From the IMG/VR virus record IMGVR_UViG_3300031521_000012, positions 103,972-167,971 of that record: a DNA stretch of 64,000 nucleotides; one strand, 5' to 3'. The DNA comes from a virus. This document shows positions 1-64,000 of this stretch, in pieces. Position 1 is the stretch's first letter, and every line of letters begins with the position of its first letter. A program made the position numbers and the translations under genes. The notes under the pieces are model-generated. The model ran no database searches and was not told the origin of the DNA. It saw only the letters and a program-made list of their open reading frames with translations.

Positions 1-222
1 TCCAATATATGCACAATTGTCTTCAATAAATTCATATACATAAACACATCTAAAAAATTTACTACCGATTGGTCTCATGTGTTGCGATATATCATTCATC
101 CAGCCATTTCTTCTTGCAGCAGCCGTAGCTCCACCAGATTTTTCACTAAACTCCTTCTTTGTTGAATATTTCAATGCTTCATCACGACATCTTTCATATG
201 TCCAATATCCATTAGGCTTCAT
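1..222 (-). CDS. GIY-YIG homing endonuclease, N-terminal part (runs off left edge)
   Basis: Seen: 74 codons from an ATG at 222 stay open to the first base of the window. The first 50 residues hold an aromatic and basic module (YWTYERCRDEALKY, then KSGGATAAARRNGWMNDIS) that commonly precedes or accompanies nuclease domains in phage endonucleases. Residues 62-74 read RCVYVYEFIEDN followed by AYIG, the beginning of a GIY-YIG catalytic domain. The catalytic Arg and Glu would lie beyond the window. The start overlaps the end of the MerR-type gene by 11 nt, so the two are probably translationally coupled. Inference: a free-standing homing endonuclease. The family call is good; the full length is unknown. 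Confidence 0.72.
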   Translation of the reverse strand, partial: MKPNGYWTYERCRDEALKYSTKKEFSEKSGGATAAARRNGWMNDISQHMRPIGSKFFRCVYVYEFIEDNCAYIG

Positions 223-391
223 ACTTTTTTGAATTAACATTATAAAAGTTATTAATATAATTCAAATCATATCGTCTATGACCATTAGGTGTATATACTG
301 GAGTGATTTTTCCCTCTTTCTCCCATAATCTCAATGTCTTCTGAGTTACACCTAAAATTTGACTTGCTGTACTAATCGAAATTAATTTCAT
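212..391 (-). CDS. Small MerR-type helix-turn-helix protein (59 aa)
   Basis: Seen: 59 residues beginning MKLISISTASQILGV, with a recognition segment TLRLWEKEGKITP and the wing sequence TPNGHRRYD. This is the MerR/excisionase-type DNA-binding domain that also forms the N-terminus of IS607-type serine recombinases. Here nothing follows the domain. The promoter-like motif GTATTTATATA lies 11 nt upstream of the ATG, and a 12-bp direct repeat lies just beyond it. The 3' end overlaps the GIY-YIG gene start. It could regulate its own operon or the adjacent endonuclease, or be a remnant of a recombinase. The fold is clear; the role is inferred. Confidence 0.75.
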   Translation of the reverse strand: MKLISISTASQILGVTQKTLRLWEKEGKITPVYTPNGHRRYDLNYINNFYNVNSKKYEA

Positions 392-402
392 TTGTGATAT
401 TT

Positions 403-413
403 TATATAAATAC
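403..413 (-). promoter_or_regulatory. Phage promoter-like motif GTATTTATATA
   Basis: One member of the recurrent GTATTTATDAT motif set, 11 nt before the ATG of the MerR-type gene. Confidence 0.5.
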
Positions 414-445
414 TTAAAATGTTCAGAAAAGTATTAAAATGTTCA
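414..445. repeat. 12-bp direct repeat upstream of the MerR-type gene
   Basis: TTAAAATGTTCA occurs at 414-425 and again at 434-445, exactly 20 bp apart (about two helical turns). It abuts the promoter-like motif at 403-413. It could be an operator, perhaps for the adjacent HTH protein. The repeat is seen; its function is inferred. Confidence 0.5.
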
Positions 446-452
446 TATTTGT

Positions 453-647
453 CTATTTTAAGCTCCACCAACGGTTTTTCTTTAACTCTCTTGCTTTAAC
501 TATTAAATCTTGAAGTTCTTCATAATCAAAATCTTTGATTGTAAAATTTCCATCCATATCAGCTAAATCATTCTTAGCTAACACATCAACTATTTTCAGT
601 GCTTCTTTAAGTAATTTGCCTTTCTCAAAGGCTTCCACATCTTTCAT
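453..647 (-). CDS. Small hypothetical protein, paralogue of its neighbour (64 aa)
   Basis: I do not recognise a family. The protein is acidic and helical: a LLKEALKIVDVLA helix, then an acidic middle, then a basic C-terminus (LIVKARELKKNRWW). The adjacent 60-residue protein at 651-833 shares this plan (LIKEALKIIYEL, then LVRRARILRINKYF), so the two look like a tandem duplication. They are separated by only 3 nt and lie directly downstream of the SbcCD-like gene. No Shine-Dalgarno sequence is seen; AACATATG precedes the start. A small regulatory or host-interaction protein is possible but not shown. Confidence 0.6.
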   Translation of the reverse strand: MKDVEAFEKGKLLKEALKIVDVLAKNDLADMDGNFTIKDFDYEELQDLIVKARELKKNRWWSLK

Positions 648-650
648 ATG

Positions 651-833
651 TTATGTTTTAAAATATTTATTTATTCTTAATATTCTCGCTCTTCTAACCA
701 ACTCAAATAACTTATGTTCATCATGAAGAAAATCTTCATGATCTTCAAAATTATGGTCGCCTAGTTCGTAGATTATCTTTAAAGCTTCTTTTATTAAAGC
801 CATTTTTTCTTCACAAATTTCACCACTTTTCAT
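651..833 (-). CDS. Small hypothetical protein, paralogue of its neighbour (60 aa)
   Basis: Unknown function. An N-terminal helix (ALIKEALKIIYELGD), an acidic His/Asp-rich centre (HNFEDHEDFLHDEHK) and a basic helical end (LVRRARILRINKYFKT) match the layout of the 453-647 protein, so these are paralogues. The gene lies 24 nt downstream of the SbcCD-like gene and 3 nt upstream of its paralogue. The same upstream sequence, TTAAAACATAA, precedes both starts, suggesting that the leader was duplicated with the gene. Confidence 0.6.
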   Translation of the reverse strand: MKSGEICEEKMALIKEALKIIYELGDHNFEDHEDFLHDEHKLFELVRRARILRINKYFKT

Positions 834-857
834 GTTATTATGTTTTAATTATAACTA

Positions 858-3800
858 TTATTCTAATATTACCGATGAAATACCATCGTCATTTAATGTA
901 ACATTTAATAAATAGTCTGGTGATACTTCATGCATCTGTTCTACGATTAAAACTTTTTTCATATTTGCTTTAATGATTTGCAATATCTCAACAAATTCCT
1001 CAATACTATCATCACTTAGCTTGCCCATAACTTCGTCAAGCAAGAATATTGTTGGTTTAGCTTTTATATTTATCTGGTTTAACGAGAATTTCAACACTAC
1101 ACTTGCAAATGTTCTTTCTTTTCCAGAAGCACTAATACAATCAATTATTGCAGTAGGTCTATTGTTATAGACAAGCTTTGGTCTTAGATCGTCAGCATCA
1201 AGCCAAACTTTAAATGGCGCTGATGATAATACTCTTTCTAAAGTAAAATTGATTTTGGGTAATATATAATTACTTAGCATCTGCCTAGGTATACCATCAC
1301 GATGAACACATTTTTTATATAATTCCATAACCTTATCACGATATTCCTGTATCTCAAATTCAGCAAGCAATTCTTCGTTTTCTTTTATCTTTATCTGCTT
1401 ACCACCAATATCAGTTTTCCTAAGATAAACATCTTCTTTGAGTTCAGAATCTTCTGTTTCAAGCTGTTCCAATCTTAGCTTAGCTGCTTTAATTCCTATT
1501 TCAATGGCTTTGTTTTCTTCAATTAGCTTTATGCTATTATCATAATTATTGATTTTCGTTTGTAATGAACCGATAATCAATTCTTCATTAGAGATTTTTA
1601 ATGGAATCTGATCTAACTCATTTTGTAATTCCTTACGCTTTTCAACATCATTTTTTTCATTAGTAAGTTCACCGATCTCTCTTAAAATGTCTTCCATGGC
1701 TAAGGAATCTTTTTCAATTTGTAACCTGATAGCATCAATTGTTGCAATTTCATTAGATATGCTAGTGTCATGTACCAATTTATCAACAGTTTCCTTATCA
1801 TTAATTTTATCACCAATATCAAACATTTCATTTTCAATAGTTTCAATTTCAGCATTAATATGTACTTGATGATCTGCAGATAATAACTGCCCACATGTTG
1901 GGCAAGTCTTGCTATTTTTAAGCTCAAATATTTTATTCTTACATGCTAAACCAGCATTTTTTAATCTGAAAATATCACCATTGATTATTTCAATTTCATG
2001 TTCTTCATTGTGTATGATTTGCTCATGTGATTTAATATCTAACTTGTATTTATATTCGTTTTGTTTGTTGAGTTCCTTTTGATCAATTAACACAGTCAAT
2101 CGCTTTTCATCATATTCTTTCTTTAACGGCAATATACTTTTCAATAAAACGTCATTACGTGCCTTCAGGTCAACGATTGTTTCTTCATGAGTACTTATAT
2201 CCTCTTTAATGTCATCTACGCTTAGATTGTAGATTTCAGGGTCTATGGTGTATAATTTCTTGTTTAAGCCCTCAACATATGTTCTTCCAGTAGCAATTTT
2301 GGTTTGTATATCAATAATCTTAACTGTTTCAATCTCTACAACCTCACTATTAAGTTTAATAATTTCGCTGCGCATTTCTACGTTTTGATTAGTAACATTT
2401 TCAACACGACATGTTACCCTAGATTTACCCATAAGCTTTTTCTGATACGCTTTATAGCCTTCAAGTTTTTTATCAAAAATATCCAAACCGCTATCGAATA
2501 ATATTGAATCAATGAAAACTGCCATATCGTTTGATAATATTTTATTTAAAGTATCTGATGTTGTCATAACAATACGCATGAAATTATCATATGTACCAAT
2601 AATAGATTCAATTCTTTTTTGAGTTTTAATTCTATTATCATCCGTTAATTTATCAATTGAAGTATCATCATTCATTTCATCATCGGGTGATGTAAGCAAA
2701 TAGTAGCCAATACTGGTAGGTGCGCCATTAATGCTCCCATCTTTAGCTCTATTTATTTCAGTTTTCTTCTTGATTCCAAAATATTCTCCGTTGGCTTCGA
2801 TAATAATATATCCCTCACAACTTTTAGCATCGTTTCTATTGTTAACAAAACGAGCATCCCCATACTTCACTCTGTTCTCAGTTTCAAGTGTTTTGCCAAA
2901 TAAGACGTATGTCATCAGTTTCATAATGGTTGTTTTTCCAGCTGTATTGACTCCTGTTATTTGAAACAGTCCATCCATATCTCTCCAATCAATGTCTAAT
3001 TGTTCATATGACATGAAATTTTTGCCACCAAATTTAACAACATTCCATTCGACACTCGTATCATCAGCAGTATCAATTTCCTTTAAAATCTCTTCATCTA
3101 ATGCAATAACATCGTCAATTACCTTTTCATCAATACCTATTTTAATCAGATATTCCTTAAATATTTCATGCTGAACGGTTTGATTGGCTACATTATCTAG
3201 TGTTACGTTTTCATTTACATCAATTTTATCTGTTTCAATGAATTCATTTTTATGCGAAATGGTTGTATTCTGATATTTAGATTTTATATATTCGGCTAAC
3301 CTTCTCTCGTTATTCCTACATCTTGACGATGGCAGCGTGTTCCAAATAATTCTAATCTTCATGTACTTTGTTGGGTCTGGAATATCAAAATCCAAATCAT
3401 CAAAATCGGTATATGTTGTAATTTTTACATTTTTAAGCGAATAGTCATTTTCAACAGATATTTCTTTAGCTTTTTTAGTGCTGACATTCCATAAAAGATA
3501 ACCATGAAAATTATCATCGCCTTCATCAAATCTTTGAGCGATAAGACTACTCGAATATGCCTTGGTCTTAGCTTTATCTAAGTATTGCTGCTTATGTATA
3601 TCACCAAACATACTCATATCGCCCTTAAAATCAGTCGATTTATAGAATGCTTTGCTTTTAACTTCAATACCCGATGGCATTTTGCTGCCGTTTATTTGAT
3701 CGTGAAATAAATCAATTGCGGTATATTGACTAGATGTTTCTCTTAGCTTTTCGTATATTTTTCCTTCCTTAGTTTTCCAAGGATTATTTTTATCTTCACC

Positions 3801-4187
3801 ATGATGCCAAACCATCCATGCTACATTTTCATCATAGAAAACATCTGTCTTATCATAATAAACGACATTGGGATTATTTAATGTATCAACAATTGCCTTA
3901 ACGCTATCAACTCTATTCGATGCTTTTTTACGATAATCATGATTACCACGTGTAATACGAACAGGCGCTATCTTGCTTAGATCATTAAGTAATTTAGATG
4001 CCATTATTAATTGTTCACCCTGTAAATCAAGATTATCATGAACTAAATCGCCTACTATTACAATTCTATCTGGTTTTTCAGCAGTAAGTGATTTAATTAA
4101 ATTATCGAATACTCCATCATATTCATCATTTCTTGTGGGTATCTTTCTAATATGAACATCGGCAATCTGTGCTATATTTTCAATCAT
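858..4187 (-). CDS. Fused SbcD-SbcC (Mre11-Rad50, T4 gp47-gp46) recombination nuclease/ATPase
   Basis: Seen: residues 1 to about 360 carry the Mre11/SbcD phosphoesterase motifs in order: DVHIRK near 10, GDLVHDN near 47, RGNHDY near 80, WHHGED near 129 and GDIHK near 196. Residues from about 385 to 1109 form an SbcC/Rad50 ATPase with Walker A GVNTAGKTT near 411, long coiled coils, a zinc hook CPTC near 762, a signature-like SASGKERT segment and Walker B FLLDEVMG near 1049. In T4 and most bacteria these are two adjacent genes. One uninterrupted 1109-codon frame joins them here. Known role of the family: processing DNA ends for recombination-dependent replication and host DNA breakdown. The neighbouring sigma and primase genes fit a T4-like DNA-metabolism block. 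Confidence 0.95.
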   Translation of the reverse strand: MIENIAQIADVHIRKIPTRNDEYDGVFDNLIKSLTAEKPDRIVIVGDLVHDNLDLQGEQLIMASKLLNDLSKIAPVRITRGNHDYRKKASNRVDSVKAIVDTLNNPNVVYYDKTDVFYDENVAWMVWHHGEDKNNPWKTKEGKIYEKLRETSSQYTAIDLFHDQINGSKMPSGIEVKSKAFYKSTDFKGDMSMFGDIHKQQYLDKAKTKAYSSSLIAQRFDEGDDNFHGYLLWNVSTKKAKEISVENDYSLKNVKITTYTDFDDLDFDIPDPTKYMKIRIIWNTLPSSRCRNNERRLAEYIKSKYQNTTISHKNEFIETDKIDVNENVTLDNVANQTVQHEIFKEYLIKIGIDEKVIDDVIALDEEILKEIDTADDTSVEWNVVKFGGKNFMSYEQLDIDWRDMDGLFQITGVNTAGKTTIMKLMTYVLFGKTLETENRVKYGDARFVNNRNDAKSCEGYIIIEANGEYFGIKKKTEINRAKDGSINGAPTSIGYYLLTSPDDEMNDDTSIDKLTDDNRIKTQKRIESIIGTYDNFMRIVMTTSDTLNKILSNDMAVFIDSILFDSGLDIFDKKLEGYKAYQKKLMGKSRVTCRVENVTNQNVEMRSEIIKLNSEVVEIETVKIIDIQTKIATGRTYVEGLNKKLYTIDPEIYNLSVDDIKEDISTHEETIVDLKARNDVLLKSILPLKKEYDEKRLTVLIDQKELNKQNEYKYKLDIKSHEQIIHNEEHEIEIINGDIFRLKNAGLACKNKIFELKNSKTCPTCGQLLSADHQVHINAEIETIENEMFDIGDKINDKETVDKLVHDTSISNEIATIDAIRLQIEKDSLAMEDILREIGELTNEKNDVEKRKELQNELDQIPLKISNEELIIGSLQTKINNYDNSIKLIEENKAIEIGIKAAKLRLEQLETEDSELKEDVYLRKTDIGGKQIKIKENEELLAEFEIQEYRDKVMELYKKCVHRDGIPRQMLSNYILPKINFTLERVLSSAPFKVWLDADDLRPKLVYNNRPTAIIDCISASGKERTFASVVLKFSLNQINIKAKPTIFLLDEVMGKLSDDSIEEFVEILQIIKANMKKVLIVEQMHEVSPDYLLNVTLNDDGISSVILE

Positions 4188-4208
4188 ATTTGAATATATT
4201 AATAAAGA

Positions 4209-4829
4209 TTATTCATCAATTATTTCCGATAAATTTTTCTTTAGTTTAGTCTTAATGTAATTTACTTTATTACTAACAGTACTACTGGTTAAATTAAATT
4301 CCTTTCCGATTTCGCAATAATTATATCCTTGCATATATTTCATGTTTAATAAAGTGTAATCTGTTGGTGATAATTGAGTGGTTATATAATTTATTGAGTC
4401 GCAATTTTCAAAACATGTATTACTTGAAGAGTATTGAATATTTCCAGAACACGTACAATTAGACGTGAATGTGAATGGACTATTGCCACTAGTACTAGTT
4501 GAGTTAATTTCAGACCAATCAATAGATATTGTATTTGTAGATGTTAACTTCATTGAGTTACAACGCCATTTATCAATCATATAGTTTTTGGCTATGGTTA
4601 ACACCCATGAATTGAATTGAGCTATCGAGCTATTGAATGTTTTGATATTCAAAAATATTTTAATCATAATTTCTGACACATCATCTTCAATATCACAGCC
4701 TGATTTATATTTATTTTTTATGAAAGATTCTATAACCTTTCTATATTTATTATATAATTTTTCTTCGGCAATACCATCCCCATTTAATATATCATTAATG
4801 AGAATTAAATCTTCCTGATCTTTTAGCAT
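4209..4829 (-). CDS. ECF-like RNA polymerase sigma factor (206 aa)
   Basis: Seen: a sigma region 2-type segment at residues about 20-90 (LYNKYRKVIESFI, IEDDVSEIMIKIFLNI, FNSWVLTIAKNYMIDKWR) and a region 4-type HTH at about 155-200 (TDYTLLNMKYMQGYNYCEIGKEF, then STVSNKVNYIKTKLKKN). These are joined by about 60 residues rich in Ser, Thr, Asn and Cys, an unusual linker. T4 encodes a small late sigma factor, gp55, close to genes 46 and 47. The same neighbourhood here suggests this protein directs host RNA polymerase to phage-specific promoters. The GTATTTATDAT motif scattered through the window is the obvious candidate target (inference). Sigma identity is fairly secure; the late role is not proven. 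Confidence 0.85.
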   Translation of the reverse strand: MLKDQEDLILINDILNGDGIAEEKLYNKYRKVIESFIKNKYKSGCDIEDDVSEIMIKIFLNIKTFNSSIAQFNSWVLTIAKNYMIDKWRCNSMKLTSTNTISIDWSEINSTSTSGNSPFTFTSNCTCSGNIQYSSSNTCFENCDSINYITTQLSPTDYTLLNMKYMQGYNYCEIGKEFNLTSSTVSNKVNYIKTKLKKNLSEIIDE

Positions 4830-4858
4830 CTATCATAATTCATAATATTAAGTTATTT

Positions 4859-5920
4859 TTAAAATTTACTAGTTCCACTATATCTATAGTAAGCATTTTT
4901 TTCATATTTACTATTGAAATCATTCTTAATCGTTTTTTTATCAAAATAGTCCATATCGTTCAATTTCCTTGCACCATATAAACGTTTAATTACTTCATCC
5001 TCACCTAAAAACTTACGTATTTCATCAACATCATATTCACCAGTTAAATTAACGACTAATATCTTATTCGTTTCATCGTCATAGATTAATTTTAAAATAT
5101 CATATAAATTCATTTCATTAGTCCATGCATCAGGGTCTAATATTATTATTATTTTAGGCTGATACTCTTTTAATCTTAAATACAGCAGTTTAGATATTGT
5201 TTTACCTAATAACGGTATTGAATTAGGTACTGAAAACATATCAAATACACCCTCAACTAAAAAAACAGGCGAATCCCAATCAATAAATCCCTCATTAAAT
5301 ATTAAAGCATCCTTATCCGATTGTGGATTATCATATTTTCTTTTTTTAACTCTAGGATCGTATGTTCTTGAAACAAAATAATTTACTTCACCATATACAT
5401 CATATGACGGTATAATTATTCGTTTAGAGTATTTTCCTTCAATACAAAAACCAAGCCGATATCTTAGTATTGTTTTTTTCGTTAATTTTCGCTCAGTTAT
5501 TAAATAATTATATGCTTCGAAATGCTCAGGATTCTTTAAATCAATATCGGAAAACAGTATTGTTTCTTTAGGCAATCCAATTCTTGCGTATTCTGCTTCC
5601 TCATATTCCTTATCTTCGTCATCCTCGAAATCAGTAAGTCCTTTATATGATTTATACAATTCATAATCACTCGCTGAACCATATTTTTTTATTAATCTGT
5701 CTAACGAGCCAGCAAACTTAGGTTCACATTTCCAGCAATGAAAGACTTTTCTACCATTAGCCGTTGAGATTTCTAGGTTGAACTTTCCATCTGGTTGTGA
5801 CAAACCTTCTCTCTGAGCACACATCGGACAGCAAACGCTTAGCTGACTGCTAACATTTAACCCTCTAACATCCTGAAAGATGTTAAATATAATTCCATGT
5901 AGCTCCTGTCCTTGTACCAT
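4859..5920 (-). CDS. DNA primase, CHC2-type zinc finger plus Toprim
   Basis: Seen: an N-terminal zinc-binding motif (CCPMC, then FHCWKC about 35 residues later), a central primase region, and a Toprim domain with VFLVEGVFDMFS and IIIILDPDAW (acidic catalytic residues). At about 353 residues it is close in size to T4 gp61. Role: synthesis of RNA primers for lagging-strand replication. Start choice: the frame extends upstream to a TTG at 5947, but that codon lies inside the -7 element of a host-type promoter (5945-5976). The ATG at 5920 (MVQGQEL) is therefore the likely start, leaving a leader of roughly 20 nt. A terminator-like hairpin overlaps the promoter. Confidence 0.9.
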   Translation of the reverse strand: MVQGQELHGIIFNIFQDVRGLNVSSQLSVCCPMCAQREGLSQPDGKFNLEISTANGRKVFHCWKCEPKFAGSLDRLIKKYGSASDYELYKSYKGLTDFEDDEDKEYEEAEYARIGLPKETILFSDIDLKNPEHFEAYNYLITERKLTKKTILRYRLGFCIEGKYSKRIIIPSYDVYGEVNYFVSRTYDPRVKKRKYDNPQSDKDALIFNEGFIDWDSPVFLVEGVFDMFSVPNSIPLLGKTISKLLYLRLKEYQPKIIIILDPDAWTNEMNLYDILKLIYDDETNKILVVNLTGEYDVDEIRKFLGEDEVIKRLYGARKLNDMDYFDKKTIKNDFNSKYEKNAYYRYSGTSKF

Positions 5921-5944
5921 AATGTTTAATTGATAATAATGTAG

Positions 5945-5976
5945 CAAATATAAACAACAATTCCCTTAAAAGCAAA
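5945..5976 (-). promoter_or_regulatory. Host-type (Bacteroidota) promoter for primase
   Basis: On the minus strand TTTG (5976-5973), a 20-nt spacer, then TATATTTG (5952-5945), matching the Bacteroidota vegetative sigma consensus TTTG / TAnnTTTG. The expected transcript start is near 5940, about 20 nt before the ATG at 5920. Confidence 0.65.
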
Positions 5977-5991
5977 GGTTTTTAAGGGAAT
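5960..5991 (-). terminator. Hairpin terminator after the 180-aa gene
   Basis: Arms 5960-5971 and 5980-5991 are perfectly complementary (12 bp), with an 8-nt loop and a T-rich stretch downstream on the minus strand. It overlaps the -33 element of the primase promoter. Confidence 0.65.
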
Positions 5992-6015
5992 CATTCAAAT
6001 TAATATGTATTAAAA

Positions 6016-6558
6016 CTAGAACCTTCTATAATTTTCAGTAAATGGAAATAATGAAATCATTTGTTTTAACAAGTATTCGATTTGTGCTTCTCTCCACGCA
6101 GTTCTCTCAGGATTATTACCAATAAAATTATTTTGTAATTCATGAAACATAATCAACACGTTTTGCTTTGTTGTTTCATTTAACATACTTGAATCTTGAT
6201 TGTGATATTGATCGAAAATACGCGTATAATCATCCCTAGATTGTGCTAGTTCACCTCTCAATTGTTCAGTTTCCTCTGATAGTGCAGCTACCTGTTCTTG
6301 AAGCCATTCGATACCTGTAACATCTTTAGTATTATCAGGTTCGTTTATTGCTACTACACTAGCTCCACCATTATTAAGAGTTAATGCAGTATCTACATCT
6401 TGAAGCAATTCTTCGACCTTTTGTTTAGCCTTTAAATCTCTTTCTTCTTCAGGTGTTAAAGACTTTTCAACAACAACTATCTTTTTTGGCTCACTTGTCT
6501 TTTTATTAATAGCTGGAGTGGGATTACTTTTTGCTAAATTTACTAAACTTTTTTTCAT
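6016..6558 (-). CDS. Hypothetical coiled-coil protein (180 aa)
   Basis: No family recognised. The first ~50 residues are basic and low in complexity (KKTSEPKKIVVVEKS), probably disordered. A helical Glu/Gln-rich segment at about 80-115 (WLQEQVAALSEETEQLRGELAQSRDD) predicts a coiled coil. The C-terminus is a compact helical region (MFHELQNNFI ... EYLLKQMISLFPF). The gene starts 3 nt after the metallophosphoesterase stop, so the two are co-transcribed and perhaps functionally linked. A terminator follows its stop codon. The coiled coil suggests self-association or a partner of the upstream enzyme. Confidence 0.65.
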   Translation of the reverse strand: MKKSLVNLAKSNPTPAINKKTSEPKKIVVVEKSLTPEEERDLKAKQKVEELLQDVDTALTLNNGGASVVAINEPDNTKDVTGIEWLQEQVAALSEETEQLRGELAQSRDDYTRIFDQYHNQDSSMLNETTKQNVLIMFHELQNNFIGNNPERTAWREAQIEYLLKQMISLFPFTENYRRF

Positions 6559-6561
6559 ATT

Positions 6562-8145
6562 TTATTCAATTATTAAATTTGCGTTTAAATGAGCAATTAA
6601 GCCAGTCTTATCATTCCAAATAAATGCTTCACCAGCCTTAATAGAACCCGTGAAACCCTTAGAAAAATGCCACGAATCAGTCCCACTAAGACTTGACAAA
6701 TATCTTACAGTAACACCTAAATCTTCATTAGTCATTCTTTTATTATCTAAAGCTATAATCTTTACATCTCTTTTTCGATGAATATGTCCTACGTGAAACT
6801 CATGATATGTTGTTTCACTCCACATTGGTTTTGATTCAATGTCTGATGCCATTAGCATCGGTAAGCTATTTTCCTTTTCTTCGCTACCATGAGTAAAACC
6901 TAATAAGACTTCACCAAATCGATAATATTTTCTTGGTGATGCGCCATTATTGATATTTACCATATGATCATCATTAAACCAAGCTACGAGGAATTCTCCC
7001 ATATAATAGCTACGTTCAAAGTCATGATTCCCCGGGATTACCACAACATCGACTCGTCTACCCGTTTGTTTCAACATATTAATTGCATCCACAAGCAATC
7101 TTGTCCCAATCTGGAATGTTTTCTGCCAGCGTACATCTTCATCTTGTAATGTGCCCTTAGTGGTTGTATTAAATATAGTATCACTATTAAAAAAGTCATT
7201 TCCAACAGGAAATAATATTCGAGAATATTCAAACCCTTTGACTCTATTAATTAATGTTACTATTGTATTTAAAAACCTTTCACTTGCAATTTTAATATCA
7301 TAATTTTCACCAGTTTCTTTATTCCAACAAAGTTTTCCGAGGTGTAAATCATTGAGTGCTAGCTCAAAGAGATTATTCTCATTTTTAATAAGTTCAGCTG
7401 GCTGCAAACAATTAAGAACAGGTGGTTCATAATTAGATACCATATCTTTAAATATTTCACCAAGTATTTGTTCCTTTACTATACTACAATCTCTTTCAAG
7501 ACGTGCTTTCACCTGAAAATTCTGAATTGTTTGTGGAGTATCTCTTTTCCAGCTTGTTACATCCCATTTATTGACTGTATAATCTTTTACATGCCAAATT
7601 TTCTGATCTACATCAGCAGCAATTAACAGCTGTTCTAGGGTTTTAATGTGATCTGCAGGGTAACTTGAATCTGACTTCCACTCAACAGTTGCTTCGTTTC
7701 CACTAGCACTATATTCTATATTTCCCTGCATCGGTGAAGCAACGAAGTCCTTTTTTCCGCTATCATATGCATAAACTTGATTTGGTTCATGTGATATTGC
7801 GGTCATTAATGGATAGTTGCCAAATTGTGTTTGAGTACAAACGCCTGATACAGCGTTCATAGCCCTATTACCGATTTTATCTATTTTTTTACTGGTTTCA
7901 ATGTCATCTACCTTAGATGAACCAGCTTTATAATGCATTAGATATCTCCGATATGCAGCATTGAATAACGTAAATAATTCGTCATCAAGTGTATCATTAT
8001 CAAATTTTTCATAAACCAATGCTTTGATGTTTTTAATATAGGTGTCTGCAAATCCACATTTTACTGATGCTTCTTTTACTGAAATATTATTATCTACAGC
8101 ATAATTCATTACACTAACAGCACTTAAAATTCTTTCTTTTTTCAT
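6562..8145 (-). CDS. Calcineurin-like metallophosphoesterase with N-terminal HTH-like region
   Basis: Seen: residues about 1-45 resemble a helix-turn-helix (NNISVKEASVKCGFADTYIKNIKALV). A middle region of unknown role follows, ending with a conserved-looking WHVKDYTVNKWDVTSW segment. From about 260 the metallophosphoesterase motifs appear in order: NDLHLGK, VGNDFFNSD, IPGNHDFE, FTHGSEE and GHIHRKRD. The metal ligands are all present, so the enzyme should be active. It may act on DNA ends or a nucleotide; the substrate cannot be read from sequence. Its place upstream of primase and a host-type promoter suggest early expression and a DNA-metabolism role. Confidence 0.88.
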   Translation of the reverse strand: MKKERILSAVSVMNYAVDNNISVKEASVKCGFADTYIKNIKALVYEKFDNDTLDDELFTLFNAAYRRYLMHYKAGSSKVDDIETSKKIDKIGNRAMNAVSGVCTQTQFGNYPLMTAISHEPNQVYAYDSGKKDFVASPMQGNIEYSASGNEATVEWKSDSSYPADHIKTLEQLLIAADVDQKIWHVKDYTVNKWDVTSWKRDTPQTIQNFQVKARLERDCSIVKEQILGEIFKDMVSNYEPPVLNCLQPAELIKNENNLFELALNDLHLGKLCWNKETGENYDIKIASERFLNTIVTLINRVKGFEYSRILFPVGNDFFNSDTIFNTTTKGTLQDEDVRWQKTFQIGTRLLVDAINMLKQTGRRVDVVVIPGNHDFERSYYMGEFLVAWFNDDHMVNINNGASPRKYYRFGEVLLGFTHGSEEKENSLPMLMASDIESKPMWSETTYHEFHVGHIHRKRDVKIIALDNKRMTNEDLGVTVRYLSSLSGTDSWHFSKGFTGSIKAGEAFIWNDKTGLIAHLNANLIIE

Positions 8146-8184
8146 ATTTAAATATTTGTTAAAATATAGTTATATAATTTTTGC

Positions 8185-8216
8185 CAAACTTACAACAAAA
8201 GCATTAAACGTGCAAG
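8185..8216 (-). promoter_or_regulatory. Possible host-type promoter for the metallophosphoesterase
   Basis: On the minus strand CTTG (8216-8213), a 20-nt spacer, then TAAGTTTG (8192-8185). The -7 element fits TAnnTTTG exactly; the -33 element has one mismatch. The leader to the ATG at 8145 would be about 35 nt. Confidence 0.45.
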
Positions 8217-8221
8217 TGTTT

Positions 8222-8530
8222 TCAAATAAATATATTACCATTACTTTTCATAAAGATAATATTTTTCTCAATTTCAATACACTCTCCAATAAATGATAGT
8301 TCATGACTTACAGACATATCGAACCATTCCCTTTCTTTTCTCAAATGTGAATACCTATTCTGTAATGATTTTTCAATTTGATATGCATATTCAGATTTAT
8401 AAACTTCAATAAGTTTTAACTTAGAAGGATTACCTGTACTTAATTCGTTTATTCGTTTTTGAGGATGCTTAGAAACACCTACTTTATAGTAGCTGTTTTC
8501 TAATGATTGTATTAAATAAATATAATTCAT
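8222..8530 (-). CDS. Small GIY-YIG/T5orf172-type nuclease (102 aa)
   Basis: Seen: MNYIYLIQS at the N-terminus (the first GIY-like strand), YYKVGVSKHPQKRINEL (the YIG-like strand plus the catalytic Arg helix), and EKSLQNRYSHLRKEREWFDM near residue 70, matching the MUG113/T5orf172 subfamily ending in a G/R-EWF motif. The domain fills the whole protein, so it is a stand-alone nuclease. It lies between the metallophosphoesterase and two structural paralogues, a common place for a phage mobile nuclease. It could also be a domesticated repair nuclease. Confidence 0.75.
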   Translation of the reverse strand: MNYIYLIQSLENSYYKVGVSKHPQKRINELSTGNPSKLKLIEVYKSEYAYQIEKSLQNRYSHLRKEREWFDMSVSHELSFIGECIEIEKNIIFMKSNGNIFI

Positions 8531-8533
8531 ATG

Positions 8534-8935
8534 TTAGAATATACAAATACATCTAAATGGCTGAAATCTAGCAACAAATCCTTCACCATTGTCGTTTAGA
8601 CTAATTATTTCGGTATATTGAACTTCAATAATCCATTTACTGATTTCAATACCAGCAGGGTCTATCGTAATTAATTTGAATGAAAATGTATGACCTAATG
8701 AATGATTATAAGTCTTAAAGAATTCAATTAAATTTTCACGTGTCGTATCACCCAAAGCACAAGCGATAAATGTTAATTCAATGTCATTCCAAACAAATTT
8801 ATTAGGGCAATCACCTATTCGATTCTCATATGCTATATTAGGTGTAACATTCAGTTTAGGTTTACTAATTGTATCAACAATCCATGGCTGTAACCCATAT
8901 TCGCTATTAAACTCAACTAAATATCTATTTTTCAT
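8534..8935 (-). CDS. Tail-tube-like structural protein, paralogue A (133 aa)
   Basis: Seen: an all-beta protein with TISKPKLNV, WNDIELTFIA, then TIDPAGIEISKWIIEVQYTEI and a C-terminal FQPFRC. The same landmarks occur in order in the next gene (SINKPKLTM, WDDIEVTFMS, TLDPTGVTIEKWKVIVEYIVSI, FRPSKC), so they are paralogues. The layout, especially the D-x-G-x-x-I-x-KW segment, resembles tail-tube proteins of the T4 gp19 type and tube-like baseplate proteins (gp48/gp54). With two copies side by side, one may cap or start the tube. Exact identity needs structure comparison. Confidence 0.55.
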   Translation of the reverse strand: MKNRYLVEFNSEYGLQPWIVDTISKPKLNVTPNIAYENRIGDCPNKFVWNDIELTFIACALGDTTRENLIEFFKTYNHSLGHTFSFKLITIDPAGIEISKWIIEVQYTEIISLNDNGEGFVARFQPFRCICIF

Positions 8936-8938
8936 ATG

Positions 8939-9478
8939 TTAATATAAATTAACGCATTTAGATGGTCTAAATACTACTTTAATCTCTTGAATTTTGTCAT
9001 CAGCCAAATCAAATTTTCCAAAATCAATTGATACAATATATTCAACAATTACTTTCCACTTTTCGATTGTAACTCCAGTAGGGTCTAACGTATCAATAAA
9101 AAAATATGGTATTGGTGTTGAAACAATGCCCTCTATTGATTTTTTAATTAACGATTCTGCAAGATTGTTAAAATATTGTGATGTTGATGGCTCAATGATA
9201 CTCATAAATGTAACTTCAATATCATCCCAATGATATCTAGGCATATGACCTCTTATGGTCTCCTTATAGTTAATTTCGCCCATTGTTAGCTTAGGTTTAT
9301 TAATACTATTAACTAACCACGATTCAATCTTAAAATTTTTATCTTCTGACTCAAGATTAACTGTTTCAGGAAATGTAACGATAAACCTATTATTTATTTT
9401 TGGTTCTGCCAGTTGTGGTACAAGTATATTTCTGCCTAGTTTTTCATGTAATTCTTTGCTGTTATTAAAATAAGCCAT
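8939..9478 (-). CDS. Tail-tube-like structural protein, paralogue B (179 aa)
   Basis: Paralogue of the 133-aa protein immediately downstream (3-nt gap). It carries about 40 extra N-terminal residues (FNNSKELHEKLGRNILVPQL) and a NNRFIVTFPETVNL strand before the shared core, which spans about residues 50-179. The core contains WDDIEVTF and DPTGVTIEKWKVIVEYIV, typical of the tail-tube fold. The N-terminal addition is what would be expected of a tube-initiating or baseplate-docking member. Assignment to tube or baseplate rests on overall resemblance, not on a diagnostic motif. Confidence 0.55.
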   Translation of the reverse strand: MAYFNNSKELHEKLGRNILVPQLAEPKINNRFIVTFPETVNLESEDKNFKIESWLVNSINKPKLTMGEINYKETIRGHMPRYHWDDIEVTFMSIIEPSTSQYFNNLAESLIKKSIEGIVSTPIPYFFIDTLDPTGVTIEKWKVIVEYIVSIDFGKFDLADDKIQEIKVVFRPSKCVNLY

Positions 9479-9494
9479 TGTTGATTATAATTAA

Positions 9495-10115
9495 CTATTT
9501 AATGTTATTTCCAATTCCAAACATAATCATACCACTAACACAACAACAATAAGAGTCAGCCATATCAAAGTTCATATCTTTAGGACTTCCATCTTTTTTA
9601 TAAAACCATTCAATTTGTGGCTCTAAGCTACGGACTTTTTCCCATATATACAACTTTTTTTCTTTTCTATATTCAACTGGAAATGAAAGGGTTTCAACTT
9701 TTTCACGATTTTTATCATATGAAACAGTAATTAGTTCACGTAAAAATAGTCTACGTGAATCGTAAACCGAAATAAGTTTTGGATATAGATCAAATATCTG
9801 ATATAAAATATAACATACAATTCCATTAAATCCATACAATAAAGAAACGGTATTTGCATTATTGCTCCCACCCAAAGGTTTTTCGACAATTATATGAATA
9901 ATTTCACCATTAAGTTCGTTTAAAACACGTTCTTTAAATTCCAGCACATATTTTCTAAAAATTTCAGCTTTATGTATTATTCTATCATTAATGAGAACAT
10001 CTTTACCTAGTTTTAATTCTAAGTGTTTTAACTCAATCAATTTTCCATCTGTACTCATTAAAGTACTACCGATATTAGTGGTGCTTACATCTAGTGACCA
10101 TATATACTTTTCCAT
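9495..10115 (-). CDS. RuvC/RNase H-fold Holliday-junction resolvase-like nuclease
   Basis: Seen: SLDVSTTNIGSTLM at the N-terminus (first catalytic Asp), IIHIIVEKPLGG near residue 75 (catalytic Glu) and NFDMADSYCCCVSGM near 185 (final Asp), the acidic set of the RuvC/RNase H-like fold. About 206 residues is normal for this group. Role in phages: resolving branched recombination intermediates before packaging. Start choice: the frame extends to 10142, but that would overlap the upstream RHH gene. The ATG at 10115 (MEKYIWSLDV) is adjacent to its stop and starts directly before the first catalytic strand. Confidence 0.8.
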   Translation of the reverse strand: MEKYIWSLDVSTTNIGSTLMSTDGKLIELKHLELKLGKDVLINDRIIHKAEIFRKYVLEFKERVLNELNGEIIHIIVEKPLGGSNNANTVSLLYGFNGIVCYILYQIFDLYPKLISVYDSRRLFLRELITVSYDKNREKVETLSFPVEYRKEKKLYIWEKVRSLEPQIEWFYKKDGSPKDMNFDMADSYCCCVSGMIMFGIGNNIK

Positions 10116-10116
10116 A

Positions 10117-10308
10117 TTATGCTCTTTCTTTATGTTCATCAATCATTTTTTGCATGTTTTTATAGTTATCTAAATAAAGTCCAATTAGGTCTTCAATAAC
10201 ACCACCGATTTTCATGCTTTTTCCCTTGCACAATAGTTTAAATCTATTATGCAGGCTACCATCGATTATGACAGATTTAGGTTTTACTTCTGTTAGTAAA
10301 TTTTTCAT
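10117..10308 (-). CDS. Small ribbon-helix-helix-like DNA-binding protein (63 aa)
   Basis: Seen: a short strand (KPKSVIIDGSLHNRFKLLC) followed by two helices (KSMKIGGVIEDLIGLYLDNYKNMQKMI), the pattern of MetJ/Arc-type or plasmid antitoxin-like RHH repressors. The stop is immediately before the ATG of the RuvC-like gene, so the pair forms an operon. A promoter-like GTATTTATTAT lies 22 nt upstream, and an AT-only hairpin terminator separates it from the structural gene at 10382. It may be an autoregulator or an architectural protein. Confidence 0.6.
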   Translation of the reverse strand: MKNLLTEVKPKSVIIDGSLHNRFKLLCKGKSMKIGGVIEDLIGLYLDNYKNMQKMIDEHKERA

Positions 10309-10330
10309 ACGTATTTTATTATGTTAATCT

Positions 10331-10341
10331 ATAATAAATAC
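10331..10341 (-). promoter_or_regulatory. Phage promoter-like motif GTATTTATTAT
   Basis: Member of the recurrent motif set, 22 nt upstream of the RHH gene and just downstream of an AT-rich hairpin. Confidence 0.5.
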
Positions 10342-10345
10342 TAAG

Positions 10346-10375
10346 AATTATAAAAAAGTATATTTTTTTATAATT
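10346..10375 (-). terminator. AT-only hairpin terminator
   Basis: Arms 10346-10357 and 10364-10375 are complementary over 12 bp (A/T pairs only) with a 6-nt loop. It lies just after the stop of the gene at 10382-11113. The stem is weak because it lacks G-C pairs. Confidence 0.4.
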
Positions 10376-10381
10376 ATTGGG

Positions 10382-11113
10382 TTAGAAATCGAGTGCAAAT
10401 ACTATTGTTCTTGAGATTGTTGAATCTTTTTCAATTGGATTGTTGAGTTTTCCAATAGCAACAAGATTTTTATTCGAATCATAAATGCCTATTTCAGTTA
10501 TTGCCACCTTATCTTCATTCCATGTTTCATTGGTAGATGAATTAAATTCATTCAATGGTAATATGATTGAAATATCTGTGGTATATGCAATAGCTTTTAT
10601 ATCGGTTATGACATTACCCAAGAAAAATACTTCGTCACCAAAGCATAAATCACCATCAGCTGAAGTCTCTTTTGAAGGATATGTAATAATATCACTAATA
10701 TTATATGTTGGAAACGTTAAGTAATTCAACAATGGTATTTTAAACACTTGTTGTGTCAATTCTAATGGTGTTAAAGTACTACCACTAACATTTGTAATTA
10801 TTTGTGGCGTTAAATCATATACTCTCCAATTAGAAGCAATTGGTTTAGCTTCGGCTGCTGTAGTAAAACCACTATTGTTTACTATTTGAACTAATGCTTT
10901 GATTTTATTAGCTGTATATCCTGTACCACCACTAAGACTATTACTTAGGAACTTAAAATCACTTATATTAGGGAAACTTAATGATATTTCCTGTATATAT
11001 GGATTGTTTGCATCCAAAAATAAGGATTTAATATAATTACAGTGTATAGATTTGCTATAACCATTATTGGGTACTAAAATATATGAAGTAAAAACTGTAT
11101 AACCGTTTGCCAT
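10382..11113 (-). CDS. Putative tail or baseplate structural protein (243 aa)
   Basis: No named family recognised. The sequence is beta-rich with many Asn, Ser and Thr, starts MANGYTVFTSYILVP, and ends with TEIGIYDSNKNLVAIGKLN ... FALDF, a pattern seen in phage tail-fibre and baseplate connector proteins. It is the last gene of the baseplate run (26411 to 10382), has its own promoter-like motif 10 nt upstream and is followed by a hairpin. A fibre-attachment or distal baseplate component is the likely role. Confidence 0.55.
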   Translation of the reverse strand: MANGYTVFTSYILVPNNGYSKSIHCNYIKSLFLDANNPYIQEISLSFPNISDFKFLSNSLSGGTGYTANKIKALVQIVNNSGFTTAAEAKPIASNWRVYDLTPQIITNVSGSTLTPLELTQQVFKIPLLNYLTFPTYNISDIITYPSKETSADGDLCFGDEVFFLGNVITDIKAIAYTTDISIILPLNEFNSSTNETWNEDKVAITEIGIYDSNKNLVAIGKLNNPIEKDSTISRTIVFALDF

Positions 11114-11123
11114 TATTATTTTT

Positions 11124-11134
11124 ATTATAAATAC
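11124..11134 (-). promoter_or_regulatory. Phage promoter-like motif GTATTTATAAT
   Basis: Exact consensus, 10 nt upstream of the structural gene starting at 11113. Confidence 0.6.
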
Positions 11135-11153
11135 TTAATTAATTATTAGATTA

Positions 11154-13115
11154 TTATACGCAGTTGTGCGTTAATCCTGAACAATCTAAATTATATTGAT
11201 TATCACATGTAATGCTTGTTGTGCCAAAATCAACAGCTGCTGAGGCAAGTGTTATTGTTACAAAACCATTTTTACCATTACGTCCAAAATCACAGTCAAC
11301 TATGCCTTGTACCCTTATCAAGCCAACGTTAGTTATTCCAGAAATTGTTGTACTACCAGTTACTGTTTGAGAATCTGCTTGTGCTGTAGGATAGTTACCG
11401 CCTGAAACGCTTGCATTTGCAGTATTAATACTTGTCCAAGTACTTCCACCATCTGTTGATAATATAAAGTCAGAAGTTGCACTATTATAGTCTTGACCAT
11501 CACTACCTGCATTATCACAACCAGCAGTTATTGTATAATCCAATGTTAATGAAAATGTTTGTCCTACAGGATGATTTACAGCTAAAATAGCTTGATTACT
11601 AGCTATTGAGCCGAAGTATACTTGTGAACCATATACTGGTATTGGTGTAGAAGTCGGTGTTGGCGTTGGGGTGGCTGTTGGCGCACCTGTTGCAGTAGGC
11701 GTTGGAGTTGGAGTAACTGTAACTGGAATTGGTGTTGCAGTTGGTGTCGCTGTCGGTGGAGCTGGTGTTGGTGTAGGGGTTGGTGTTATTGTTGGTAATG
11801 GTGTAGGAGTTGCAGTTGGTAATGGTGGACATGGTGTTAATCCACCAAATCCAGCTATTAAATAATCAGGCATCGTCCACGATCTATTTGATTTATAAGA
11901 CATAGCAAACAATAACTCCTGATCTTCAATCACAAATATTTTTAAACCAGTAAATACTTTACCTACAATATTGCCACTTAAATCAGCTAGATCATAATAG
12001 GTAATATTTAATGATTTGGTTGCACCCGATAGAATTTTGCTACTACCTGTTGCGACAAGTGTAACACCTAAAGTATTTCCACTTGATTTGTGCCACATTA
12101 TTGTTGGAATCTGTAAAATTTCAGTGTTTAAATAAAATTCTTCGCCATATGTATTTGCAGGAGAATTATTACTATAATGAATCACACCTAGCTTTTTATT
12201 AACAGGTGCTTGATTTTGTATATATGAAACAAAACCGCCATAGACTCTACTATTGAATTGTGCAAATTTTCTATCAGCAGCTTGAATTCCAGCTATTTCA
12301 TCTGTATATATAATGGACATGTTCCAAAATGGAAATGCACTTATTGAGCATTGACTGTTTTCTAAAAATGTTAATACACTTTGATTAATATAATCGGTTG
12401 AGTATTGATTGGCTACTGTAATACCGCTATAATATACAAGTGCACCAGCTTTTCCTGTAGGAGTAAAGCTAGTTAAATTAGGCAGTTCTCTATCAACTAT
12501 AACAACTAAATTATTACTTCCTAATGTACCTGTTTTACTTATGATTTGATACATTAAATATGGTGTAGGCGTATTTTTATTAATAGTATAACCAGTTGTG
12601 TCTGAATTCAAAGTCCATTTCACTAACAATAAATCACCAGCAGTTGGTTCATTTGCACTTGTACCATATAACGGTGCTTTTTTCAATGATAATTTCGTAC
12701 CGCCAGTAATTCCACTCATGTATATCATACAATCTGGTTGTTTTACATGATTGCTATCTGTTATGAAAGTAGTTCCGCTATTATTAAAAAATCCAATGGA
12801 TTGAGCACTATTCACAATATCATATGATACTGGTGAAATTGTTGATATTTGATTATAAGGATCGCCACTAATATTTCTAGGTATAAATGAAATAATCTTA
12901 GGATTTTTATCCCTAGGTCTTAAAATACTTAAATTAAACGGGTTGTAATCAACAGCAAGCTCGCTATTAATTTCTCTTATGAAATTATAGTCTATTTCGC
13001 TATCACCAACAGCAAAGTAACTAAATGATAAATCACCTGTTGATAATAATTCTCTACCTTTTGAAGTTAACATTATGTTTAACACAATGGGGTCTGTTTT
13101 CTCAATAAATGCCAT
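11154..13115 (-). CDS. Large tail/baseplate protein with a Thr-Pro linker (653 aa)
   Basis: Seen: an N-terminal domain starting MAFIEKTDPIVLNIMLTSKGRELLSTGDLSFSYFAVGD, a pattern common in phage baseplate or fibre-base proteins. A long beta-rich region follows. At about residues 428-491 there is a near-pure Thr/Pro/Ala linker (repeated TPTPTPT), then a C-terminal ~150-residue beta domain (GSQVYFGSIASNQAILAV ... DCDFGRNGKNGFVTITLAS) ending in a Cys-containing tail. The linker would separate a virion-bound base from an exposed C-terminal, perhaps receptor- or sugar-binding, head. Tail location is inferred from neighbours. A promoter-like motif lies 14 nt upstream. Confidence 0.65.
   Translation of the reverse strand: MAFIEKTDPIVLNIMLTSKGRELLSTGDLSFSYFAVGDSEIDYNFIREINSELAVDYNPFNLSILRPRDKNPKIISFIPRNISGDPYNQISTISPVSYDIVNSAQSIGFFNNSGTTFITDSNHVKQPDCMIYMSGITGGTKLSLKKAPLYGTSANEPTAGDLLLVKWTLNSDTTGYTINKNTPTPYLMYQIISKTGTLGSNNLVVIVDRELPNLTSFTPTGKAGALVYYSGITVANQYSTDYINQSVLTFLENSQCSISAFPFWNMSIIYTDEIAGIQAADRKFAQFNSRVYGGFVSYIQNQAPVNKKLGVIHYSNNSPANTYGEEFYLNTEILQIPTIMWHKSSGNTLGVTLVATGSSKILSGATKSLNITYYDLADLSGNIVGKVFTGLKIFVIEDQELLFAMSYKSNRSWTMPDYLIAGFGGLTPCPPLPTATPTPLPTITPTPTPTPAPPTATPTATPIPVTVTPTPTPTATGAPTATPTPTPTSTPIPVYGSQVYFGSIASNQAILAVNHPVGQTFSLTLDYTITAGCDNAGSDGQDYNSATSDFILSTDGGSTWTSINTANASVSGGNYPTAQADSQTVTGSTTISGITNVGLIRVQGIVDCDFGRNGKNGFVTITLASAAVDFGTTSITCDNQYNLDCSGLTHNCV
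11640..11830 (-). repeat. Coding repeat for a Thr-Pro-rich linker
   Basis: Degenerate tandem 6-nt units encode alternating Thr-Pro (with some Ala and Val) across about 64 codons of the 653-aa tail protein. Such tracts are prone to length change by slippage. The antisense strand reads as a Val/Gly-rich frame, which is an artefact. Confidence 0.8.
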
Positions 13116-13129
13116 TTTTTAACAATTTA

Positions 13130-13140
13130 ATTATAAATAC
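13130..13140 (-). promoter_or_regulatory. Phage promoter-like motif GTATTTATAAT
   Basis: Exact consensus, 14 nt upstream of the 653-aa tail protein gene. Confidence 0.6.
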
Positions 13141-13171
13141 TATTATATAGAGTTTCAATTGATAATTGTGC

Positions 13172-16100
13172 TTAACAACTAACTGATTGAATAATCGTGC
13201 CTGTATTATCAACCTGTACTGCAAACCAATTAACACCACTATCAATACCAGTACCAATTGTGATTGCAATCCAATTATTTGGAGTAACGCTTAAATCAGG
13301 ATTTCCCATACTGTCACGTAAAACTCTACCAACCATCGGTGGACCGAATTCAGGTTCTAACATATAATAACTACGACCAAATGTTTTGTTTAAACAAGCT
13401 AATGTTGAGGTTGTATAACTACTAACAGTTCCCATCCACAAAAATAATGTTGGGGTAGGCGTAATTGATGTAAGTGGTGTGGTTATAGCTGATTTTACAC
13501 TACCATATCCAATTCCAACACTATTTTTAGCAAATGCTCTATAAAACGTTTCTGTGTTTGGTGCAAGACCTGATAACACATCAGAATAGGGAATACTTGT
13601 ATCACCAGAAATAAATTGCTTAGATATTAGTGTTGGGTAATTTTCGACTATTAAAGATACTGATGGATTTTGTGAATATAATACACCGTATTCCATAATA
13701 ATTAAATTACCTTTATTTGTTATCGTATTACCGCTTGTTGATATTTGCGTTGGAGTTATAGCATATACTTGTCCTGTAATTACAGTAGGGATAAACGTTG
13801 GAACTGATTGTGTTGTAGTCTGAAGAATATTACCTGTATATGAAATACCTGATATCGATATATATGCTCGATATTGATATGTTGTATTTGCAGATAAACT
13901 TATAATATTATAGTTATAACTATTGCCAGTAATTACTGTTGATAATAAAACTGTTGTAGCCCAAGTACTATCACTAGGCTTTTTATATTGCATACCATAG
14001 TAATCAATATTTCCATTAATAATAATATTTATGCCACCAGTATTAATGTTGTTAACACCAGCAGTTCCTATTTTAGTTTCAATATGTGTTGTAGCTGCTG
14101 AAACAGGAGTTAATATTTGTAAGGTATTTCCAGTATAACCATATTTACCTGATCTAATATATGCACGATAATTATATAACGTAAAGTCAGTGACTCCTGT
14201 AATGGTAGTTACGTAATTATCAACAGATAATGCACCTAATTTATTAACACGTTTCCATGCGCCCCATACACCATTATATAATTTACTATACTCAATACCA
14301 TATTCAGTTAATAAAGTATTTCCCTGTATGTTCTTGCCACCAGTTATTATACTACCAGTAATGCCACTTATTGTTTCAACAAATAATGTTGGTGGTATTG
14401 GTGGCGATGGTTTGACAGTATCTTGATTAATTTTAAAAACAGCGCCATCATCCCCTAAATATTTCAACATGGGATTACCTCTCATATCAATCGTAGTTGA
14501 ATTACCTGAATATACGTTGACACCCCTTCGATACATGAACTTTTGTTTAGTAAAGAAACTGTTTTCGATTAATAATCCACTTTTTCTTAAAATAATTGTA
14601 GCTGGCAGTAATTGATCAACAAATCTTTGAAAAAAAGCATTATACTTGCTTAAGAAAGAATATAAATTAGCAAAGGTATAGCCATTTGATTTTAATGGAT
14701 CGTCATTTGGTAATGTGCTTCGTTTCAGATATTCAACATATATTTTTAATAATGCAGGATACCAACCGCCTTTAAAATCGGATATTGTTTTTCTGTTTTT
14801 AACATTTACCATTCTTTTCTGTACTAATTCAACAAATTCTAAAAATGATAACTGACTAATATCGCCAACGCCAAAAACATCGTTGATTATCGGTTGGAAA
14901 AATGAACTATGCGCTATTAGATAATAAACGGTTATTACTGTTCCATATCTAATTCCACTAGGTAAAAATATTTCATATGGGTTTTGCACATTAATACTAT
15001 AATCTAAATTAGGCTCTAATGCAATTCCATCTATCAATACTTTAACATCAGAAGCAGCATTTGCTTTATAGTTTAACTTATATACATATTTATTAGCAAA
15101 ATTATTGAAATATATCTTGCTACTGTTGAAGCTATCAACTCTAATAACTTCACTTCTAGCTGAAATATCATCACTACCTGCTACTTCAACATATGCCACC
15201 TGAATATCTGGATTTATTTTTAAATAAGAAATAACCTCCTGATTTTGAATAATTATTTGGCTAGAACCTGTTGTATTATTTGGATCAACAATATAATCAG
15301 CAACAAATTGTGGAGTGCCTTTAGTTAATGCAATACCATTTACAGTAAGCTGTACATCACCACGTGGATATGTTGGCAATGGAATTGCAGTACCACTTGT
15401 ATTAGCCTTTATTCTTGTTACAATATAATCAACAGTTATGCCACTGACAGATCGTGTGTTTCCTGAATATATGTACGTTACTTGAATAACGTCTCTTCCT
15501 GATGAATTATTTTTAGCATAAACCGCATTCGCTAAGGTAAATGAATTTCCGTTAATAACATAATCAGCTTGTGCTGTTATACCTGTGGTTGTACCTGTTT
15601 TGGGCGCATTTAATAAAATACCATTGAAACGAACTTCAAAATCTCCCATTAGTTTATTAGCTGTTGTAGGAAGTGTAAAAGTATTTTGTGATGCACCAAC
15701 ACCTAACGATATATTTACATATGAATAAGGTAATGTATATCCGCTAGAATTAGCTGCAAAGTCTTTTTGTATATAGTCATATACGTCATGCTCAATTCCA
15801 CGTGAAGTGTCTAATGCAACATCAACTTCTTTTGTATTGATAACCAACCTACTATCTTCTTGATAATATTGAGGTGTTGAGCTATGAATTCTTGTTGTTG
15901 CTCCGCTTTGCGACCAAGACTTTTTATTATCAACAGTTCTGTTTAAATCAAAACCAGCTAGCCTAAATGCATTCATATATGCTTGACCGCTATCTGTATC
16001 ACCAGACACTTGAAAATAAAAATCGCTTGTTTCTATTGGTGCTATTGGATAGCCTTGTGTATCATACGGTAATGAACTAGATGGAAAATCACTTAACGAT

Positions 16101-17566
16101 AGTTGGACATTATTAGGATTAATTTTTCCATCAACGGTATATACATATTCAGTTATATTAATAAACGGTTCTGGTATTCCAATTAATAAGAATATTGACT
16201 TAATTGATTCTCTAGTGCCTTTAGATTTCCAATAATAATTAGTATTCATTAGAATTCTTCTCCACAATTCAATATCAATTTCCGCAGGCATTAAGTCATT
16301 ATTTAAATTTCTTTCATTGCTATCAACAGTTAAAAAACTATTAACCAGTTCATCTTCATTAAGTAACGAGAAGTAATCCCAACCAAACGTTCTTGACATA
16401 TTTTGAATTAGTTGATCTGGTACGTTGTTTATTTTATCATATGTTACTTTATTGATATATGTTAATGAGTCAATGAATTCTCTAAGTTGGTCAAATTCTC
16501 TACCATAAATTCTCAATAATTTCGTCATTTTGCCTTGTTCGGTAAAATCGTATGCCTTGATTGATGATGGTGTTAAGAATCTAGCAATTAAATCGGTTTT
16601 GATTTTATCATATTTAGCACCAATGGTTAATAAAATTTGTAAAAATTTTTCATAATTTGGTGTATTGAAATCAATATTATATTTATCACTTGTTGACCAT
16701 GATAATGTAGTATCGCTATATACTATAGTTCCATCATCCAGTAATGTAGGGTCTTTAAGTGTAAACTGAAAACTATCAGAATTAACTCTATTTGATATTA
16801 TATACTTTTCATATTCACTTAGCGATGATCTAAATTCTTCGAAAACATGCGCATTAGGTTTAATATGAAAATCAATAGAAGCCGTTGTTGCACTTACAAT
16901 GCCTAAAGGATTGCCATTCGCCTTAATCATTAAATAAGGTCGTCCCGATGTATTTCCAGTATATCCAATTACATTCGATGCATTATTTGATGCATTTTGC
17001 GCTGTCCATATTACATATTTATCGTATGATTGATTTATGTTTTTCAATACCTCACCATCAGGAACACTACTATTCCCATAATTATATACCAATCCAAATG
17101 TATTGATAACAATACCAATTGGTATTTTAAATGATGAAGTATCTGATATTAAGTCATATGTATAATCAAAATATGTTGTTGCACCACTTCTGGATAATTG
17201 TGAATTCATGAAAAGACTTCCAGTATAACCAGTAATAATATTTTGAATAGAAACTCTTAAGTATTCATATGCAGACCCAAATCTAATAAATGTGTTTAAA
17301 TCGGATTTATCTAAATTCAACACTGCGTTTGTGGTGTAAGAATGTATAATTTCTGATTGGGCATTAGTAACACCTAGTGTATCCAGTGTTACAGCTCTCA
17401 CAAATGAACTTAATGTATTACTATAATCAATATACTTCCTACCATCAAAATTTGATGTAACAGCGAAGCTTCCAAACGAAAAAATGGTTTCAGATGCAGT
17501 GTTATTGAAATTATTTCCGTTTAAATTTTGATCAAGATTATTATTTACGACTTTAACTTTTGCCAC
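13172..17566 (-). CDS. Giant baseplate/tail protein with fibronectin III-like repeats (1464 aa)
   Basis: Seen: the N-terminal ~900 residues are a large structural region, with a helical part at about 330-470 (LLRIYGREFDQLREFIDSL, NMSRTFGWDYFSLL, ELWRRILMNTNYYWKSKGTRESIKSIFLLIGIPEP) resembling tail-protein I and related baseplate proteins. Residues about 1055-1400 hold at least three ~95-residue FN3-like units built around 'EYGIEYSKLYNG ... NYRAYIRSGKYGYTGN'. A short TPTPT break precedes a ~70-residue C-terminal domain with paired Cys. Translation begins at a GTG (17566), with the promoter-like motif 14 nt upstream and a terminator just before that. FN3 repeats commonly bind surface carbohydrate. 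Confidence 0.7.
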   Translation of the reverse strand: MAKVKVVNNNLDQNLNGNNFNNTASETIFSFGSFAVTSNFDGRKYIDYSNTLSSFVRAVTLDTLGVTNAQSEIIHSYTTNAVLNLDKSDLNTFIRFGSAYEYLRVSIQNIITGYTGSLFMNSQLSRSGATTYFDYTYDLISDTSSFKIPIGIVINTFGLVYNYGNSSVPDGEVLKNINQSYDKYVIWTAQNASNNASNVIGYTGNTSGRPYLMIKANGNPLGIVSATTASIDFHIKPNAHVFEEFRSSLSEYEKYIISNRVNSDSFQFTLKDPTLLDDGTIVYSDTTLSWSTSDKYNIDFNTPNYEKFLQILLTIGAKYDKIKTDLIARFLTPSSIKAYDFTEQGKMTKLLRIYGREFDQLREFIDSLTYINKVTYDKINNVPDQLIQNMSRTFGWDYFSLLNEDELVNSFLTVDSNERNLNNDLMPAEIDIELWRRILMNTNYYWKSKGTRESIKSIFLLIGIPEPFINITEYVYTVDGKINPNNVQLSLSDFPSSSLPYDTQGYPIAPIETSDFYFQVSGDTDSGQAYMNAFRLAGFDLNRTVDNKKSWSQSGATTRIHSSTPQYYQEDSRLVINTKEVDVALDTSRGIEHDVYDYIQKDFAANSSGYTLPYSYVNISLGVGASQNTFTLPTTANKLMGDFEVRFNGILLNAPKTGTTTGITAQADYVINGNSFTLANAVYAKNNSSGRDVIQVTYIYSGNTRSVSGITVDYIVTRIKANTSGTAIPLPTYPRGDVQLTVNGIALTKGTPQFVADYIVDPNNTTGSSQIIIQNQEVISYLKINPDIQVAYVEVAGSDDISARSEVIRVDSFNSSKIYFNNFANKYVYKLNYKANAASDVKVLIDGIALEPNLDYSINVQNPYEIFLPSGIRYGTVITVYYLIAHSSFFQPIINDVFGVGDISQLSFLEFVELVQKRMVNVKNRKTISDFKGGWYPALLKIYVEYLKRSTLPNDDPLKSNGYTFANLYSFLSKYNAFFQRFVDQLLPATIILRKSGLLIENSFFTKQKFMYRRGVNVYSGNSTTIDMRGNPMLKYLGDDGAVFKINQDTVKPSPPIPPTLFVETISGITGSIITGGKNIQGNTLLTEYGIEYSKLYNGVWGAWKRVNKLGALSVDNYVTTITGVTDFTLYNYRAYIRSGKYGYTGNTLQILTPVSAATTHIETKIGTAGVNNINTGGINIIINGNIDYYGMQYKKPSDSTWATTVLLSTVITGNSYNYNIISLSANTTYQYRAYISISGISYTGNILQTTTQSVPTFIPTVITGQVYAITPTQISTSGNTITNKGNLIIMEYGVLYSQNPSVSLIVENYPTLISKQFISGDTSIPYSDVLSGLAPNTETFYRAFAKNSVGIGYGSVKSAITTPLTSITPTPTLFLWMGTVSSYTTSTLACLNKTFGRSYYMLEPEFGPPMVGRVLRDSMGNPDLSVTPNNWIAITIGTGIDSGVNWFAVQVDNTGTIIQSVSC

Positions 17567-17580
17567 AAGCTTTAAATTTT

Positions 17581-17591
17581 ATTATAAATAC
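17581..17591 (-). promoter_or_regulatory. Phage promoter-like motif GTATTTATAAT
   Basis: Exact consensus, 14 nt upstream of the GTG start at 17566 and 12 nt downstream of a terminator hairpin. This terminator-promoter order supports promoter function. Confidence 0.65.
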
Positions 17592-17603
17592 GCTAAAAAG
17601 AAA

Positions 17604-17628
17604 AATCCTGATCATTTAGATCAGGATT
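17604..17628 (-). terminator. Rho-independent terminator after the 299-aa gene
   Basis: Arms 17604-17613 and 17619-17628 form a 10-bp stem (AATCCTGATC) with a 5-nt loop. A minus-strand T-tract (TTTTTCTTTTT) follows. Confidence 0.85.
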
Positions 17629-17640
17629 CTTACGTATTGT

Positions 17641-18540
17641 TTAAATTCCCAATGTAACATCATTAAAATTCTGAGAGGTATCAATTGTCGTTCTTTTCTC
17701 TTTAACCTCAAAAAGTGGAGCATTACCAACAGTGTCCTTAATCGTATAAAGATCAAACTGTTTAGTAATATTTCTATTTTTGTCATAGTAAGTCAATATT
17801 CCATTATCAACATCCTTTATTTGTTCACCCAATAAATCCGCAATACTATTAATTGTGTTTTCGACCAATTCTACTTCTAAAACGATTGGCGAAAAATAGG
17901 TGTTGGATAACAATATTATTTGACCTGCATTTCCAATGAACGGAGTTGCAGAAGGTTTTACGTCAGACGATGAGCTTGGAGTTAATTGTAGGAATAATAA
18001 ACTGCCTGAATCATCAAATCTATATCTTTGTGTTTTTTGACTTGTATCACCAACATTATCCTTCGATACTGCCACTTTATTTGACGTTACAACGTATCTT
18101 ACTACATTCCTTAGCTTAGTACCATCAGTATTAAGATATTCGATCCTATACCCCTGTAATGCGTTATTTACCCTCAATGCTTCAGGTAGTGAGTTCATAT
18201 CGATTGTAATTCCCTTTACTGTTGGTAATGCAGATAAGACAGAACAATCATGAATGATAGTTGTCACTAGTTTAGGTTTAATATAAATGGTATATATTCC
18301 CAACTGATTAAATATTGTAGCAGGTAATCTTAGGTCATATAAGCCTTCTAAAAGATTTTCAGTACCAACTGCATTAGGGTCAGTAATTGGCAAATAGCAA
18401 TAATCCAACAATTCAGATGGATTTAGTGGTATTATATCGTTATTATTCGTATACCTATCTGGAATGTAATTATAATACATTTCAATATCATTAATATTTA
18501 CATCGCTAGGTCTTGTTATTCCAATTTGTCCTACTGCCAT
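17641..18540 (-). CDS. Putative baseplate protein (299 aa)
   Basis: Family not recognised. It is beta-rich and contains ATIFNQLGIYTIYIKPKLVTTIIHDCSVLSALPTVKGITIDM in its first half. A domain ends in KNRNITKQFDLYTIKDTVGNAPLFEVKEKRTTID. The gene follows the 216-aa gene by 4 nt and precedes a strong terminator, so it is the last gene of the gp25-gp6 transcription unit. T4 baseplate wedge genes are similarly clustered, which makes a wedge role plausible but unproven. Confidence 0.55.
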   Translation of the reverse strand: MAVGQIGITRPSDVNINDIEMYYNYIPDRYTNNNDIIPLNPSELLDYCYLPITDPNAVGTENLLEGLYDLRLPATIFNQLGIYTIYIKPKLVTTIIHDCSVLSALPTVKGITIDMNSLPEALRVNNALQGYRIEYLNTDGTKLRNVVRYVVTSNKVAVSKDNVGDTSQKTQRYRFDDSGSLLFLQLTPSSSSDVKPSATPFIGNAGQIILLSNTYFSPIVLEVELVENTINSIADLLGEQIKDVDNGILTYYDKNRNITKQFDLYTIKDTVGNAPLFEVKEKRTTIDTSQNFNDVTLGI

Positions 18541-18544
18541 TTTC

Positions 18545-19195
18545 TTAAGTGTTATTTACTATATTAAAGAAATTTCCACCAGCATATGTATTTAAATCAC
18601 TCAAGTCCTTGATATATTCAAGCCTGTAATTTTTATCGAATGCTGATTGTTCTTGTCTTAATATAAATACATCATCGTTAATTTTCGGGTTACTAATTAT
18701 GTTTTCTTTATTCGGACTCTTATAATATGGTACATTAATGAAGTTTAGATCAGTAATGCCTTGAGGTGTGAATATATTAAGAGTTGTTCCCGAAGAACTG
18801 CCAGATATTATATCAACATATTGAATACCTCCTAAGTAATATATAATTTCACTTAATGGATTTGAATTTAATAAATCAACACCATCACTATTTATCGTCC
18901 CACCTGTTACATATTGCTTAGTAAAATCTGACGTTATTGTATATTTACGCAATTCAACCAATCTACTTATTGAAGTACCTGTTACTGTACTTGCAGTAGT
19001 TGGAATAATCGTAGTATTTCCAGTATACGAAGTATCTGCATCAAAAAAGCCAATATCATTGACAACCGATTTAAAACCAATCTTCATATGGTATACAGCA
19101 GTTAAATCGGGAACTATAATATATTTATTTCCTTGTGTTGTTGCTGTTATGCCAGTTGTTAATAATTGTAATATTGTTTTTTTAATCAATTCCAT
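18545..19195 (-). CDS. Putative baseplate protein (216 aa)
   Basis: Family not recognised. The N-terminus has a short helix (ELIKKTILQLLTTGI) followed by beta-rich sequence with Thr/Gly-rich loops; residues about 165-200 (SPNKENIISNPKINDDVFILRQEQSAFDKNYRLEYI) look like an extended docking arm. Its ATG overlaps the stop of the gp6-like gene by one base (TAATG), indicating translational coupling and probably matched stoichiometry with that wedge protein. Confidence 0.55.
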   Translation of the reverse strand: MELIKKTILQLLTTGITATTQGNKYIIVPDLTAVYHMKIGFKSVVNDIGFFDADTSYTGNTTIIPTTASTVTGTSISRLVELRKYTITSDFTKQYVTGGTINSDGVDLLNSNPLSEIIYYLGGIQYVDIISGSSSGTTLNIFTPQGITDLNFINVPYYKSPNKENIISNPKINDDVFILRQEQSAFDKNYRLEYIKDLSDLNTYAGGNFFNIVNNT

Positions 19196-21048
19196 TATGT
19201 AGTGCTTTTACGTAAAAATACTTTGATATCAACCGAGGGAAACCGGATCTCAAACATTGATTCAGGAACGGAATAAATAGTATTGTTAATAATTTTTATT
19301 TCACCTGTTTTTACGTCTAAAATATCTTGTGAGACAACATTATTAGAATATAACCCACCTTGTTTATTATAAACACGTAAACTAACGATGTTAATAACGC
19401 CATTGGCATCCAAAATTTGTCTTTGTAGTCTTCCTAGAAAGATATCTTGATTCATTTCGTGATTGTTAATATCCAAATAGTTTCTAACAATTGTTATAAT
19501 GCTATTAGCAACTTGATTATCTGCAATGTTTTCAACATATACATCAATATCGAAGGCTAAGTTAAATATTTTACCATCTTTAACTTCAACATAATCATTT
19601 ATCATTCTGTACTGGCTAAGATATTCAGTAATATTGTTTTTCAATAACGTATTACTTGAATTAGAAAGCTTTCCATCTGAACCGATATCCAATACTGATA
19701 TAACAATCTTATTATTAATTTTAAATGCATTGGCACGAAATGGTGAACCAAATTTTCCAGCCATTTTATATATCTGAAGCAAGTAGTCGGTTATTGAAAC
19801 ATCACGTTGCTGTGACGAAAAATTATATTTTATAAGTTGTCTAATCTGTTCAACGCTAAGTCCATCATTACCACCAATAGCAGGAATTGGGTTACTCACC
19901 TTTAAACTTCTAGTAACCGATTGTTGATAATCCTGACGAGAACCATTTGAGGTTAATGTGTAACTCCCCATTTGGGTTAATATTCTTGCGCCCACATTAG
20001 AATTAGAACCACCACCTGTTCGGTACTTAATAAAAAGAGTATAATTAGCTTTTAGTTTTTCGCCTAGAGCAGTATTATTTAGAAAATTCTCCAAAAAATA
20101 TTTATTACTAACACCTTCTTTAAGAAATCCACTCTTAAACGCATCACTATCGGCATCACCCGAACCAAACGTTATTTTACAATAACCATTAGGTGTAAAT
20201 TCTTTTATGAATTTTTTTGTAACATCAATCCATGTTGCTGTTTTTATTCCAGTAGGATTTGTTTGTGAACTCTGATAGTTTTCAGTGAAAACTCTTTGTT
20301 GTGCTAAGTAATCAACTTCATAATATCTATTAGTTGAATTATTGAATTCATTAGCTGTTGGTATAACAGAAAAATTAGTACCTTCCATCAATATAATACT
20401 ATCTATTTCAATAACATCAGGGTCTGGTAGTGTTAAACCGAAAAATGGAATAATATCGGTTGAATTGATAACACGTTTAAATATACTGGTTGTGCCATTT
20501 AACACAACCTCTCTTTTAGTTACATTATAGCTGACAATAATTCCATTCGAGTCTAAATTAGGTATAATTGATCGATTAGGGTCACCTAAACTACTAAGTG
20601 CCGAATTCCAATCAATTACATTCTGAGTTTCAAAGATTTTTCCACCACCAATTATTTGTGCACCAGCATCAAGAGTGGGATAATAAGAACCATCAGGGCG
20701 GTCACCCAAAACAGGAATTACCACCGTAAAGTCAACAATAGTAACTGAAGGTCGTTTAGCTGGTATGTTGAAACCCATGTTTTTAGCTATGTTTAATATA
20801 GATGCTCTTTGTTGGGCGTACTCAATTTGTGTTTCCTGAAAGTTACGATCTGTATTGATACTCAGGTTATTAGCGACACCAGCATTTAAATCAATAAGCA
20901 TTGCACCTATACTACTGTCTGTCAGGTCATTAAGAATTTCCCCATAATTTTGTCTGATTAGCGATATTAAATCCGTCCTAATTTCTCCAAATGTTCGGCT
21001 TCCAAAACGAATTATATTATTACTTGTATTATCTACTATTGTTGCCAT
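19195..21048 (-). CDS. Baseplate wedge protein, T4 gp6 / baseplate J type
   Basis: Seen: the N-terminus (FGEIRTDLISLIRQNYGEILNDLTDSSIGAMLIDLNAGVANNLSINTDRNFQETQIEYAQQRASILNIAKNMGF) is characteristic of gp6/baseplate J proteins, in which the first ~110 residues form the helical core of the wedge. Later landmarks are YRTGGGSNSNVGARILTQ near 345, VEQIRQLIKYNFSSQQRDVSITDYLLQIY near 400, and a C-terminal FEIRFPSVDIK. The 617-residue length is close to T4 gp6. Its position next to the gp25-like gene matches T4 order. Function: ring-forming wedge protein that drives baseplate rearrangement on host contact. Confidence 0.88.
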   Translation of the reverse strand: MATIVDNTSNNIIRFGSRTFGEIRTDLISLIRQNYGEILNDLTDSSIGAMLIDLNAGVANNLSINTDRNFQETQIEYAQQRASILNIAKNMGFNIPAKRPSVTIVDFTVVIPVLGDRPDGSYYPTLDAGAQIIGGGKIFETQNVIDWNSALSSLGDPNRSIIPNLDSNGIIVSYNVTKREVVLNGTTSIFKRVINSTDIIPFFGLTLPDPDVIEIDSIILMEGTNFSVIPTANEFNNSTNRYYEVDYLAQQRVFTENYQSSQTNPTGIKTATWIDVTKKFIKEFTPNGYCKITFGSGDADSDAFKSGFLKEGVSNKYFLENFLNNTALGEKLKANYTLFIKYRTGGGSNSNVGARILTQMGSYTLTSNGSRQDYQQSVTRSLKVSNPIPAIGGNDGLSVEQIRQLIKYNFSSQQRDVSITDYLLQIYKMAGKFGSPFRANAFKINNKIVISVLDIGSDGKLSNSSNTLLKNNITEYLSQYRMINDYVEVKDGKIFNLAFDIDVYVENIADNQVANSIITIVRNYLDINNHEMNQDIFLGRLQRQILDANGVINIVSLRVYNKQGGLYSNNVVSQDILDVKTGEIKIINNTIYSVPESMFEIRFPSVDIKVFLRKSTT

Positions 21049-21058
21049 TGTTTATATT

Positions 21059-21457
21059 TTAAAAATTTAAGTTTAATTCACCTTGTTCTGAAAAAAAATC
21101 TTCACTGTAAGTGAATCTAATATTAACATTCAATTGTGTATCTGGAATTACTTCGCCATTGTCATCTAAGTACTGCTTAAAAGTAACACTATCAATAGTT
21201 AACGCTGGTATATATAATGAAACTGTTGTTTTAATATCTTGTTCAATATCACCTTCAGTTATATTATCATTTGGTTCGAAAATAAATTTCAATAAATTAG
21301 TCCCATAATCTGGTTCGTAATACCTTTCACCCTTTTCAGTTAATAACAATAAAATTAAATCCGACCTAAATGCATCTTTAGTTACTTTAGTCATTTGAAA
21401 AAATGTGTTGGTAGATACGTCATCAACCAATGGAAATTTAATATTATATGAAAACAT
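21059..21457 (-). CDS. Baseplate wedge protein, T4 gp25 type (132 aa)
   Basis: Seen: KDAFRSDLILLLLTEKGERYYEPDYGTNLLKFIFEPND is the conserved core of the gp25/W (lysozyme-like baseplate) family, followed by DIEQDIKTTVSLYIPALTIDSVTF and a C-terminal strand pair. The family is ~100-135 residues and forms the inner wedge core with gp6 and gp53 where sheath assembly begins. The stop is 11 nt from the start of the gp6-like gene, and the start shares a TAATG overlap with the membrane-protein gene upstream. Confidence 0.9.
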   Translation of the reverse strand: MFSYNIKFPLVDDVSTNTFFQMTKVTKDAFRSDLILLLLTEKGERYYEPDYGTNLLKFIFEPNDNITEGDIEQDIKTTVSLYIPALTIDSVTFKQYLDDNGEVIPDTQLNVNIRFTYSEDFFSEQGELNLNF

Positions 21458-21888
21458 TATTCGCTCTTTTTATCTAAAATCAAATTATAATTATTTATCA
21501 GTTCATTATGTAAATCTTCGTGAACGCCATGCAATTCAGCTACTATATTTTCTTGAACAATTATTTGTGTTTCAAGTATTGTTTCAATTTTTATTGTAAG
21601 TTCTTCAATTTTTTTAATCAGTTCTAATTGAAGTACTGCTCTTTCTTCAGCCTTTTTATTTGTAATGTTTTGACCTACCTGTAATAAAGGCATAAACATA
21701 AGTTGTATTAGATTGCTGATAAATAGTAACAACGGAAACCATTGCCCATCAAATCTCATGCTCGTTGGAACTAACGAATTATATACAATCCAGCATCCAT
21801 ATGATATAATAATGCTCCAGAAAAATTGCATACTTCCGCCTAAATTTGTTAAATATCCAGATGTTCTTTCGTTAAATTTATTGAACAT
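21457..21888 (-). CDS. Small membrane protein, DUF1003/iron-permease-like, possible holin (143 aa)
   Basis: Seen: two hydrophobic segments at about 18-40 (GSMQFFWSIIISYGCWIVYNS) and 48-70 (WFPLLLFISNLIQLMFMPLL), followed by VGQNITNKKAEERAVLQLELIKKIEELTIKIETILE, a cytosolic coiled coil. This layout (membrane hairpin, QN motif, charged helix) resembles DUF1003 and low-affinity iron permease-like proteins. Phage copies in a tail operon may serve as holins or membrane anchors; no catalytic residue is seen. The gene has the promoter-like motif 15 nt upstream, after a strong terminator, and heads the gp25-gp6 operon. Confidence 0.6.
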   Translation of the reverse strand: MFNKFNERTSGYLTNLGGSMQFFWSIIISYGCWIVYNSLVPTSMRFDGQWFPLLLFISNLIQLMFMPLLQVGQNITNKKAEERAVLQLELIKKIEELTIKIETILETQIIVQENIVAELHGVHEDLHNELINNYNLILDKKSE

Positions 21889-21903
21889 AAATAATTGAAT
21901 TTA

Positions 21904-21914
21904 ATCATAAATAC
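21904..21914 (-). promoter_or_regulatory. Phage promoter-like motif GTATTTATGAT
   Basis: Member of the recurrent motif set, 15 nt upstream of the membrane-protein gene and 10 nt past a terminator. Confidence 0.6.
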
Positions 21915-21924
21915 TTATAAACAA

Positions 21925-21954
21925 AAAAATCCCGATCATAAGGTCGGGATTTTT
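21925..21954 (-). terminator. Rho-independent terminator after the 153-aa gene
   Basis: AATCCCGA pairs with TCGGGATT (arms 21925-21935 and 21944-21954, extended by an A-T run) around a short loop. A run of T on the minus strand follows. Confidence 0.85.
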
Positions 21955-21977
21955 GTTACATCACATAGTATTAATAA

Positions 21978-22439
21978 TTATTCGGCAGATTTCTTGGTTT
22001 TCTTAGCCTTTTTTTGTGCTTTAGCTTCGTCTTCCTTCTGTTTTTGAACATCATAAAGACTCTTAATCGATTCTTTCAACGTAATGATCTTATCATGCCC
22101 ATATTTCTTTAATACGCCTGTATGTGTATTAAAATTTGGTTTTTCTGATGAAAGAGTATCGGTATCACTTACTCCAACACCTGCAAGACATTCATCGATT
22201 GCTAATTTTTGCATATCTAGCGGTAAGCCAACTAAGATACTTTCATTGATAACAACAGCAAAGTTAACACCTTCGCTAAGTAATTCAACAATCTGATTTG
22301 ATCTAACTAGTTTGCATAATTCTTTTTGCTTATCATTACACAGAACTTTAAACTCGACCCATTGTGGAATAGTGCTATTATCACGTATTTCATCGAAAAT
22401 TTTTACTACATCTTCCGATGCTTCTTCAATTTTTGCCAT
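21978..22439 (-). CDS. Conserved phage protein resembling a degenerate metallopeptidase domain (153 aa)
   Basis: Seen: FKVLCNDKQKELCKLVRSNQIVELLSEGVNFAVVINESIL, then LPLDMQKLAIDECLAGVGV and KPNFNTHTGVLKKYG. The layout resembles putative phage metallopeptidases, in which a zinc-binding HExxH-type helix would sit where this protein has IDECLAGV. The His residues are missing, so it is probably not a protease. The C-terminus is highly basic (KAQKKAKKTKKSAE), which suggests nucleic-acid contact or disorder. It is followed by a terminator. Function unknown. Confidence 0.5.
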   Translation of the reverse strand: MAKIEEASEDVVKIFDEIRDNSTIPQWVEFKVLCNDKQKELCKLVRSNQIVELLSEGVNFAVVINESILVGLPLDMQKLAIDECLAGVGVSDTDTLSSEKPNFNTHTGVLKKYGHDKIITLKESIKSLYDVQKQKEDEAKAQKKAKKTKKSAE

Positions 22440-22444
22440 AAACT

Positions 22445-22906
22445 TTAATTTATTAAGGATTTATATTTAACATTTAATTCTTCAATTTTTGAATACAGAT
22501 CACCATACAGCTTATTATCAGCAGTAAGCTTTTCAGCAAACACCTTTTCCATTTCATCAATAAACGAAAACATATCTTCAATTGATGCTTTAACCATATC
22601 TTCGATTTCAATCAACGTGGTAAAGTTCTTCATTACTGAATCTCTTTCTTTCAGTTCAGCCATTTTGATTTCATATTCGGTATTAGCTGCTGTTGCCACT
22701 TCTTTATCAACAGGAGCAACATATCCACCGTTTTCTTCAATAAATTTATCCATATTTTCCTTACGTTTATTAAGTTCTTCCATGTTATGATCTTGCTTTA
22801 GATCAGCCAATGCAGTTATTTCGGTAATTTTTTTAGCTGCTTCGGAATTAAATTCTCCTTTTTCAACAGCATTTTGTAAGTTTTTTAAAAAATCGCTATT
22901 TGCCAT
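22445..22906 (-). CDS. Hypothetical helical protein (153 aa)
   Basis: No family recognised. It is nearly all helix and charged: KNLQNAVEKGEFNSEAAKKITEITALADL near the N-terminus, then long Glu/Lys-rich helices (LIEIEDMVKASIEDMFSFIDEMEKVFAEKL). The gene lies 5 nt from the downstream 153-aa gene, so they are probably co-expressed. The size and the charge suggest a scaffold, tape-associated or assembly-chaperone function, with no direct evidence. Confidence 0.55.
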   Translation of the reverse strand: MANSDFLKNLQNAVEKGEFNSEAAKKITEITALADLKQDHNMEELNKRKENMDKFIEENGGYVAPVDKEVATAANTEYEIKMAELKERDSVMKNFTTLIEIEDMVKASIEDMFSFIDEMEKVFAEKLTADNKLYGDLYSKIEELNVKYKSLIN

Positions 22907-22938
22907 TATTAGTTATTTTCAATAATCATTATTTTTTA

Positions 22939-23856
22939 TTAGTACGCTCCCATGTCTTGCATTTCAATTCCTTCGAATTTCCAAACCTCATGAGTATCGT
23001 TATACCTTATTCTTTTTATAAATTTATTTATTCCATATCCGATTAGTTTTCCATAATCATCTTTGACAAAAATAGAAGTAAAATTCGTAATATCCAAGAA
23101 TATTTCAGAATTTTCTTCAACATCTTCTGTTTTAAATTTCAACGGTATGAAAAACTCTAACTGTCTGAATTCGAAGCCTATCTTTTTCACATGCAAGAAT
23201 TCAGTAAGTTGTTCAATTTTATTTATTATGTTTTCGTCTTCACGATATGCCTTTATGGGGAACCTAAACTGTTTGGATTTCCTAAACACGTCTACAACCT
23301 GATACTCGAATTCGCTACCTTCCTTTTCGATCTTCTCAACCACATCCAAGACTTTAGAAAATCCAACCTCAATGGGTTTATTATTATAAATCTGTAACAA
23401 TTCATAATCATCATCCTTTGTACGTCTTTCTTCTAAATCCAATGCTATAACTTCTGCAATGGTCTTACCCGAATGCCTATGTTTTTCATCGAAAAAACCA
23501 TAATGCTCCCATCGTCTGCCATACTGATCTTTTAATCCGTAATTGCTTCCATGCTTATCACCAGCTAACGCCATTTTGTGTGGAGTTGCTGTTTTTATGA
23601 ACTTATCAGCCTTCATTAATAACTCATAGTAGCTATTTACCATTTGTTCGTTTTTAACACCACTTAGTAGCATTTCAATAAACGGATTGTGATGCAACAT
23701 TCTTTGCGACTGTCGTTTACCATCTTTATCCGATGAATTACTTTCAGCATGTAATACATCATACTCTGTTCGATGCATTGCTAATGCCAATGCCATCATA
23801 TATACACGAAATTTTATATATGTCCAAAGCAATATTCTACTCAGTAGTTTTCTCAT
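22939..23856 (-). CDS. Hypothetical protein (305 aa)
   Basis: Unrecognised. The N-terminus is hydrophobic and basic (MRKLLSRILLWTYIKFRVYMMALALAM), possibly a membrane-associated or amphipathic helix. Then a His/Arg-rich stretch (KRQSQRMLHHNPFIEMLLSG) and a segment GSNYGLKDQYGRRWEHYGFFDEKHRHSGKT follow. The second half is mixed alpha/beta with no catalytic motif I can name. It lies among tail genes and a glycosyltransferase, which does not settle its job. Confidence 0.5.
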   Translation of the reverse strand: MRKLLSRILLWTYIKFRVYMMALALAMHRTEYDVLHAESNSSDKDGKRQSQRMLHHNPFIEMLLSGVKNEQMVNSYYELLMKADKFIKTATPHKMALAGDKHGSNYGLKDQYGRRWEHYGFFDEKHRHSGKTIAEVIALDLEERRTKDDDYELLQIYNNKPIEVGFSKVLDVVEKIEKEGSEFEYQVVDVFRKSKQFRFPIKAYREDENIINKIEQLTEFLHVKKIGFEFRQLEFFIPLKFKTEDVEENSEIFLDITNFTSIFVKDDYGKLIGYGINKFIKRIRYNDTHEVWKFEGIEMQDMGAY

Positions 23857-23928
23857 AGTTTAAATTTATTCTGATAATTCAATTTTTCCTAAATCATTCA
23901 ACGAAAAATATTCAATGTTTTTTATCCC

Positions 23929-24489
23929 CTAAAAAAGAGTATTGGATTCATTATCGTTGTTATAATCGTAATTATGTTCCGTTTTCAGCTTTTTATGATG
24001 TTCACTCTTAATAATATGATATTCTAAGGCTCTATCAAGACGTTGTTCAGGTGTTGTATTTTTAACATAATCGTCCATAATTTCATTTTGTTTTCTTATC
24101 ACCTTACCCCAATTTTCAAAGCTTTTGAGGCTATCATAAAGTTTTCTTTCAAATATGAACATATAAATTCTAGTGAAAAACATAGCACATTTGCTTTTCA
24201 ATGGAAGAACTATTGGTTCATTACGCTGAGACAATTTGCCATCATGATCAGGATAATGAACGGCAGCATAAAAGAATTTCCGATATCTATCACAATCAAT
24301 CCTTAAAAGGATTGATTGTTTAACTTTAGCTCTGCGTAGAGTTTCATTATCCACACCATAAGCTCTCTTTCCAAATATAGCCAAAAACCTTGGGTCTGTC
24401 GTTATCAAAAATCTTCGAACTAAAGATTTATAAATATTGTTTCTTATTTTTTCACAATAAAAATTGTATACATTTCTTAGATATTTCAT
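23929..24489 (-). CDS. Hypothetical basic protein (186 aa)
   Basis: Unrecognised. The N-terminal half is very basic and aromatic (NVYNFYCEKIRNNIYKSLVRRFLI, RAKVKQSILLRIDCDRYRKFFYAAVHYPDHDGKL). A hydrophobic segment follows (CAMFFTRIYMFIFERKLYDSL), and the end is charged and His/Asn-rich. The gene ends 72 nt before the 305-aa gene and starts 13 nt after the glycosyltransferase stop. The two hypothetical genes here share a style (basic, aromatic, His-rich) but I see no clear paralogy. Confidence 0.5.
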   Translation of the reverse strand: MKYLRNVYNFYCEKIRNNIYKSLVRRFLITTDPRFLAIFGKRAYGVDNETLRRAKVKQSILLRIDCDRYRKFFYAAVHYPDHDGKLSQRNEPIVLPLKSKCAMFFTRIYMFIFERKLYDSLKSFENWGKVIRKQNEIMDDYVKNTTPEQRLDRALEYHIIKSEHHKKLKTEHNYDYNNDNESNTLF

Positions 24490-24502
24490 GAGTTTAATTT
24501 TT

Positions 24503-25885
24503 TTATGTAGTCTCTAATGTTTTAGCAACTATTGCTTTATAAAATTCAGCACGCTTTTTTGTAACGGTTGCAAGATTATATTTATCTTTAAAATCTTCAT
24601 AAAGTTGTTCACCTAACCTTTTTCTTAAATCAGCATCTAAGATAAGGTTTTTTAAATGTTTCTGCCAATCCTTGTATGCTTGTTTACCTGTTGGTATTAA
24701 TACGCAGTTTTCTAAATGTTTTCCATCTACGTTATATGGTGGAATATCTGAGCAAACGATTGGAAGCTTTCTGCTCCAGCACTCAACTTGTTTCAAATTT
24801 GATTTCATTTTATTGAAATCATTGTCTTCAAGTGGTGCAATAACAATATCTGTTTCGTCTAATACGCTAGCATACATGTTAGCCTTTTGTGTCCAACGTC
24901 TTCCAAAGCTTCCTTCATCACTATATTTAACGTTTCTCTCATAGTTCATAAGCCACTGCATATAATCAGGATTGGTTATGAGTCTATGATTATCAGTTAA
25001 AACATTTTCATAATGTAAATATACACTTTCATCTGATTTAATATCACGTTTATTCGTGATAAATATTTTATCTCTATATTTTTCCTTTATTGCTTTAGAT
25101 ATTTTAGGTATCTTATCAACATCACCTCTTGAGCTATTAATAGCTTTCACTACTTCGTGCACCCATAAACCCTTTTTCTTGAGTTCTTCACCGAATTCCT
25201 GATTGAACGTAATATCTGTTGTGCTACCTTCAGTATCCCATCCAGCTAAAATCACCTTGAATTTATCTTTCAAACGATAATCTGAATTCAATACATTCAT
25301 TACACCTTCAAGTTGTTCAATATCTCCACTGTGGCTTGAACCTGCCATATATGTGATTCTCACACGACCATCAGGGTCAGGTTTCCAGTTGTTTTGGAAC
25401 TGTTTCATCCACGTAGGGTCAATTGAATTATATAATACTTCGACATTATCTCTACCAGTTGCTTTCCTTATTTCATTAGCAAATAAATCACTTGTTGTTG
25501 TAACATAATCAGCAATTTTTAGATTTTGTATGATAGGCGCTGCCATTTTATTTTCAACGCTCATTGCATAGAAAGGGTGCTTTTTATGTAGATTCCAATA
25601 ATCATCAATATCTACAACCAATAAAGTACCTGTTTTTCTCAACTCATTACTTAGTTTAATCATCTGACTGACATCATCCAAAAACTGACGATGATAATGA
25701 ATAATATGAAATGTTTTTAAATATTCAAGTATATTGGGGTCATTAAAGTCAATCGTTGGATTGATTTCTACATAAAATTCATCAGAATGATTTCTTTCTA
25801 GTTCCATTGCTGGTGTAAGTGTTCTGAAATAATTAACTCCAGCGGAATCCCGGTTGTAAAATAATATTCTAATTTTTCTGTCCAT
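24503..25885 (-). CDS. Glycosyltransferase, GT4-like (460 aa)
   Basis: Seen: an N-terminal Rossmann start (KIRILFYNRDSAGVNYFRTLTPAMEL), VVDIDDYWNLH, TTTSDLFANEI, then a donor-site half with RITYMAGSSHSGDIEQLEGVMNVL, VIAPLEDNDFNKMKSNLKQVECWSRKLPIVCSDIPPYN and a C-terminal helix. These are GT-B fold, family 4-type features; the SNLKQVE segment is the nucleotide-sugar-binding helix. The acceptor is unknown. It stands alone among tail genes, away from the sugar cluster at 56784-61840, and could glycosylate a virion protein or a host surface polymer. Confidence 0.8.
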   Translation of the reverse strand: MDRKIRILFYNRDSAGVNYFRTLTPAMELERNHSDEFYVEINPTIDFNDPNILEYLKTFHIIHYHRQFLDDVSQMIKLSNELRKTGTLLVVDIDDYWNLHKKHPFYAMSVENKMAAPIIQNLKIADYVTTTSDLFANEIRKATGRDNVEVLYNSIDPTWMKQFQNNWKPDPDGRVRITYMAGSSHSGDIEQLEGVMNVLNSDYRLKDKFKVILAGWDTEGSTTDITFNQEFGEELKKKGLWVHEVVKAINSSRGDVDKIPKISKAIKEKYRDKIFITNKRDIKSDESVYLHYENVLTDNHRLITNPDYMQWLMNYERNVKYSDEGSFGRRWTQKANMYASVLDETDIVIAPLEDNDFNKMKSNLKQVECWSRKLPIVCSDIPPYNVDGKHLENCVLIPTGKQAYKDWQKHLKNLILDADLRKRLGEQLYEDFKDKYNLATVTKKRAEFYKAIVAKTLETT

Positions 25886-25904
25886 TTTATTTTGCTTAAT
25901 TATA

Positions 25905-26411
25905 TTAATTTAATTTATAGTAATAATAGTTTAATGTTAAAACATTTTCGTCCTTCACTGACATATCAAAAATCACCATCTTATTATCAGCATTTTCGCT
26001 TCTCATTAATTTTAATTCGTTAATGTCATCCAATATTGACGTTAGATCATCGATTGATTCATCTAAATTTACAGTTCTTCTGATAACCTCAAATCTGCTG
26101 AAAACTTCACCATTAAATCTAAAGATAGGCAATGCATATCCTACAGATTGATTGAAAATAATTTTCATAAAGAACTTGTTTAATTCTTCTTTATGCCTTT
26201 CAGCTATGCTAATCTTATTAACGAATAATCCAATCTTTGTTAATGGATCAAATGTAATTCCAAACGTTCCATTCTGCTCAGAAATAAAATTAAATTCTTT
26301 CAATATATCAAATATATAAACTCTCTTTAAATTTTTATATTCATTATAGAAATCGAATACATTAAAATCATTAAAATTAATAGGGCATATTCCTTTATTG
26401 TTTTTATCCAC
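25905..26411 (-). CDS. Hypothetical protein (168 aa from a GTG start)
   Basis: Unrecognised; mixed alpha/beta, with FNDFNVFDFYNEYKNLKRVYIFDILKEFNFI early and ESIDDLTSILDDINELKLM later. Start choice: the frame opens further upstream at 26468 and has an ATG at 26429, but that ATG is inside the promoter-like motif GTATTTATGAT (26435-26425). A GTG at 26411 lies 13 nt after the motif, matching the spacing at other genes. Starting there gives VDKNNKGICPINFNDF. Gene position (first of the tail run) suggests a structural or assembly role. Confidence 0.5.
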   Translation of the reverse strand: MDKNNKGICPINFNDFNVFDFYNEYKNLKRVYIFDILKEFNFISEQNGTFGITFDPLTKIGLFVNKISIAERHKEELNKFFMKIIFNQSVGYALPIFRFNGEVFSRFEVIRRTVNLDESIDDLTSILDDINELKLMRSENADNKMVIFDMSVKDENVLTLNYYYYKLN

Positions 26412-26424
26412 GTTTTTAATATTT

Positions 26425-26435
26425 ATCATAAATAC
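26425..26435 (-). promoter_or_regulatory. Phage promoter-like motif GTATTTATGAT
   Basis: Member of the motif set, 13 nt before a GTG start codon at 26411. Its overlap with an in-frame ATG helps decide the start of that gene. Confidence 0.55.
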
Positions 26436-26542
26436 GTGCACATTTTGCAAAAGTTGCAGAATCTGCAAAAAAAGCTAAAATATTTTGTATTATATCATAT
26501 TATACGCATTCGATAAAAAAATATTGAATGTTAACAAAAAAA

Positions 26543-26564
26543 AAGCCAGCAATTACGCTGGCTT
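26543..26564 (-). terminator. Rho-independent terminator after the 109-aa gene
   Basis: Arms AAGCCAGC (26543-26550) and GCTGGCTT (26557-26564) around a 6-nt loop, followed on the minus strand by a run of nine T. Confidence 0.9.
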
Positions 26565-26592
26565 CACAATGTTTTAAATAAAAATAGTTGTT

Positions 26593-26922
26593 TTATTTTG
26601 ATGATTTTTTCCTATTCTGTTTTAATTCAGTATCATCGGTTTCAACAGGCACAATTGGTTGAGCAACGGGCTTAGCTTGACTAGCTTGTATTGAAGCTAA
26701 TTCGCTCTTGCTAATTTCATCAACGGTTATTAGGTTTTTCATCCTTAGTCCGTGAACCGAAATTGGTAATGATGATGCACTTAAATAAACAACCTCTGTT
26801 GGTTTAACGGAAATTATTTTCTTTTTCATATCATCTACGTATTCAATATTTACTATGGTGTTGAATTTAATATCACGCTTACCTAGCATATCGGTAATGT
26901 TTGTAATTTTATATGTATTCAT
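26593..26922 (-). CDS. Hypothetical protein (109 aa)
   Basis: Unrecognised. The first ~75 residues are beta-rich (KFNTIVNIEYVDDMKKKIISVKPTEVVYLSASSLPISVHGLRM); the rest is a low-complexity tail rich in Ala, Pro and Gln that ends in KQNRKKSSK. The stop is followed by a strong terminator, so this ends the accessory transcription unit begun upstream. A small virion or assembly protein is possible. Confidence 0.5.
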   Translation of the reverse strand: MNTYKITNITDMLGKRDIKFNTIVNIEYVDDMKKKIISVKPTEVVYLSASSLPISVHGLRMKNLITVDEISKSELASIQASQAKPVAQPIVPVETDDTELKQNRKKSSK

Positions 26923-26928
26923 AATTTT

Positions 26929-27744
26929 TTATTTTAGTCCTTGAATTAATGTATCGCCATATTTAATACCATCAAAACCCATCTTCATTGCTTTTTGTGC
27001 ATTTGCCTTGGTCTTTATGTTAATAGCTGGCATGTTATATTTTTCACCTAGTTTTTCAAAATTTACATTCGGAAACCATATTTTAGCTAGAATGTCAACT
27101 GGCTGTTGACTATCTTTATATGCAATCCCCAATGAATTTGTATCCAAAAGATTATCAAATTCGATTTCATATTTACTATATCCCTCAATAGGATTAATAG
27201 TAAAAAAGTTACCAACAACGGAATTATTCTTAATTGGGTCTCGTCTATATGCTATGATCTTTTGCTGATTAAGACTTGGGGTTTCAGTTTGAATGTTAAA
27301 ATTATCTTCATCCAACGAAGATAGAAATTGATCTTCATCATCACCATAATAATTTATAGCATCTTGCATTTCAACTTCTTCAATACCTTGTGAACCTTCA
27401 TATTCGTAAATATCCTGTATCTTATTTAAAATACGACAAGCATCATTTTTATTTAACATGACCATAACTGCTTTTAGATTAACACCATCCAATATAGCTT
27501 TAATTTGGCGATGATGTCCATCAATTACATTAAAATCCATATCTATATAGATTGGTTTAAGATCGTTTATTTCTGCTTTTCCTACTTCATCAGCAAATAC
27601 TATTTGTTGAGATACGTTTAATTTATTTGGGTCGGCATCCACTATTTTATAGCCAATACCCTCATCATCCAGTTTCTGTAACACAATACTGTATGGTAAA
27701 TTCAACTGAGGCATGAAGTAAGGTTTGTAGCGAGCATCAATCAT
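26929..27744 (-). CDS. ParB-like domain protein with a possible ART-like C-terminus (271 aa)
   Basis: Seen: MDFNVIDGHHRQIKAILDGVNLKAVMV near residues 68-95 matches the ParB/Srx-type core, which has a DGxHR motif. The second half contains QKIIAYRRDPIKNNSVVGNFFTINPIEGYSKYEIEF and a C-terminal KAMKMGFDGIKYGDTL. Patterns of this sort (Arg, then a G-FFT strand, then GFDGI) are common in phage ADP-ribosyltransferase-like and related polyvalent domains, but the match is weak. The ParB fold in phages often occurs in nuclease or CTP-dependent switch proteins. The gene follows the HAD-ART gene and has an exact promoter-like motif 10 nt upstream. Confidence 0.6.
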   Translation of the reverse strand: MIDARYKPYFMPQLNLPYSIVLQKLDDEGIGYKIVDADPNKLNVSQQIVFADEVGKAEINDLKPIYIDMDFNVIDGHHRQIKAILDGVNLKAVMVMLNKNDACRILNKIQDIYEYEGSQGIEEVEMQDAINYYGDDEDQFLSSLDEDNFNIQTETPSLNQQKIIAYRRDPIKNNSVVGNFFTINPIEGYSKYEIEFDNLLDTNSLGIAYKDSQQPVDILAKIWFPNVNFEKLGEKYNMPAINIKTKANAQKAMKMGFDGIKYGDTLIQGLK

Positions 27745-27754
27745 AAAATATTTT

Positions 27755-27765
27755 ATTATAAATAC
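27755..27765 (-). promoter_or_regulatory. Phage promoter-like motif GTATTTATAAT
   Basis: Exact consensus, 10 nt upstream of the ParB-like gene. Confidence 0.6.
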
Positions 27766-27772
27766 GCAAATC

Positions 27773-28675
27773 TTATTTTTTTATTTCCTTATCAATAAAA
27801 TCCCAATTGCTTAATGGAATCCACCCATATTTAGTGTTTATTTCTAATTCGCTAACTGGAATCTCTTTAGTTGTTATCCATTCATAGCCATCTTTCTTAT
27901 TGAACTTTGGTGATTGCTGAAAATCATCGGTTAATTTAGTTCTTAATACAACTGCTTTATTATCTCCACCTTTCATGTTAGCATAGTAATTAGCAACGTT
28001 AAGATCACTTGTAAACGAAGTAAATTGTTCATTGGCAGCATCGGGTCTCATTCTACCTTCACGCTGTATATGATACCCTGCGCCATCAGAAGTGCCATGA
28101 TAAATATAATTACCAGCAACAAAATCTTTAATTACTTCATCGATAATACCACCTACATTAAATTCAGACTCAACTAATGCAAAGTTGCCATCATGTGCCT
28201 CATATATATTAAATGTAATATGTTGAGGAAGCAAATGTTTAATACCTTGGTATGATTCAATATCAGTATCTCTATCATCAAAAACACTGATCTCAACTAA
28301 ATCTGGAAATTTAGCAACATATTGTAATATTTTCTCACCCTTAGTTAATTCGCTATGCTTCATATCGAGTTTATCAACATGAATGTTGTTTATATCTAAA
28401 ATTGCTTGAACTTCAGGGCGTAATTTCTCCATTCTTGATGTTAATACAATTACATAGGTATCAGGAGTATTCTTTTCCTTTAAATATTGTTGATACATAC
28501 TAGGAAATGGCTTAATATCAAAGATATTTAAGTCTAAACTTTCTTTCCTGCCCCACCAGCCAATATATGGAAAAGGTCTATTATAGTAATTAGCCCATGC
28601 AATTTTTCCCTCTTCAGGCAATGCTGTGGGGAATAACGTAGCATCTAAATCAAACGCCACCAGTCTTTTAATCAT
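27773..28675 (-). CDS. HAD phosphatase (RNA-repair 'Swiss army knife' type) fused to an ADP-ribosyltransferase-like domain
   Basis: Seen: residues 1-165 carry HAD motifs VAFDLDATLFPT (nucleophile DxDxT), VIVLTSRMEK and SVFDDRDTD, plus the insert PFPYIGWWGRKESLD typical, as I recall it, of HAD_SAK-type domains linked with RNA repair. Residues about 185-300 start NYIYHGTSDGAGYHIQREG, continue FTSFTSDLNVANYYANM and end WITTKEIPVSELEI. This is the layout of ART/PARP-like folds (H/R-G-T strand, STS-like strand, late Glu). Fusion of the two suggests a phosphatase and a transferase or hydrolase acting on the same RNA or protein end. Substrate is unknown. Confidence 0.75.
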   Translation of the reverse strand: MIKRLVAFDLDATLFPTALPEEGKIAWANYYNRPFPYIGWWGRKESLDLNIFDIKPFPSMYQQYLKEKNTPDTYVIVLTSRMEKLRPEVQAILDINNIHVDKLDMKHSELTKGEKILQYVAKFPDLVEISVFDDRDTDIESYQGIKHLLPQHITFNIYEAHDGNFALVESEFNVGGIIDEVIKDFVAGNYIYHGTSDGAGYHIQREGRMRPDAANEQFTSFTSDLNVANYYANMKGGDNKAVVLRTKLTDDFQQSPKFNKKDGYEWITTKEIPVSELEINTKYGWIPLSNWDFIDKEIKK

Positions 28676-28721
28676 AATTTATTTTTTTTCGTAATCGATA
28701 GTAATTAAAATTATTTTTCGT

Positions 28722-28738
28722 GTATTTATTATAAATAC
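28722..28738. promoter_or_regulatory. Palindromic, bidirectional promoter-like motif
   Basis: GTATTTAT-T-ATAAATAC is a perfect 8-bp inverted repeat. On the plus strand GTATTTATTAT ends 12 nt before the ATG of the homing endonuclease (28745). On the minus strand GTATTTATAAT points at the HAD-ART gene, 52 nt from its ATG. Confidence 0.6.
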
Positions 28739-28744
28739 AAAACT

Positions 28745-29752
28745 ATGAAAAATTATGATATAAAGCAAATGGCTGAATACTATTTTAACAGTAAACTTAC
28801 AAACAGAGAAATTGCAAAAATTTTTAACATATCGCCATGTACTGTTACTTATCAACTAAAAAGAAATGGATATACTCTTATTGATAAAGTACAATATGGA
28901 AACAATAGAAAACATAGTATAGATTTGAATTTTTTCAAAACAATCAATTCGTCCAATAAGGCATATATTTTGGGCTTAATATTATCTGATGGCTATGTAG
29001 ATGACTATACCAAATTAACGTTTACATCTAAAGATATTGAATTGGTTAAAATTTTTAAAAAAGAATTAAAATCAGAGCATAAATTGGCAACATATGATGT
29101 GTTCGATAAAAGAACCAATAAAACATATACAAGACATTCAATACAAATAGCATCAAAAGAAATTGTTTCTGATTTAAATAAACTTGGTGTATTTTCGAAA
29201 AAATCATTCACATGTACAATGCCTGAAATACCTGAAGCATATTTTTGGCATTTTATTAGAGGACTTTTCGATGGGGACGGTTCTATAAGCAAAGGAAGTA
29301 TGCGTAAAGAAGGCGCATTACAGTTTTCGATTATAGGTTCCGAAAACATGTTGAGGGTGATAAAAAACAAATTTAAATTATATGGGTTATCAAACACTAA
29401 ATTTGAAATTACTAAATATCATTCAGAGGATGACCATATCGCAAAGTTACATTATTATTCATATAATGACTTGTTTTTTCTAAATGAAAAAATATATGAA
29501 AATTCTGAGGGTCTAAGACTGACAAGAAAATATGATGTTTTTCAAACACTAAAAGAATATAGATTAGGGACTTACGATAGAACACCATCTTTACGCCAAA
29601 TTAGCATGTATGATTTAGAAAATAATTTACTTAAGATGTATAAAAACATACATGAAGCTTGTGATGAAAATAATTTATCTTATAAAACAATACATAGAGT
29701 TGCAATGGGTGAAAGAAATCACACACACTATCTGGTTTTTAGATATGTTTAA
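28745..29752 (+). CDS. LAGLIDADG homing endonuclease with HTH (335 aa), only plus-strand gene
   Basis: Seen: an N-terminal HTH (LTNREIAKIFNISPCTVTYQLKRNGY), LAGLIDADG motif 1 (AYILGLILSDGYV, near residue 78), motif 2 (FIRGLFDGDGSI, near 170), and a C-terminal ISMYDLENNLLKMYKNIHEACDENNLSYKTIHRVAMGERN, a NUMOD-type DNA-binding module. Both catalytic Asp residues are present. It is inserted opposite to all other genes between the HAD-ART gene and the PD-(D/E)XK-like gene, with its own promoter-like motif. Known behaviour: cleaves an uninterrupted allele to spread itself. Absence from related phages would confirm mobility. Confidence 0.9.
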   Translation: MKNYDIKQMAEYYFNSKLTNREIAKIFNISPCTVTYQLKRNGYTLIDKVQYGNNRKHSIDLNFFKTINSSNKAYILGLILSDGYVDDYTKLTFTSKDIELVKIFKKELKSEHKLATYDVFDKRTNKTYTRHSIQIASKEIVSDLNKLGVFSKKSFTCTMPEIPEAYFWHFIRGLFDGDGSISKGSMRKEGALQFSIIGSENMLRVIKNKFKLYGLSNTKFEITKYHSEDDHIAKLHYYSYNDLFFLNEKIYENSEGLRLTRKYDVFQTLKEYRLGTYDRTPSLRQISMYDLENNLLKMYKNIHEACDENNLSYKTIHRVAMGERNHTHYLVFRYV

Positions 29753-29766
29753 TAACAATCATATTT

Positions 29767-30291
29767 TTATTTATAAAATGTTTTATATATTAATTTATCT
29801 ATATCAGCAAAAGGAACTTTAACTGTTATATCATTTCTTCCCCAATTTTTTCTACAATACCTTCGATAATTACCTAAACCAGCTTTTTCATAATATATCG
29901 TAAATCCTTCATCGTCAATATCAGACTTTCTAACGTTTTCTTCAACTAATGTTACTAAATCGGTTCTCATTACAAGATCAAAACGATTATCTCTTTCAAA
30001 TGCAATAGCTTTTAATTCACTGACATAAAGCCAACCAATGTCGCCATGAACGTTTTTAAGTTCAACCCATGTCTTGCCATCAGCTGTATCATGCTTAATA
30101 CCTTTCACATCGATGCTTTCATAAACACCATCTTTCGCTATCATTACATCCCAATGCTCATGCATATTCTCATATCGACTCGACTTCTCACATGTATAGC
30201 CTTCGGCAATTGCTAACTTCATGAACAAATCTTCACTAATATCACCCTTAGCTAAATCATCACTAATTTTACTTCTCAATTGATCATCCAT
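29767..30291 (-). CDS. PD-(D/E)XK-like nuclease (174 aa)
   Basis: Seen: DLFMKLAIAEGYTCEKSSRYENMHEHWDVMIAKDGVYESIDVKGIKHDTADGKTWVELKNVHGDIGWLY. The D-V-M-I strand, then ESIDVKG and WVELKN, gives the D, D/E-x-K arrangement of PD-(D/E)XK nucleases. The C-terminus is basic and aromatic (NYRRYCRKNWGR). Start choice: the frame extends to 30357, but the ATG at 30291 is 5 nt after the stop of the upstream 126-aa gene and avoids a 61-nt overlap. Could cut DNA or RNA; the neighbours suggest RNA-repair or defence chemistry. Confidence 0.65.
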   Translation of the reverse strand: MDDQLRSKISDDLAKGDISEDLFMKLAIAEGYTCEKSSRYENMHEHWDVMIAKDGVYESIDVKGIKHDTADGKTWVELKNVHGDIGWLYVSELKAIAFERDNRFDLVMRTDLVTLVEENVRKSDIDDEGFTIYYEKAGLGNYRRYCRKNWGRNDITVKVPFADIDKLIYKTFYK

Positions 30292-30296
30292 TATAT

Positions 30297-30677
30297 TTAT
30301 CTTGTTACTTCGGTTACTACGCCTGTTAATTTCAACGGAAACTTTATTGGTTGCCAATTATCCAATTTATTAGACATGAATGGTTTACCACCTGCAAGTC
30401 TATTTACGGCTACGGTAATATGTGCTTTATTATTTTGTGTATGATACCCCTCAACACCAACAGCCATTACCATAAAATCCATAGCATAGTCAATAACTGT
30501 TAGCTGAACTTCCATCCCAATATCATTTCTATATTGGGAATTGATTTCACCCATGTTAATTGTTGAATGGTGTGCTAATAACTCCCAATCATCAGGAATC
30601 ATTGGCTTAAACACTTTGATTAATCTGTCGTGTGATTCTTGATCAAGAACCACTGCGCTATATGATATGTTATTCAT
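30297..30677 (-). CDS. 2H-like phosphoesterase / RNA-repair-like protein (126 aa)
   Basis: Seen: ISYSAVVLDQESHDRLIKVF, then WELLAHHSTINMGE with an H-x-T motif near residue 37, and NKAHITVAVNRLAGGKPFMSNKLDNWQP with a second H-x-T motif near residue 86. Two H-x-T/S motifs flanking a beta sheet are the catalytic signature of 2H phosphoesterases and ligase-like enzymes acting on 2',3'-cyclic or 2'-5' phosphates. I recall this version occurring with HAD_SAK-type domains in 'Swiss army knife' RNA-repair proteins; that pairing is recollection, not something visible here. It overlaps the upstream endonuclease gene by 8 nt. Confidence 0.65.
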   Translation of the reverse strand: MNNISYSAVVLDQESHDRLIKVFKPMIPDDWELLAHHSTINMGEINSQYRNDIGMEVQLTVIDYAMDFMVMAVGVEGYHTQNNKAHITVAVNRLAGGKPFMSNKLDNWQPIKFPLKLTGVVTEVTR

Positions 30678-31713
30678 TAATATGTAAATTTTTTATTAAA
30701 ATATTGAAATCATCATAATTTTTATCAATAATAAATATAAACAGAAATCCGTTTTTTATACAGGCTTCACGTTTTAACTGGTTTTTTTCAAAATCTTTAG
30801 TATATAAATATCCGTTTTTAATCTCCACAATCAAATTATATTCAGGTAATAAAAAATCAGAATAATATATTTTATTGAACTCCAAATACACATAAGGAAT
30901 TCTAGGACCTCTCTTTATATCATAATATTCATAATATTTATCAAGAAAATCTTTTTCGTAACTACCTTGATAATAAATATCTTCATATTCGTGTACTTTC
31001 ATTGCACTTTTTTGCTGTTTGTTGAAAATTTCTTCATTTTGAGAACAATATTCAACGCCATATTTTGCTAAATTAGTCTTTTTTATTTCCTCCCGCATTC
31101 TTTTTGATTGAAACAAATATTCAACACCATATTTTGCTAAATTAGTACTTTTTGTTTTAGCCCTAGCTTTGTCGGTTTGACATGCAAATTCAATACCGTA
31201 TTTTATAAAATTATTTTTCTTGATATTATTTTTAATTGTTTCATTTTGAAAAGGATGAATAGTACCATAGTTTTTCATAAAAGTTTTTTCTTTTTTTTCT
31301 TTTACACTGGCATTATTTAAAGTACATTTATTTCCATATTTACGAATGTTCGTGTCAGCTATTTTTTCTTTAATTTTTTCATCATGCATTTGATGATAAA
31401 CACCGTGCTTGTTAAAATAATTGTTTTTTCTTTTTTCTAAAACATCTTTGTTCATGGTGGGCACATCACATCCATATTTTTTAACATTAGTTTCGCATGT
31501 TTTTGCTCTTATACATTTCGCAGAACATGTCTTAGAATATCCGTCACTTATTCTCAAATACTTGGTTTCGTTTCCACAATACTTACAAATGCCATCGTTT
31601 TCATCTTTAACCCATTTATCAAAATATATTTTAGGGTGAAAATGTTTCTCGGTAATATGTGTGCCAAGTGAAATAAAATTTTTTGCAAGAAATCCACATT
31701 CTTCACAAATCAT
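30670..31713 (-). CDS. Repeat-containing homing endonuclease with zinc fingers, copy 1 (347 aa)
   Basis: Seen: an N-terminal C2H2-like finger (CEECGFLAKNFISLGTHITEKH) and a Cys4 knuckle (CKYCGN ... CSAKC), then seven ~26-residue repeats with the core 'NLAKYGVEYLFQ...' and KKT/KEK spacers. The C-terminus has IYYSDFLLPEYNLIVEIKNGYLY, a PD-(D/E)XK-type D-x(n)-E-x-K site. The same architecture recurs at 41673 and 50339. Repeats probably read DNA, and the C-terminal domain cuts. It overlaps the 126-aa gene by 8 nt. Confidence 0.75.
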   Translation of the reverse strand: MICEECGFLAKNFISLGTHITEKHFHPKIYFDKWVKDENDGICKYCGNETKYLRISDGYSKTCSAKCIRAKTCETNVKKYGCDVPTMNKDVLEKRKNNYFNKHGVYHQMHDEKIKEKIADTNIRKYGNKCTLNNASVKEKKEKTFMKNYGTIHPFQNETIKNNIKKNNFIKYGIEFACQTDKARAKTKSTNLAKYGVEYLFQSKRMREEIKKTNLAKYGVEYCSQNEEIFNKQQKSAMKVHEYEDIYYQGSYEKDFLDKYYEYYDIKRGPRIPYVYLEFNKIYYSDFLLPEYNLIVEIKNGYLYTKDFEKNQLKREACIKNGFLFIFIIDKNYDDFNILIKNLHINE

Positions 31714-31771
31714 TTTGCCGTCACTATTTTTTTCTATATTCTTTCACAATTCATTCATTAATCATACAATA

Positions 31772-34700
31772 TTATTTCTTTTCGTTTAAATTATTGTTAA
31801 GCGTCATATCAACATTATCATCGCCAAATTCACTATATGAAAACACTAATTTATTGCCAGTTAATGTTAGTTCATTATCAAATGTTTTCACATATTTTTT
31901 ACCTTCGCCTTTTTTCACATATGCAATCGTTATATGTGGATGATATTCATCAAATTCTGAAGTGTATGGTAATGTTTTCATTAACTTATTCAATCTTGTC
32001 AATTCTTCCGAATGTACATCAAATTTAACCACATCGAATTCGTCATTTTCAAATGTTGATATTCCTGAAATCTTAATAGATATTGGCTTTAATGACGTAT
32101 TTTTCTTAAATAATTCAAATGCCTCATTAGCCTTTACATCATTATTAAAACCATATAAAATAGTGACATGTGGCTCTGTTTCTATTCCATATCCATTGTC
32201 TTTTATGTACAAGTCATCAGATTTAATTATTGAGGTTAGCTTCTTCCATTTAGGAACATCCAAATACAACATCAAACAGCCATATTCAATATCATCACTA
32301 TTAGGCGCTTCATTCATGGTAATATTCATTTTATCATCCGAGTGTGCTTGATTTGGAAATCTCGCTCTACGAATCATTTCATTGCTGATCTTATTGGCGT
32401 ATATATTGAAAAATTTAAACTGTGAACTCTTGTTTTGAGCGATTTCTGTTAATTTTTTAACATTATTTGCTTGCTGTTCACCTCTATCCATATAATCATC
32501 ACTCGTATCTGATAGTCCAAATGCATTGTTTGATGATATTCTTCTTAATAATAAGTATTGATCTTGATGATCATCGATAAAATCATATGGCTCAATAAAT
32601 CCCAAAGCCTTAGCCATCGAATTATGATTGAAATACATATCTTCAGTCGCAACATATAAATCACCGTTTTTGTCAGCAATTGCACGCACAAACGAATTAA
32701 AGCCAGACAAAGACTTAGGATTTTTGAAGATTGGTGTCCATTCTTCTGTTCTAGTGTGCTGAACATATGCTATTGGCTTTTCAGCATTAATACTTAATGC
32801 CTTTTCTTGTGCATATTTATTATCAAACTCTTTTCCAGCATCGGGAATATTAAATGCTTTTTCAGCATATTTATCACCGATACCTTCTTGTACTGAATTA
32901 TCGCCAATAGTTGTCAATAATGCATTTTTATCATTGCTTACCTTATCAGAATAGATTTTTAATAATAATGCTTTTTGTGTATCACCAATTTGCTTACCTT
33001 TTAAGCCCATCGACATTAAATCATTACCATTTACAGCTAATTCATTAATAGTCTTAGGATATTTACCCGAAAGCAGTTCTTGCGCTGCATTTTGTACTTC
33101 AGTAGGTATTATCTTGCTTTGTAGTGATACTGGCGATATAACGTACACGTTGTGAGCAATTGATCTTGCTTTAACTGCATTATCAACTTCACCTGAACCA
33201 AATGCTTGCTCATATGCTTTAATCTCCTTATAGGTATCAATATCGCCTTTTAAATTGTTTTTAAAGAATTCTGCAGGATTCGGCATTAAACGAGTTAGTA
33301 AGTAAATGTATTCACCCATTGTATGTACATCTTCGAACGGACTTCTATCGATAGTTGATTGTTGTAAATCAGTATCGAATATCTGTTGAAATATACCAGT
33401 GTCTTTAAGTAATTGTGTACCTGTTCTTTTATTACCTTTACTCACTATTTTTTGAAATTCGATTAATATTCTTTCAGGTGGAATTTCTTTAATTCTACTT
33501 GCGTTATCGATTATTAATTGCATTGTCTCAGGCTCAATAGTAAAACCAAATCTAGAAGAAAATTGAACGCTCCTGAGCATGCGGAGGGGATCATCTGCAA
33601 ATGCTTGTGGATTAACAACACGAATTATCTTATTCTTCAAGTCTTCCTGACCACCGAATGGATCGATTATGTTACCATCAATATCTTTAGCCATTGCATT
33701 AATGGTAAAGTCCCGGCGCCTAAGATCATCCTCAATAGGTAATTCATGATCAGATGTAACATCAAATCCTTTATGACCACCCTCACCAGTTGGTTTGTCT
33801 TGTCTAGGAATAGCAATATCAATATCTTCTGATGCGCCAGCTGGTTTGAACTTTAATACGCCAAATGATTTACCAACAGCATCGACTTTACCATATTTAG
33901 ATAATATTTGCTCTAGTCTATCCATTGGAATACCTGCGATAAGAATATCTAAGTCTTTAGATTCCTTGCCAAGAAATTCATCACGCACTGATCCTCCAAC
34001 CTGTAGGATTCTTCCTCCAAGATATTGTACTTCTTCTTTAAATGGTAGGTCTTGTAAAGACATCAATTCTTTCATTTCAGTTAATTCATTTTCGTTAATA
34101 CGTGTATTTGGCTCATAAAGATAGTTCAGTTCTGGAATAAAATTAAATCTAGGATTCAATATCTTAGCCTTATCCATAAATTGTTTAAACTGAGCAATTG
34201 CATCATCATAACTAGGATAACGTTTCCATGTAAAAGTAGGCAATGCTTCTCTTTCAATATCAGGTGTTGCCATAATATTAGATTCACCAAGTAATATAAC
34301 ATTTGTACTTAAATATCTTTGAACTGTTATAAATCCTGCTACTAACGGTGGTACTTGATTCCAGTTATAATAATCCAATTTGACAGCACCAACTCTATTT
34401 AGTATTCTTAACATATCATCATGAATTCCAAAGCTCTCACGTTCAGCATAAAAATTTCCCTCGGCATCAATAATTCCTCTTATATCATATCCGACACTAT
34501 CAGGTGTTTTAGGGTTTTTTATTATTTCATTTCCAATCTTATCTCTATATAATACGTTTTCGTTATCAATAAGGTTACGGTTTGCACGATATTTTTTATC
34601 AAATTCTTTAAATTCAGGCTCAACACCTTGCTTTTCAGCATACTTATCACCAATACCTTCACTAAGTCCTTTCCAATCTTTTATTGCGTGAATTTTTATG

Positions 34701-37700
34701 TGTTCATTGATGAAATTTATACCATGGTTTTTTGCTTTAGCTTTATCTAGAAATTGCTTAAATATTACTAATGCATCGTCAAACTTAGTAATACTATTCC
34801 AATCAGGTTGAGGACTTACTCTGGACTTAAAATCATCAGGAATTAAAGCTAAGTTAGATTCACCGACAAATATGTCATTTGTTCTTTCATAACGTTGTAC
34901 AGTAACAAAATTAGTTTCTAATGGCGTTTTAATATTCCATTCTTGAGCATCATTTAATAAATGCAATTCATCTAATATTCTAAGTAATGTAATATGTATA
35001 TATCTTGGATAACTTTCGATATATAAATTACCTTCTCTGTCAATAACACCCCTAACATTTCCAAAAATATTTTTCAATGAAGACGGATTTCTTATTATAA
35101 AATATTCTTCATCATCTTCTCTAAATACAATATTTTCTTGATCTTGTTGAATCAAATGATTTGTGTATTTTTTATTAAATTCTTTGAATTCTGGCTCAAC
35201 CCCTTGCTTTTCAGCATATTTATCACCAACTCCTTCTTCTATTTCTTCTTCTCTGATGCCATATAGGAAACCAGCTAGCTTATTATTATCATTTGGTAAT
35301 CTGAATGTATAGTGATTGCCTTTAACATCAAGATATATTTCCGATTGTCTTGAGCTTAAATAATTTATGAAAACAGTCTTTATTATTTCATTTATTCTAC
35401 CTGCCTTATTACCCTGTAGCATTAGATTTGGCTTTATTCCAACTAGTTGATAATCTAGCCTAATTAAACCATCATTAAATGCTTTATCATATAACTTATC
35501 AATATTATCATCAGTATATTCGAATTGTTCACCTGACAAATATACATCAACTAGATAATCTATATGTGATTGAACTTGAATAAATCTATTATCGGGTAAT
35601 ATCCAACCCAATATTCTTCTTTGTGTTAGCATATTTTTTAATGCGAATAAACCAATTCCAACATATTCATCAGTATTAACTTCTTCATCGATTTCATCAG
35701 GATGTGGTTCGACAGGCAATTTGCTTATATACTCTTTGTATATATATTTATTTATTGATTCATCACTATAGCCCAATAGTCTACCTATCTCATAAGCTTC
35801 TTCAGGTGTCTGATCATCAGCATAACCACCATGTTGCATCATTATAGTATATAGCTTCTCTGCATTTGCTTTAGCTTCAGGTGTATTTCGATAAACTACA
35901 TATGTTTCAGCATCATGATCTGTTTGCTCAACAGGGATTCCTTGAAGTCCGTTCTCAATTGCGATATTCATTAATTTGTCACGTAATGCTGGAAAATTGT
36001 TAAATGATATGATTGAAACATCTTTACTTCCATCTGCCATTGCTTGTAACGCACTTTCGTCACGATATCCTACACTTGCATCAACAGTTTCATTGATAAC
36101 ATCTTCGGATATATAATCAGCTAGTTTAGCTTTACCATCTGCATTACCAGTATAAAATTTTTCATATTCTTCAGGATTCTCATATTCTAAGTATATTGTA
36201 TTGTCACCATACTGAATAAAATTTAAGAATAACTTTTTAAGTACATCAACAACTCTTTTTTTATCATAACCATTCAAAGATAATTCAGTTCTATATTGTT
36301 TAGGAGAATATTCTGATATAACCCTCACCCATCCATCTTCATAAGCTTTTTCAAATACACCATCCCTGCCGAAACTTCTGGCATATTGTGATTCAATGAA
36401 AGCTGCGTGTCTTAGCTTCGGAACTTGTATTAATTCATCTTGTGGTGATACCCATGCCCAATATGTTTGATTATATGGAATCTGTTCTTCGTTCAATGGC
36501 TTAATAATTAAATTATTGATATCACCTTGATTACATGCAGCACTTGTATTGCCTAAACCACCTAATCTACATTTCTTCTTAACATCAACTGTGCTACTGC
36601 CAGCCATTGAAGAAGTTATTCTTTCGTTAACAGTCATGTGGTATCTATCGTTACCTATTTTATCAACAATCTTGCCTTTAAAATATTTAATCAATAAATC
36701 CTTCATATATGGATTTACCACATCTAAATTTAATTTAACTTTATTACCAAACATGCTACGGTACTCTTTAAACTGATTAATACCATCTTGTGTCAATTCA
36801 CGACCAATTCCAGTACCACGATACTTTTCATCAACTACAACATCAAACGAAAATTGATTATCTGATGCATCAAATTCTGAAAAGATTGCACCTGCAACAA
36901 CACCATCTTTCAAGACAAAGCCAGTTAATTCTTTACCACGTAAAATATTAATACCACTTTTTCTTGCTATTTCAACTGATTGATTATATACATCTTCTCT
37001 GTCGTATTCAGCTTCGTCTTCATCATAATTCATATCATCACCATCTTCAGAATATCCTATTACTTCTTCATCAACAACATATTCATCTTGTGTTGCATCA
37101 TCAACATGTGAATTTTCTAAATCCTCAGTATACATTGCAGAATTGGCATTTAGATCGTTTTCGATTGATGGTGATGTATCAATTGGATTATATGAAGGAA
37201 AATCATCTGTAGTTGTCAATGAAGTAGCATCTTCATCAACTTCAATTTGCTTAGTTGTATTTGGATTGGGGTATTCCCGTTCACTGAAACCAATATCGAA
37301 AAAGCCAATAACACCGCTTTTCTTATAACCTAGATTCTCTGGTCTTATAAAATCATAGCTTTCAACACCATTTTCTTGTGCTTCTTTAGCTATGTTTAAT
37401 ACACTATCGAAAAAATATTTATCATCAGGATTCTTATCCAAATATTTTTGAACCTTATTATACCCTGCTTCGCCCAAGTAATTAGCTAAAACATCTGTTA
37501 TCACATCGCTAAAATGTAAACCCAATATTTTGCTAAAAGCAAAATTCATTCGGTCTGTTAATCGTTTAAAATTACCATCTGTTTTTAATTTTTCCAATAT
37601 AATTGCAAAAAGATTTTCTTTTAACTTGTTAGATCGTGATTTAATTGCGTAAACATCATAAATATCAGCAATGTACTCCAATCTTTTACCTATAAGTTCA

Positions 37701-38884
37701 AGTGATTCATAAGCTTCACTACTATCAGTAGTAACTTTCAATACCTTACCATTTCCAATATCATATGCAGCGCCAAACATACCACCACCTAAAAATACTA
37801 GGTTATTGAAACCTAATCTCTCACCGATTTGTTTAGCAGCATCGTCAAATTCTTGTCTAGTTGGGTAGCCTTCGTTTAATATTTTTTCTTTGCTTAATGG
37901 AAATTCTTCAAGCATTAATGGGTCTCTATCGTAACGACCTTGACTAATTAAATATTCTTGTAGTTTTATTAGATTTCTATAGAATTTTTTCTTATCTTGT
38001 GTATGATTCAGTACTTCCTTAATGTTGTTTACACAATCATGGAAATTTTCGACCAAATAAGGTAAACTAGGAATTGGAATATTTGGGTAATAATCACGAT
38101 TAGAAACAAAATGAATGAATTCCTCATTGACTACTTCATCACCATCACCCACGCCATACGGTATTTGCGCCCACATACCCATTCTAATATCACTATCACC
38201 GCCAGCATCAGATAATATATCATCGTTACCATCAGCAAAGTTATATAGTTCGTACATTTGTTGACGTTTTCCATTACCGCTATAATGTGTAGCAAGTACT
38301 CCATCAGTTAATCCATAATCAGTTAATACGATTGTTGGTTGACCATCGTGTAATACTTCTCCATATAAACTAGTTCTACCTAAGTCACCAACATTCATGT
38401 TATAATCTAAAGACAACATCAGTACTCGCTGAGTAAACTCGTTTTCATCGAAAAATTCAATAAGTGCTTTGTCTTGATGCCAAGTAGCACGTTTTCCATT
38501 ATTTAACTCTATGAAAGTTTGAATATACGTCTTCATACTCCATAAATCAGGTATACCTGTTAATTGCTTAATTCTTGCTTCTGAAACTTTTCTTGCTTTT
38601 TCAACAATTAACCATGCATCGTTTTCATCATACTCAAAAACTTTTGTTACAATATCTTGAGTATTATGGTATATACCAATACTGCTTTCCACTTCATTTT
38701 GAGCAACACCTTTAGCGTTTTTAGCTAATTTAAATACTTTGCTACCGTCTATATCATAAACGATTCTACCTGAACCACTACCGATTTTAGCGAGATTTTG
38801 ATTAGAAAATTCTATTTTCTGCCTATAAGATTTGATTTCTAGAAACTTATCTAAAAAATTATTAAGGAATTCATCGTATGTCAT
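31772..38884 (-). CDS. Giant polyvalent protein: two kinase-like folds, GNAT, CCA-adding nucleotidyltransferase and 2H phosphoesterase (2370 aa)
   Basis: Seen, in order: kinase-like fold 1 (residues ~25-330; GSGSGRIVY, then VFKLAK, VLTDYGLTDG); kinase-like fold 2 (~355-545; LGGGMFGAAYDIGNGKVLKV); GNAT acetyltransferase (~640-755; DEKYRGTGIGRELTQ); two related ~110-residue modules (~795 and ~1080); a module beginning GIGDKYAEK present three times (~1216, ~1411, ~2000); a tRNA nucleotidyltransferase (~1610-1980; QVGGSVRDEFLGKESKDLDILI, RRRDFTINAMA, FADDPLRMLRSVQFSSRFGF); and a 2H phosphoesterase (~2195-2350; EPHVTILYG and HPHITIAYV). This matches the concept of polyvalent proteins, long multi-effector proteins of phages and conjugative elements often delivered into the host with DNA. 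It probably acts on tRNA ends plus host proteins. Promoter-like motif 17 nt upstream. Confidence 0.88.
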   Translation of the reverse strand: MTYDEFLNNFLDKFLEIKSYRQKIEFSNQNLAKIGSGSGRIVYDIDGSKVFKLAKNAKGVAQNEVESSIGIYHNTQDIVTKVFEYDENDAWLIVEKARKVSEARIKQLTGIPDLWSMKTYIQTFIELNNGKRATWHQDKALIEFFDENEFTQRVLMLSLDYNMNVGDLGRTSLYGEVLHDGQPTIVLTDYGLTDGVLATHYSGNGKRQQMYELYNFADGNDDILSDAGGDSDIRMGMWAQIPYGVGDGDEVVNEEFIHFVSNRDYYPNIPIPSLPYLVENFHDCVNNIKEVLNHTQDKKKFYRNLIKLQEYLISQGRYDRDPLMLEEFPLSKEKILNEGYPTRQEFDDAAKQIGERLGFNNLVFLGGGMFGAAYDIGNGKVLKVTTDSSEAYESLELIGKRLEYIADIYDVYAIKSRSNKLKENLFAIILEKLKTDGNFKRLTDRMNFAFSKILGLHFSDVITDVLANYLGEAGYNKVQKYLDKNPDDKYFFDSVLNIAKEAQENGVESYDFIRPENLGYKKSGVIGFFDIGFSEREYPNPNTTKQIEVDEDATSLTTTDDFPSYNPIDTSPSIENDLNANSAMYTEDLENSHVDDATQDEYVVDEEVIGYSEDGDDMNYDEDEAEYDREDVYNQSVEIARKSGINILRGKELTGFVLKDGVVAGAIFSEFDASDNQFSFDVVVDEKYRGTGIGRELTQDGINQFKEYRSMFGNKVKLNLDVVNPYMKDLLIKYFKGKIVDKIGNDRYHMTVNERITSSMAGSSTVDVKKKCRLGGLGNTSAACNQGDINNLIIKPLNEEQIPYNQTYWAWVSPQDELIQVPKLRHAAFIESQYARSFGRDGVFEKAYEDGWVRVISEYSPKQYRTELSLNGYDKKRVVDVLKKLFLNFIQYGDNTIYLEYENPEEYEKFYTGNADGKAKLADYISEDVINETVDASVGYRDESALQAMADGSKDVSIISFNNFPALRDKLMNIAIENGLQGIPVEQTDHDAETYVVYRNTPEAKANAEKLYTIMMQHGGYADDQTPEEAYEIGRLLGYSDESINKYIYKEYISKLPVEPHPDEIDEEVNTDEYVGIGLFALKNMLTQRRILGWILPDNRFIQVQSHIDYLVDVYLSGEQFEYTDDNIDKLYDKAFNDGLIRLDYQLVGIKPNLMLQGNKAGRINEIIKTVFINYLSSRQSEIYLDVKGNHYTFRLPNDNNKLAGFLYGIREEEIEEGVGDKYAEKQGVEPEFKEFNKKYTNHLIQQDQENIVFREDDEEYFIIRNPSSLKNIFGNVRGVIDREGNLYIESYPRYIHITLLRILDELHLLNDAQEWNIKTPLETNFVTVQRYERTNDIFVGESNLALIPDDFKSRVSPQPDWNSITKFDDALVIFKQFLDKAKAKNHGINFINEHIKIHAIKDWKGLSEGIGDKYAEKQGVEPEFKEFDKKYRANRNLIDNENVLYRDKIGNEIIKNPKTPDSVGYDIRGIIDAEGNFYAERESFGIHDDMLRILNRVGAVKLDYYNWNQVPPLVAGFITVQRYLSTNVILLGESNIMATPDIEREALPTFTWKRYPSYDDAIAQFKQFMDKAKILNPRFNFIPELNYLYEPNTRINENELTEMKELMSLQDLPFKEEVQYLGGRILQVGGSVRDEFLGKESKDLDILIAGIPMDRLEQILSKYGKVDAVGKSFGVLKFKPAGASEDIDIAIPRQDKPTGEGGHKGFDVTSDHELPIEDDLRRRDFTINAMAKDIDGNIIDPFGGQEDLKNKIIRVVNPQAFADDPLRMLRSVQFSSRFGFTIEPETMQLIIDNASRIKEIPPERILIEFQKIVSKGNKRTGTQLLKDTGIFQQIFDTDLQQSTIDRSPFEDVHTMGEYIYLLTRLMPNPAEFFKNNLKGDIDTYKEIKAYEQAFGSGEVDNAVKARSIAHNVYVISPVSLQSKIIPTEVQNAAQELLSGKYPKTINELAVNGNDLMSMGLKGKQIGDTQKALLLKIYSDKVSNDKNALLTTIGDNSVQEGIGDKYAEKAFNIPDAGKEFDNKYAQEKALSINAEKPIAYVQHTRTEEWTPIFKNPKSLSGFNSFVRAIADKNGDLYVATEDMYFNHNSMAKALGFIEPYDFIDDHQDQYLLLRRISSNNAFGLSDTSDDYMDRGEQQANNVKKLTEIAQNKSSQFKFFNIYANKISNEMIRRARFPNQAHSDDKMNITMNEAPNSDDIEYGCLMLYLDVPKWKKLTSIIKSDDLYIKDNGYGIETEPHVTILYGFNNDVKANEAFELFKKNTSLKPISIKISGISTFENDEFDVVKFDVHSEELTRLNKLMKTLPYTSEFDEYHPHITIAYVKKGEGKKYVKTFDNELTLTGNKLVFSYSEFGDDNVDMTLNNNLNEKK
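32360..32890 (-). repeat. Polyvalent-protein module, third GIGDKYAEK copy
   Basis: Encodes residues ~2000-2175 of the 2370-aa protein. Begins GIGDKYAEKAFNIP, then EFDNKYAQEK and a FVRAIADKNGDLYVATED strand. Diverged from copies 1 and 2, which share EKQGVEPEFKEF. Confidence 0.65.
34090..34665 (-). repeat. Polyvalent-protein module, second GIGDKYAEK copy
   Basis: Encodes residues ~1407-1598. Begins GIGDKYAEKQGVEPEFKEF; contains DIRGIIDAEGNFYAERE and FITVQRYLSTNVILLGESN, closely matching copy 1. Confidence 0.75.
34680..35240 (-). repeat. Polyvalent-protein module, first GIGDKYAEK copy
   Basis: Encodes residues ~1215-1402. Begins GIGDKYAEKQGVEPEFKEF; contains NVRGVIDREGNLYIES and FVTVQRYERTNDIFVGESN, aligned with copy 2 over nearly the whole module. 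Confidence 0.75.
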
Positions 38885-38901
38885 GTTCTGATTATTAGTT
38901 A

Positions 38902-38912
38902 ATAATAAATAC
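38902..38912 (-). promoter_or_regulatory. Phage promoter-like motif GTATTTATTAT
   Basis: Member of the motif set, 17 nt upstream of the polyvalent-protein gene. Confidence 0.55.
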
Positions 38913-38945
38913 AGAATTCATTATAAAAGGGCGTTTATTTAATTA

Positions 38946-39662
38946 TTACTGCCTTTTTGCTTCGTTTTTTGCTTTGAGTTCTCTAAACGCTTCAAAAACA
39001 ATGCTTTTAATCATTTCTTTATTATCGCCTAATACTTCCTTAATACGTTCAACAGCATACATTTCCAATATTGTGCTCTTAATTGCTTCCTCGACAATAG
39101 GACCGAAATTCTCTACCAAATAATTATTTACTATAGTTTTTACATTTTCGGTTAAATATGCTTCATTAATCTGCATTGGCGCACCCGTCATTTGCTGCTG
39201 TGGTTGTTGTGGAACATAATTATTATTCATTGGCGCACCTATGTTAGGAGTTTGTGTATATGCTCCCATTTGTTCGGCTAAAGTCTGTTTTCTTTTTCTT
39301 TCTACATCAAGATATAATTGTTCATCCCTTTCAGCAGATGACATATCACCTTCATTGATTCTATTGGGTTGTTGTGTTTGTTGACGGGTAGGTTCTGCAT
39401 CTTTAATTGGTAATTTTGTTCCCAATTTTATATTGCCTTTCCTTTCCATTGCATTATCATATGTTTTAACTAAAATAGTTGATGGAGTTTCCTTACCAGT
39501 ATTAAATGATTCCAACAACCCACTTAGAAATGAATCACGTGGTGCTAAATTATTACCGCTATTACTGATATTTTCGCCTAATCTAGTCGATACTCTATTT
39601 TTCTCATTTGTACGAGTAGATATTTCATCCCTCAGAATATTTAAGTCAAATTTTTGTGTCAT
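38946..39662 (-). CDS. Hypothetical Gln/Asn-rich protein (238 aa)
   Basis: Unrecognised. The N-terminal half is hydrophilic (NILRDEISTRTNEKNRVSTRLGEN) and probably disordered; residues ~85-155 are rich in Gln, Pro and Asn (QQTQQPNR, VPQQPQQQMTGAPMQ). A helical C-terminus (VKTIVNNYLVENFGPIVEEAIKSTILEMYAVERIKEVL) may oligomerise. The composition resembles internal scaffold or core proteins. The promoter-like motif is 21 nt upstream. The next gene upstream in transcription (39696-40601) shares the Gln-rich style. Confidence 0.5.
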   Translation of the reverse strand: MTQKFDLNILRDEISTRTNEKNRVSTRLGENISNSGNNLAPRDSFLSGLLESFNTGKETPSTILVKTYDNAMERKGNIKLGTKLPIKDAEPTRQQTQQPNRINEGDMSSAERDEQLYLDVERKRKQTLAEQMGAYTQTPNIGAPMNNNYVPQQPQQQMTGAPMQINEAYLTENVKTIVNNYLVENFGPIVEEAIKSTILEMYAVERIKEVLGDNKEMIKSIVFEAFRELKAKNEAKRQ

Positions 39663-39683
39663 TTTTATAAATTTTTACTGTTT

Positions 39684-39694
39684 TTTATAAATAC
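39684..39694 (-). promoter_or_regulatory. Phage promoter-like motif GTATTTATAAA
   Basis: Variant of the motif set, 21 nt upstream of the 238-aa gene. Confidence 0.45.
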
Positions 39695-39695
39695 G

Positions 39696-40601
39696 TTATT
39701 GTTTGAAAAAAGGTTTCTTTTCAAATGGAATTGAAGGAGATTCACCATTTTCCGTATTTTTATTATCAGCTGTTCTTTGATTTTTAGCCTTTTCCCTATT
39801 TTGATTGAAAAAATTATCTTCAACAGAAGCGTTCTTTCTAATCAATGTATCATAAAGATTTGGTAAACTACCAACAATAGCGTTTTCAGGCACTTTATCT
39901 TTATCTTTAACATCTATAATATCAAATTCGTTATTATTATTAATAACAACCAGAAAACTGCCTTGTTTTTTCTTATAAACTCTACTGGCGATATCACGTA
40001 ATTTAATTACATCGTCAGCCAAAATTCTTCTATTATTTTTATTTCCTCTAGTAAAATTATCCCATTTAGTTCTTTTCTCACCTGCTTGTTGTTGTGGTTG
40101 AACTTCTTTGGGCTGAAAATCAGGTTCATTCTTTGATGAAACATATGCAATAATACTTGACATGCCACCATCAGCACCTTCATTATATTTAGGTGGAATC
40201 ATTACTGTACCATCAGGATTATTGAATTTTTTACCGATTGGGTAAGCTTTACTTATTTTATCGAGACTGAACATACGCCACCCGGGCTTCACACCCTCAT
40301 TATCATTCCAATAATCATGTTCTAAGCTATCTGTACGTGTTGGTCTGTTATCAAAAGTAACACTATTCTTTTTATTGTCTTGCCATGCTCGAATTACTTT
40401 ATTACCTGCAGTTGACACACCTAACACGTAGGGTCTTATTGTTCGATAGCCTTTTTGATTGGTTTCATCACCAGTATAGTAAATATAAACATATTCGTGA
40501 TTTTGAATATATTTCGCCATGTCACTATCGTTTACCGCTTCTGTTAATAGCAGACGAAAACGCTTAATATTATTAAATAATGTTTTTACTTCGTTTAACA
40601 T
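39696..40601 (-). CDS. Hypothetical protein with WYL-like N-terminal strand set (301 aa)
   Basis: Seen: YVYIYYTGDETNQKGYRTIRPYVLGVSTAGNKVIRAWQ near residues 33-72 is reminiscent of WYL-type ligand-sensing domains (aromatic strand, R-x-I-x-P-y-x-L-G, then an R-A-W strand). A positively charged middle (GEKRTKWDNFTRGNKNNRR) and a second beta region (GSFLVVINNNNEFDIIDVKDKD) follow. Without a DNA-binding domain it is not a classic WYL regulator. It may bind nucleic-acid ends or nucleotides; the match is weak. Confidence 0.45.
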   Translation of the reverse strand: MLNEVKTLFNNIKRFRLLLTEAVNDSDMAKYIQNHEYVYIYYTGDETNQKGYRTIRPYVLGVSTAGNKVIRAWQDNKKNSVTFDNRPTRTDSLEHDYWNDNEGVKPGWRMFSLDKISKAYPIGKKFNNPDGTVMIPPKYNEGADGGMSSIIAYVSSKNEPDFQPKEVQPQQQAGEKRTKWDNFTRGNKNNRRILADDVIKLRDIASRVYKKKQGSFLVVINNNNEFDIIDVKDKDKVPENAIVGSLPNLYDTLIRKNASVEDNFFNQNREKAKNQRTADNKNTENGESPSIPFEKKPFFKQ

Positions 40602-40604
40602 ATC

Positions 40605-40844
40605 TTATGCAGTACCAGCATCATACAGTTTATTCTTATTAAATTTATTTTTAGCGACCAATGTTTCTCTAACTTTGATGTCAGTGGCACTTCCAACCTG
40701 TCCGTTATTTTGATCTTTACCTTTTTCATCACCATTAGATATTTCGTCTGGATGACCATTAGTATACTGATCTGTTTCACTATAATCATTTTTAACCAAA
40801 TTTGATTTTCTATATGAAACACTTATTTTTTCTAAATTACTCAT
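40605..40844 (-). CDS. Small hydrophilic hypothetical protein (79 aa)
   Basis: Unrecognised. Strongly hydrophilic (KNDYSETDQYTNGHPDEISNGDEKGKDQNNGQ), so likely disordered. It sits 3 nt upstream of the 301-aa gene and is probably co-transcribed. A motif-like CTATTTATGAT (one mismatch) lies 31 nt upstream. A competing frame at 40595-40822 has a poor composition and was not chosen. Confidence 0.5.
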   Translation of the reverse strand: MSNLEKISVSYRKSNLVKNDYSETDQYTNGHPDEISNGDEKGKDQNNGQVGSATDIKVRETLVAKNKFNKNKLYDAGTA

Positions 40845-40875
40845 GTTATAAATTTTATTATTTTAATGTTATTTT

Positions 40876-40886
40876 ATCATAAATAG
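40876..40886 (-). promoter_or_regulatory. Degenerate promoter-like motif CTATTTATGAT
   Basis: One mismatch from the motif consensus, 31 nt upstream of the 79-aa gene. Weaker than the others. Confidence 0.3.
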
Positions 40887-40889
40887 TTG

Positions 40890-41669
40890 TTATTCGTACT
40901 TTACGAAGACCAAATTGATATATTCTATTAAAAGTGGAACGGTATCTAAATATGACATTTCTTCAACATCAAACCAACCATAATTAGTATTTTCCTTATT
41001 TAATGTAATGGCAGTTGGGTCACCATCATATCTACAAGCAAACATATGTTCAATACTGCCTTTATGCCTTTGGATAGTAAATGTTTTAGTGAACTTATTG
41101 ATATCTAAATCTGTTTCTTCCTTAATTTCTCTTTCAACAGCTTTTTCAGGTGTTTCACCCTTTTCAACACCACCACCAACTAAGCTCCATTGATTATTGC
41201 CCCAGCCATTTTTAACTTCACCTCTTTTCAATAATAATATTTTATTATCTGGATTAACAATTACAGCTAATGCATTTTTTTTAATTTCCTTTTTATCATC
41301 ACTCTCGTTTATTCTAGGTGCTTGATATGGCATTAATTCTGAATTGGGATTTGAAGTCATATCCCTTCTCACTTCAGTTGATCTACTTACGGCATCCCTA
41401 TTTGCATTAAGTGTCCGATCAACAAACGATTTCATCAGTTCACCACCAGCTAATACATATTGGGTCTTGTCATCATTTTGAATGTTGAAGTGATCAAAGA
41501 AGTTTTTCAACCTCTTTAATGCCTGATAGGTTATAACACCGTTTTTAAGCAGGTATTTAGCTCTTTTAACGCCATTTCCATTAGGATTGGATATAAGAGC
41601 TGCCCTGATGCTTTGCAACACGTCAGGAGCTATTCTAAACGTTTTATCGTATAATTGAGCATTTGCCAT
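40890..41669 (-). CDS. Nudix hydrolase with N-terminal extra domain (259 aa)
   Basis: Seen: the Nudix box GGGVEKGETPEKAVEREIKEETDL at about residues 168-191 has G-x5-E-x7-REIxEE exactly, within a fold starting KKNALAVIVNPDNKILLLKRGE. The N-terminal ~120 residues (APDVLQSIRAALISNPNGNGVKRAKYLLKNGVITYQALKRLKNFFDHF) form a separate helical region of unknown role. Nudix enzymes hydrolyse nucleoside diphosphate derivatives such as ADP-ribose, dNTPs, NADH or RNA caps. With ART-like and RNA-repair genes nearby, ADP-ribose or RNA-end substrates are attractive but unproven. Confidence 0.85.
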   Translation of the reverse strand: MANAQLYDKTFRIAPDVLQSIRAALISNPNGNGVKRAKYLLKNGVITYQALKRLKNFFDHFNIQNDDKTQYVLAGGELMKSFVDRTLNANRDAVSRSTEVRRDMTSNPNSELMPYQAPRINESDDKKEIKKNALAVIVNPDNKILLLKRGEVKNGWGNNQWSLVGGGVEKGETPEKAVEREIKEETDLDINKFTKTFTIQRHKGSIEHMFACRYDGDPTAITLNKENTNYGWFDVEEMSYLDTVPLLIEYINLVFVKYE

Positions 41670-41672
41670 TGA

Positions 41673-43364
41673 TTATAAATTTAGGGTAAATTTCATATTA
41701 CCACAATCATAAATACATAAAAATCCCCTTTCGGACATAATTTCATGCTCGGTTTTATTTGGGTCAAATCCTTCTCTTACCAATACATCTTTACGATAGT
41801 TAAATCTATGGTGTCTTATCATTTCATTCTTTTCAAAATACCAATAATTAGGTTTGGTATTTTTAATAAAATGAAATCCCAATTGTTTATATAAATTACC
41901 TTGTGAATATCTTCTATCGGCAAATGTTAGTATTGACACAGGTTTATATGTTTTAATAAAATACGATAATAGTCTACTTGCACCGCCAATAACGCTTGTG
42001 TTAAGCTTATTACAAAAACGTAACATTTCATACTCTCCGTCAACATTAATTTTGTTACCCATGACTAATCTTTTATTACCAAAAGTCATTAATGACACCA
42101 ATTCATTATTATAGAATAGCCCTATTTTAATTTTAGCATTAACATTCCCTTGAATGTGATTATTGTTAAGAAATGTCTGTGATGTATTACCATCAATTTC
42201 TCTAACAACACATTTTCTAGCAAATATTTTATTATCGATTATTCCTAACTTACTTTTAAGTATTGACTTAACTATTTCATTTTTATTAAGCCATTCATCT
42301 TCAAATATGTGTATTAGCTGAATACCTTGTTGTTCACATAATTCTGTTTTATTTAAATGATAGTCGGTAGATTTACCAGCATTTGAATGCCAATATAATC
42401 CATCGAATTCAATGCCAAGATTGTGCGACTCAACATAAACATCTAGCTCCAAGGGTGATATGATTTTTCTAGTATTTCTCACATTTTCAACATGTAAATC
42501 ATCGATAAAATATTGAAGGTCTTTTCCCCTTAACGAATCACATTCACTAATAGGAAAACATTTTGTGCAAAATTTATCGTGTTTATATGAAATAAAACGA
42601 GAATATAAATTATGCTTTGAAATTTCAAACGATTCGTGTTTTTCACAATAATTATTAATAATAATCGTTTTATCTGCAATTTCAAGATTATGTATATCAA
42701 TATTCAACAGCTTAGAAATTTTTCGTAAATATTTTTTATCTTGTATGGTTTTAGAATTGCTCAAGAATTCGGTGGATTGAAAATTATATTCATATCCACA
42801 ATTTTCTAAATTAGTTTGTTTCTTTTTTTCTTTTATTTCTACAGATTGCGAATTATGTTCAACACCAAATTTTTTTAAATTCGTTTCTGTTATTTTATCT
42901 TTCGTTTCTTTACACAATAAATTAGTTACTGCGCCAAATCTTTCAATATATGTTTGCTGTTTTTTTTCTTTAACTGAATCTAATTGTGATTGATGATCGA
43001 CACCATATTTTTCCTGAAACAATTTCCTTCTTTTTTCCTGAACAACAGCTAATTGTAACGGGTTTTCAACGCCATGTTTTTCAAAATAGTTTTGTTTATT
43101 TTTTACTTTCAATTCTTCATCCTTATATCTACATTCGTTTGAGCAATATGAATAATATCCCCTACCAAATTTTAAAAACTTAAGCGCATTACCGCATTTA
43201 CATACAGGCAATGTGCTTAAGCCATTAACATAATTATACATTTTTTGACCCCAAGAAATATCACCAAAATTTTTATTAAGCTCAACTACCTTAAGATATT
43301 CATCATAATAATTATCTCGCATTTGAGCAATTCCGTAATATTTTCCAGTTAGTAATTCACACAT
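41673..43364 (-). CDS. Repeat-containing homing endonuclease with zinc finger, copy 2 (563 aa)
   Basis: Seen: a Cys4 knuckle (CKCGNALKF ... YCSNEC), five ~26-residue repeats (FQEKYGVDHQSQLDSVKEKKQQT type), a second Cys pair (CEKHESF ... CTKCFP), then a nuclease core SPLELDVYVESHNLGIEFDGLYWHS with a downstream IQLIHIFEDEW, an EDxHD/Vsr-like arrangement. The ~200-residue C-terminal part (LMTFGNKRL, ADRRYSQGNLYKQLGFHFI) is typical of this phage group and ends IYDCGNMKFTL. It sits between an accessory gene and the Nudix gene, overlapping the former by one base. Confidence 0.75.
   Translation of the reverse strand: MCELLTGKYYGIAQMRDNYYDEYLKVVELNKNFGDISWGQKMYNYVNGLSTLPVCKCGNALKFLKFGRGYYSYCSNECRYKDEELKVKNKQNYFEKHGVENPLQLAVVQEKRRKLFQEKYGVDHQSQLDSVKEKKQQTYIERFGAVTNLLCKETKDKITETNLKKFGVEHNSQSVEIKEKKKQTNLENCGYEYNFQSTEFLSNSKTIQDKKYLRKISKLLNIDIHNLEIADKTIIINNYCEKHESFEISKHNLYSRFISYKHDKFCTKCFPISECDSLRGKDLQYFIDDLHVENVRNTRKIISPLELDVYVESHNLGIEFDGLYWHSNAGKSTDYHLNKTELCEQQGIQLIHIFEDEWLNKNEIVKSILKSKLGIIDNKIFARKCVVREIDGNTSQTFLNNNHIQGNVNAKIKIGLFYNNELVSLMTFGNKRLVMGNKINVDGEYEMLRFCNKLNTSVIGGASRLLSYFIKTYKPVSILTFADRRYSQGNLYKQLGFHFIKNTKPNYWYFEKNEMIRHHRFNYRKDVLVREGFDPNKTEHEIMSERGFLCIYDCGNMKFTLNL
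41706..41716 (-). promoter_or_regulatory. Phage promoter-like motif GTATTTATGAT inside a coding end
   Basis: Exact motif variant within the last codons of the endonuclease gene, 36 nt upstream of the Nudix start. Either a real internal promoter or coincidence. Confidence 0.35.
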
Positions 43365-44251
43365 TATTTTATCTCCAATAAGTTAATCAATTTGTTTACA
43401 TCACCTCTATCCATTTTATTGATTAATCCAGCAATTTTTTCTAATTTCTTTGCACGAACCTCATTATCATCGGATTTAGATGTTATTTCATCTTCACTTT
43501 TTTTATCAATCATTTTATCCTCAACCACATTAACTTCAGTCAATGAATCTGGTTTAACAGCATAAAAGTCAGGATGATTTTTATTTATCCAATTGAAAAT
43601 TTCTTCATCACTAATAGCAAGACCAAGCCAATCAGGATATCCAATATGCCAATTATTTCTAACACTATCTAATCTGCCAGCTTTATCGAAATTAAATGTA
43701 ATATAGAATTGATCATTCAGCTTACTTTTAATCGTTAACGGTTTTCTTTCTTCAATTGGTTTTTGCTGCCATGATGTGTTATAACCATTGTCATCGATTG
43801 TTTCATCAATGGCTTCTGGTTCATTAAATGCGTTTTCGAAATGCTTTTCCATTATCTTCATTGCCTTTTTAGCATATTGAGTATTAACGTGTTTATCGAC
43901 ACCAATATCTCCATCAGATATTTTTCTATAATCAGATTTTAATTTATTTGGATTCTGGTAATAAAACTTCAATATTTGCTTATATCTTTCAAACATAAGT
44001 TCCGTAAGATCAGTAAGTAATTCCGTTTGTCCTTGATTTTCAGTGCCTTCTTCCATGAAAGGCATTAATGTGAAACCAAAACGACCAAGCATGTCATATC
44101 TGAATGGCTGTTGACCTATTTTTGCATTACTATCGGTAGTGCCGTTTGCTTGTGATTCTAAATCAGAACCATTTGTAGGTATATCGTTTAAGCCAATTAA
44201 GTCACCGTTTGAATCGATGATTTCATCTAAAGCTTTCTTATTAAATTCCAT
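43364..44251 (-). CDS. Hypothetical acidic protein (295 aa)
   Basis: Unrecognised. The first ~60 residues are hydrophilic with many Asn, Asp and Gly; the middle has a helical LTELMFERYKQILKFYYQNPNKLKSDYRKISDGD region; a beta part includes FYITFNFDKAGRLDSVRNNWHIGYPDWLGLAISDEEIFNWINKNHPDFY; the C-terminus is helical and charged (KLEKIAGLINKMDRGDVNKLINLLEIK). It has a promoter-like motif 14 nt upstream and its stop overlaps the following endonuclease start by one base, implying the endonuclease is expressed by read-through. Confidence 0.5.
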   Translation of the reverse strand: MEFNKKALDEIIDSNGDLIGLNDIPTNGSDLESQANGTTDSNAKIGQQPFRYDMLGRFGFTLMPFMEEGTENQGQTELLTDLTELMFERYKQILKFYYQNPNKLKSDYRKISDGDIGVDKHVNTQYAKKAMKIMEKHFENAFNEPEAIDETIDDNGYNTSWQQKPIEERKPLTIKSKLNDQFYITFNFDKAGRLDSVRNNWHIGYPDWLGLAISDEEIFNWINKNHPDFYAVKPDSLTEVNVVEDKMIDKKSEDEITSKSDDNEVRAKKLEKIAGLINKMDRGDVNKLINLLEIK

Positions 44252-44265
44252 AATTACATATTTTT

Positions 44266-44276
44266 TATATAAATAC
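44266..44276 (-). promoter_or_regulatory. Phage promoter-like motif GTATTTATATA
   Basis: Member of the motif set, 14 nt upstream of the 295-aa gene and 9 nt past the DNA polymerase stop. Confidence 0.5.
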
Positions 44277-44285
44277 TAATAAATA

Positions 44286-47200
44286 TCAATATGAGACATC
44301 TTCACCACCGTCAGTTTCACCATCAAAATATTCATCAGCATCAGCATTTGCGTTTTCTTCCTGCATTCCAATAAAGGTTTCGAACATATCAATCGATTCT
44401 GCATCATTTTTTGCCATCTGTTCCATTGTCATAGTCAGTGATATATTAAAGGTTTGTTTGAATTTTATGAAATATTTATCTCTCAATTCCCTTTCAAGTT
44501 CTAATGCAATTTCTTTTTCGGTTTTTTCTGTTAATTCACCCGATTTTAGTTCATTAATCTTTTCTTCAAGCGCTGCTTTTTTCCTATCCAATTCTAATTC
44601 GATTTCACATTTAGGTACTTCAACATTTTCTCTAACAATCTGAATAAACGTGCCGTTATATGCACCAACATGATATTCTTTATCATCTTTAATCAATATT
44701 AAATCACCATCCAAATACTTATCATTGATTGACTTAATTAATGGCATATTCTTTTCAGCCATTTTTTCGTTAAGATGTTTTAATGCGTTTTCATATATTT
44801 CAAAATAAACAACATTATCGTCTTTCATCTTAAAACCATCCCAAACTAATCGTGGATCATAACCAGTTTTATTCCAGAATTCCACTTCCTTTTCTTCAAG
44901 ATACATTGAATCGTCATAATCATCAAGATTATAGTTTTTAAGTTTTAATTCTTCGCTAGTGAACATTTCCTTTATCAAATTACCCTTTTTATCAATTTTA
45001 GCGAGTAACTTTTTTTGAATATTATAATCAAAACCAATAATTAATGACTTAACACGTTTATTAAACGCAGCAAAATACTTTTCGTAATTATATACGCCTG
45101 TCATATTTGGATTATCAATTAGGTCTTCGGTACTGATCAATGCAGCACATAATCTTTCAACACCACTTTCTTTATCAATAATAACCCTTGAGTCAGCATG
45201 TGATTTTCTATAACCAGTATTAACATAATACACAACACTATCAACTTCAGGTTCTTGTGGCATATAATTGGCAACTAGCTTCATTTTATCCAACGCAGTC
45301 AGCTCTTTCTTGCCTTTCCCTAAGTTTAGTGTATCTTTATGTATTTCAAATAATTCTTCGGCTATTTGCTTACGCTTGTTAATCAACAATTCCATATGAG
45401 CCTGCATGCCCTTTTCTCTGCCGTTTTTATCCTTACCTCTTTTAAGGTATGATTGTATCGAATTTTTAATTTTGCTTTTACTGGCTATTTTCTTTAATGG
45501 AATTCGCATGTAACGGATATCATCGCAATAATCATAGTAGTAATCAACGAATTCACTTCCCTGACCATGAAGAACCATTGCCAACCCTTTATCGATAAAA
45601 TCTTCAATATATTCGGGCATTGTCTTAGACTTGATGGTATTACCAGTCAATTTAGTTTTTTCTTTCATTTCACCACTCTTTTTGTCTTTAGCTAAAGACA
45701 ATGTAGCATAGTTGATACGTGAAAGATTCAAACACGAAATTGATTCTCCGTCATTATCGAGAGAAATAAAACTTTGCCGTCCTGATGTATTATGACACAA
45801 TATACCACCAATTCCAGAAACAAAAGTTTCATCTTCAGTACTTACATCATAAACATAGGTATTATCATATTTTTTTAATATTTTGTTGTTCCAAATTAAA
45901 TTCGTTTTTCTGCTTTTACTAAAATTAGTGGCTCGATTTTTAGCATCAATTTTGCTAAATCTAGCCGTAATGAAATTTTCCTTATCTTTTCTTGTTGAAA
46001 GAGTATACTCCATGTTCAATGATTTCAGTAAATAAGTAAATCCTGCCATGCCCACAATACTTTTTTGACCTAAGGAAATACCCTCTCTTGGCGATGAACC
46101 ATATCCATCAGAATCCAACGCGCCTAGAATAAAACTTTTCTTAATGTCATCAGATGAATTTAAAATTATTTTAGGTATTTTCTTTTCTCTATATGACGTA
46201 TAAAAATCAATTGAATATTGTTTCGATATTACATCATTGAATGAAATAATTTCATATAATGGCAACACATTATATGAATTCTTCTGCGAAATCCTTCTAT
46301 CAATAGAATGTAATTTAATACCATATTCAGCATTGAAAATCTCAATGCATTTATCTAAATGTTCAAGATTTGTACTAGATATTTTCCATGACTTTCTCAT
46401 GCCTAATTTTCTAACAACGCCATTATCATCAATTTGAGTTCTTTTGCAATGCACAGATGAACCATCCCCAAAGAAAAATCCATACAGCCACGCTAAATCA
46501 ACACTTAATCTATCATCATTAGAATTACTAATTGTGATTGGAATATTTATTGTGTCAATTTTATCGTATCTTTCCAATGTGCTAGGCTTAACTTCTACTC
46601 CATTTTGAAAAACCGAGTGATCTTCCGTTATATTAATTAATCTATCCTTAGTCTCCAATCTATGAATTTTCTTATTTGTCTTATGTTTAAATACATAGTT
46701 AATTTTAGACCATCCACTCTTTGTCAATACCTTGATATTTTTATCCTCATAATCACGCTCTTTGGTTTCATCCAACGAACTAGAATTTTCATTAAATAAA
46801 TCACAAATCGGTATAATATCGATATTATTATCACTATCTTGAATATACATCGGAGAATCAAAGCTCACTGATTCTGCTTGTATCTGAATTTCATTATTAT
46901 ATTTTTCAATAATAGCACTGATGCCTGTTTTACCGCCATATTGCCACATATCTTCAATAGCTCCCTCAACAGCTCCCTCAACAGCTCCTTCATCTGTTAC
47001 CCTTATATTTGTTCGTTCAGGGTAACTAAAGTTAATACCGTCAGTTACTGCAAGTAATGCAATACAGCCATAATTACTAAACCAATCAACAGCATGTCTT
47101 AAATGTAGTCTACCTGTACATGTAATCCTTGCAGCACATACATTATCAGACCATTTAAACGATATTGCCGAACCTAACGCACCGAATAACGAGTTATTTA

Positions 47201-49055
47201 AAATTTTAACTGGTAACTGTTTGATTTTAAACATTGCTCTATCTTCCGAAGTTATTGTATTATTAATAAACTTTATGTGAACTTCAGGGTCAATTTCTTT
47301 CAATAATTGAATTTCTTCAGCATTTAATGCATCGGAATTCGCAAGCTTTTTGTATATATTACGTGTTGTAGTAAGATAGAATAGTATCTTCTTAATAACA
47401 CCTGTAATATCGAAAATAGGAAATACATCATCACTTAATTGAATCATTGGGTAAAGTGAAGCGTAGTCAATTTTGATAATTCTTGTAGAATATCCGATTT
47501 TATAACATCTTGCCAAACCACCTGAAAATACCATACTAACATCTGATATTGGTATTGCCAAATCATTTTCATAACTCCATACAGTTAGTAATAAGTTCCA
47601 GATTGCAGCAGTACCCATAGTACACACTCTTTGGTATGTAGTTGGAACAATCTTTGCAACCATGAATGACGATTGATTATATAATTCGTCAACCATTTCT
47701 GTTTCCTGTAAGTCATCCAAAAGATACTGTCTTAGCAATCTTTTACCGCTTATGAACTTATTCATATTTTTAGGCAATGGCTCTTTCATTAGCCATTCAT
47801 AAAATTCTGGATTATTATCTAAATAAGCTGCTCTAACCTCTTTGTATGCTTCATCTGAAATTCTACTTTTATTTTCTTGTAGTTTATGAAATTTTTTACC
47901 TATTACCTGAAATTCATCGGGCAATATAATATACTTATTACAATCATCCATTAGAAATATTTTATTCTCAGAATAAAACTTACCAATCGAGTTATCTTCA
48001 CCTTTAATATACGTTCTGTTAGGCTTAGCTACTTTTTCATGTTTAGCAATATATTTTAAGCCAGTTTCCTTTATTTCACTGTTGATGGCAGCAGTTTTCT
48101 TTACTGCGTGAATGATATCAATAACAGATATTCCCCACATTTCAGTTGCAGTGTATTTTTCGGCAGTGTTACCATATTTAACAGACACATTGGGTCTGCG
48201 CTTCATGTGAACTTCTTTCTTAAGACTTGTTTGAATTTCATTCATATTCATCTTAAGTGTTTTAGCTCTACCAAGCAAATAATCAAAGTCGAATGTTTCA
48301 GAAAAATATCCTGAAATTACAGCAGGTTTTAGATATATGATCAGATTAAAGAAGTCTTGTATAAGTCTTACTTCGGATTCATCATCATTAATCTTATCAA
48401 CCTCTAATATTGTCTCAAAACCTCTATTATCCCTTACGCCAATAGCAAAAACTCTGGTTGTTTGATAACGAAGCCCGGTCGTTTCAATATCGAAAGTTAC
48501 CTTATGAACATTCTTATATTCTTCAAATCCTTTAAATAGCCTAGCTTGGTTGGATATGAAAAACTGTTCTGTTGTCCTTACTGAATAAAATAAATCACGA
48601 TATGGGTAAATATATTCACCTTTAGCATCACGAATAAAATCGCCATCAATGTCACATGCTTTAGCATATGGATTAATACCACCATCACGTAAAAAAGCTA
48701 GTATATCATTGAATGACTTACTACTTGTTATCTTATAACAATAACCATTTAAAAGTCTTTTTTGATTACCTGTTTTCAATTCAGTAACAGTAATACCATA
48801 TTTAATCTTCTTACTGGCAATCATTGTAACTGAACTACCTTCATATAAAATATGCTTGGTTTTCTTCAAATCTTTCATATACATGAAAGGTTCATATTTA
48901 ACCTTAACTATTTTAGTATCACAATCAGGTTCATGTATAATACATTCAGCAATATTGGTATTCGGGTCTGTTTCTACATTTACTAGATATTTTAAATCAG
49001 TATTATAGCCCTCAAGAAATGATTTAATTTCGCCTAATACTTTTTTCTTATCCAT
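44286..49055 (-). CDS. Family B DNA polymerase containing an intein (1589 aa precursor)
   Basis: Seen: exonuclease motif I VTFDIETTGL near residue 189, an exo II-like SGYFSETFDFDYLL, polymerase motif A KIDYASLYPMIQL near 531, motif B KILNNSLFGALGS near 620 and motif C LLAVTDGINFSYP near 671. After motif C there is a 4-residue tandem repeat (GAVEGAVEGAIE) and then an intein (residues 729-1089). Spliced length would be about 1228 residues. Known role: replicative polymerase with proofreading. Oddity: motif C lacks the first Asp of the usual D-T-D-S (reads V-T-D-G), leaving the second, generally more critical, Asp. The polymerase thigh/thumb region follows the intein. Confidence 0.93.
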   Translation of the reverse strand: MDKKKVLGEIKSFLEGYNTDLKYLVNVETDPNTNIAECIIHEPDCDTKIVKVKYEPFMYMKDLKKTKHILYEGSSVTMIASKKIKYGITVTELKTGNQKRLLNGYCYKITSSKSFNDILAFLRDGGINPYAKACDIDGDFIRDAKGEYIYPYRDLFYSVRTTEQFFISNQARLFKGFEEYKNVHKVTFDIETTGLRYQTTRVFAIGVRDNRGFETILEVDKINDDESEVRLIQDFFNLIIYLKPAVISGYFSETFDFDYLLGRAKTLKMNMNEIQTSLKKEVHMKRRPNVSVKYGNTAEKYTATEMWGISVIDIIHAVKKTAAINSEIKETGLKYIAKHEKVAKPNRTYIKGEDNSIGKFYSENKIFLMDDCNKYIILPDEFQVIGKKFHKLQENKSRISDEAYKEVRAAYLDNNPEFYEWLMKEPLPKNMNKFISGKRLLRQYLLDDLQETEMVDELYNQSSFMVAKIVPTTYQRVCTMGTAAIWNLLLTVWSYENDLAIPISDVSMVFSGGLARCYKIGYSTRIIKIDYASLYPMIQLSDDVFPIFDITGVIKKILFYLTTTRNIYKKLANSDALNAEEIQLLKEIDPEVHIKFINNTITSEDRAMFKIKQLPVKILNNSLFGALGSAISFKWSDNVCAARITCTGRLHLRHAVDWFSNYGCIALLAVTDGINFSYPERTNIRVTDEGAVEGAVEGAIEDMWQYGGKTGISAIIEKYNNEIQIQAESVSFDSPMYIQDSDNNIDIIPICDLFNENSSSLDETKERDYEDKNIKVLTKSGWSKINYVFKHKTNKKIHRLETKDRLINITEDHSVFQNGVEVKPSTLERYDKIDTINIPITISNSNDDRLSVDLAWLYGFFFGDGSSVHCKRTQIDDNGVVRKLGMRKSWKISSTNLEHLDKCIEIFNAEYGIKLHSIDRRISQKNSYNVLPLYEIISFNDVISKQYSIDFYTSYREKKIPKIILNSSDDIKKSFILGALDSDGYGSSPREGISLGQKSIVGMAGFTYLLKSLNMEYTLSTRKDKENFITARFSKIDAKNRATNFSKSRKTNLIWNNKILKKYDNTYVYDVSTEDETFVSGIGGILCHNTSGRQSFISLDNDGESISCLNLSRINYATLSLAKDKKSGEMKEKTKLTGNTIKSKTMPEYIEDFIDKGLAMVLHGQGSEFVDYYYDYCDDIRYMRIPLKKIASKSKIKNSIQSYLKRGKDKNGREKGMQAHMELLINKRKQIAEELFEIHKDTLNLGKGKKELTALDKMKLVANYMPQEPEVDSVVYYVNTGYRKSHADSRVIIDKESGVERLCAALISTEDLIDNPNMTGVYNYEKYFAAFNKRVKSLIIGFDYNIQKKLLAKIDKKGNLIKEMFTSEELKLKNYNLDDYDDSMYLEEKEVEFWNKTGYDPRLVWDGFKMKDDNVVYFEIYENALKHLNEKMAEKNMPLIKSINDKYLDGDLILIKDDKEYHVGAYNGTFIQIVRENVEVPKCEIELELDRKKAALEEKINELKSGELTEKTEKEIALELERELRDKYFIKFKQTFNISLTMTMEQMAKNDAESIDMFETFIGMQEENANADADEYFDGETDGGEDVSY
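45789..46871 (-). mobile_element. Intein with LAGLIDADG domain inside the DNA polymerase gene (361 aa)
   Basis: Seen: the N-terminal splice block begins SVSFDSPMYI (Ser1 at residue 729 of the precursor) instead of the usual Cys. A block B-like ITEDHSVFQ carries the T-x-x-H signature. Two LAGLIDADG motifs (WLYGFFFGDGS and FILGALDSDGYG) follow. The C-terminal block reads VYDVSTEDETFVSGIGG then ILCHN with Asn1089 and +1 Thr1090. Excision would join ...QIQAE to TSGRQSF. Ser at position 1 and Thr at +1 are allowed nucleophiles. The homing domain appears intact. Confidence 0.9.
46955..46992 (-). repeat. 12-nt tandem repeat in the polymerase palm
   Basis: The unit AGCTCCCTCAAC recurs about 2.5-3 times, encoding G-A-V-E units between motif C and the intein. 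Likely a slippage expansion in a surface loop. Confidence 0.65.
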
Positions 49056-49067
49056 AGGTTATTTATT

Positions 49068-49991
49068 TTAATTAGAAGGACTGCAATTCTTACTATATTT
49101 ATCGTCGCACATTTCCAACTCTTGACCATCACATGAACTGCATTTTTTAATCCATTTATAATTAGCATCTGCTTCAGCCATCACATCATCGTCAAAGAAG
49201 TTAAACGATAATTGAACATATTCGGGCTTCTTTACCTCACAAGCAGCTTTGCTCGCATAATAATCAACGCCATAGTTATCATGAAAGGTATATCCTAATG
49301 TTCTTGCTTTACGTGCATAAAACATAGTTAAATTGTTTATATAGTTTGCAGGAAAGTCATGTAGCCCATAATAATTTGATGCTATAATTGATCTACATGG
49401 AATACACTCACAGCATGGTTCAAATTCAATAATTTTAGCATCTTTATCGCCTATATACCTTGGGTACTCGCATGTTACTATCAAATCCCTATAGTTTTTC
49501 GGCAAATCAGCTGCCATAAATTCCTTTTTATGCTTTGCTAATGGAAATACTAACGGAATTAATTTATTGAGAGCAATTGATTGATATGATTTATATATTT
49601 TTTTAATATCACTTAAATATGATATAGCATCGTCATTTGAAACATAACCAATCTGAATTTCATCGACTTTTAACCCCTGCGAAAATACAATTCCTAACAT
49701 CCAAATAGGAACTTGCTTAAACGATAAATCGCTCTCATATGCACGAACACCAACGTTTAAAACATACTCAATTTCTGCTATGTTTAAAGGATATTGACTG
49801 TCTTTATCAAATTCTTTTCTAAATTCTTGATGCAATAGCTTTATATGATTTTTTTCAATGATTGTTTTATTTTCATTGTTTTCGATTTCAATATAAATCG
49901 GTACTACTCTATTACCGTTTTTTAGATTTATATAGGTAAGGTACGTAGAATCAAGTCCCCCACTAAACAGTACAGCAACAGTTTTACTCAT
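49068..49991 (-). CDS. QueC-like PP-loop protein (7-cyano-7-deazaguanine synthase type, 307 aa)
   Basis: Seen: AVLFSGGLDSTYLTYINL at the N-terminus is the PP-loop ATP pyrophosphatase motif (SGGLDS). CCECIPCRS near residue 208 is a zinc-binding cluster in the position expected for QueC. A second Cys group ends the protein (KKCSSCDGQELEMCDDKYSKNC), which is extra to the usual QueC. Known role: converts CDG to preQ0 for queuosine tRNA or 7-deazaguanine DNA modification. No other gene of that pathway is seen in the window. It overlaps the 121-aa gene upstream by 8 nt and lies 12 nt from the polymerase start. Confidence 0.78.
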   Translation of the reverse strand: MSKTVAVLFSGGLDSTYLTYINLKNGNRVVPIYIEIENNENKTIIEKNHIKLLHQEFRKEFDKDSQYPLNIAEIEYVLNVGVRAYESDLSFKQVPIWMLGIVFSQGLKVDEIQIGYVSNDDAISYLSDIKKIYKSYQSIALNKLIPLVFPLAKHKKEFMAADLPKNYRDLIVTCEYPRYIGDKDAKIIEFEPCCECIPCRSIIASNYYGLHDFPANYINNLTMFYARKARTLGYTFHDNYGVDYYASKAACEVKKPEYVQLSFNFFDDDVMAEADANYKWIKKCSSCDGQELEMCDDKYSKNCSPSN

Positions 49992-50349
49992 GTGTGATTG
50001 TTTTATATGTTAATTCATTCGTTTTTTCGTTATATTTGTATTTTCTATTACCAAGAAGAAAAACCTTACTATGTACTAAGGTTTTTACATTGCTGATTAA
50101 TATTCCGCTTAACCAAAGCGCAGAAACACAATTTTTTCCTATGATTTTATACTCGCCATCATCATTAATAATTTCAAAGTTCAAATATAATGCTTCTTCG
50201 GGACTTTCCAAAAGGTTTTCTAAAATAAATATAAGTGATGAATGAATCTCCTTTTTGAACTTAGCATCTGCTATGTCAACACCATGTTCTACGCTCCGTA
50301 TAAAAAAATCACGAAATGGGTTTCTCTCCCATTCATATTTATGTGCCAT
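49984..50349 (-). CDS. Hypothetical protein beside QueC (121 aa)
   Basis: Unrecognised. N-terminus aromatic and charged (HKYEWERNPFRDFFIRSVEHG); a core FKKEIHSSLIFILENLLESPEEALYLNFEIINDDGEYKIIGKNCVSALWLSGILI; basic end. The 3' end overlaps the QueC-like gene by 8 nt and the 5' end overlaps the endonuclease gene at 50339 by 11 nt. Conservation of this pairing with QueC would suggest a shared pathway. Confidence 0.55.
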   Translation of the reverse strand: MAHKYEWERNPFRDFFIRSVEHGVDIADAKFKKEIHSSLIFILENLLESPEEALYLNFEIINDDGEYKIIGKNCVSALWLSGILISNVKTLVHSKVFLLGNRKYKYNEKTNELTYKTITHE

Positions 50350-51481
50350 GTATTATTTCACTATTAATAATTATATTATTTATTTTTTCAACAATCATAT
50401 TCATTTGATTATCAACATCTCTTAAAAATTCCTTTTCGTTAATATGTATTATGTGACAGCCGAAATTTTCTTTAATATATTGCTCACGAATAACATCCTT
50501 TTCAGCAAATTTCTTAATTTTATGATACTTCTCGTCCCATTCAATACAAATATTATATTGTTCAATATAACCATCTACCCAATATTTTACAAATTTTTTC
50601 TCACCGCCATTTAATGCATGCTGGATTGGTATTTGGAGAATTGCTGAAAGCATGTCTAAATATATTAACGAATTGGCATTATATGCAGGTGTATGTCTGA
50701 GCCATTGTTCGCCATATCTTTCAATCATAGTGTTCGTAGCTTTTTCTGAAATTTCTTTATTCTGATGCGAAAATTCAAATCCATATCTTTCAATATTCGT
50801 TTTTTTCGCCCTTTCTTTTATTTCAGTACATTGCATTACATGCTCAACGCCATATTTTAATAAAACAGTTGCCCTCATTTTTTTCTTAACAGCATCAACC
50901 TCCATGGGATTTTCAGTACCATATTTTTCTAAAATAGCTAATCTCCTTTTTTTTCTAAATTCTTCTGTTTTCAGGTAAGAATCTACACCATATTTATCTA
51001 AACTAATCAATTTTTTCTTTTCTTTATATACATCAGCTTGTGTATAATGTTCAACGCCATATCTCACAATATTAGTTTTTTTAAATTTTCCATTAAAATC
51101 TGGATGCTTTGAATATGCAGTTACACCAAATTTTTTTAAATTAGAGTTTTTTAAATTGTTTTTTACTACATCAGATTTCATTGGATTTTCAAAACCATAT
51201 AAATTATAATTACTTTCAGAATATTTAGTCATAGAGCATTTATTGCTACATCCATAAAATCGTCCATTTTTAGTATTTTTATTATACGTTTTATAGCTCA
51301 AATATTTTTCTTTCCCACACATATCACATTTCACATGCAAAACTACATGACTACTCCTTTTTAAATCTGACACATTAATTAGAATATCCGTATCGATTCC
51401 AGTATATCTGTATCCCTTTTCAATTAAATATTTTTTATTGGATGCATGCCATTTTACGATAATAAATTCATCTAGTATCAT
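50339..51481 (-). CDS. Repeat-containing homing endonuclease with zinc finger, copy 3 (380 aa)
   Basis: Seen: a Cys4 motif (CDMCGKEKYLSY ... CSNKC), eight ~26-residue repeats with core 'KYGVEHVMQ...', spaced by KK[KT] segments, then ALNGGEKKFVKYWVDGYIEQYNICIEWDEKYH, a D-x(n)-E-x-D/K nuclease-like site, and IIHINEKEFLRD. It shares architecture with the genes at 30670 and 41673 but has the most repeats. Its frame overlaps the helicase start by 4 nt and the 121-aa gene by 11 nt, so it is embedded in the replication operon without apparent damage to neighbours. Confidence 0.75.
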   Translation of the reverse strand: MILDEFIIVKWHASNKKYLIEKGYRYTGIDTDILINVSDLKRSSHVVLHVKCDMCGKEKYLSYKTYNKNTKNGRFYGCSNKCSMTKYSESNYNLYGFENPMKSDVVKNNLKNSNLKKFGVTAYSKHPDFNGKFKKTNIVRYGVEHYTQADVYKEKKKLISLDKYGVDSYLKTEEFRKKRRLAILEKYGTENPMEVDAVKKKMRATVLLKYGVEHVMQCTEIKERAKKTNIERYGFEFSHQNKEISEKATNTMIERYGEQWLRHTPAYNANSLIYLDMLSAILQIPIQHALNGGEKKFVKYWVDGYIEQYNICIEWDEKYHKIKKFAEKDVIREQYIKENFGCHIIHINEKEFLRDVDNQMNMIVEKINNIIINSEIIHGT

Positions 51482-53274
51482 TTTTTCTTATGTTTATTTT
51501 TTATGATTTCAATAACCTCACCTAAAATAGATTCACTTATATTTGATTCATAATCTTCATTATCCATTACCTTGACAATTGATTTACGTTTATTTTCTAT
51601 TGCAGAAAACACATAGTCATCAATTGTATCTCTATATATCAAAGGATAAATACTCACTGGAAATCGCTGCGAAATTCTATGAATTCTATCTGCAACTTGA
51701 TCATAATCACCTACACTATAAGGTAAAGTCATTAAAAACATTTTAGATGCGCAAGTTAATGTTAATCCAAAACTACATGTTTGTATTGACCCAATGAACA
51801 CTTTTAAATTACTATTGGGGTCTTGAAATTGTTTGACAATTTCAGCACGTTCCTCAGCTGTTTGATCACCAGTATGGAGTCCAGCAACATCACCAAGTAT
51901 TTTTTTTAATTCATATAATGGCTCTTTGAAAAAATCAACAATAACTACTTTTTCGCCAGTTTCTAAAATATTCTCTATTAATTCAATAACTGGTTTTATT
52001 TTAAGATGCGATGTGTATTGACGAAGACGAATCATTAATGTTAATGGATTAGTTGTTGGGTTAGTTATAAATTCATTGGCAACACCTGATTCAATTTCAT
52101 CATATATTGAGCTTTCTTTATCATCCATTTCTAGTATAATTCTTTGATACGTTTTTTCAGGCAAATCTAAAGCATCTATTTTACGCTTGCGATGTGTATA
52201 TGGTGCTATCTTATAATACAATTCTTCTAACTTTGCTTCCGCATCATTGGTTACATATCCCCATCCACCGACATCATATGACATGCCACAATAATATTCC
52301 TGAAAATAAGTTTTTGATGCAAAATCTGCTGGAGATATCTGATTCATAACACTATAGATTTCTGCAGCACGATTGGGCATGGGAGTTCCGCTAAGGAATA
52401 TTTTACTTACCTTTTCATCTTTAAATATTTCGTTTTTAAATGTTCTTGCAAAATTTTTATATGTGTTTGATTTAGTGTTTTTCAACTTCGAGCTTTCATC
52501 ACAAATAACAGCATCTATTTTACCAATTTCAAGACTTTTCCATTTTCTATTAAAATCATCTTTATTGCCAGTGTTGAAGAAGTCATAATTCACAATAATA
52601 TATTTAGCATCGGCAATACCACATTTATTCTTTTTCCAATTAATAATATGTGAATTACTATTCGTAAACTTCTCAACCTCGTTTTTAAAATTATGCTTCA
52701 AACTGTTGGGTGTTACCACAATAACCTTCTTGAAATTATTCATTTCTACATACAATATACTCGAAAGTGTTTTACCAAGACCCATTTCATGGGAGATTAG
52801 TGTACTACGTGTAATATTCATAAATAAAGCTGCTACAACCTGATGTTTATATAGCTTAATGCCGTTATTTAATAATCCATGCATTTTTTCGCTATATTGT
52901 TCGTATGTGGTTTCCAGTTCTTCCTTATATTTAACCCAATTTTCTTTTTTAATATTTAAATCAGCTATGAAGACACGTTTTTCTTCTTCATCCTTTTCAA
53001 GTTTTTCGATTTGTTGGATGAACACAGTACGACTAGCTTCTGTTCCGAAGTCAAAATGTATTTTGCTTGATGTTTTATATTTCTTAATTAATGAATATAG
53101 TGATAGAGTACTAACTTCCCATGCTAGGTTTAAGCCACTCCATTTACGTGTGTCGTATGGTAATTCCTTGATACGCAACAAAAGTTGATCGTTTGGGTTA
53201 AATCTAAGATAATAGGCTTGTTTTCTACCTATACGCTCACAATGTACAATAAACTGGATGATATTCTCTGCCAT
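51478..53274 (-). CDS. SNF2-type helicase/translocase (598 aa)
   Basis: Seen: motif I SHEMGLGKTLS near residue 163, motif Ia VIVVTPNSLKHNF, motif II ICDESSKLKN near 258 (DESS instead of DEAH), motif III FLSGTPMPNRAAE near 296, then the second RecA domain with VVIVDFFKEPL, motif V CSFGLTLTCASKMFLM near 505, and motif VI YDQVADRIHRISQ near 530. The first ~110 residues form an extra domain. SNF2 enzymes translocate on duplex DNA; in phages they assist replication, recombination or fork remodelling, in T4 terms a UvsW-like role (inference). A perfect host-type promoter lies upstream. Confidence 0.9.
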   Translation of the reverse strand: MAENIIQFIVHCERIGRKQAYYLRFNPNDQLLLRIKELPYDTRKWSGLNLAWEVSTLSLYSLIKKYKTSSKIHFDFGTEASRTVFIQQIEKLEKDEEEKRVFIADLNIKKENWVKYKEELETTYEQYSEKMHGLLNNGIKLYKHQVVAALFMNITRSTLISHEMGLGKTLSSILYVEMNNFKKVIVVTPNSLKHNFKNEVEKFTNSNSHIINWKKNKCGIADAKYIIVNYDFFNTGNKDDFNRKWKSLEIGKIDAVICDESSKLKNTKSNTYKNFARTFKNEIFKDEKVSKIFLSGTPMPNRAAEIYSVMNQISPADFASKTYFQEYYCGMSYDVGGWGYVTNDAEAKLEELYYKIAPYTHRKRKIDALDLPEKTYQRIILEMDDKESSIYDEIESGVANEFITNPTTNPLTLMIRLRQYTSHLKIKPVIELIENILETGEKVVIVDFFKEPLYELKKILGDVAGLHTGDQTAEERAEIVKQFQDPNSNLKVFIGSIQTCSFGLTLTCASKMFLMTLPYSVGDYDQVADRIHRISQRFPVSIYPLIYRDTIDDYVFSAIENKRKSIVKVMDNEDYESNISESILGEVIEIIKNKHKKK

Positions 53275-53291
53275 AATATATCAATATCAGG

Positions 53292-53322
53292 CAAAGATAG
53301 AGAATATTAGCTGAATGTCAAA
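53292..53322 (-). promoter_or_regulatory. Host-type (Bacteroidota) promoter, consensus match
   Basis: On the minus strand TTTG (53322-53319), exactly 19 nt, then TATCTTTG (53299-53292). This matches TTTG-N19-TAnnTTTG in sequence and spacing. Transcription would start near 53285, about 11 nt before the helicase ATG. Confidence 0.85.
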
Positions 53323-53334
53323 GGGAAATTTTAA

Positions 53335-53754
53335 TTAAATAACTGTTGTCTTAGTGATTGAATCAGATATAACTACATTAACATATCCTTCAATCGGAAA
53401 CTTAATCTTGCCACAGCCGTATTGACTTCCCAAAAAATCCACAGTTATTTCAGCTAAGTATCTTCCTGACCTATTAGTGTCTTTTAACTTGAACTTGTAT
53501 GTTAAGGTATATTTTTCTTCATCTGGATTCGCAGCTATATCATTAATAATAACTAAATTAGCTGGAGCATTAGCAATTTTATACAATCCAGTATCAGCAT
53601 CCATCATAGAGAATGTAACAGCTACGTTCTCTAACATGTCGTCAGTAATATCATATTTCTCCCTTATTTGTTGAATAAGAGGATATTTGAACAATGGAAA
53701 TGTACTATTCTTCTTAATGAAGAAATTGTTTATATTAAATGTTGAATAATTCAT
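53335..53754 (-). CDS. Hypothetical beta-rich protein (139 aa)
   Basis: Unrecognised. Strand-rich (ENVAVTFSMMDADTGLYKIANAPANLVIIN, EKYTLTYKFKLKDTNRSGRYLAEITVDFL), ends in a hydrophobic GYVNVVISDSITKTTVI. The single-domain beta-sandwich look suggests a virion-associated or head-tail decoration protein. Its ATG overlaps the stop of the membrane-protein gene (TAATG), so the two are coupled. The helicase promoter lies just past its stop. Confidence 0.5.
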   Translation of the reverse strand: MNYSTFNINNFFIKKNSTFPLFKYPLIQQIREKYDITDDMLENVAVTFSMMDADTGLYKIANAPANLVIINDIAANPDEEKYTLTYKFKLKDTNRSGRYLAEITVDFLGSQYGCGKIKFPIEGYVNVVISDSITKTTVI

Positions 53755-54158
53755 TACTTTTCTGCCCCTTCATTATTATTATCAGCTCTAATACCTTTCA
53801 TTATTTGGGGTCTGTTAGCACCAATCCAATTAGCTAATCTTTTCTTTACAGTAGCAGCAATACCATCGCCCATTACACCCATTAAAACAGAATCATAATT
53901 TCCAAAAGGATGTCCACTGATTTCAGTTGAAAATCTGAATAGAATATATGAACATATAAATGTAGTAATATACCTACGCCAGTTATCTAAAAACCAGAAT
54001 TTCCAACTCCATTTCACTGGTGTTGCTGGACACAATACATCACGACCTGATGTTTCAACCAATCCATAAGCTATGTAGCCTATAATAAAGAACCATATAA
54101 ATCCAAATAATTGAATCATTGTATAGTCACCAAACATTATTTTAATTATTTCATCCAT
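53754..54158 (-). CDS. Small membrane protein, holin-like (134 aa)
   Basis: Seen: a hydrophobic segment at about 10-32 (TMIQLFGFIWFFIIGYIAYGLV), aromatic middle (WSWKFWFLDNWRRY), a second hydrophobic stretch (ITTFICSYILFRFSTEI) and a possible third weak one, then a charged, soluble C-terminus. Two or three membrane segments plus a hydrophilic tail fit a class I/II holin, but no lysin gene is adjacent. The ATG at 54158 follows the promoter-like motif by 30 nt; a GTG at 54164 (24 nt) is the alternative start. Confidence 0.55.
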   Translation of the reverse strand: MDEIIKIMFGDYTMIQLFGFIWFFIIGYIAYGLVETSGRDVLCPATPVKWSWKFWFLDNWRRYITTFICSYILFRFSTEISGHPFGNYDSVLMGVMGDGIAATVKKRLANWIGANRPQIMKGIRADNNNEGAEK

Positions 54159-54188
54159 AATCACAATTATTAATATTAATTATTATTT

Positions 54189-54199
54189 ACTATAAATAC
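54189..54199 (-). promoter_or_regulatory. Promoter-like motif GTATTTATAGT
   Basis: One-base variant of the motif set, 24-30 nt before the holin-like gene. Confidence 0.4.
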
Positions 54200-54206
54200 A
54201 ATTAAT

Positions 54207-56354
54207 TTAGCAAATTCTTTTAGCTCTTATCATACCATATGTTACGCAAGAAGTATTTGCTCCACGTGCATAATTAATAGTTAGACAATGACAACCAGCT
54301 GTTAATGTAATATCTCTTGATAGCGATGCTGATGACACCCAACTACCTTCTGCACCACATGAATGGTAACATGTTCCAATTGTAACACCATCCAAAGCAA
54401 ACCAAGCAAAAGTATTACCAACACTAGTATTTCCAAACTGAGCACTAAAATCAATCTGATATCTACCTGCTTTAAATGTCCATGGTGTTCCTGATAAATA
54501 AATAACAGTGCCTGCACCAGTGCTTGTTGATAATGTTGTATTATCACTATAAAAATAAGAATCACTACCACCAGTTAATTTTACTTGTCTTAGGACACAT
54601 GTTGTTGGGTTATAGTATAATGCACGATCTGTTGAAATATCACCTGTAGCAGGGCTGCCTAAACATGTAGTACCTCTAAATATTGTTGTGCCAGTTGTAG
54701 TAAGACTGGAATTAATTACAATTGCACCAGTAAATGTGGCTCCGCTTAAAAATGCTTTCTGACCTAATTTGGTTTGAGTTGCGCCAGTATAAATGTTATA
54801 AGCTGTTTTTGTTACATATGTAGCTGGAACGGTTGTACCTGTGTATGTATTGAATATAGTAGTTAGTAATCTATTATTTATACTTGTTTGAGTTGTACCA
54901 GTATAAACATTAATCTGAGTCTTAGTATAGTAAGTGTTAGGCGCTGTAGTACCTGTGTATGTGTTAAATATAGACTTACTTGCAAATGCAGCAGGTGCTG
55001 TAGTGCCCGTGTAACCATTAAAAACAGTTGTTAATAGTCTGGAGTTTATGTCTATTAACGTAGTGCCAGTATATGTATTGATTTGTGTCTTATTGTAATA
55101 AGTGTTGGGAACTGTTGTTCCAGAATATGTATTAAACGCTGTTTTGCCTAAGTAAGTGCTAGGTGCTGTTGTTCCGCTATAACTGTCAAATATTGAAGTT
55201 AGTAATCTATTATTAATATTAGTTAATGTACTACCAGAATACGTATTAAACGATGATGTATTCAACTTACTGTTTAATACTGTTGATAATGTTCCAATTG
55301 TTGTGTCAACATTGAAGCTATTTCCTGTCCAAGAAATCGAATTTCCTGCTAAACCATTTCCATCAACACACATTACACCAGTATTATAGCACAACCCAAT
55401 ACCTGCTAAGCTTTGATTGATGTATAAGCCCGATGCATCGTTACACAACCCACAATTATTTGCTAATTTAGTGGCTACAACATAGTTTCCGCCTGTTGTT
55501 GTTACATTTATTCCATTTCCTTCGCTAATACCCTTTACCGAACTAAATAACACAAATGTCAATGGCGTTACACCAACATTAATTGGGTCGGGTGTTGTTA
55601 ATATCCATGATGTACTTTGATTAGTGATTCCTGTTAATACAAAAAAATATGATCCATTTACCGCTTGAGTATTACCACTAAAATCGGGTGCGCGTTGCCA
55701 TGCGCCAACTGCTGCAATATATACGCCATTTGTTGCAGGAAGAATTTGATTTTTAGCTAAAATTCTCATGCCTACCGCAACTTGTTTACCACCTATAATA
55801 GGTAAACCACTAAGTGCAGTATCACCTGTTGTAGCTAAGTTAACTGCAATTTGTGGAACCAATCCGCCTGAACGATTATCCACATATTCTTTATCAACAA
55901 GCGAACGATTTGTAAATGTTAGCGAATAATCATTATTATATTGAATACCTGTGGGAATTACTCTATTATCAGTAAATATTACCTGTACATCACCAACACT
56001 AAATTTAGTTTTTTCCACTTTGGCTACATTGTTTCCGTGTAAATCAATACTACTGCCATTACTGACAATATTTATATTGCCAACAGAAAATAGATTTAAA
56101 TTATTTGAAGCTAATGTGAAATCATGTGTATTACCCGATATAGTAGTAGCTTGTGATAAGTTACCACCTAATGCAACATATCTTCCTGATTTACTTAAGC
56201 CATTTGTACCACCAGTAATGGCAGAATCTAAAATGGGTTGTGTACTACCAGTATATGGATTAAATATACATGTTGAAACCATATCGGTGTTATCAAAGTC
56301 ACCAATGAATAAATGTTTTTTTCCCGTTAAAAGATCAATTGAAAATGTTGCCAT
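54207..56354 (-). CDS. Tail fibre protein with tandem repeats (715 aa)
   Basis: Seen: an N-terminal ~160-residue base (MATFSIDLLTGKKHLFIGDFDNTD), a middle beta region, then at about residues 365-528 tandem ~21-residue units (NTYTGTTVPNTYYNKTQ / INSRLLTTVFNGYTGTTAPA) that look like a fibrous shaft. The C-terminal ~120 residues (SYFYSDNTTLSTSTGAGTVIYLSG ... YARGANTSCVTYGMIRAKRIC) form a beta head with several Cys. Role: host-surface binding, by position and repeat architecture. The promoter-like motif is 13 nt upstream, directly after a terminator. Confidence 0.82.
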   Translation of the reverse strand: MATFSIDLLTGKKHLFIGDFDNTDMVSTCIFNPYTGSTQPILDSAITGGTNGLSKSGRYVALGGNLSQATTISGNTHDFTLASNNLNLFSVGNINIVSNGSSIDLHGNNVAKVEKTKFSVGDVQVIFTDNRVIPTGIQYNNDYSLTFTNRSLVDKEYVDNRSGGLVPQIAVNLATTGDTALSGLPIIGGKQVAVGMRILAKNQILPATNGVYIAAVGAWQRAPDFSGNTQAVNGSYFFVLTGITNQSTSWILTTPDPINVGVTPLTFVLFSSVKGISEGNGINVTTTGGNYVVATKLANNCGLCNDASGLYINQSLAGIGLCYNTGVMCVDGNGLAGNSISWTGNSFNVDTTIGTLSTVLNSKLNTSSFNTYSGSTLTNINNRLLTSIFDSYSGTTAPSTYLGKTAFNTYSGTTVPNTYYNKTQINTYTGTTLIDINSRLLTTVFNGYTGTTAPAAFASKSIFNTYTGTTAPNTYYTKTQINVYTGTTQTSINNRLLTTIFNTYTGTTVPATYVTKTAYNIYTGATQTKLGQKAFLSGATFTGAIVINSSLTTTGTTIFRGTTCLGSPATGDISTDRALYYNPTTCVLRQVKLTGGSDSYFYSDNTTLSTSTGAGTVIYLSGTPWTFKAGRYQIDFSAQFGNTSVGNTFAWFALDGVTIGTCYHSCGAEGSWVSSASLSRDITLTAGCHCLTINYARGANTSCVTYGMIRAKRIC
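54770..55260 (-). repeat. Fibre shaft coding repeats
   Basis: Multiple degenerate ~63-nt units encode ~21-residue repeats with the Y-T/S-G-T/S-T core of the 715-aa fibre. Related fibres may differ in copy number. Confidence 0.75.
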
Positions 56355-56367
56355 GTGATAAATATTT

Positions 56368-56378
56368 TTTATAAATAC
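56368..56378 (-). promoter_or_regulatory. Phage promoter-like motif GTATTTATAAA
   Basis: Variant of the motif set, 13 nt upstream of the 715-aa fibre gene and 38 nt past a terminator. Confidence 0.55.
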
Positions 56379-56416
56379 TTAAATATTTGCGATTTGTTTC
56401 TAAGTATATAAAATAA

Positions 56417-56444
56417 AAAAGGTGATAAAATTTTATCACCTTTT
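56417..56444 (-). terminator. Rho-independent terminator after the 82-aa gene
   Basis: AAAAGGTGATAAAA (56417-56430) and its perfect complement TTTTATCACCTTTT (56431-56444) form a 12-bp stem with a tight loop; a minus-strand T-run follows. Confidence 0.85.
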
Positions 56445-56501
56445 GAAAACCAGTTATCTATGGCTATTATACGCACAAGTGCGCAAGTCTATTATTTAGT
56501 A

Positions 56502-56750
56502 CTATACATACGTATAACTTAAACGTTCATCCCAAATAAAGCTAAACATTTGATTTCCGTCAGGAAATAATGCGGTTGCCCAAACATCGCCTGACTTACT
56601 AATTTTTTTAATTTGCCAGATTGGTTTACTGGTATCATTTCCATTATTCGATAAACCAAAATAAAATTCAGTTGCACCTGCTTCGTGAATTAATTCGATT
56701 GGTTGAAAATCGGGAAATTGAAGGTTCATATCTGTGTTGAAATCTGTCAT
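56502..56750 (-). CDS. Small hypothetical beta protein (82 aa)
   Basis: Unrecognised. Compact, beta-rich (GATEFYFGLSNNGNDTSKPIWQIKKISKSGDVWATALFPDGNQMFSFIWDERLSYTYV). It could be a fibre-associated cap or a small adhesin. It sits between the fibre gene and the galactofuranose gene, with a promoter-like motif 32 nt upstream embedded in the end of the neighbouring gene, and is followed by a strong terminator. Confidence 0.55.
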   Translation of the reverse strand: MTDFNTDMNLQFPDFQPIELIHEAGATEFYFGLSNNGNDTSKPIWQIKKISKSGDVWATALFPDGNQMFSFIWDERLSYTYV

Positions 56751-56782
56751 GGCTGATGATTTTTTGTATTATATTGTTATTT

Positions 56783-56793
56783 TTCATAAATAC
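56783..56793 (-). promoter_or_regulatory. Promoter-like motif GTATTTATGAA overlapping a stop codon
   Basis: Variant of the motif set; its bases include the final codons and TGA stop of the UDP-galactopyranose mutase gene. It lies 32 nt before the 82-aa gene. Confidence 0.4.
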
Positions 56794-57872
56794 TTTAATC
56801 CACTGAATTCTTCCAAAGCTTTTCTAACAATATCTGTCATATCATAATACACATAATCAGCAAGTCTTCCACCGAAGATAACATTTGTTTCATTTACCAT
56901 CAATTGTTTATATTGATGATATTTCACTTTGTTTAATCCATCACTGATTGGGTAATAAGGATCGCCAATATCAGTTGGGTATTCCTTAGTTATTATTGTG
57001 TTTGACTGATCACCAAATTCAAAGTGTTTATGTTCGATAATTCGTGTGTAGGGAATATTAATATCAGTATAATTCATTCCTGCAATTCCCTGATAATCTT
57101 TTATCGGTAATATTTCGTGCTTAAATTCTAAACTACGATAATCTAGTTTTCCAAATTTATAATCATAAAATTCATCAACGCTACCAGTATAAATAATTAT
57201 ATCAGCTAATGAATTAAAGTATTCTCTATCACTAAAATAGTCGCAATCCAATAAAACATCGACACCTGACAATAATTTTTCGAATATAGGCGTATATCCA
57301 CCAATAGGTATGCCTTGATAAGTATCAAAATAATAATTATCATCATATGTAAGTCTAATTGGTATTCTTTTGATAATGCTTGCTGGTAATTTAGATGGCT
57401 CACGTCCCCATTGTTTAGTGGTATAGCCCTTAATAAAAATATTATATAAATCCCAACCAACTTGCGATATCATCCAATCCTCTAAGTTAACTGGATTATC
57501 AATATTAATCTTAACCATATTAAAATAATCTATAGCCTCTTCGGGTGTTTTAACACCATATAGTTGATTAAGTGTTAATAGGTTAATTGGAAATGAAAAT
57601 ATATTATCTTTATAATTAACTTTAGGTCTATATGAGAAATGATTAAATTCAGCATATTTACACATATAGTCCCAAACTCGTTTATCTGATGTATGAAATA
57701 TGTGAGGACCGTACTTATGAACAGTAATTCCCTCAACGTTTTCAGTATGACAATTGCCACCAATATGTGATCTTTTATCAATAATCAATACCCTTTTACC
57801 ATTATCGGTTAATTCTCTTGCTGCTATGCTGCCATACAGTCCAGCACCGACTATAAGATAATCGTATTTCAT
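56784..57872 (-). CDS. glf: UDP-galactopyranose mutase
   Basis: Seen: an N-terminal FAD-binding motif DYLIVGAGLYGSIAARELTDNG, then KRSHIGGNCHTE and VHKYGPHIFHTSDKRVWDYM, the hallmark of this family, later WGREPSKLPASIIKRIPIRLTYDDNYYFDTYQGIPIGGYT and a C-terminal NVIFGGRLADYVYYDM. The 362-residue length is normal. Reaction: UDP-galactopyranose to UDP-galactofuranose, using reduced FAD. Neighbouring glycosyltransferases could use the product to build a galactofuranose-containing glycan. The gene overlaps the GT11 gene by 4 nt (ATGA). Confidence 0.93.
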   Translation of the reverse strand: MKYDYLIVGAGLYGSIAARELTDNGKRVLIIDKRSHIGGNCHTENVEGITVHKYGPHIFHTSDKRVWDYMCKYAEFNHFSYRPKVNYKDNIFSFPINLLTLNQLYGVKTPEEAIDYFNMVKINIDNPVNLEDWMISQVGWDLYNIFIKGYTTKQWGREPSKLPASIIKRIPIRLTYDDNYYFDTYQGIPIGGYTPIFEKLLSGVDVLLDCDYFSDREYFNSLADIIIYTGSVDEFYDYKFGKLDYRSLEFKHEILPIKDYQGIAGMNYTDINIPYTRIIEHKHFEFGDQSNTIITKEYPTDIGDPYYPISDGLNKVKYHQYKQLMVNETNVIFGGRLADYVYYDMTDIVRKALEEFSGLKYL

Positions 57873-58687
57873 TGTTTTAGTTTTAAAAAACCATTATCAC
57901 AATATGTTGAAATTCGTATCCAATCATCACACCAAATATCTTTAGGATTGTCTGGTACATCAGCACCAAACCATGTATCAGGAGCAACAACAATTTTATC
58001 AGGATTTCTCGATAGGTAAGCACCCCACCAAGAGAATGATGAATTAGATATTACGAAATGACTACACATTGACATTAACCATAAAGCATCACAGTCATAA
58101 TAATCATCATTATTGAATACACAATTAGGTAATCGAATATTGTCTTTACACCATTGAATATCGTCACTTATGACCAGAATGATATCATAATCAGGTATGT
58201 GTTTAATTGCTTCATATATATATTCTAATGTAATAACTGGATGTCTTGTTGGTTGAGTGAGATAATCACCTCTACGAACATTAATTACCAGTACTTTGCT
58301 ATCTTTCAGAAATGGAAAACTATTATAAGCTCTTTCTTCAAATTCTTTTGTTGGAGAATATAAATCTTTTATTACTTCGGTATATTTACTAAAAAACTTC
58401 TCTGATTGATACCAACCTGCAAAGCATGTCGGACAGCCATCATAAGGTTTTAATTCATTATATTCAAATTCAGACCAAATAATTCTACCATGTTCATATG
58501 AACAACCAATTCTAAAATCAAGCTTTCTAAATAATGTTTTTTCTAAATGTTGTGAAGATGAATCTCTTGAAGGCGCTATGAATTGTCTGTTATATTCCAA
58601 TGACTTTGTATATCCATGTGCTAATTGAAACATCATATTTCCAGTTCTTCCTTGTAGTCTGGATGTTATATAATTATTTGTTATCAT
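57869..58687 (-). CDS. Glycosyltransferase family 11 (alpha-1,2-fucosyltransferase-like)
   Basis: Seen: RLQGRTGNMMFQLAHGYTKSLEY near the start (GNxxFQ motif), VINVRRGDYL near residue 137 (the basic GDP-fucose-binding motif) and SHFVISNSSFSWWGAYLSRNPDKIVVAPDTWF near 220-250, the conserved C-terminal SSFSWW of GT11. All three family motifs are present in order. Predicted reaction: transfer of fucose (or a related sugar) from GDP-fucose to a galactose-type acceptor. Start is 3 nt from the next gene upstream. Confidence 0.9.
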   Translation of the reverse strand: MITNNYITSRLQGRTGNMMFQLAHGYTKSLEYNRQFIAPSRDSSSQHLEKTLFRKLDFRIGCSYEHGRIIWSEFEYNELKPYDGCPTCFAGWYQSEKFFSKYTEVIKDLYSPTKEFEERAYNSFPFLKDSKVLVINVRRGDYLTQPTRHPVITLEYIYEAIKHIPDYDIILVISDDIQWCKDNIRLPNCVFNNDDYYDCDALWLMSMCSHFVISNSSFSWWGAYLSRNPDKIVVAPDTWFGADVPDNPKDIWCDDWIRISTYCDNGFLKLKQ

Positions 58688-58690
58688 AGG

Positions 58691-59383
58691 TTAGAAATTT
58701 CTAATAATTTCTTTAGTAAATGAATGTAAATACGGGAATAAACCAGTACCATTTGTGTATTTGCCTTGCTGAATATCAATATTGCTCATGCTAGTCCTTT
58801 GTACCATACCTAATGGATAAACAACATATTTTTTAAATAAAGTTCCTAGTTCTTGACTATCTAAACATTGATTACCCAACCAGCCATCTAAAGCTGAATC
58901 AGTTTCAGGATTATATTTTAAAAAACGATCATAAGCACGTTTATTTACACCATATGCATGACCTGTTAAAACAGTTCGTGGACTTAAAAGGTGTTCTGAT
59001 ACCATATTTAGTTTTTCATCGATTATTATTCCACCTAAATATATGATATCCCAATCATCAAAGTATTGTAATTCATCTAATGCCTGTTCAATTGCATTAA
59101 TACCTTTACCATAAAACATAGCATCATCTTCTAAGATCAAAACATTGTCTAAATCCAAGTCCTTTGCATATTGAATAATGTTTCTATGTGCAGTTCCACA
59201 TGCAATATGACCAGCACGACAAGGAAATTCATAGCCCTTATCAACAGCTAAAACACCAGATACTCTTCCAAAGAAGTTTTCTAAACCAACATTGCGCATT
59301 TCGTTTAGAAATTCTAATTTTCTATCTAGTCTTTCATCTAAGTTAATATAAACACCTCTGGTAAAAAATTCATTTATTTTCAT
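58691..59383 (-). CDS. Glycosyltransferase family 25-like (LPS/lipooligosaccharide type)
   Basis: Seen: FTRGVYINLDERLDRKLEFLNEMRNVGL at the N-terminus, GTAHRNIIQYAKDLDLDNVLILEDDAMF near 65-95 (LEDDA is the GT25 D-x-D-type metal motif), and IIYLGGIIIDEK plus LTGHAYGVNKRAYDRFLKY. These match GT25 enzymes that add galactose or glucose to lipooligosaccharide or protein. Position within the cluster implies a consecutive step with the GT11 and GT4 enzymes. Confidence 0.87.
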   Translation of the reverse strand: MKINEFFTRGVYINLDERLDRKLEFLNEMRNVGLENFFGRVSGVLAVDKGYEFPCRAGHIACGTAHRNIIQYAKDLDLDNVLILEDDAMFYGKGINAIEQALDELQYFDDWDIIYLGGIIIDEKLNMVSEHLLSPRTVLTGHAYGVNKRAYDRFLKYNPETDSALDGWLGNQCLDSQELGTLFKKYVVYPLGMVQRTSMSNIDIQQGKYTNGTGLFPYLHSFTKEIIRNF

Positions 59384-59387
59384 ATAT

Positions 59388-60557
59388 TTATAGTTTATTT
59401 ATGAAGTCAGACCACATTTGACCAACTCTATTAACATTAAATCTGTCGGTAATTGAGAAACTTCCATATTCTCTAATGTCTCTTTTTAGTTCATCGTTTT
59501 GCTCAATCAATTCAATAACTTCAACGATATTATCAACACATTTAAATTTTCCTTCTAAGTCCTTAGATAGCGGTTCATTTTGCATTTCAATTGGATTGGT
59601 ATCTTTAGGAAATGGAAGCCAAACACATAATCCATTAAAATTTTCAGGTAATGCACCTAATGGATATGTTATTACTATTGCGCCCAAAGCAATTGCTTCT
59701 GCCACAACGCATGAAAAAGTATCTTTATGTACATCTTGATATGGCGTATATAAAGGATATATGAAATATTCACTTTCTGCTATGTGTTGGAATAAGGTGC
59801 GCTTATCAACTCCATTATGTTTATAAAAGAAATCATCAGGATGTGGGTGAGTGCACATTAAATAATCAAATGCATGAAACTCCTTATCATCAAAGCCTAA
59901 TTGTCTAACAGCTTCCAATGCAATATCACCACCTCTTGCCCAAGCTGCATGAAATACAAATTTATGTTTCTTTCTAATTGGATTGGTTGCTAGAACTTCA
60001 TTAATCATTTCATCCATTACTGGATTTGGAATAATTGTGGTTATGGCAGATACTTCTCTGATTGCTCTAGCCATGACTGCAACATTCATCGATTTTTCCC
60101 AATTGGATATATTAACAAAACCAAATGTTAGATTATTGTTTTTAACATAATCAATTATTTGATCAATACCATAAATCCATTGCATGTGTGACCAATAAAT
60201 TAATGATTTAGTTACTTTGATTTTTAACTTATCGTAATCTTGAAACCAAAGCATACTAACCAATATATCAAACTCTAAATTATCAATTCCATCAAAATTA
60301 ATATTGGTATATTTAACCCCATAGAATTCTTCACCAAAAGTATTAATTATTCCTTTAGCATTATTTTCTATAATCAACTGTGGCTCTAATTCATCGGCAA
60401 CAAATACTACTTCATGCCCTTGTTTAGCTAAATATTCAGCAATCAACACTGCTGAACCATCAGTGCCTGAACCACCACCATTACCATATCTCAAATTATA
60501 TCCGTTGATATAATTTGATCTTCTACTGTTTCCTACAACTAAAAACGCTATTCGCAT
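59388..60557 (-). CDS. Glycosyltransferase, GT4-like (389 aa)
   Basis: Seen: MRIAFLVVGNSRRSN ... DGSAVLIAEYLAKQGHEVVFVADELEP at the N-terminus; IIPNPVMDEMINEVLATNPIRKKHKFVFHAAWARGGDIALEAVRQLGF in the linker/donor region; and TFSCVVAEAIALGAIVITYPLGALPENFNG near 285-315, the typical GT-B donor-binding helix with E-A-x-A-x-G. Acceptor unknown. It starts 26 nt after the stop of the GlcNAc-transferase-like gene. Confidence 0.85.
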   Translation of the reverse strand: MRIAFLVVGNSRRSNYINGYNLRYGNGGGSGTDGSAVLIAEYLAKQGHEVVFVADELEPQLIIENNAKGIINTFGEEFYGVKYTNINFDGIDNLEFDILVSMLWFQDYDKLKIKVTKSLIYWSHMQWIYGIDQIIDYVKNNNLTFGFVNISNWEKSMNVAVMARAIREVSAITTIIPNPVMDEMINEVLATNPIRKKHKFVFHAAWARGGDIALEAVRQLGFDDKEFHAFDYLMCTHPHPDDFFYKHNGVDKRTLFQHIAESEYFIYPLYTPYQDVHKDTFSCVVAEAIALGAIVITYPLGALPENFNGLCVWLPFPKDTNPIEMQNEPLSKDLEGKFKCVDNIVEVIELIEQNDELKRDIREYGSFSITDRFNVNRVGQMWSDFINKL

Positions 60558-60583
60558 TCGATTAATTATTATGTGTTATTATA

Positions 60584-61840
60584 TTATATATTTTTTTCGT
60601 ATCTATCGCTCCATTGCTTATCTTCATCAAATAAATACATCACAACCTTTTTAGGCTTATCTATTGACTCAAAAGAGACTGTAATTTGATTACATATTAA
60701 ATTTACATATTGTGGGTCTTTCTCAATTGTGAAGTCATGTCGATATAATTCATTATCTGATTGAGTTAAAACCCCTAATGTCATAAACTTAGGCTTGGTA
60801 AAATTATGCTTCTTGAAGAAATCCAAATCCCATTCGATTGTAATATCATATTTATTTCTAATGAATTGTGCTTCCCAATCGATAGGATTGGGTGGTTCTT
60901 TCACCTTTGATGTATATTCTTGAATTCTACATGTTTTAAAATCAAATCCACCGTATACTTCATAATCATGAACCGTTCTTACCTTACCTAATCCATATTT
61001 GCCCATGTCGATGTCATAATCTTCAGTACCAAACATTTGTCTTGTCTTATTTCTGGCAAAAGCATCCCTATCACCAGATAGCTTTTCAGTTTTGCTTTGT
61101 TGTGAGTGATCTTCCCAATGCTTAGTTCTGTAGTTACGTGTGAATTCATGCCACATTACCATTCTATATGGACTAAAGAAGTCATAACCATTTGTATATG
61201 CACGAACACTCATTGTTGTTTCTTCAGTATAACCACCAAAATAAATATCAGGGTCATATGGAACTTCTTTAATGAATTTGCCTTTTACAAAATAAAAGTG
61301 ACCACTCAATGTCCTTGCCCTGATTACCTTAGTTCTTTCTTTGTAGTCTTGGATATACCAAGGCATCGACATTAATAATCTATCTGCGCTGAATTCATAT
61401 TGCGACATTAATGAAGGTAATTGCTCATATTCACATGAACATGCTTTAGGATTGAATGGAGTGCAATAAGTGGTTATAATTGGCTTTTTGCTGACTTCTA
61501 ACGCTTGTTTATAGTCTTGCAATACTATTTCATCCCAATCCTGTACAAACCTGTGATGCGAGTCTATTTGCAATGTAAATTCTTCATTATCATATAGACT
61601 ATTAGTAATATTCCTAGCCCAACCCAAGCCACAACTTTCAGTGTAATGATATTTAGCAACTCTGAATTGTGGATTATTGTCGTATGTATCTATTGGCTCT
61701 GTTTCATCGTATTGCCAACAAATACCGAACACCAGATTTTCAGGATGTTTAGCTTTAGCTAGCATGTCTTTAATTGTTGGAATTAGTTCGGGGTCACGAT
61801 ATGATGCAATTTGAACCAGCGTTTTACCTTTCTTTATCAT
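60584..61840 (-). CDS. GlcNAc-transferase-like glycosyltransferase (418 aa)
   Basis: Seen: TLVQIASYRDPELIPTIKDMLAKAKHPENLVFGICWQYD at the start, ESCGLGWARNITNSLYDNEEFTLQIDSHHRF near 90-120 (D-x-H in place of DxD), LSGHFYFVKGKFIKEVPYDPDIYFGGYTEETTMSVRAYTNGYDFFSP near 190-235. This is the GT-A-type GlcNAc-transferase family represented by Skp1 GlcNAc transferases. It starts the sugar operon, downstream of a host-type promoter and a hairpin. Acceptor in the phage is unknown; a hydroxylated or Ser/Thr-rich virion protein is one possibility. Confidence 0.85.
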   Translation of the reverse strand: MIKKGKTLVQIASYRDPELIPTIKDMLAKAKHPENLVFGICWQYDETEPIDTYDNNPQFRVAKYHYTESCGLGWARNITNSLYDNEEFTLQIDSHHRFVQDWDEIVLQDYKQALEVSKKPIITTYCTPFNPKACSCEYEQLPSLMSQYEFSADRLLMSMPWYIQDYKERTKVIRARTLSGHFYFVKGKFIKEVPYDPDIYFGGYTEETTMSVRAYTNGYDFFSPYRMVMWHEFTRNYRTKHWEDHSQQSKTEKLSGDRDAFARNKTRQMFGTEDYDIDMGKYGLGKVRTVHDYEVYGGFDFKTCRIQEYTSKVKEPPNPIDWEAQFIRNKYDITIEWDLDFFKKHNFTKPKFMTLGVLTQSDNELYRHDFTIEKDPQYVNLICNQITVSFESIDKPKKVVMYLFDEDKQWSDRYEKNI

Positions 61841-61847
61841 AAAAATA

Positions 61848-61877
61848 ATGGTATTGGCTACTAATTGCCAATACCAT
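61848..61877 (-). terminator. Perfect 11-bp hairpin between fibre and sugar operon
   Basis: Arms 61848-61858 and 61867-61877 (ATGGTATTGGC / GCCAATACCAT) with an 8-nt loop, then TATTTTT and the ATG of the next gene. It can serve as terminator for the fibre gene or, because the promoter start lies at its edge, as a 5' mRNA hairpin. Confidence 0.75.
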
Positions 61878-61878
61878 G

Positions 61879-61909
61879 CAAAGATAATGAATATCTGATT
61901 TTAATCAAG
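61879..61909 (-). promoter_or_regulatory. Host-type (Bacteroidota) promoter for the sugar operon
   Basis: On the minus strand CTTG (61909-61906), 19 nt, then TATCTTTG (61886-61879). The -7 is a perfect TAnnTTTG and the -33 has one mismatch. The expected start is within the hairpin at 61848-61877. Confidence 0.7.
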
Positions 61910-61929
61910 AGTTTTCAAAAATTAAATCA

Positions 61930-63987
61930 TTAACTATTCAATCGTTCCATTATAATTCTTATGTTCTCTTTCAGTTCACTAATTTCATTTTTAAGACAAG
62001 TATTCTCTTTTGTTAATTCCTGTATACCTTTCCATGCAAATGACATCATTGAATAGCTATTGATAGCATTCTTATTATCATTTATTAAATGTTTATCATA
62101 TGTGTCAACTAGTTCGTCTTCAAATACTGGAAATAATGTCAAATCACATTGATTCTTATATCTACCTTCATGAATGATTGTGTTATTAATTAAATTTAAA
62201 CTACAGCCTGTCCAACCTTGAGTTTGATCAGTATAAATATCTTTAGATGATCTTAAAGAGTTGAAGCCACCACCAGTTGCAGTAACACTACCTGAGAAGG
62301 TAGCATTGCCATTATTAGCTATTGTAACAACATCACTACCGTTATTGAATGATAAAAAAGGATTACTACCTTTATTTATAACTCTTACTAATGCAAAACT
62401 ATTGTCATTTGAACCACCTGCGTATTCTTGATCTATAAATAGAGCATTGTTATTTGATGCACCTGAATACACACTACTTATCCTACCCCCCACATAAGCA
62501 TTCCCATTCACTGCCAATTTGTTGCCAGAGGTAGGGTCGGAAGTGTAGCCTAACCAAAGAGAACCTGCTGCATTTAATCTCATTTTCTCACTACTATCCC
62601 CAGCACCATTTCTTGTCCAAAAATATAAATCACCGTAAACATCCCCTGTAACAATATTTCCTATTCCACCAAAAGGATGACTTGCACCATATGTGTTAGA
62701 TGTGTGATAAAATGTAATTTCATCTGTATTCCCTAATGTGTAAGATGTAGGATTATATAAAATAAGTTGAGACGTTGCACTAACAATTTCTACTTTAGCT
62801 CTCGGACTATTAGCACCGAATCCAGTAGTTCCATTAAATATACTATTCCCACCAACTCCAATCCCTCCCCCTACTACTAATGCTCCAGTAGTTGAACTTG
62901 TTGAGGGGGTTGTTGAAGAAACATAAGCATTAATCATATTAAAGTTACCTGACTGATTTAATGTAGCACCAACAGAACCACCATTATAAAGTAATTCCAA
63001 TTTACCGACATTTGATTGTATCCCTGCACTCCAAACATTATTGTTCAGAGATATTTTTCTAATATCACTGGAGACATTAATGAAAGTAGTTGTATTACTG
63101 CCATCATCACTAATCAAACTATTAACCAATCCCCCTGTACCCATCTTAGGGATATAGTTAGCTGTAAGGTTAGTAGGGTTGATCTGTGTAGTAATAACAG
63201 GATTATTAAATATATGACTACCTACTGCATTATAAAGTAAGTTAGTACTGCTCTTACCAATACTATAACTATTACTAACACCATAATCAAATAATACATT
63301 ATAGTTAGCAGGAAGAATAAGATTAGTAAGAGATACAACATCATTACCTGTTATTCTACCTGTAGCACTCACACTCGATGAGAATGTGGCTGCACCTGTT
63401 AGATTTAATATACCACCATTAGCATCAATATTAATACTTTTACCACTTGGGCCAACTATATAAAAACTACCTGTTCCTATACCTGACCTCATAGTGTATA
63501 ACACTGCTTCACTTCCTAAATCATTTTGGAGTGAGAGATATTTTGTTGTAGTCGAAGAAGTTCCTTTAATGGTTACAATATCATTAAAATTTGCCCCAGT
63601 ACCATACAAAGTACCAGTCAAAGCATTCCCTGAACCTGCTGAAAGAGGTAGATAAGCAGTAGAAGTATAAGCATTTGAACCAAGACCAATCCAAGTTCTA
63701 ATTAAAGGTGCTGTACTGTAATGCCATTTCCCACTTGCGTTATCAGCTGTAAGCATATAATCAATAGATGTAGCTTGTGTATTATCAAATAGTTGGCCAT
63801 TCCATTTTTCAGCATTCAAATTACTAACCATAGTAGTACTATTCACTGTAAATGGTGCTGTTCCTGTTGCTACTGTGGATTGAAACTGTGTAGCACTCAC
63901 ATACCCATCCTTACTAACTCTCATCTTTTCTCCAAGAACATTATTAAGTTTTGAAAAGATCACAATATCAGAACTGATATTGCTCAT
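61930..63987 (-). CDS. Tail fibre/spike with C-terminal coiled coil, intramolecular-chaperone-like end (685 aa)
   Basis: Seen: an N-terminal segment VIFSKLNNVLGEKMRVSKDGYVSATQFQS, then a long Ser/Thr/Gly/Asn-rich beta region with repeated 'GALVVGGGIGVGGNSIFNGTTGFG' and 'LRLNAAGSLWLGYTSDPTSGNKLAVNGNAYVGG' elements typical of phage fibres. The last ~100 residues (SSKDIYTDQTQGWTGCSLNLI, then SYSMMSFAWKGIQELTKENTCLKNEISELKENIRIIMERL) form a coiled coil like the end of S74-type intramolecular chaperones, but no clear self-cleavage Ser-Lys motif is seen. It begins 13 nt inside the right edge, so the start is likely genuine but the upstream region is unseen. Confidence 0.8.
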   Translation of the reverse strand: MSNISSDIVIFSKLNNVLGEKMRVSKDGYVSATQFQSTVATGTAPFTVNSTTMVSNLNAEKWNGQLFDNTQATSIDYMLTADNASGKWHYSTAPLIRTWIGLGSNAYTSTAYLPLSAGSGNALTGTLYGTGANFNDIVTIKGTSSTTTKYLSLQNDLGSEAVLYTMRSGIGTGSFYIVGPSGKSINIDANGGILNLTGAATFSSSVSATGRITGNDVVSLTNLILPANYNVLFDYGVSNSYSIGKSSTNLLYNAVGSHIFNNPVITTQINPTNLTANYIPKMGTGGLVNSLISDDGSNTTTFINVSSDIRKISLNNNVWSAGIQSNVGKLELLYNGGSVGATLNQSGNFNMINAYVSSTTPSTSSTTGALVVGGGIGVGGNSIFNGTTGFGANSPRAKVEIVSATSQLILYNPTSYTLGNTDEITFYHTSNTYGASHPFGGIGNIVTGDVYGDLYFWTRNGAGDSSEKMRLNAAGSLWLGYTSDPTSGNKLAVNGNAYVGGRISSVYSGASNNNALFIDQEYAGGSNDNSFALVRVINKGSNPFLSFNNGSDVVTIANNGNATFSGSVTATGGGFNSLRSSKDIYTDQTQGWTGCSLNLINNTIIHEGRYKNQCDLTLFPVFEDELVDTYDKHLINDNKNAINSYSMMSFAWKGIQELTKENTCLKNEISELKENIRIIMERLNS

Positions 63988-64000
63988 ATCTGTTTGAACT

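What the first reader, a model, noticed from the sequence alone, without database searches (positions are those of the whole stretch)
27773..28675. HAD phosphatase fused to an ADP-ribosyltransferase-like domain
The N-terminal half has all HAD motifs and a WWGR insert; the C-terminal half has HGTS, FTSFTSD and a late Glu matching an ART fold. I do not know this fusion from T4-like phages, whose ARTs (Alt, ModA, ModB) are separate. It might remove and transfer groups on RNA or protein ends.
Basis: partly seen in the sequence, partly recalled or inferred. Interest (0 to 1): 0.75.

Follow-up and report, generated by a model that had tools for sequence, protein, structure and literature searches.

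The report
Phage RNA-repair phosphatase with ADP-ribosyltransferase tail
An uncultured large phage encodes a protein that joins a phosphatase of the kind used to mend broken RNA to a second, separately acquired domain with the fold of enzymes that attach ADP-ribose, a pairing not found in named phages in the collection searched and one that could link repair of host-inflicted RNA damage to chemical modification of a host target.

Summary
An intact 300-aa minus-strand ORF at 27773-28675 carries two domains joined by a low-confidence linker. The N-terminal half is a HAD phosphatase of the RNA-repair type: 36 of 38 relatives match Pfam HAD_SAK_1, and one distant relative sits in an operon with a polynucleotide kinase-2H fusion and an RNA ligase. 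The C-terminal half has the ADP-ribosyltransferase (ART) fold: top structural matches are the NAD lobe of Tpt1/KptA, Arr and other ARTs. Candidate active-site residues are H193, S220 and E265. It is not a KptA: the RNA lobe is absent, KptA's invariant NAD-lobe Arg is replaced, and KptA's Val is acidic here. Nine other IMG/VR contigs carry the fusion (one with an in-frame stop). Most relatives are the HAD alone, at the same syntenic site. The ART also occurs alone, with ParB, and in a polyvalent protein. Its presence scatters over the HAD tree (8 changes, at least 5 forced), and HAD and ART histories disagree, so the ART looks like a mobile effector module. Most likely: HAD heals RNA 3' ends; ART ADP-ribosylates an unknown target. 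New variant of a known kind (polyvalent-type domain shuffling), of moderate interest.

The parts
27773..28675 (-). HAD-ART fusion ORF, 300 aa, ATG start
   Evidence: ORF and translation; nine other contigs with the same fusion
28172..28675 (-). HAD phosphatase domain, aa 1-168 (HAD_SAK_1 / Pnkp-phosphatase type); motifs D9, D11, T79, K112, D134; GWWGRxES insert aa 39-46
   Evidence: PF10307 in 36 of 38 relatives, best 5.3e-19; phrog_415 polynucleotide kinase in 34 of 38; Foldseek Lem4 HAD and Pnkp1 of the Pnkp1/Rnl/Hen1 complex; motif conservation
28115..28171 (-). linker aa 169-187 (IIDEVIKDF; IIKEEIQNF in relatives), where HAD-only relatives end
   Evidence: pLDDT below 50 at 170-187; ends of HAD-only relatives
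27776..28114 (-). ART-fold domain, aa 188-300
   Evidence: model pLDDT 86.6, pTM 0.81; Foldseek PDB: Tpt1/KptA, Arr, CC0527; BFVD: phage ParB-like proteins first; weak Pfam ART-PolyVal and PTS_2-RNA
28097..28099 (-). H193 of HGT (strand 1), predicted to hold the NAD adenosine ribose as CthTpt1 His101 does
   Evidence: alignment with KptA; role in Tpt1 from PMC6333775
28016..28018 (-). S220 of SFTS (strand 2), second triad position; Tyr in L102 and L103, His in KptA
27881..27883 (-). E265 of EWIT, third triad position; Asp in L102 and L103, hydrophobic (mostly Val) in KptA
30297..30677 (-). 2H phosphoesterase (tRNA ligase CPD-like), syntenic with the HAD gene
   Evidence: weak PF08302 E=0.0013, PF08302 E=9.6e-6 in the L001 counterpart; synteny
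29767..30357 (-). 196-aa neighbour of unknown family, looks nuclease-like by eye (untested)
   Evidence: no family match above threshold; homologues beside the HAD in several loci
26929..27744 (-). ParB-like neighbour, 271 aa, directly downstream of the target gene
   Evidence: ParB-like by eye, no Pfam match, phrog_2859 E=1.8e-4 without function; conserved synteny
31772..38884 (-). 2370-aa polyvalent-type protein with GNAT, CCA/poly(A) nucleotidyltransferase and C-terminal 2H/Acb1-like domains
   Evidence: PF01743 1.3e-21, PF12627 8.9e-16, PF13563 5.8e-9, PF23474 2e-6

Best explanation
The protein is a phage conflict protein built by domain shuffling. The conserved half is a HAD_SAK_1 phosphatase that most likely removes terminal 3' (or 2') phosphates from RNA broken by host nucleases. 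It would act after a 2H enzyme opens 2',3'-cyclic ends and before nucleotidyltransferase and ligase steps. The C-terminal half is a separately acquired NAD+-dependent mono-ADP-ribosyltransferase of the polyvalent-protein type with an H-S-E active site. It most likely transfers ADP-ribose to a host macromolecule, possibly positioned by the HAD domain near damaged RNA or the translation apparatus. Shown by computation: both folds, motif conservation, recurrent and optional fusion, and RNA-repair gene context of the HAD. Inferred: both activities, their order, and every substrate.
For: HAD: PF10307 in 36 of 38 relatives; phrog_415 polynucleotide kinase in 34 of 38; structural matches to Pnkp1 of the Pnkp1/Rnl/Hen1 RNA-repair complex; distant relative L074 in an operon with a PNK(AAA_33)-CPD fusion, CYTH, calcineurin-like phosphoesterase and a T4-type RNA ligase; own genome has an RNA-ligase-like gene and CCA-type and 2H domains next door; 2H next to the HAD across related contigs. 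ART: fold; HGT plus late acidic residue conserved; relatives of the domain alone, fused to ParB, and in a polyvalent protein. Mobility: 8 label changes on the HAD tree, at least 5 forced; incongruent HAD and ART identities and silent divergence.
Against: No assay. The window's own HAD is below the HAD_SAK_1 cut-off alone (18.2 against 25.6 bits), and hhalign to T4 PseT is weak (14.7%). The strongest HAD structural match is Lem4, a Legionella effector HAD domain, so a protein substrate is possible. Foldseek E-values for the ART are modest (about 2e-3). Ser in the second position is unusual for ARTs whose first residue is His. No clear polynucleotide kinase was found in the record, which may be a fragment.
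Confidence: 0.6

Rival explanations
1. The ART half is a KptA/Tpt1-type 2'-phosphotransferase, so the protein is a bifunctional RNA end-healer: HAD removes 3' phosphates and the ART removes 2' phosphates with NAD+.
For: Tpt1/KptA are the best solved-structure matches; weak phrog_5470 and PTS_2-RNA hits; hhalign to E. coli KptA aligns the NAD lobe, 59.8%; RNA-repair context.
Against: The RNA lobe with three of the four essential residues (Arg18, His19, Arg68 in CthTpt1, PMC6333775) is absent; the fourth Arg (invariant in KptA, R125 of E. coli) is E216 here; KptA's usual Val (V171 of E. coli) is the acidic E265. ART-only relatives looked at are not beside recognisable RNA-repair genes.
Confidence: 0.12
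2. The ART adds ADP-ribose directly to RNA (terminal phosphate, 2'-OH or base), and the HAD prepares or reverses the end, giving RNA capping or tagging in one protein.
For: Fusion to an RNA-end phosphatase; structural nearness to Tpt1, which reacts with RNA phosphate.
Against: The fusion is optional and the two domains have moved independently; the ART occurs without the HAD outside RNA-repair context.
Confidence: 0.15
3. The ART domain is catalytically dead and serves as an ADP-ribose, NAD or RNA binding module.
For: Ser instead of the usual Tyr at position two.
Against: H193 and E265 are invariant among close relatives and the domain is under purifying selection, more conserved than the HAD (71% against 56% mean identity).
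Confidence: 0.1
4. The HAD acts on a non-RNA substrate: a phosphoprotein, or ADP-ribose phosphate made by the fused ART.
For: Lem4 and Ceg4 effector HAD domains are among the best structural matches; some relatives hit the APP1 catalytic domain.
Against: Most relatives lack the ART, so ADP-ribose phosphate cannot be the general substrate; family and operon context point to RNA.
Confidence: 0.15

Closest known systems
HAD_SAK_1 (PF10307), HAD domain of 'Swiss Army Knife' RNA-repair proteins; also the Pnkp HAD phosphatase
   Same: All HAD catalytic motifs, same fold, RNA-repair gene neighbours in relatives; relatives exceed the family cut-off
   Different: Extended GWWGRxES insert; the window's sequence alone is below the cut-off; C-terminal ART not known to me in this family
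ART-PolyVal (PF18760), ART domains of phage polyvalent proteins (Iyer et al. 2017, PMC5512222)
   Same: ART fold, HGT first motif, shuffled next to ParB, GNAT and kinase-like domains in phages; distant relatives have H-Y-D as described for that clade
   Different: H-S-E instead of H-Y-D; profile matches are weak (best 0.017-0.03, below cut-off); fused to an RNA-repair HAD
Tpt1/KptA RNA 2'-phosphotransferase
   Same: NAD lobe fold, HGT motif, overall register of the lobe
   Different: No RNA lobe, tetrad residues absent, acidic residue where KptA has mostly Val
T4 Alt, ModA, ModB
   Same: Phage-encoded ARTs
   Different: R-S-E clade (PMC5512222) with Arg in strand 1; the window's ART has His there and resembles other ART clades more
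Arr rifampicin ADP-ribosyltransferase
   Same: Small stand-alone ART fold, among the best structural matches (2hw2, 9iaf)
   Different: Rmsd around 10 A over the full alignment; no sequence match

Membership tests
HAD_SAK_1 / RNA-repair HAD phosphatases | Profile match above the curated cut-off | tested here: inconclusive
   Window sequence 18.2 bits against 25.6; relative L074 at 33-35% identity scores 57.4 bits, above the cut-off; 36 of 38 members match at E<=0.01
HAD_SAK_1 / RNA-repair HAD phosphatases | HAD motifs I-IV (DxDxT, T/S, K, D) | tested here: met
HAD_SAK_1 / RNA-repair HAD phosphatases | Association with RNA ligase, PNK, 2H or nucleotidyltransferase genes | tested here: met
HAD_SAK_1 / RNA-repair HAD phosphatases | 3'-phosphatase activity on RNA | not testable with these tools
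   needs an assay
ART superfamily | ART fold | tested here: met
   confident model; the top solved-structure matches are ARTs (Tpt1/KptA, Arr) and further ARTs follow
ART superfamily | Catalytic triad positions occupied around one pocket | tested here: inconclusive
   H193, S220 and E265 align with KptA H-H-V and with H-Y-D of L102 and L103; distances not measurable here
ART-PolyVal (PF18760) | Profile match above cut-off | tested here: not met
   best E 0.017-0.03, 16 bits against 31.2
ART-PolyVal (PF18760) | H-Y-D active site | tested here: not met
   H-S-E in the window and close relatives; H-Y-D only in distant L102 and L103
KptA/Tpt1 (PF01885) | Arg-His-Arg-Arg tetrad including an N-terminal RNA lobe | tested here: not met
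   lobe absent; fourth Arg is E216; no PF01885 match in the genome
T4 Alt/ModA/ModB (R-S-E clade) | Arg in strand 1 | tested here: not met
   His193 in HGT
Polyvalent proteins | Shuffled conflict domains in one polypeptide | tested here: met
   ART found alone, with ParB, with HAD, with HAD plus ParB, and in a 1655-aa protein; neighbouring 2370-aa multidomain protein
Polyvalent proteins | Packaged in the virion and injected | not testable with these tools
   needs virion proteomics

The most novel reading that the evidence does not exclude
One polypeptide couples dephosphorylation of broken RNA ends to NAD+-dependent ADP-ribosylation of those ends or of the nuclease or ribosome bound to them, a repair-or-tag switch not known in phages.
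Probability: 0.12. Interest if true: 0.8.

Novelty: new variant of a known kind. Interest (0 to 1): 0.47.

Why it matters
It ties together two arms of phage counter-defence that are usually described apart: RNA repair (2H, HAD, nucleotidyltransferase, ligase) and ADP-ribosylation of host molecules. The tblastn search of the ART half found no match among 50,697 deposited phage records, and full-length relatives were found only in uncultured contigs, so this is an uncharacterised ART group with an unusual H-S-E site that can be expressed as a 113-aa domain. The alternative states (HAD alone, ART alone, fused), two of them at a fixed locus, give natural controls for testing whether fusion redirects either activity.

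Tried and rejected
KptA membership was tested by alignment with E. coli KptA and five phage KptAs and rejected on the tetrad and the missing RNA lobe. Direct profile comparison with T4 PseT was weak and is not used as evidence. Profile searches of the PDB by sequence gave nothing useful for either half. hhalign of the ART family against another polyvalent ART of the same genome was weak, 4.7%, although an unrelated control gave 0.1%. A scan of IMG/VR with E. coli KptA found no relative. RtcB and KptA were not found in the record, and the only polynucleotide kinase-like hit was marginal (0.009). No tRNAs in the window. One genome scan for the ART found a single distant match in an archaeal MAG contig with a polyvalent protein, possibly a binned phage contig. 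A motif idea, that the IIxEEIQxF linker is a delivery or cleavage tag, did not show up elsewhere in the window in a convincing way and stays a lead only.

Full report
What is there. The finding is an intact ORF on the minus strand, 28675 to 27773, 300 aa. The window is the last 64 kb of a 168-kb virus record, in which the protein occurs once.

N-terminal half. D9, D11, T79, K112 and D134 are the HAD motifs and are kept in 62 or 63 of 63 distinct relatives. A scan of IMG/VR with the HAD alignment gave 113 relatives, of which 80 were fetched. The GWWGR element was in one of the two search patterns, so its apparent conservation is partly ascertainment. On its own the window's HAD scores below the HAD_SAK_1 cut-off, but 36 of 38 relatives match that family at E<=0.01, the best at 5.3e-19, and 34 of 38 match a polynucleotide kinase PHROG. 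The full-length model matches the HAD domain of Lem4 and Pnkp1 of the Pnkp1/Rnl/Hen1 RNA-repair complex. A distant relative in L074 stands in an operon with a kinase-CPD fusion, a CYTH protein, a calcineurin-like phosphoesterase and a T4-type RNA ligase, all by Pfam. In the window the neighbours include a 2H protein and a 2370-aa protein with CCA/poly(A) nucleotidyltransferase, GNAT and 2H/Acb1-like domains. Elsewhere in the record an RNA-ligase-like gene is interrupted by a LAGLIDADG intein; its ligase match is below the family cut-off. I therefore infer that the HAD is an RNA end-healing phosphatase.

C-terminal half. Modelled alone with eight sequences it gives a confident model (mean pLDDT 86.6, pTM 0.81). 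Its best solved-structure matches are Tpt1/KptA (1wfx, 8tfi and others), Arr, and CC0527, followed by other ARTs. Among predicted viral structures the best are ParB-like phage proteins. E-values are modest but the matches agree with each other, with weak ART-PolyVal and PTS_2-RNA profile hits, and with a profile alignment to E. coli KptA. Aligned with KptA, HGT is shared; KptA's invariant Arg (R125) is E216, its His (H129) is S220, and its V171 is E265. In CthTpt1 the His and Thr of HGT hold the adenosine ribose of NAD, and the essential tetrad lies mostly in the RNA lobe (PMC6333775), which is missing here. More distant relatives of the domain carry Tyr and Asp at the second and third positions, the H-Y-D arrangement described for polyvalent-protein ARTs (PMC5512222). 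The window's group is thus an H-S-E variant. Whether the three residues line one pocket could not be measured.

The fusion. Nine other contigs have it; L099 has an in-frame stop inside the ART. Most relatives are the HAD alone; the close ones end at the linker. Both forms occupy the same place: nucleotidyltransferase-containing protein, 2H, HAD with or without ART, ParB-like, 109-aa protein, glycosyltransferase. One relative (L032) has a third, ParB-like segment (by eye) after the ART, and L094 has ART plus a ParB-like part without HAD. On a tree of 39 HADs the ART label needs 8 changes, at least 5 of them forced by well-supported branches, about as many as for shuffled labels. Identities disagree between the halves: L042 and L046 share 72% in the HAD but 63% in the ART, while L032 and L033 share 50% and 80%. 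Silent-site divergence for L022 against L033 is also lower in the ART (0.39 against 0.60), which selection on protein sequence does not explain. Both halves are under purifying selection. The ART is therefore a mobile module that is useful when present, not an obligatory partner.

How it probably works. Host nucleases leave 2',3'-cyclic ends; 2H enzymes open them; the HAD removes the remaining phosphate; nucleotidyltransferase and ligase restore the RNA. This order follows the general account of phage RNA repair (PMC7824862) and is inferred for this phage. The ART would use NAD+ to modify a host target. ART-only relatives looked at are beside tail, glycosyltransferase or other ART-like genes rather than RNA-repair genes (named by eye), which favours a general effector over an RNA-repair enzyme. 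Direct action on RNA remains possible.

Comparison. Polyvalent proteins with ARTs, 2H, GNAT and kinase-like domains are known (PMC5512222), as are stand-alone Swiss-Army-Knife HADs and KptA in jumbo phages (PMC7824862). I found no description of a HAD-ART fusion in the held papers, though the key review of RNA-repair systems (NAR 2016) was not held, so priority is not certain. The tblastn search found the HAD half only in four uncultured megaphage records and the ART half in none of the deposited phages.

Verdict. Observation confirmed, architecture supported, joint function open. A new variant of a known kind, of moderate interest.

Noticed in passing
window 31862-32176 (minus): The C-terminal 2H domain of the 2370-aa protein scores just above the cut-off for the anti-CBASS protein Acb1 (28 against 27 bits); a 2H protein beside the HAD in L076 also does. 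It may degrade cyclic nucleotide signals.
   Followed up: partly
L104 (G000:C1 near 70.4 kb): An RNA-ligase-like gene is interrupted by an intein with a LAGLIDADG endonuclease.
   Followed up: partly
L105 1276-2463 (minus): A 395-aa protein of the same genome carries an ART-PolyVal domain above cut-off and, by eye, a second ART-like domain before it.
   Followed up: partly
window 26929-27744 (minus): The ParB-like neighbour seems by eye to end in another ART-like domain; no profile match.
   Followed up: no
L094 2839-4837, L074 3935, L076 3953, L100 3956: Unrelated proteins begin with a similar tag, MKxLIRKLLRE or like it, reminiscent from memory of T4 capsid-targeting sequences cleaved at (L/I)xE; could mark packaged proteins.
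   Followed up: no
window 31772-38884: Repeated segments around EGIGDKYAEKQGVEPEFKEF inside the 2370-aa protein suggest internal duplications or processing sites.
   Followed up: no
window 28745-29752 (plus): An opposite-strand ORF that looks by eye like a LAGLIDADG homing endonuclease lies between the 196-aa gene and the target gene; related ORFs occur at nearby positions in L033 and L035.
   Followed up: partly
L103: A contig binned as a Diapherotrites archaeon encodes a 1655-aa protein with several ART-like domains, possibly a binned virus.
   Followed up: no
window 858-4187 (minus): A 1109-aa protein matches metallo-phosphoesterase and SbcC-like families in one reading frame, a possible SbcD-SbcC fusion.
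   Followed up: no
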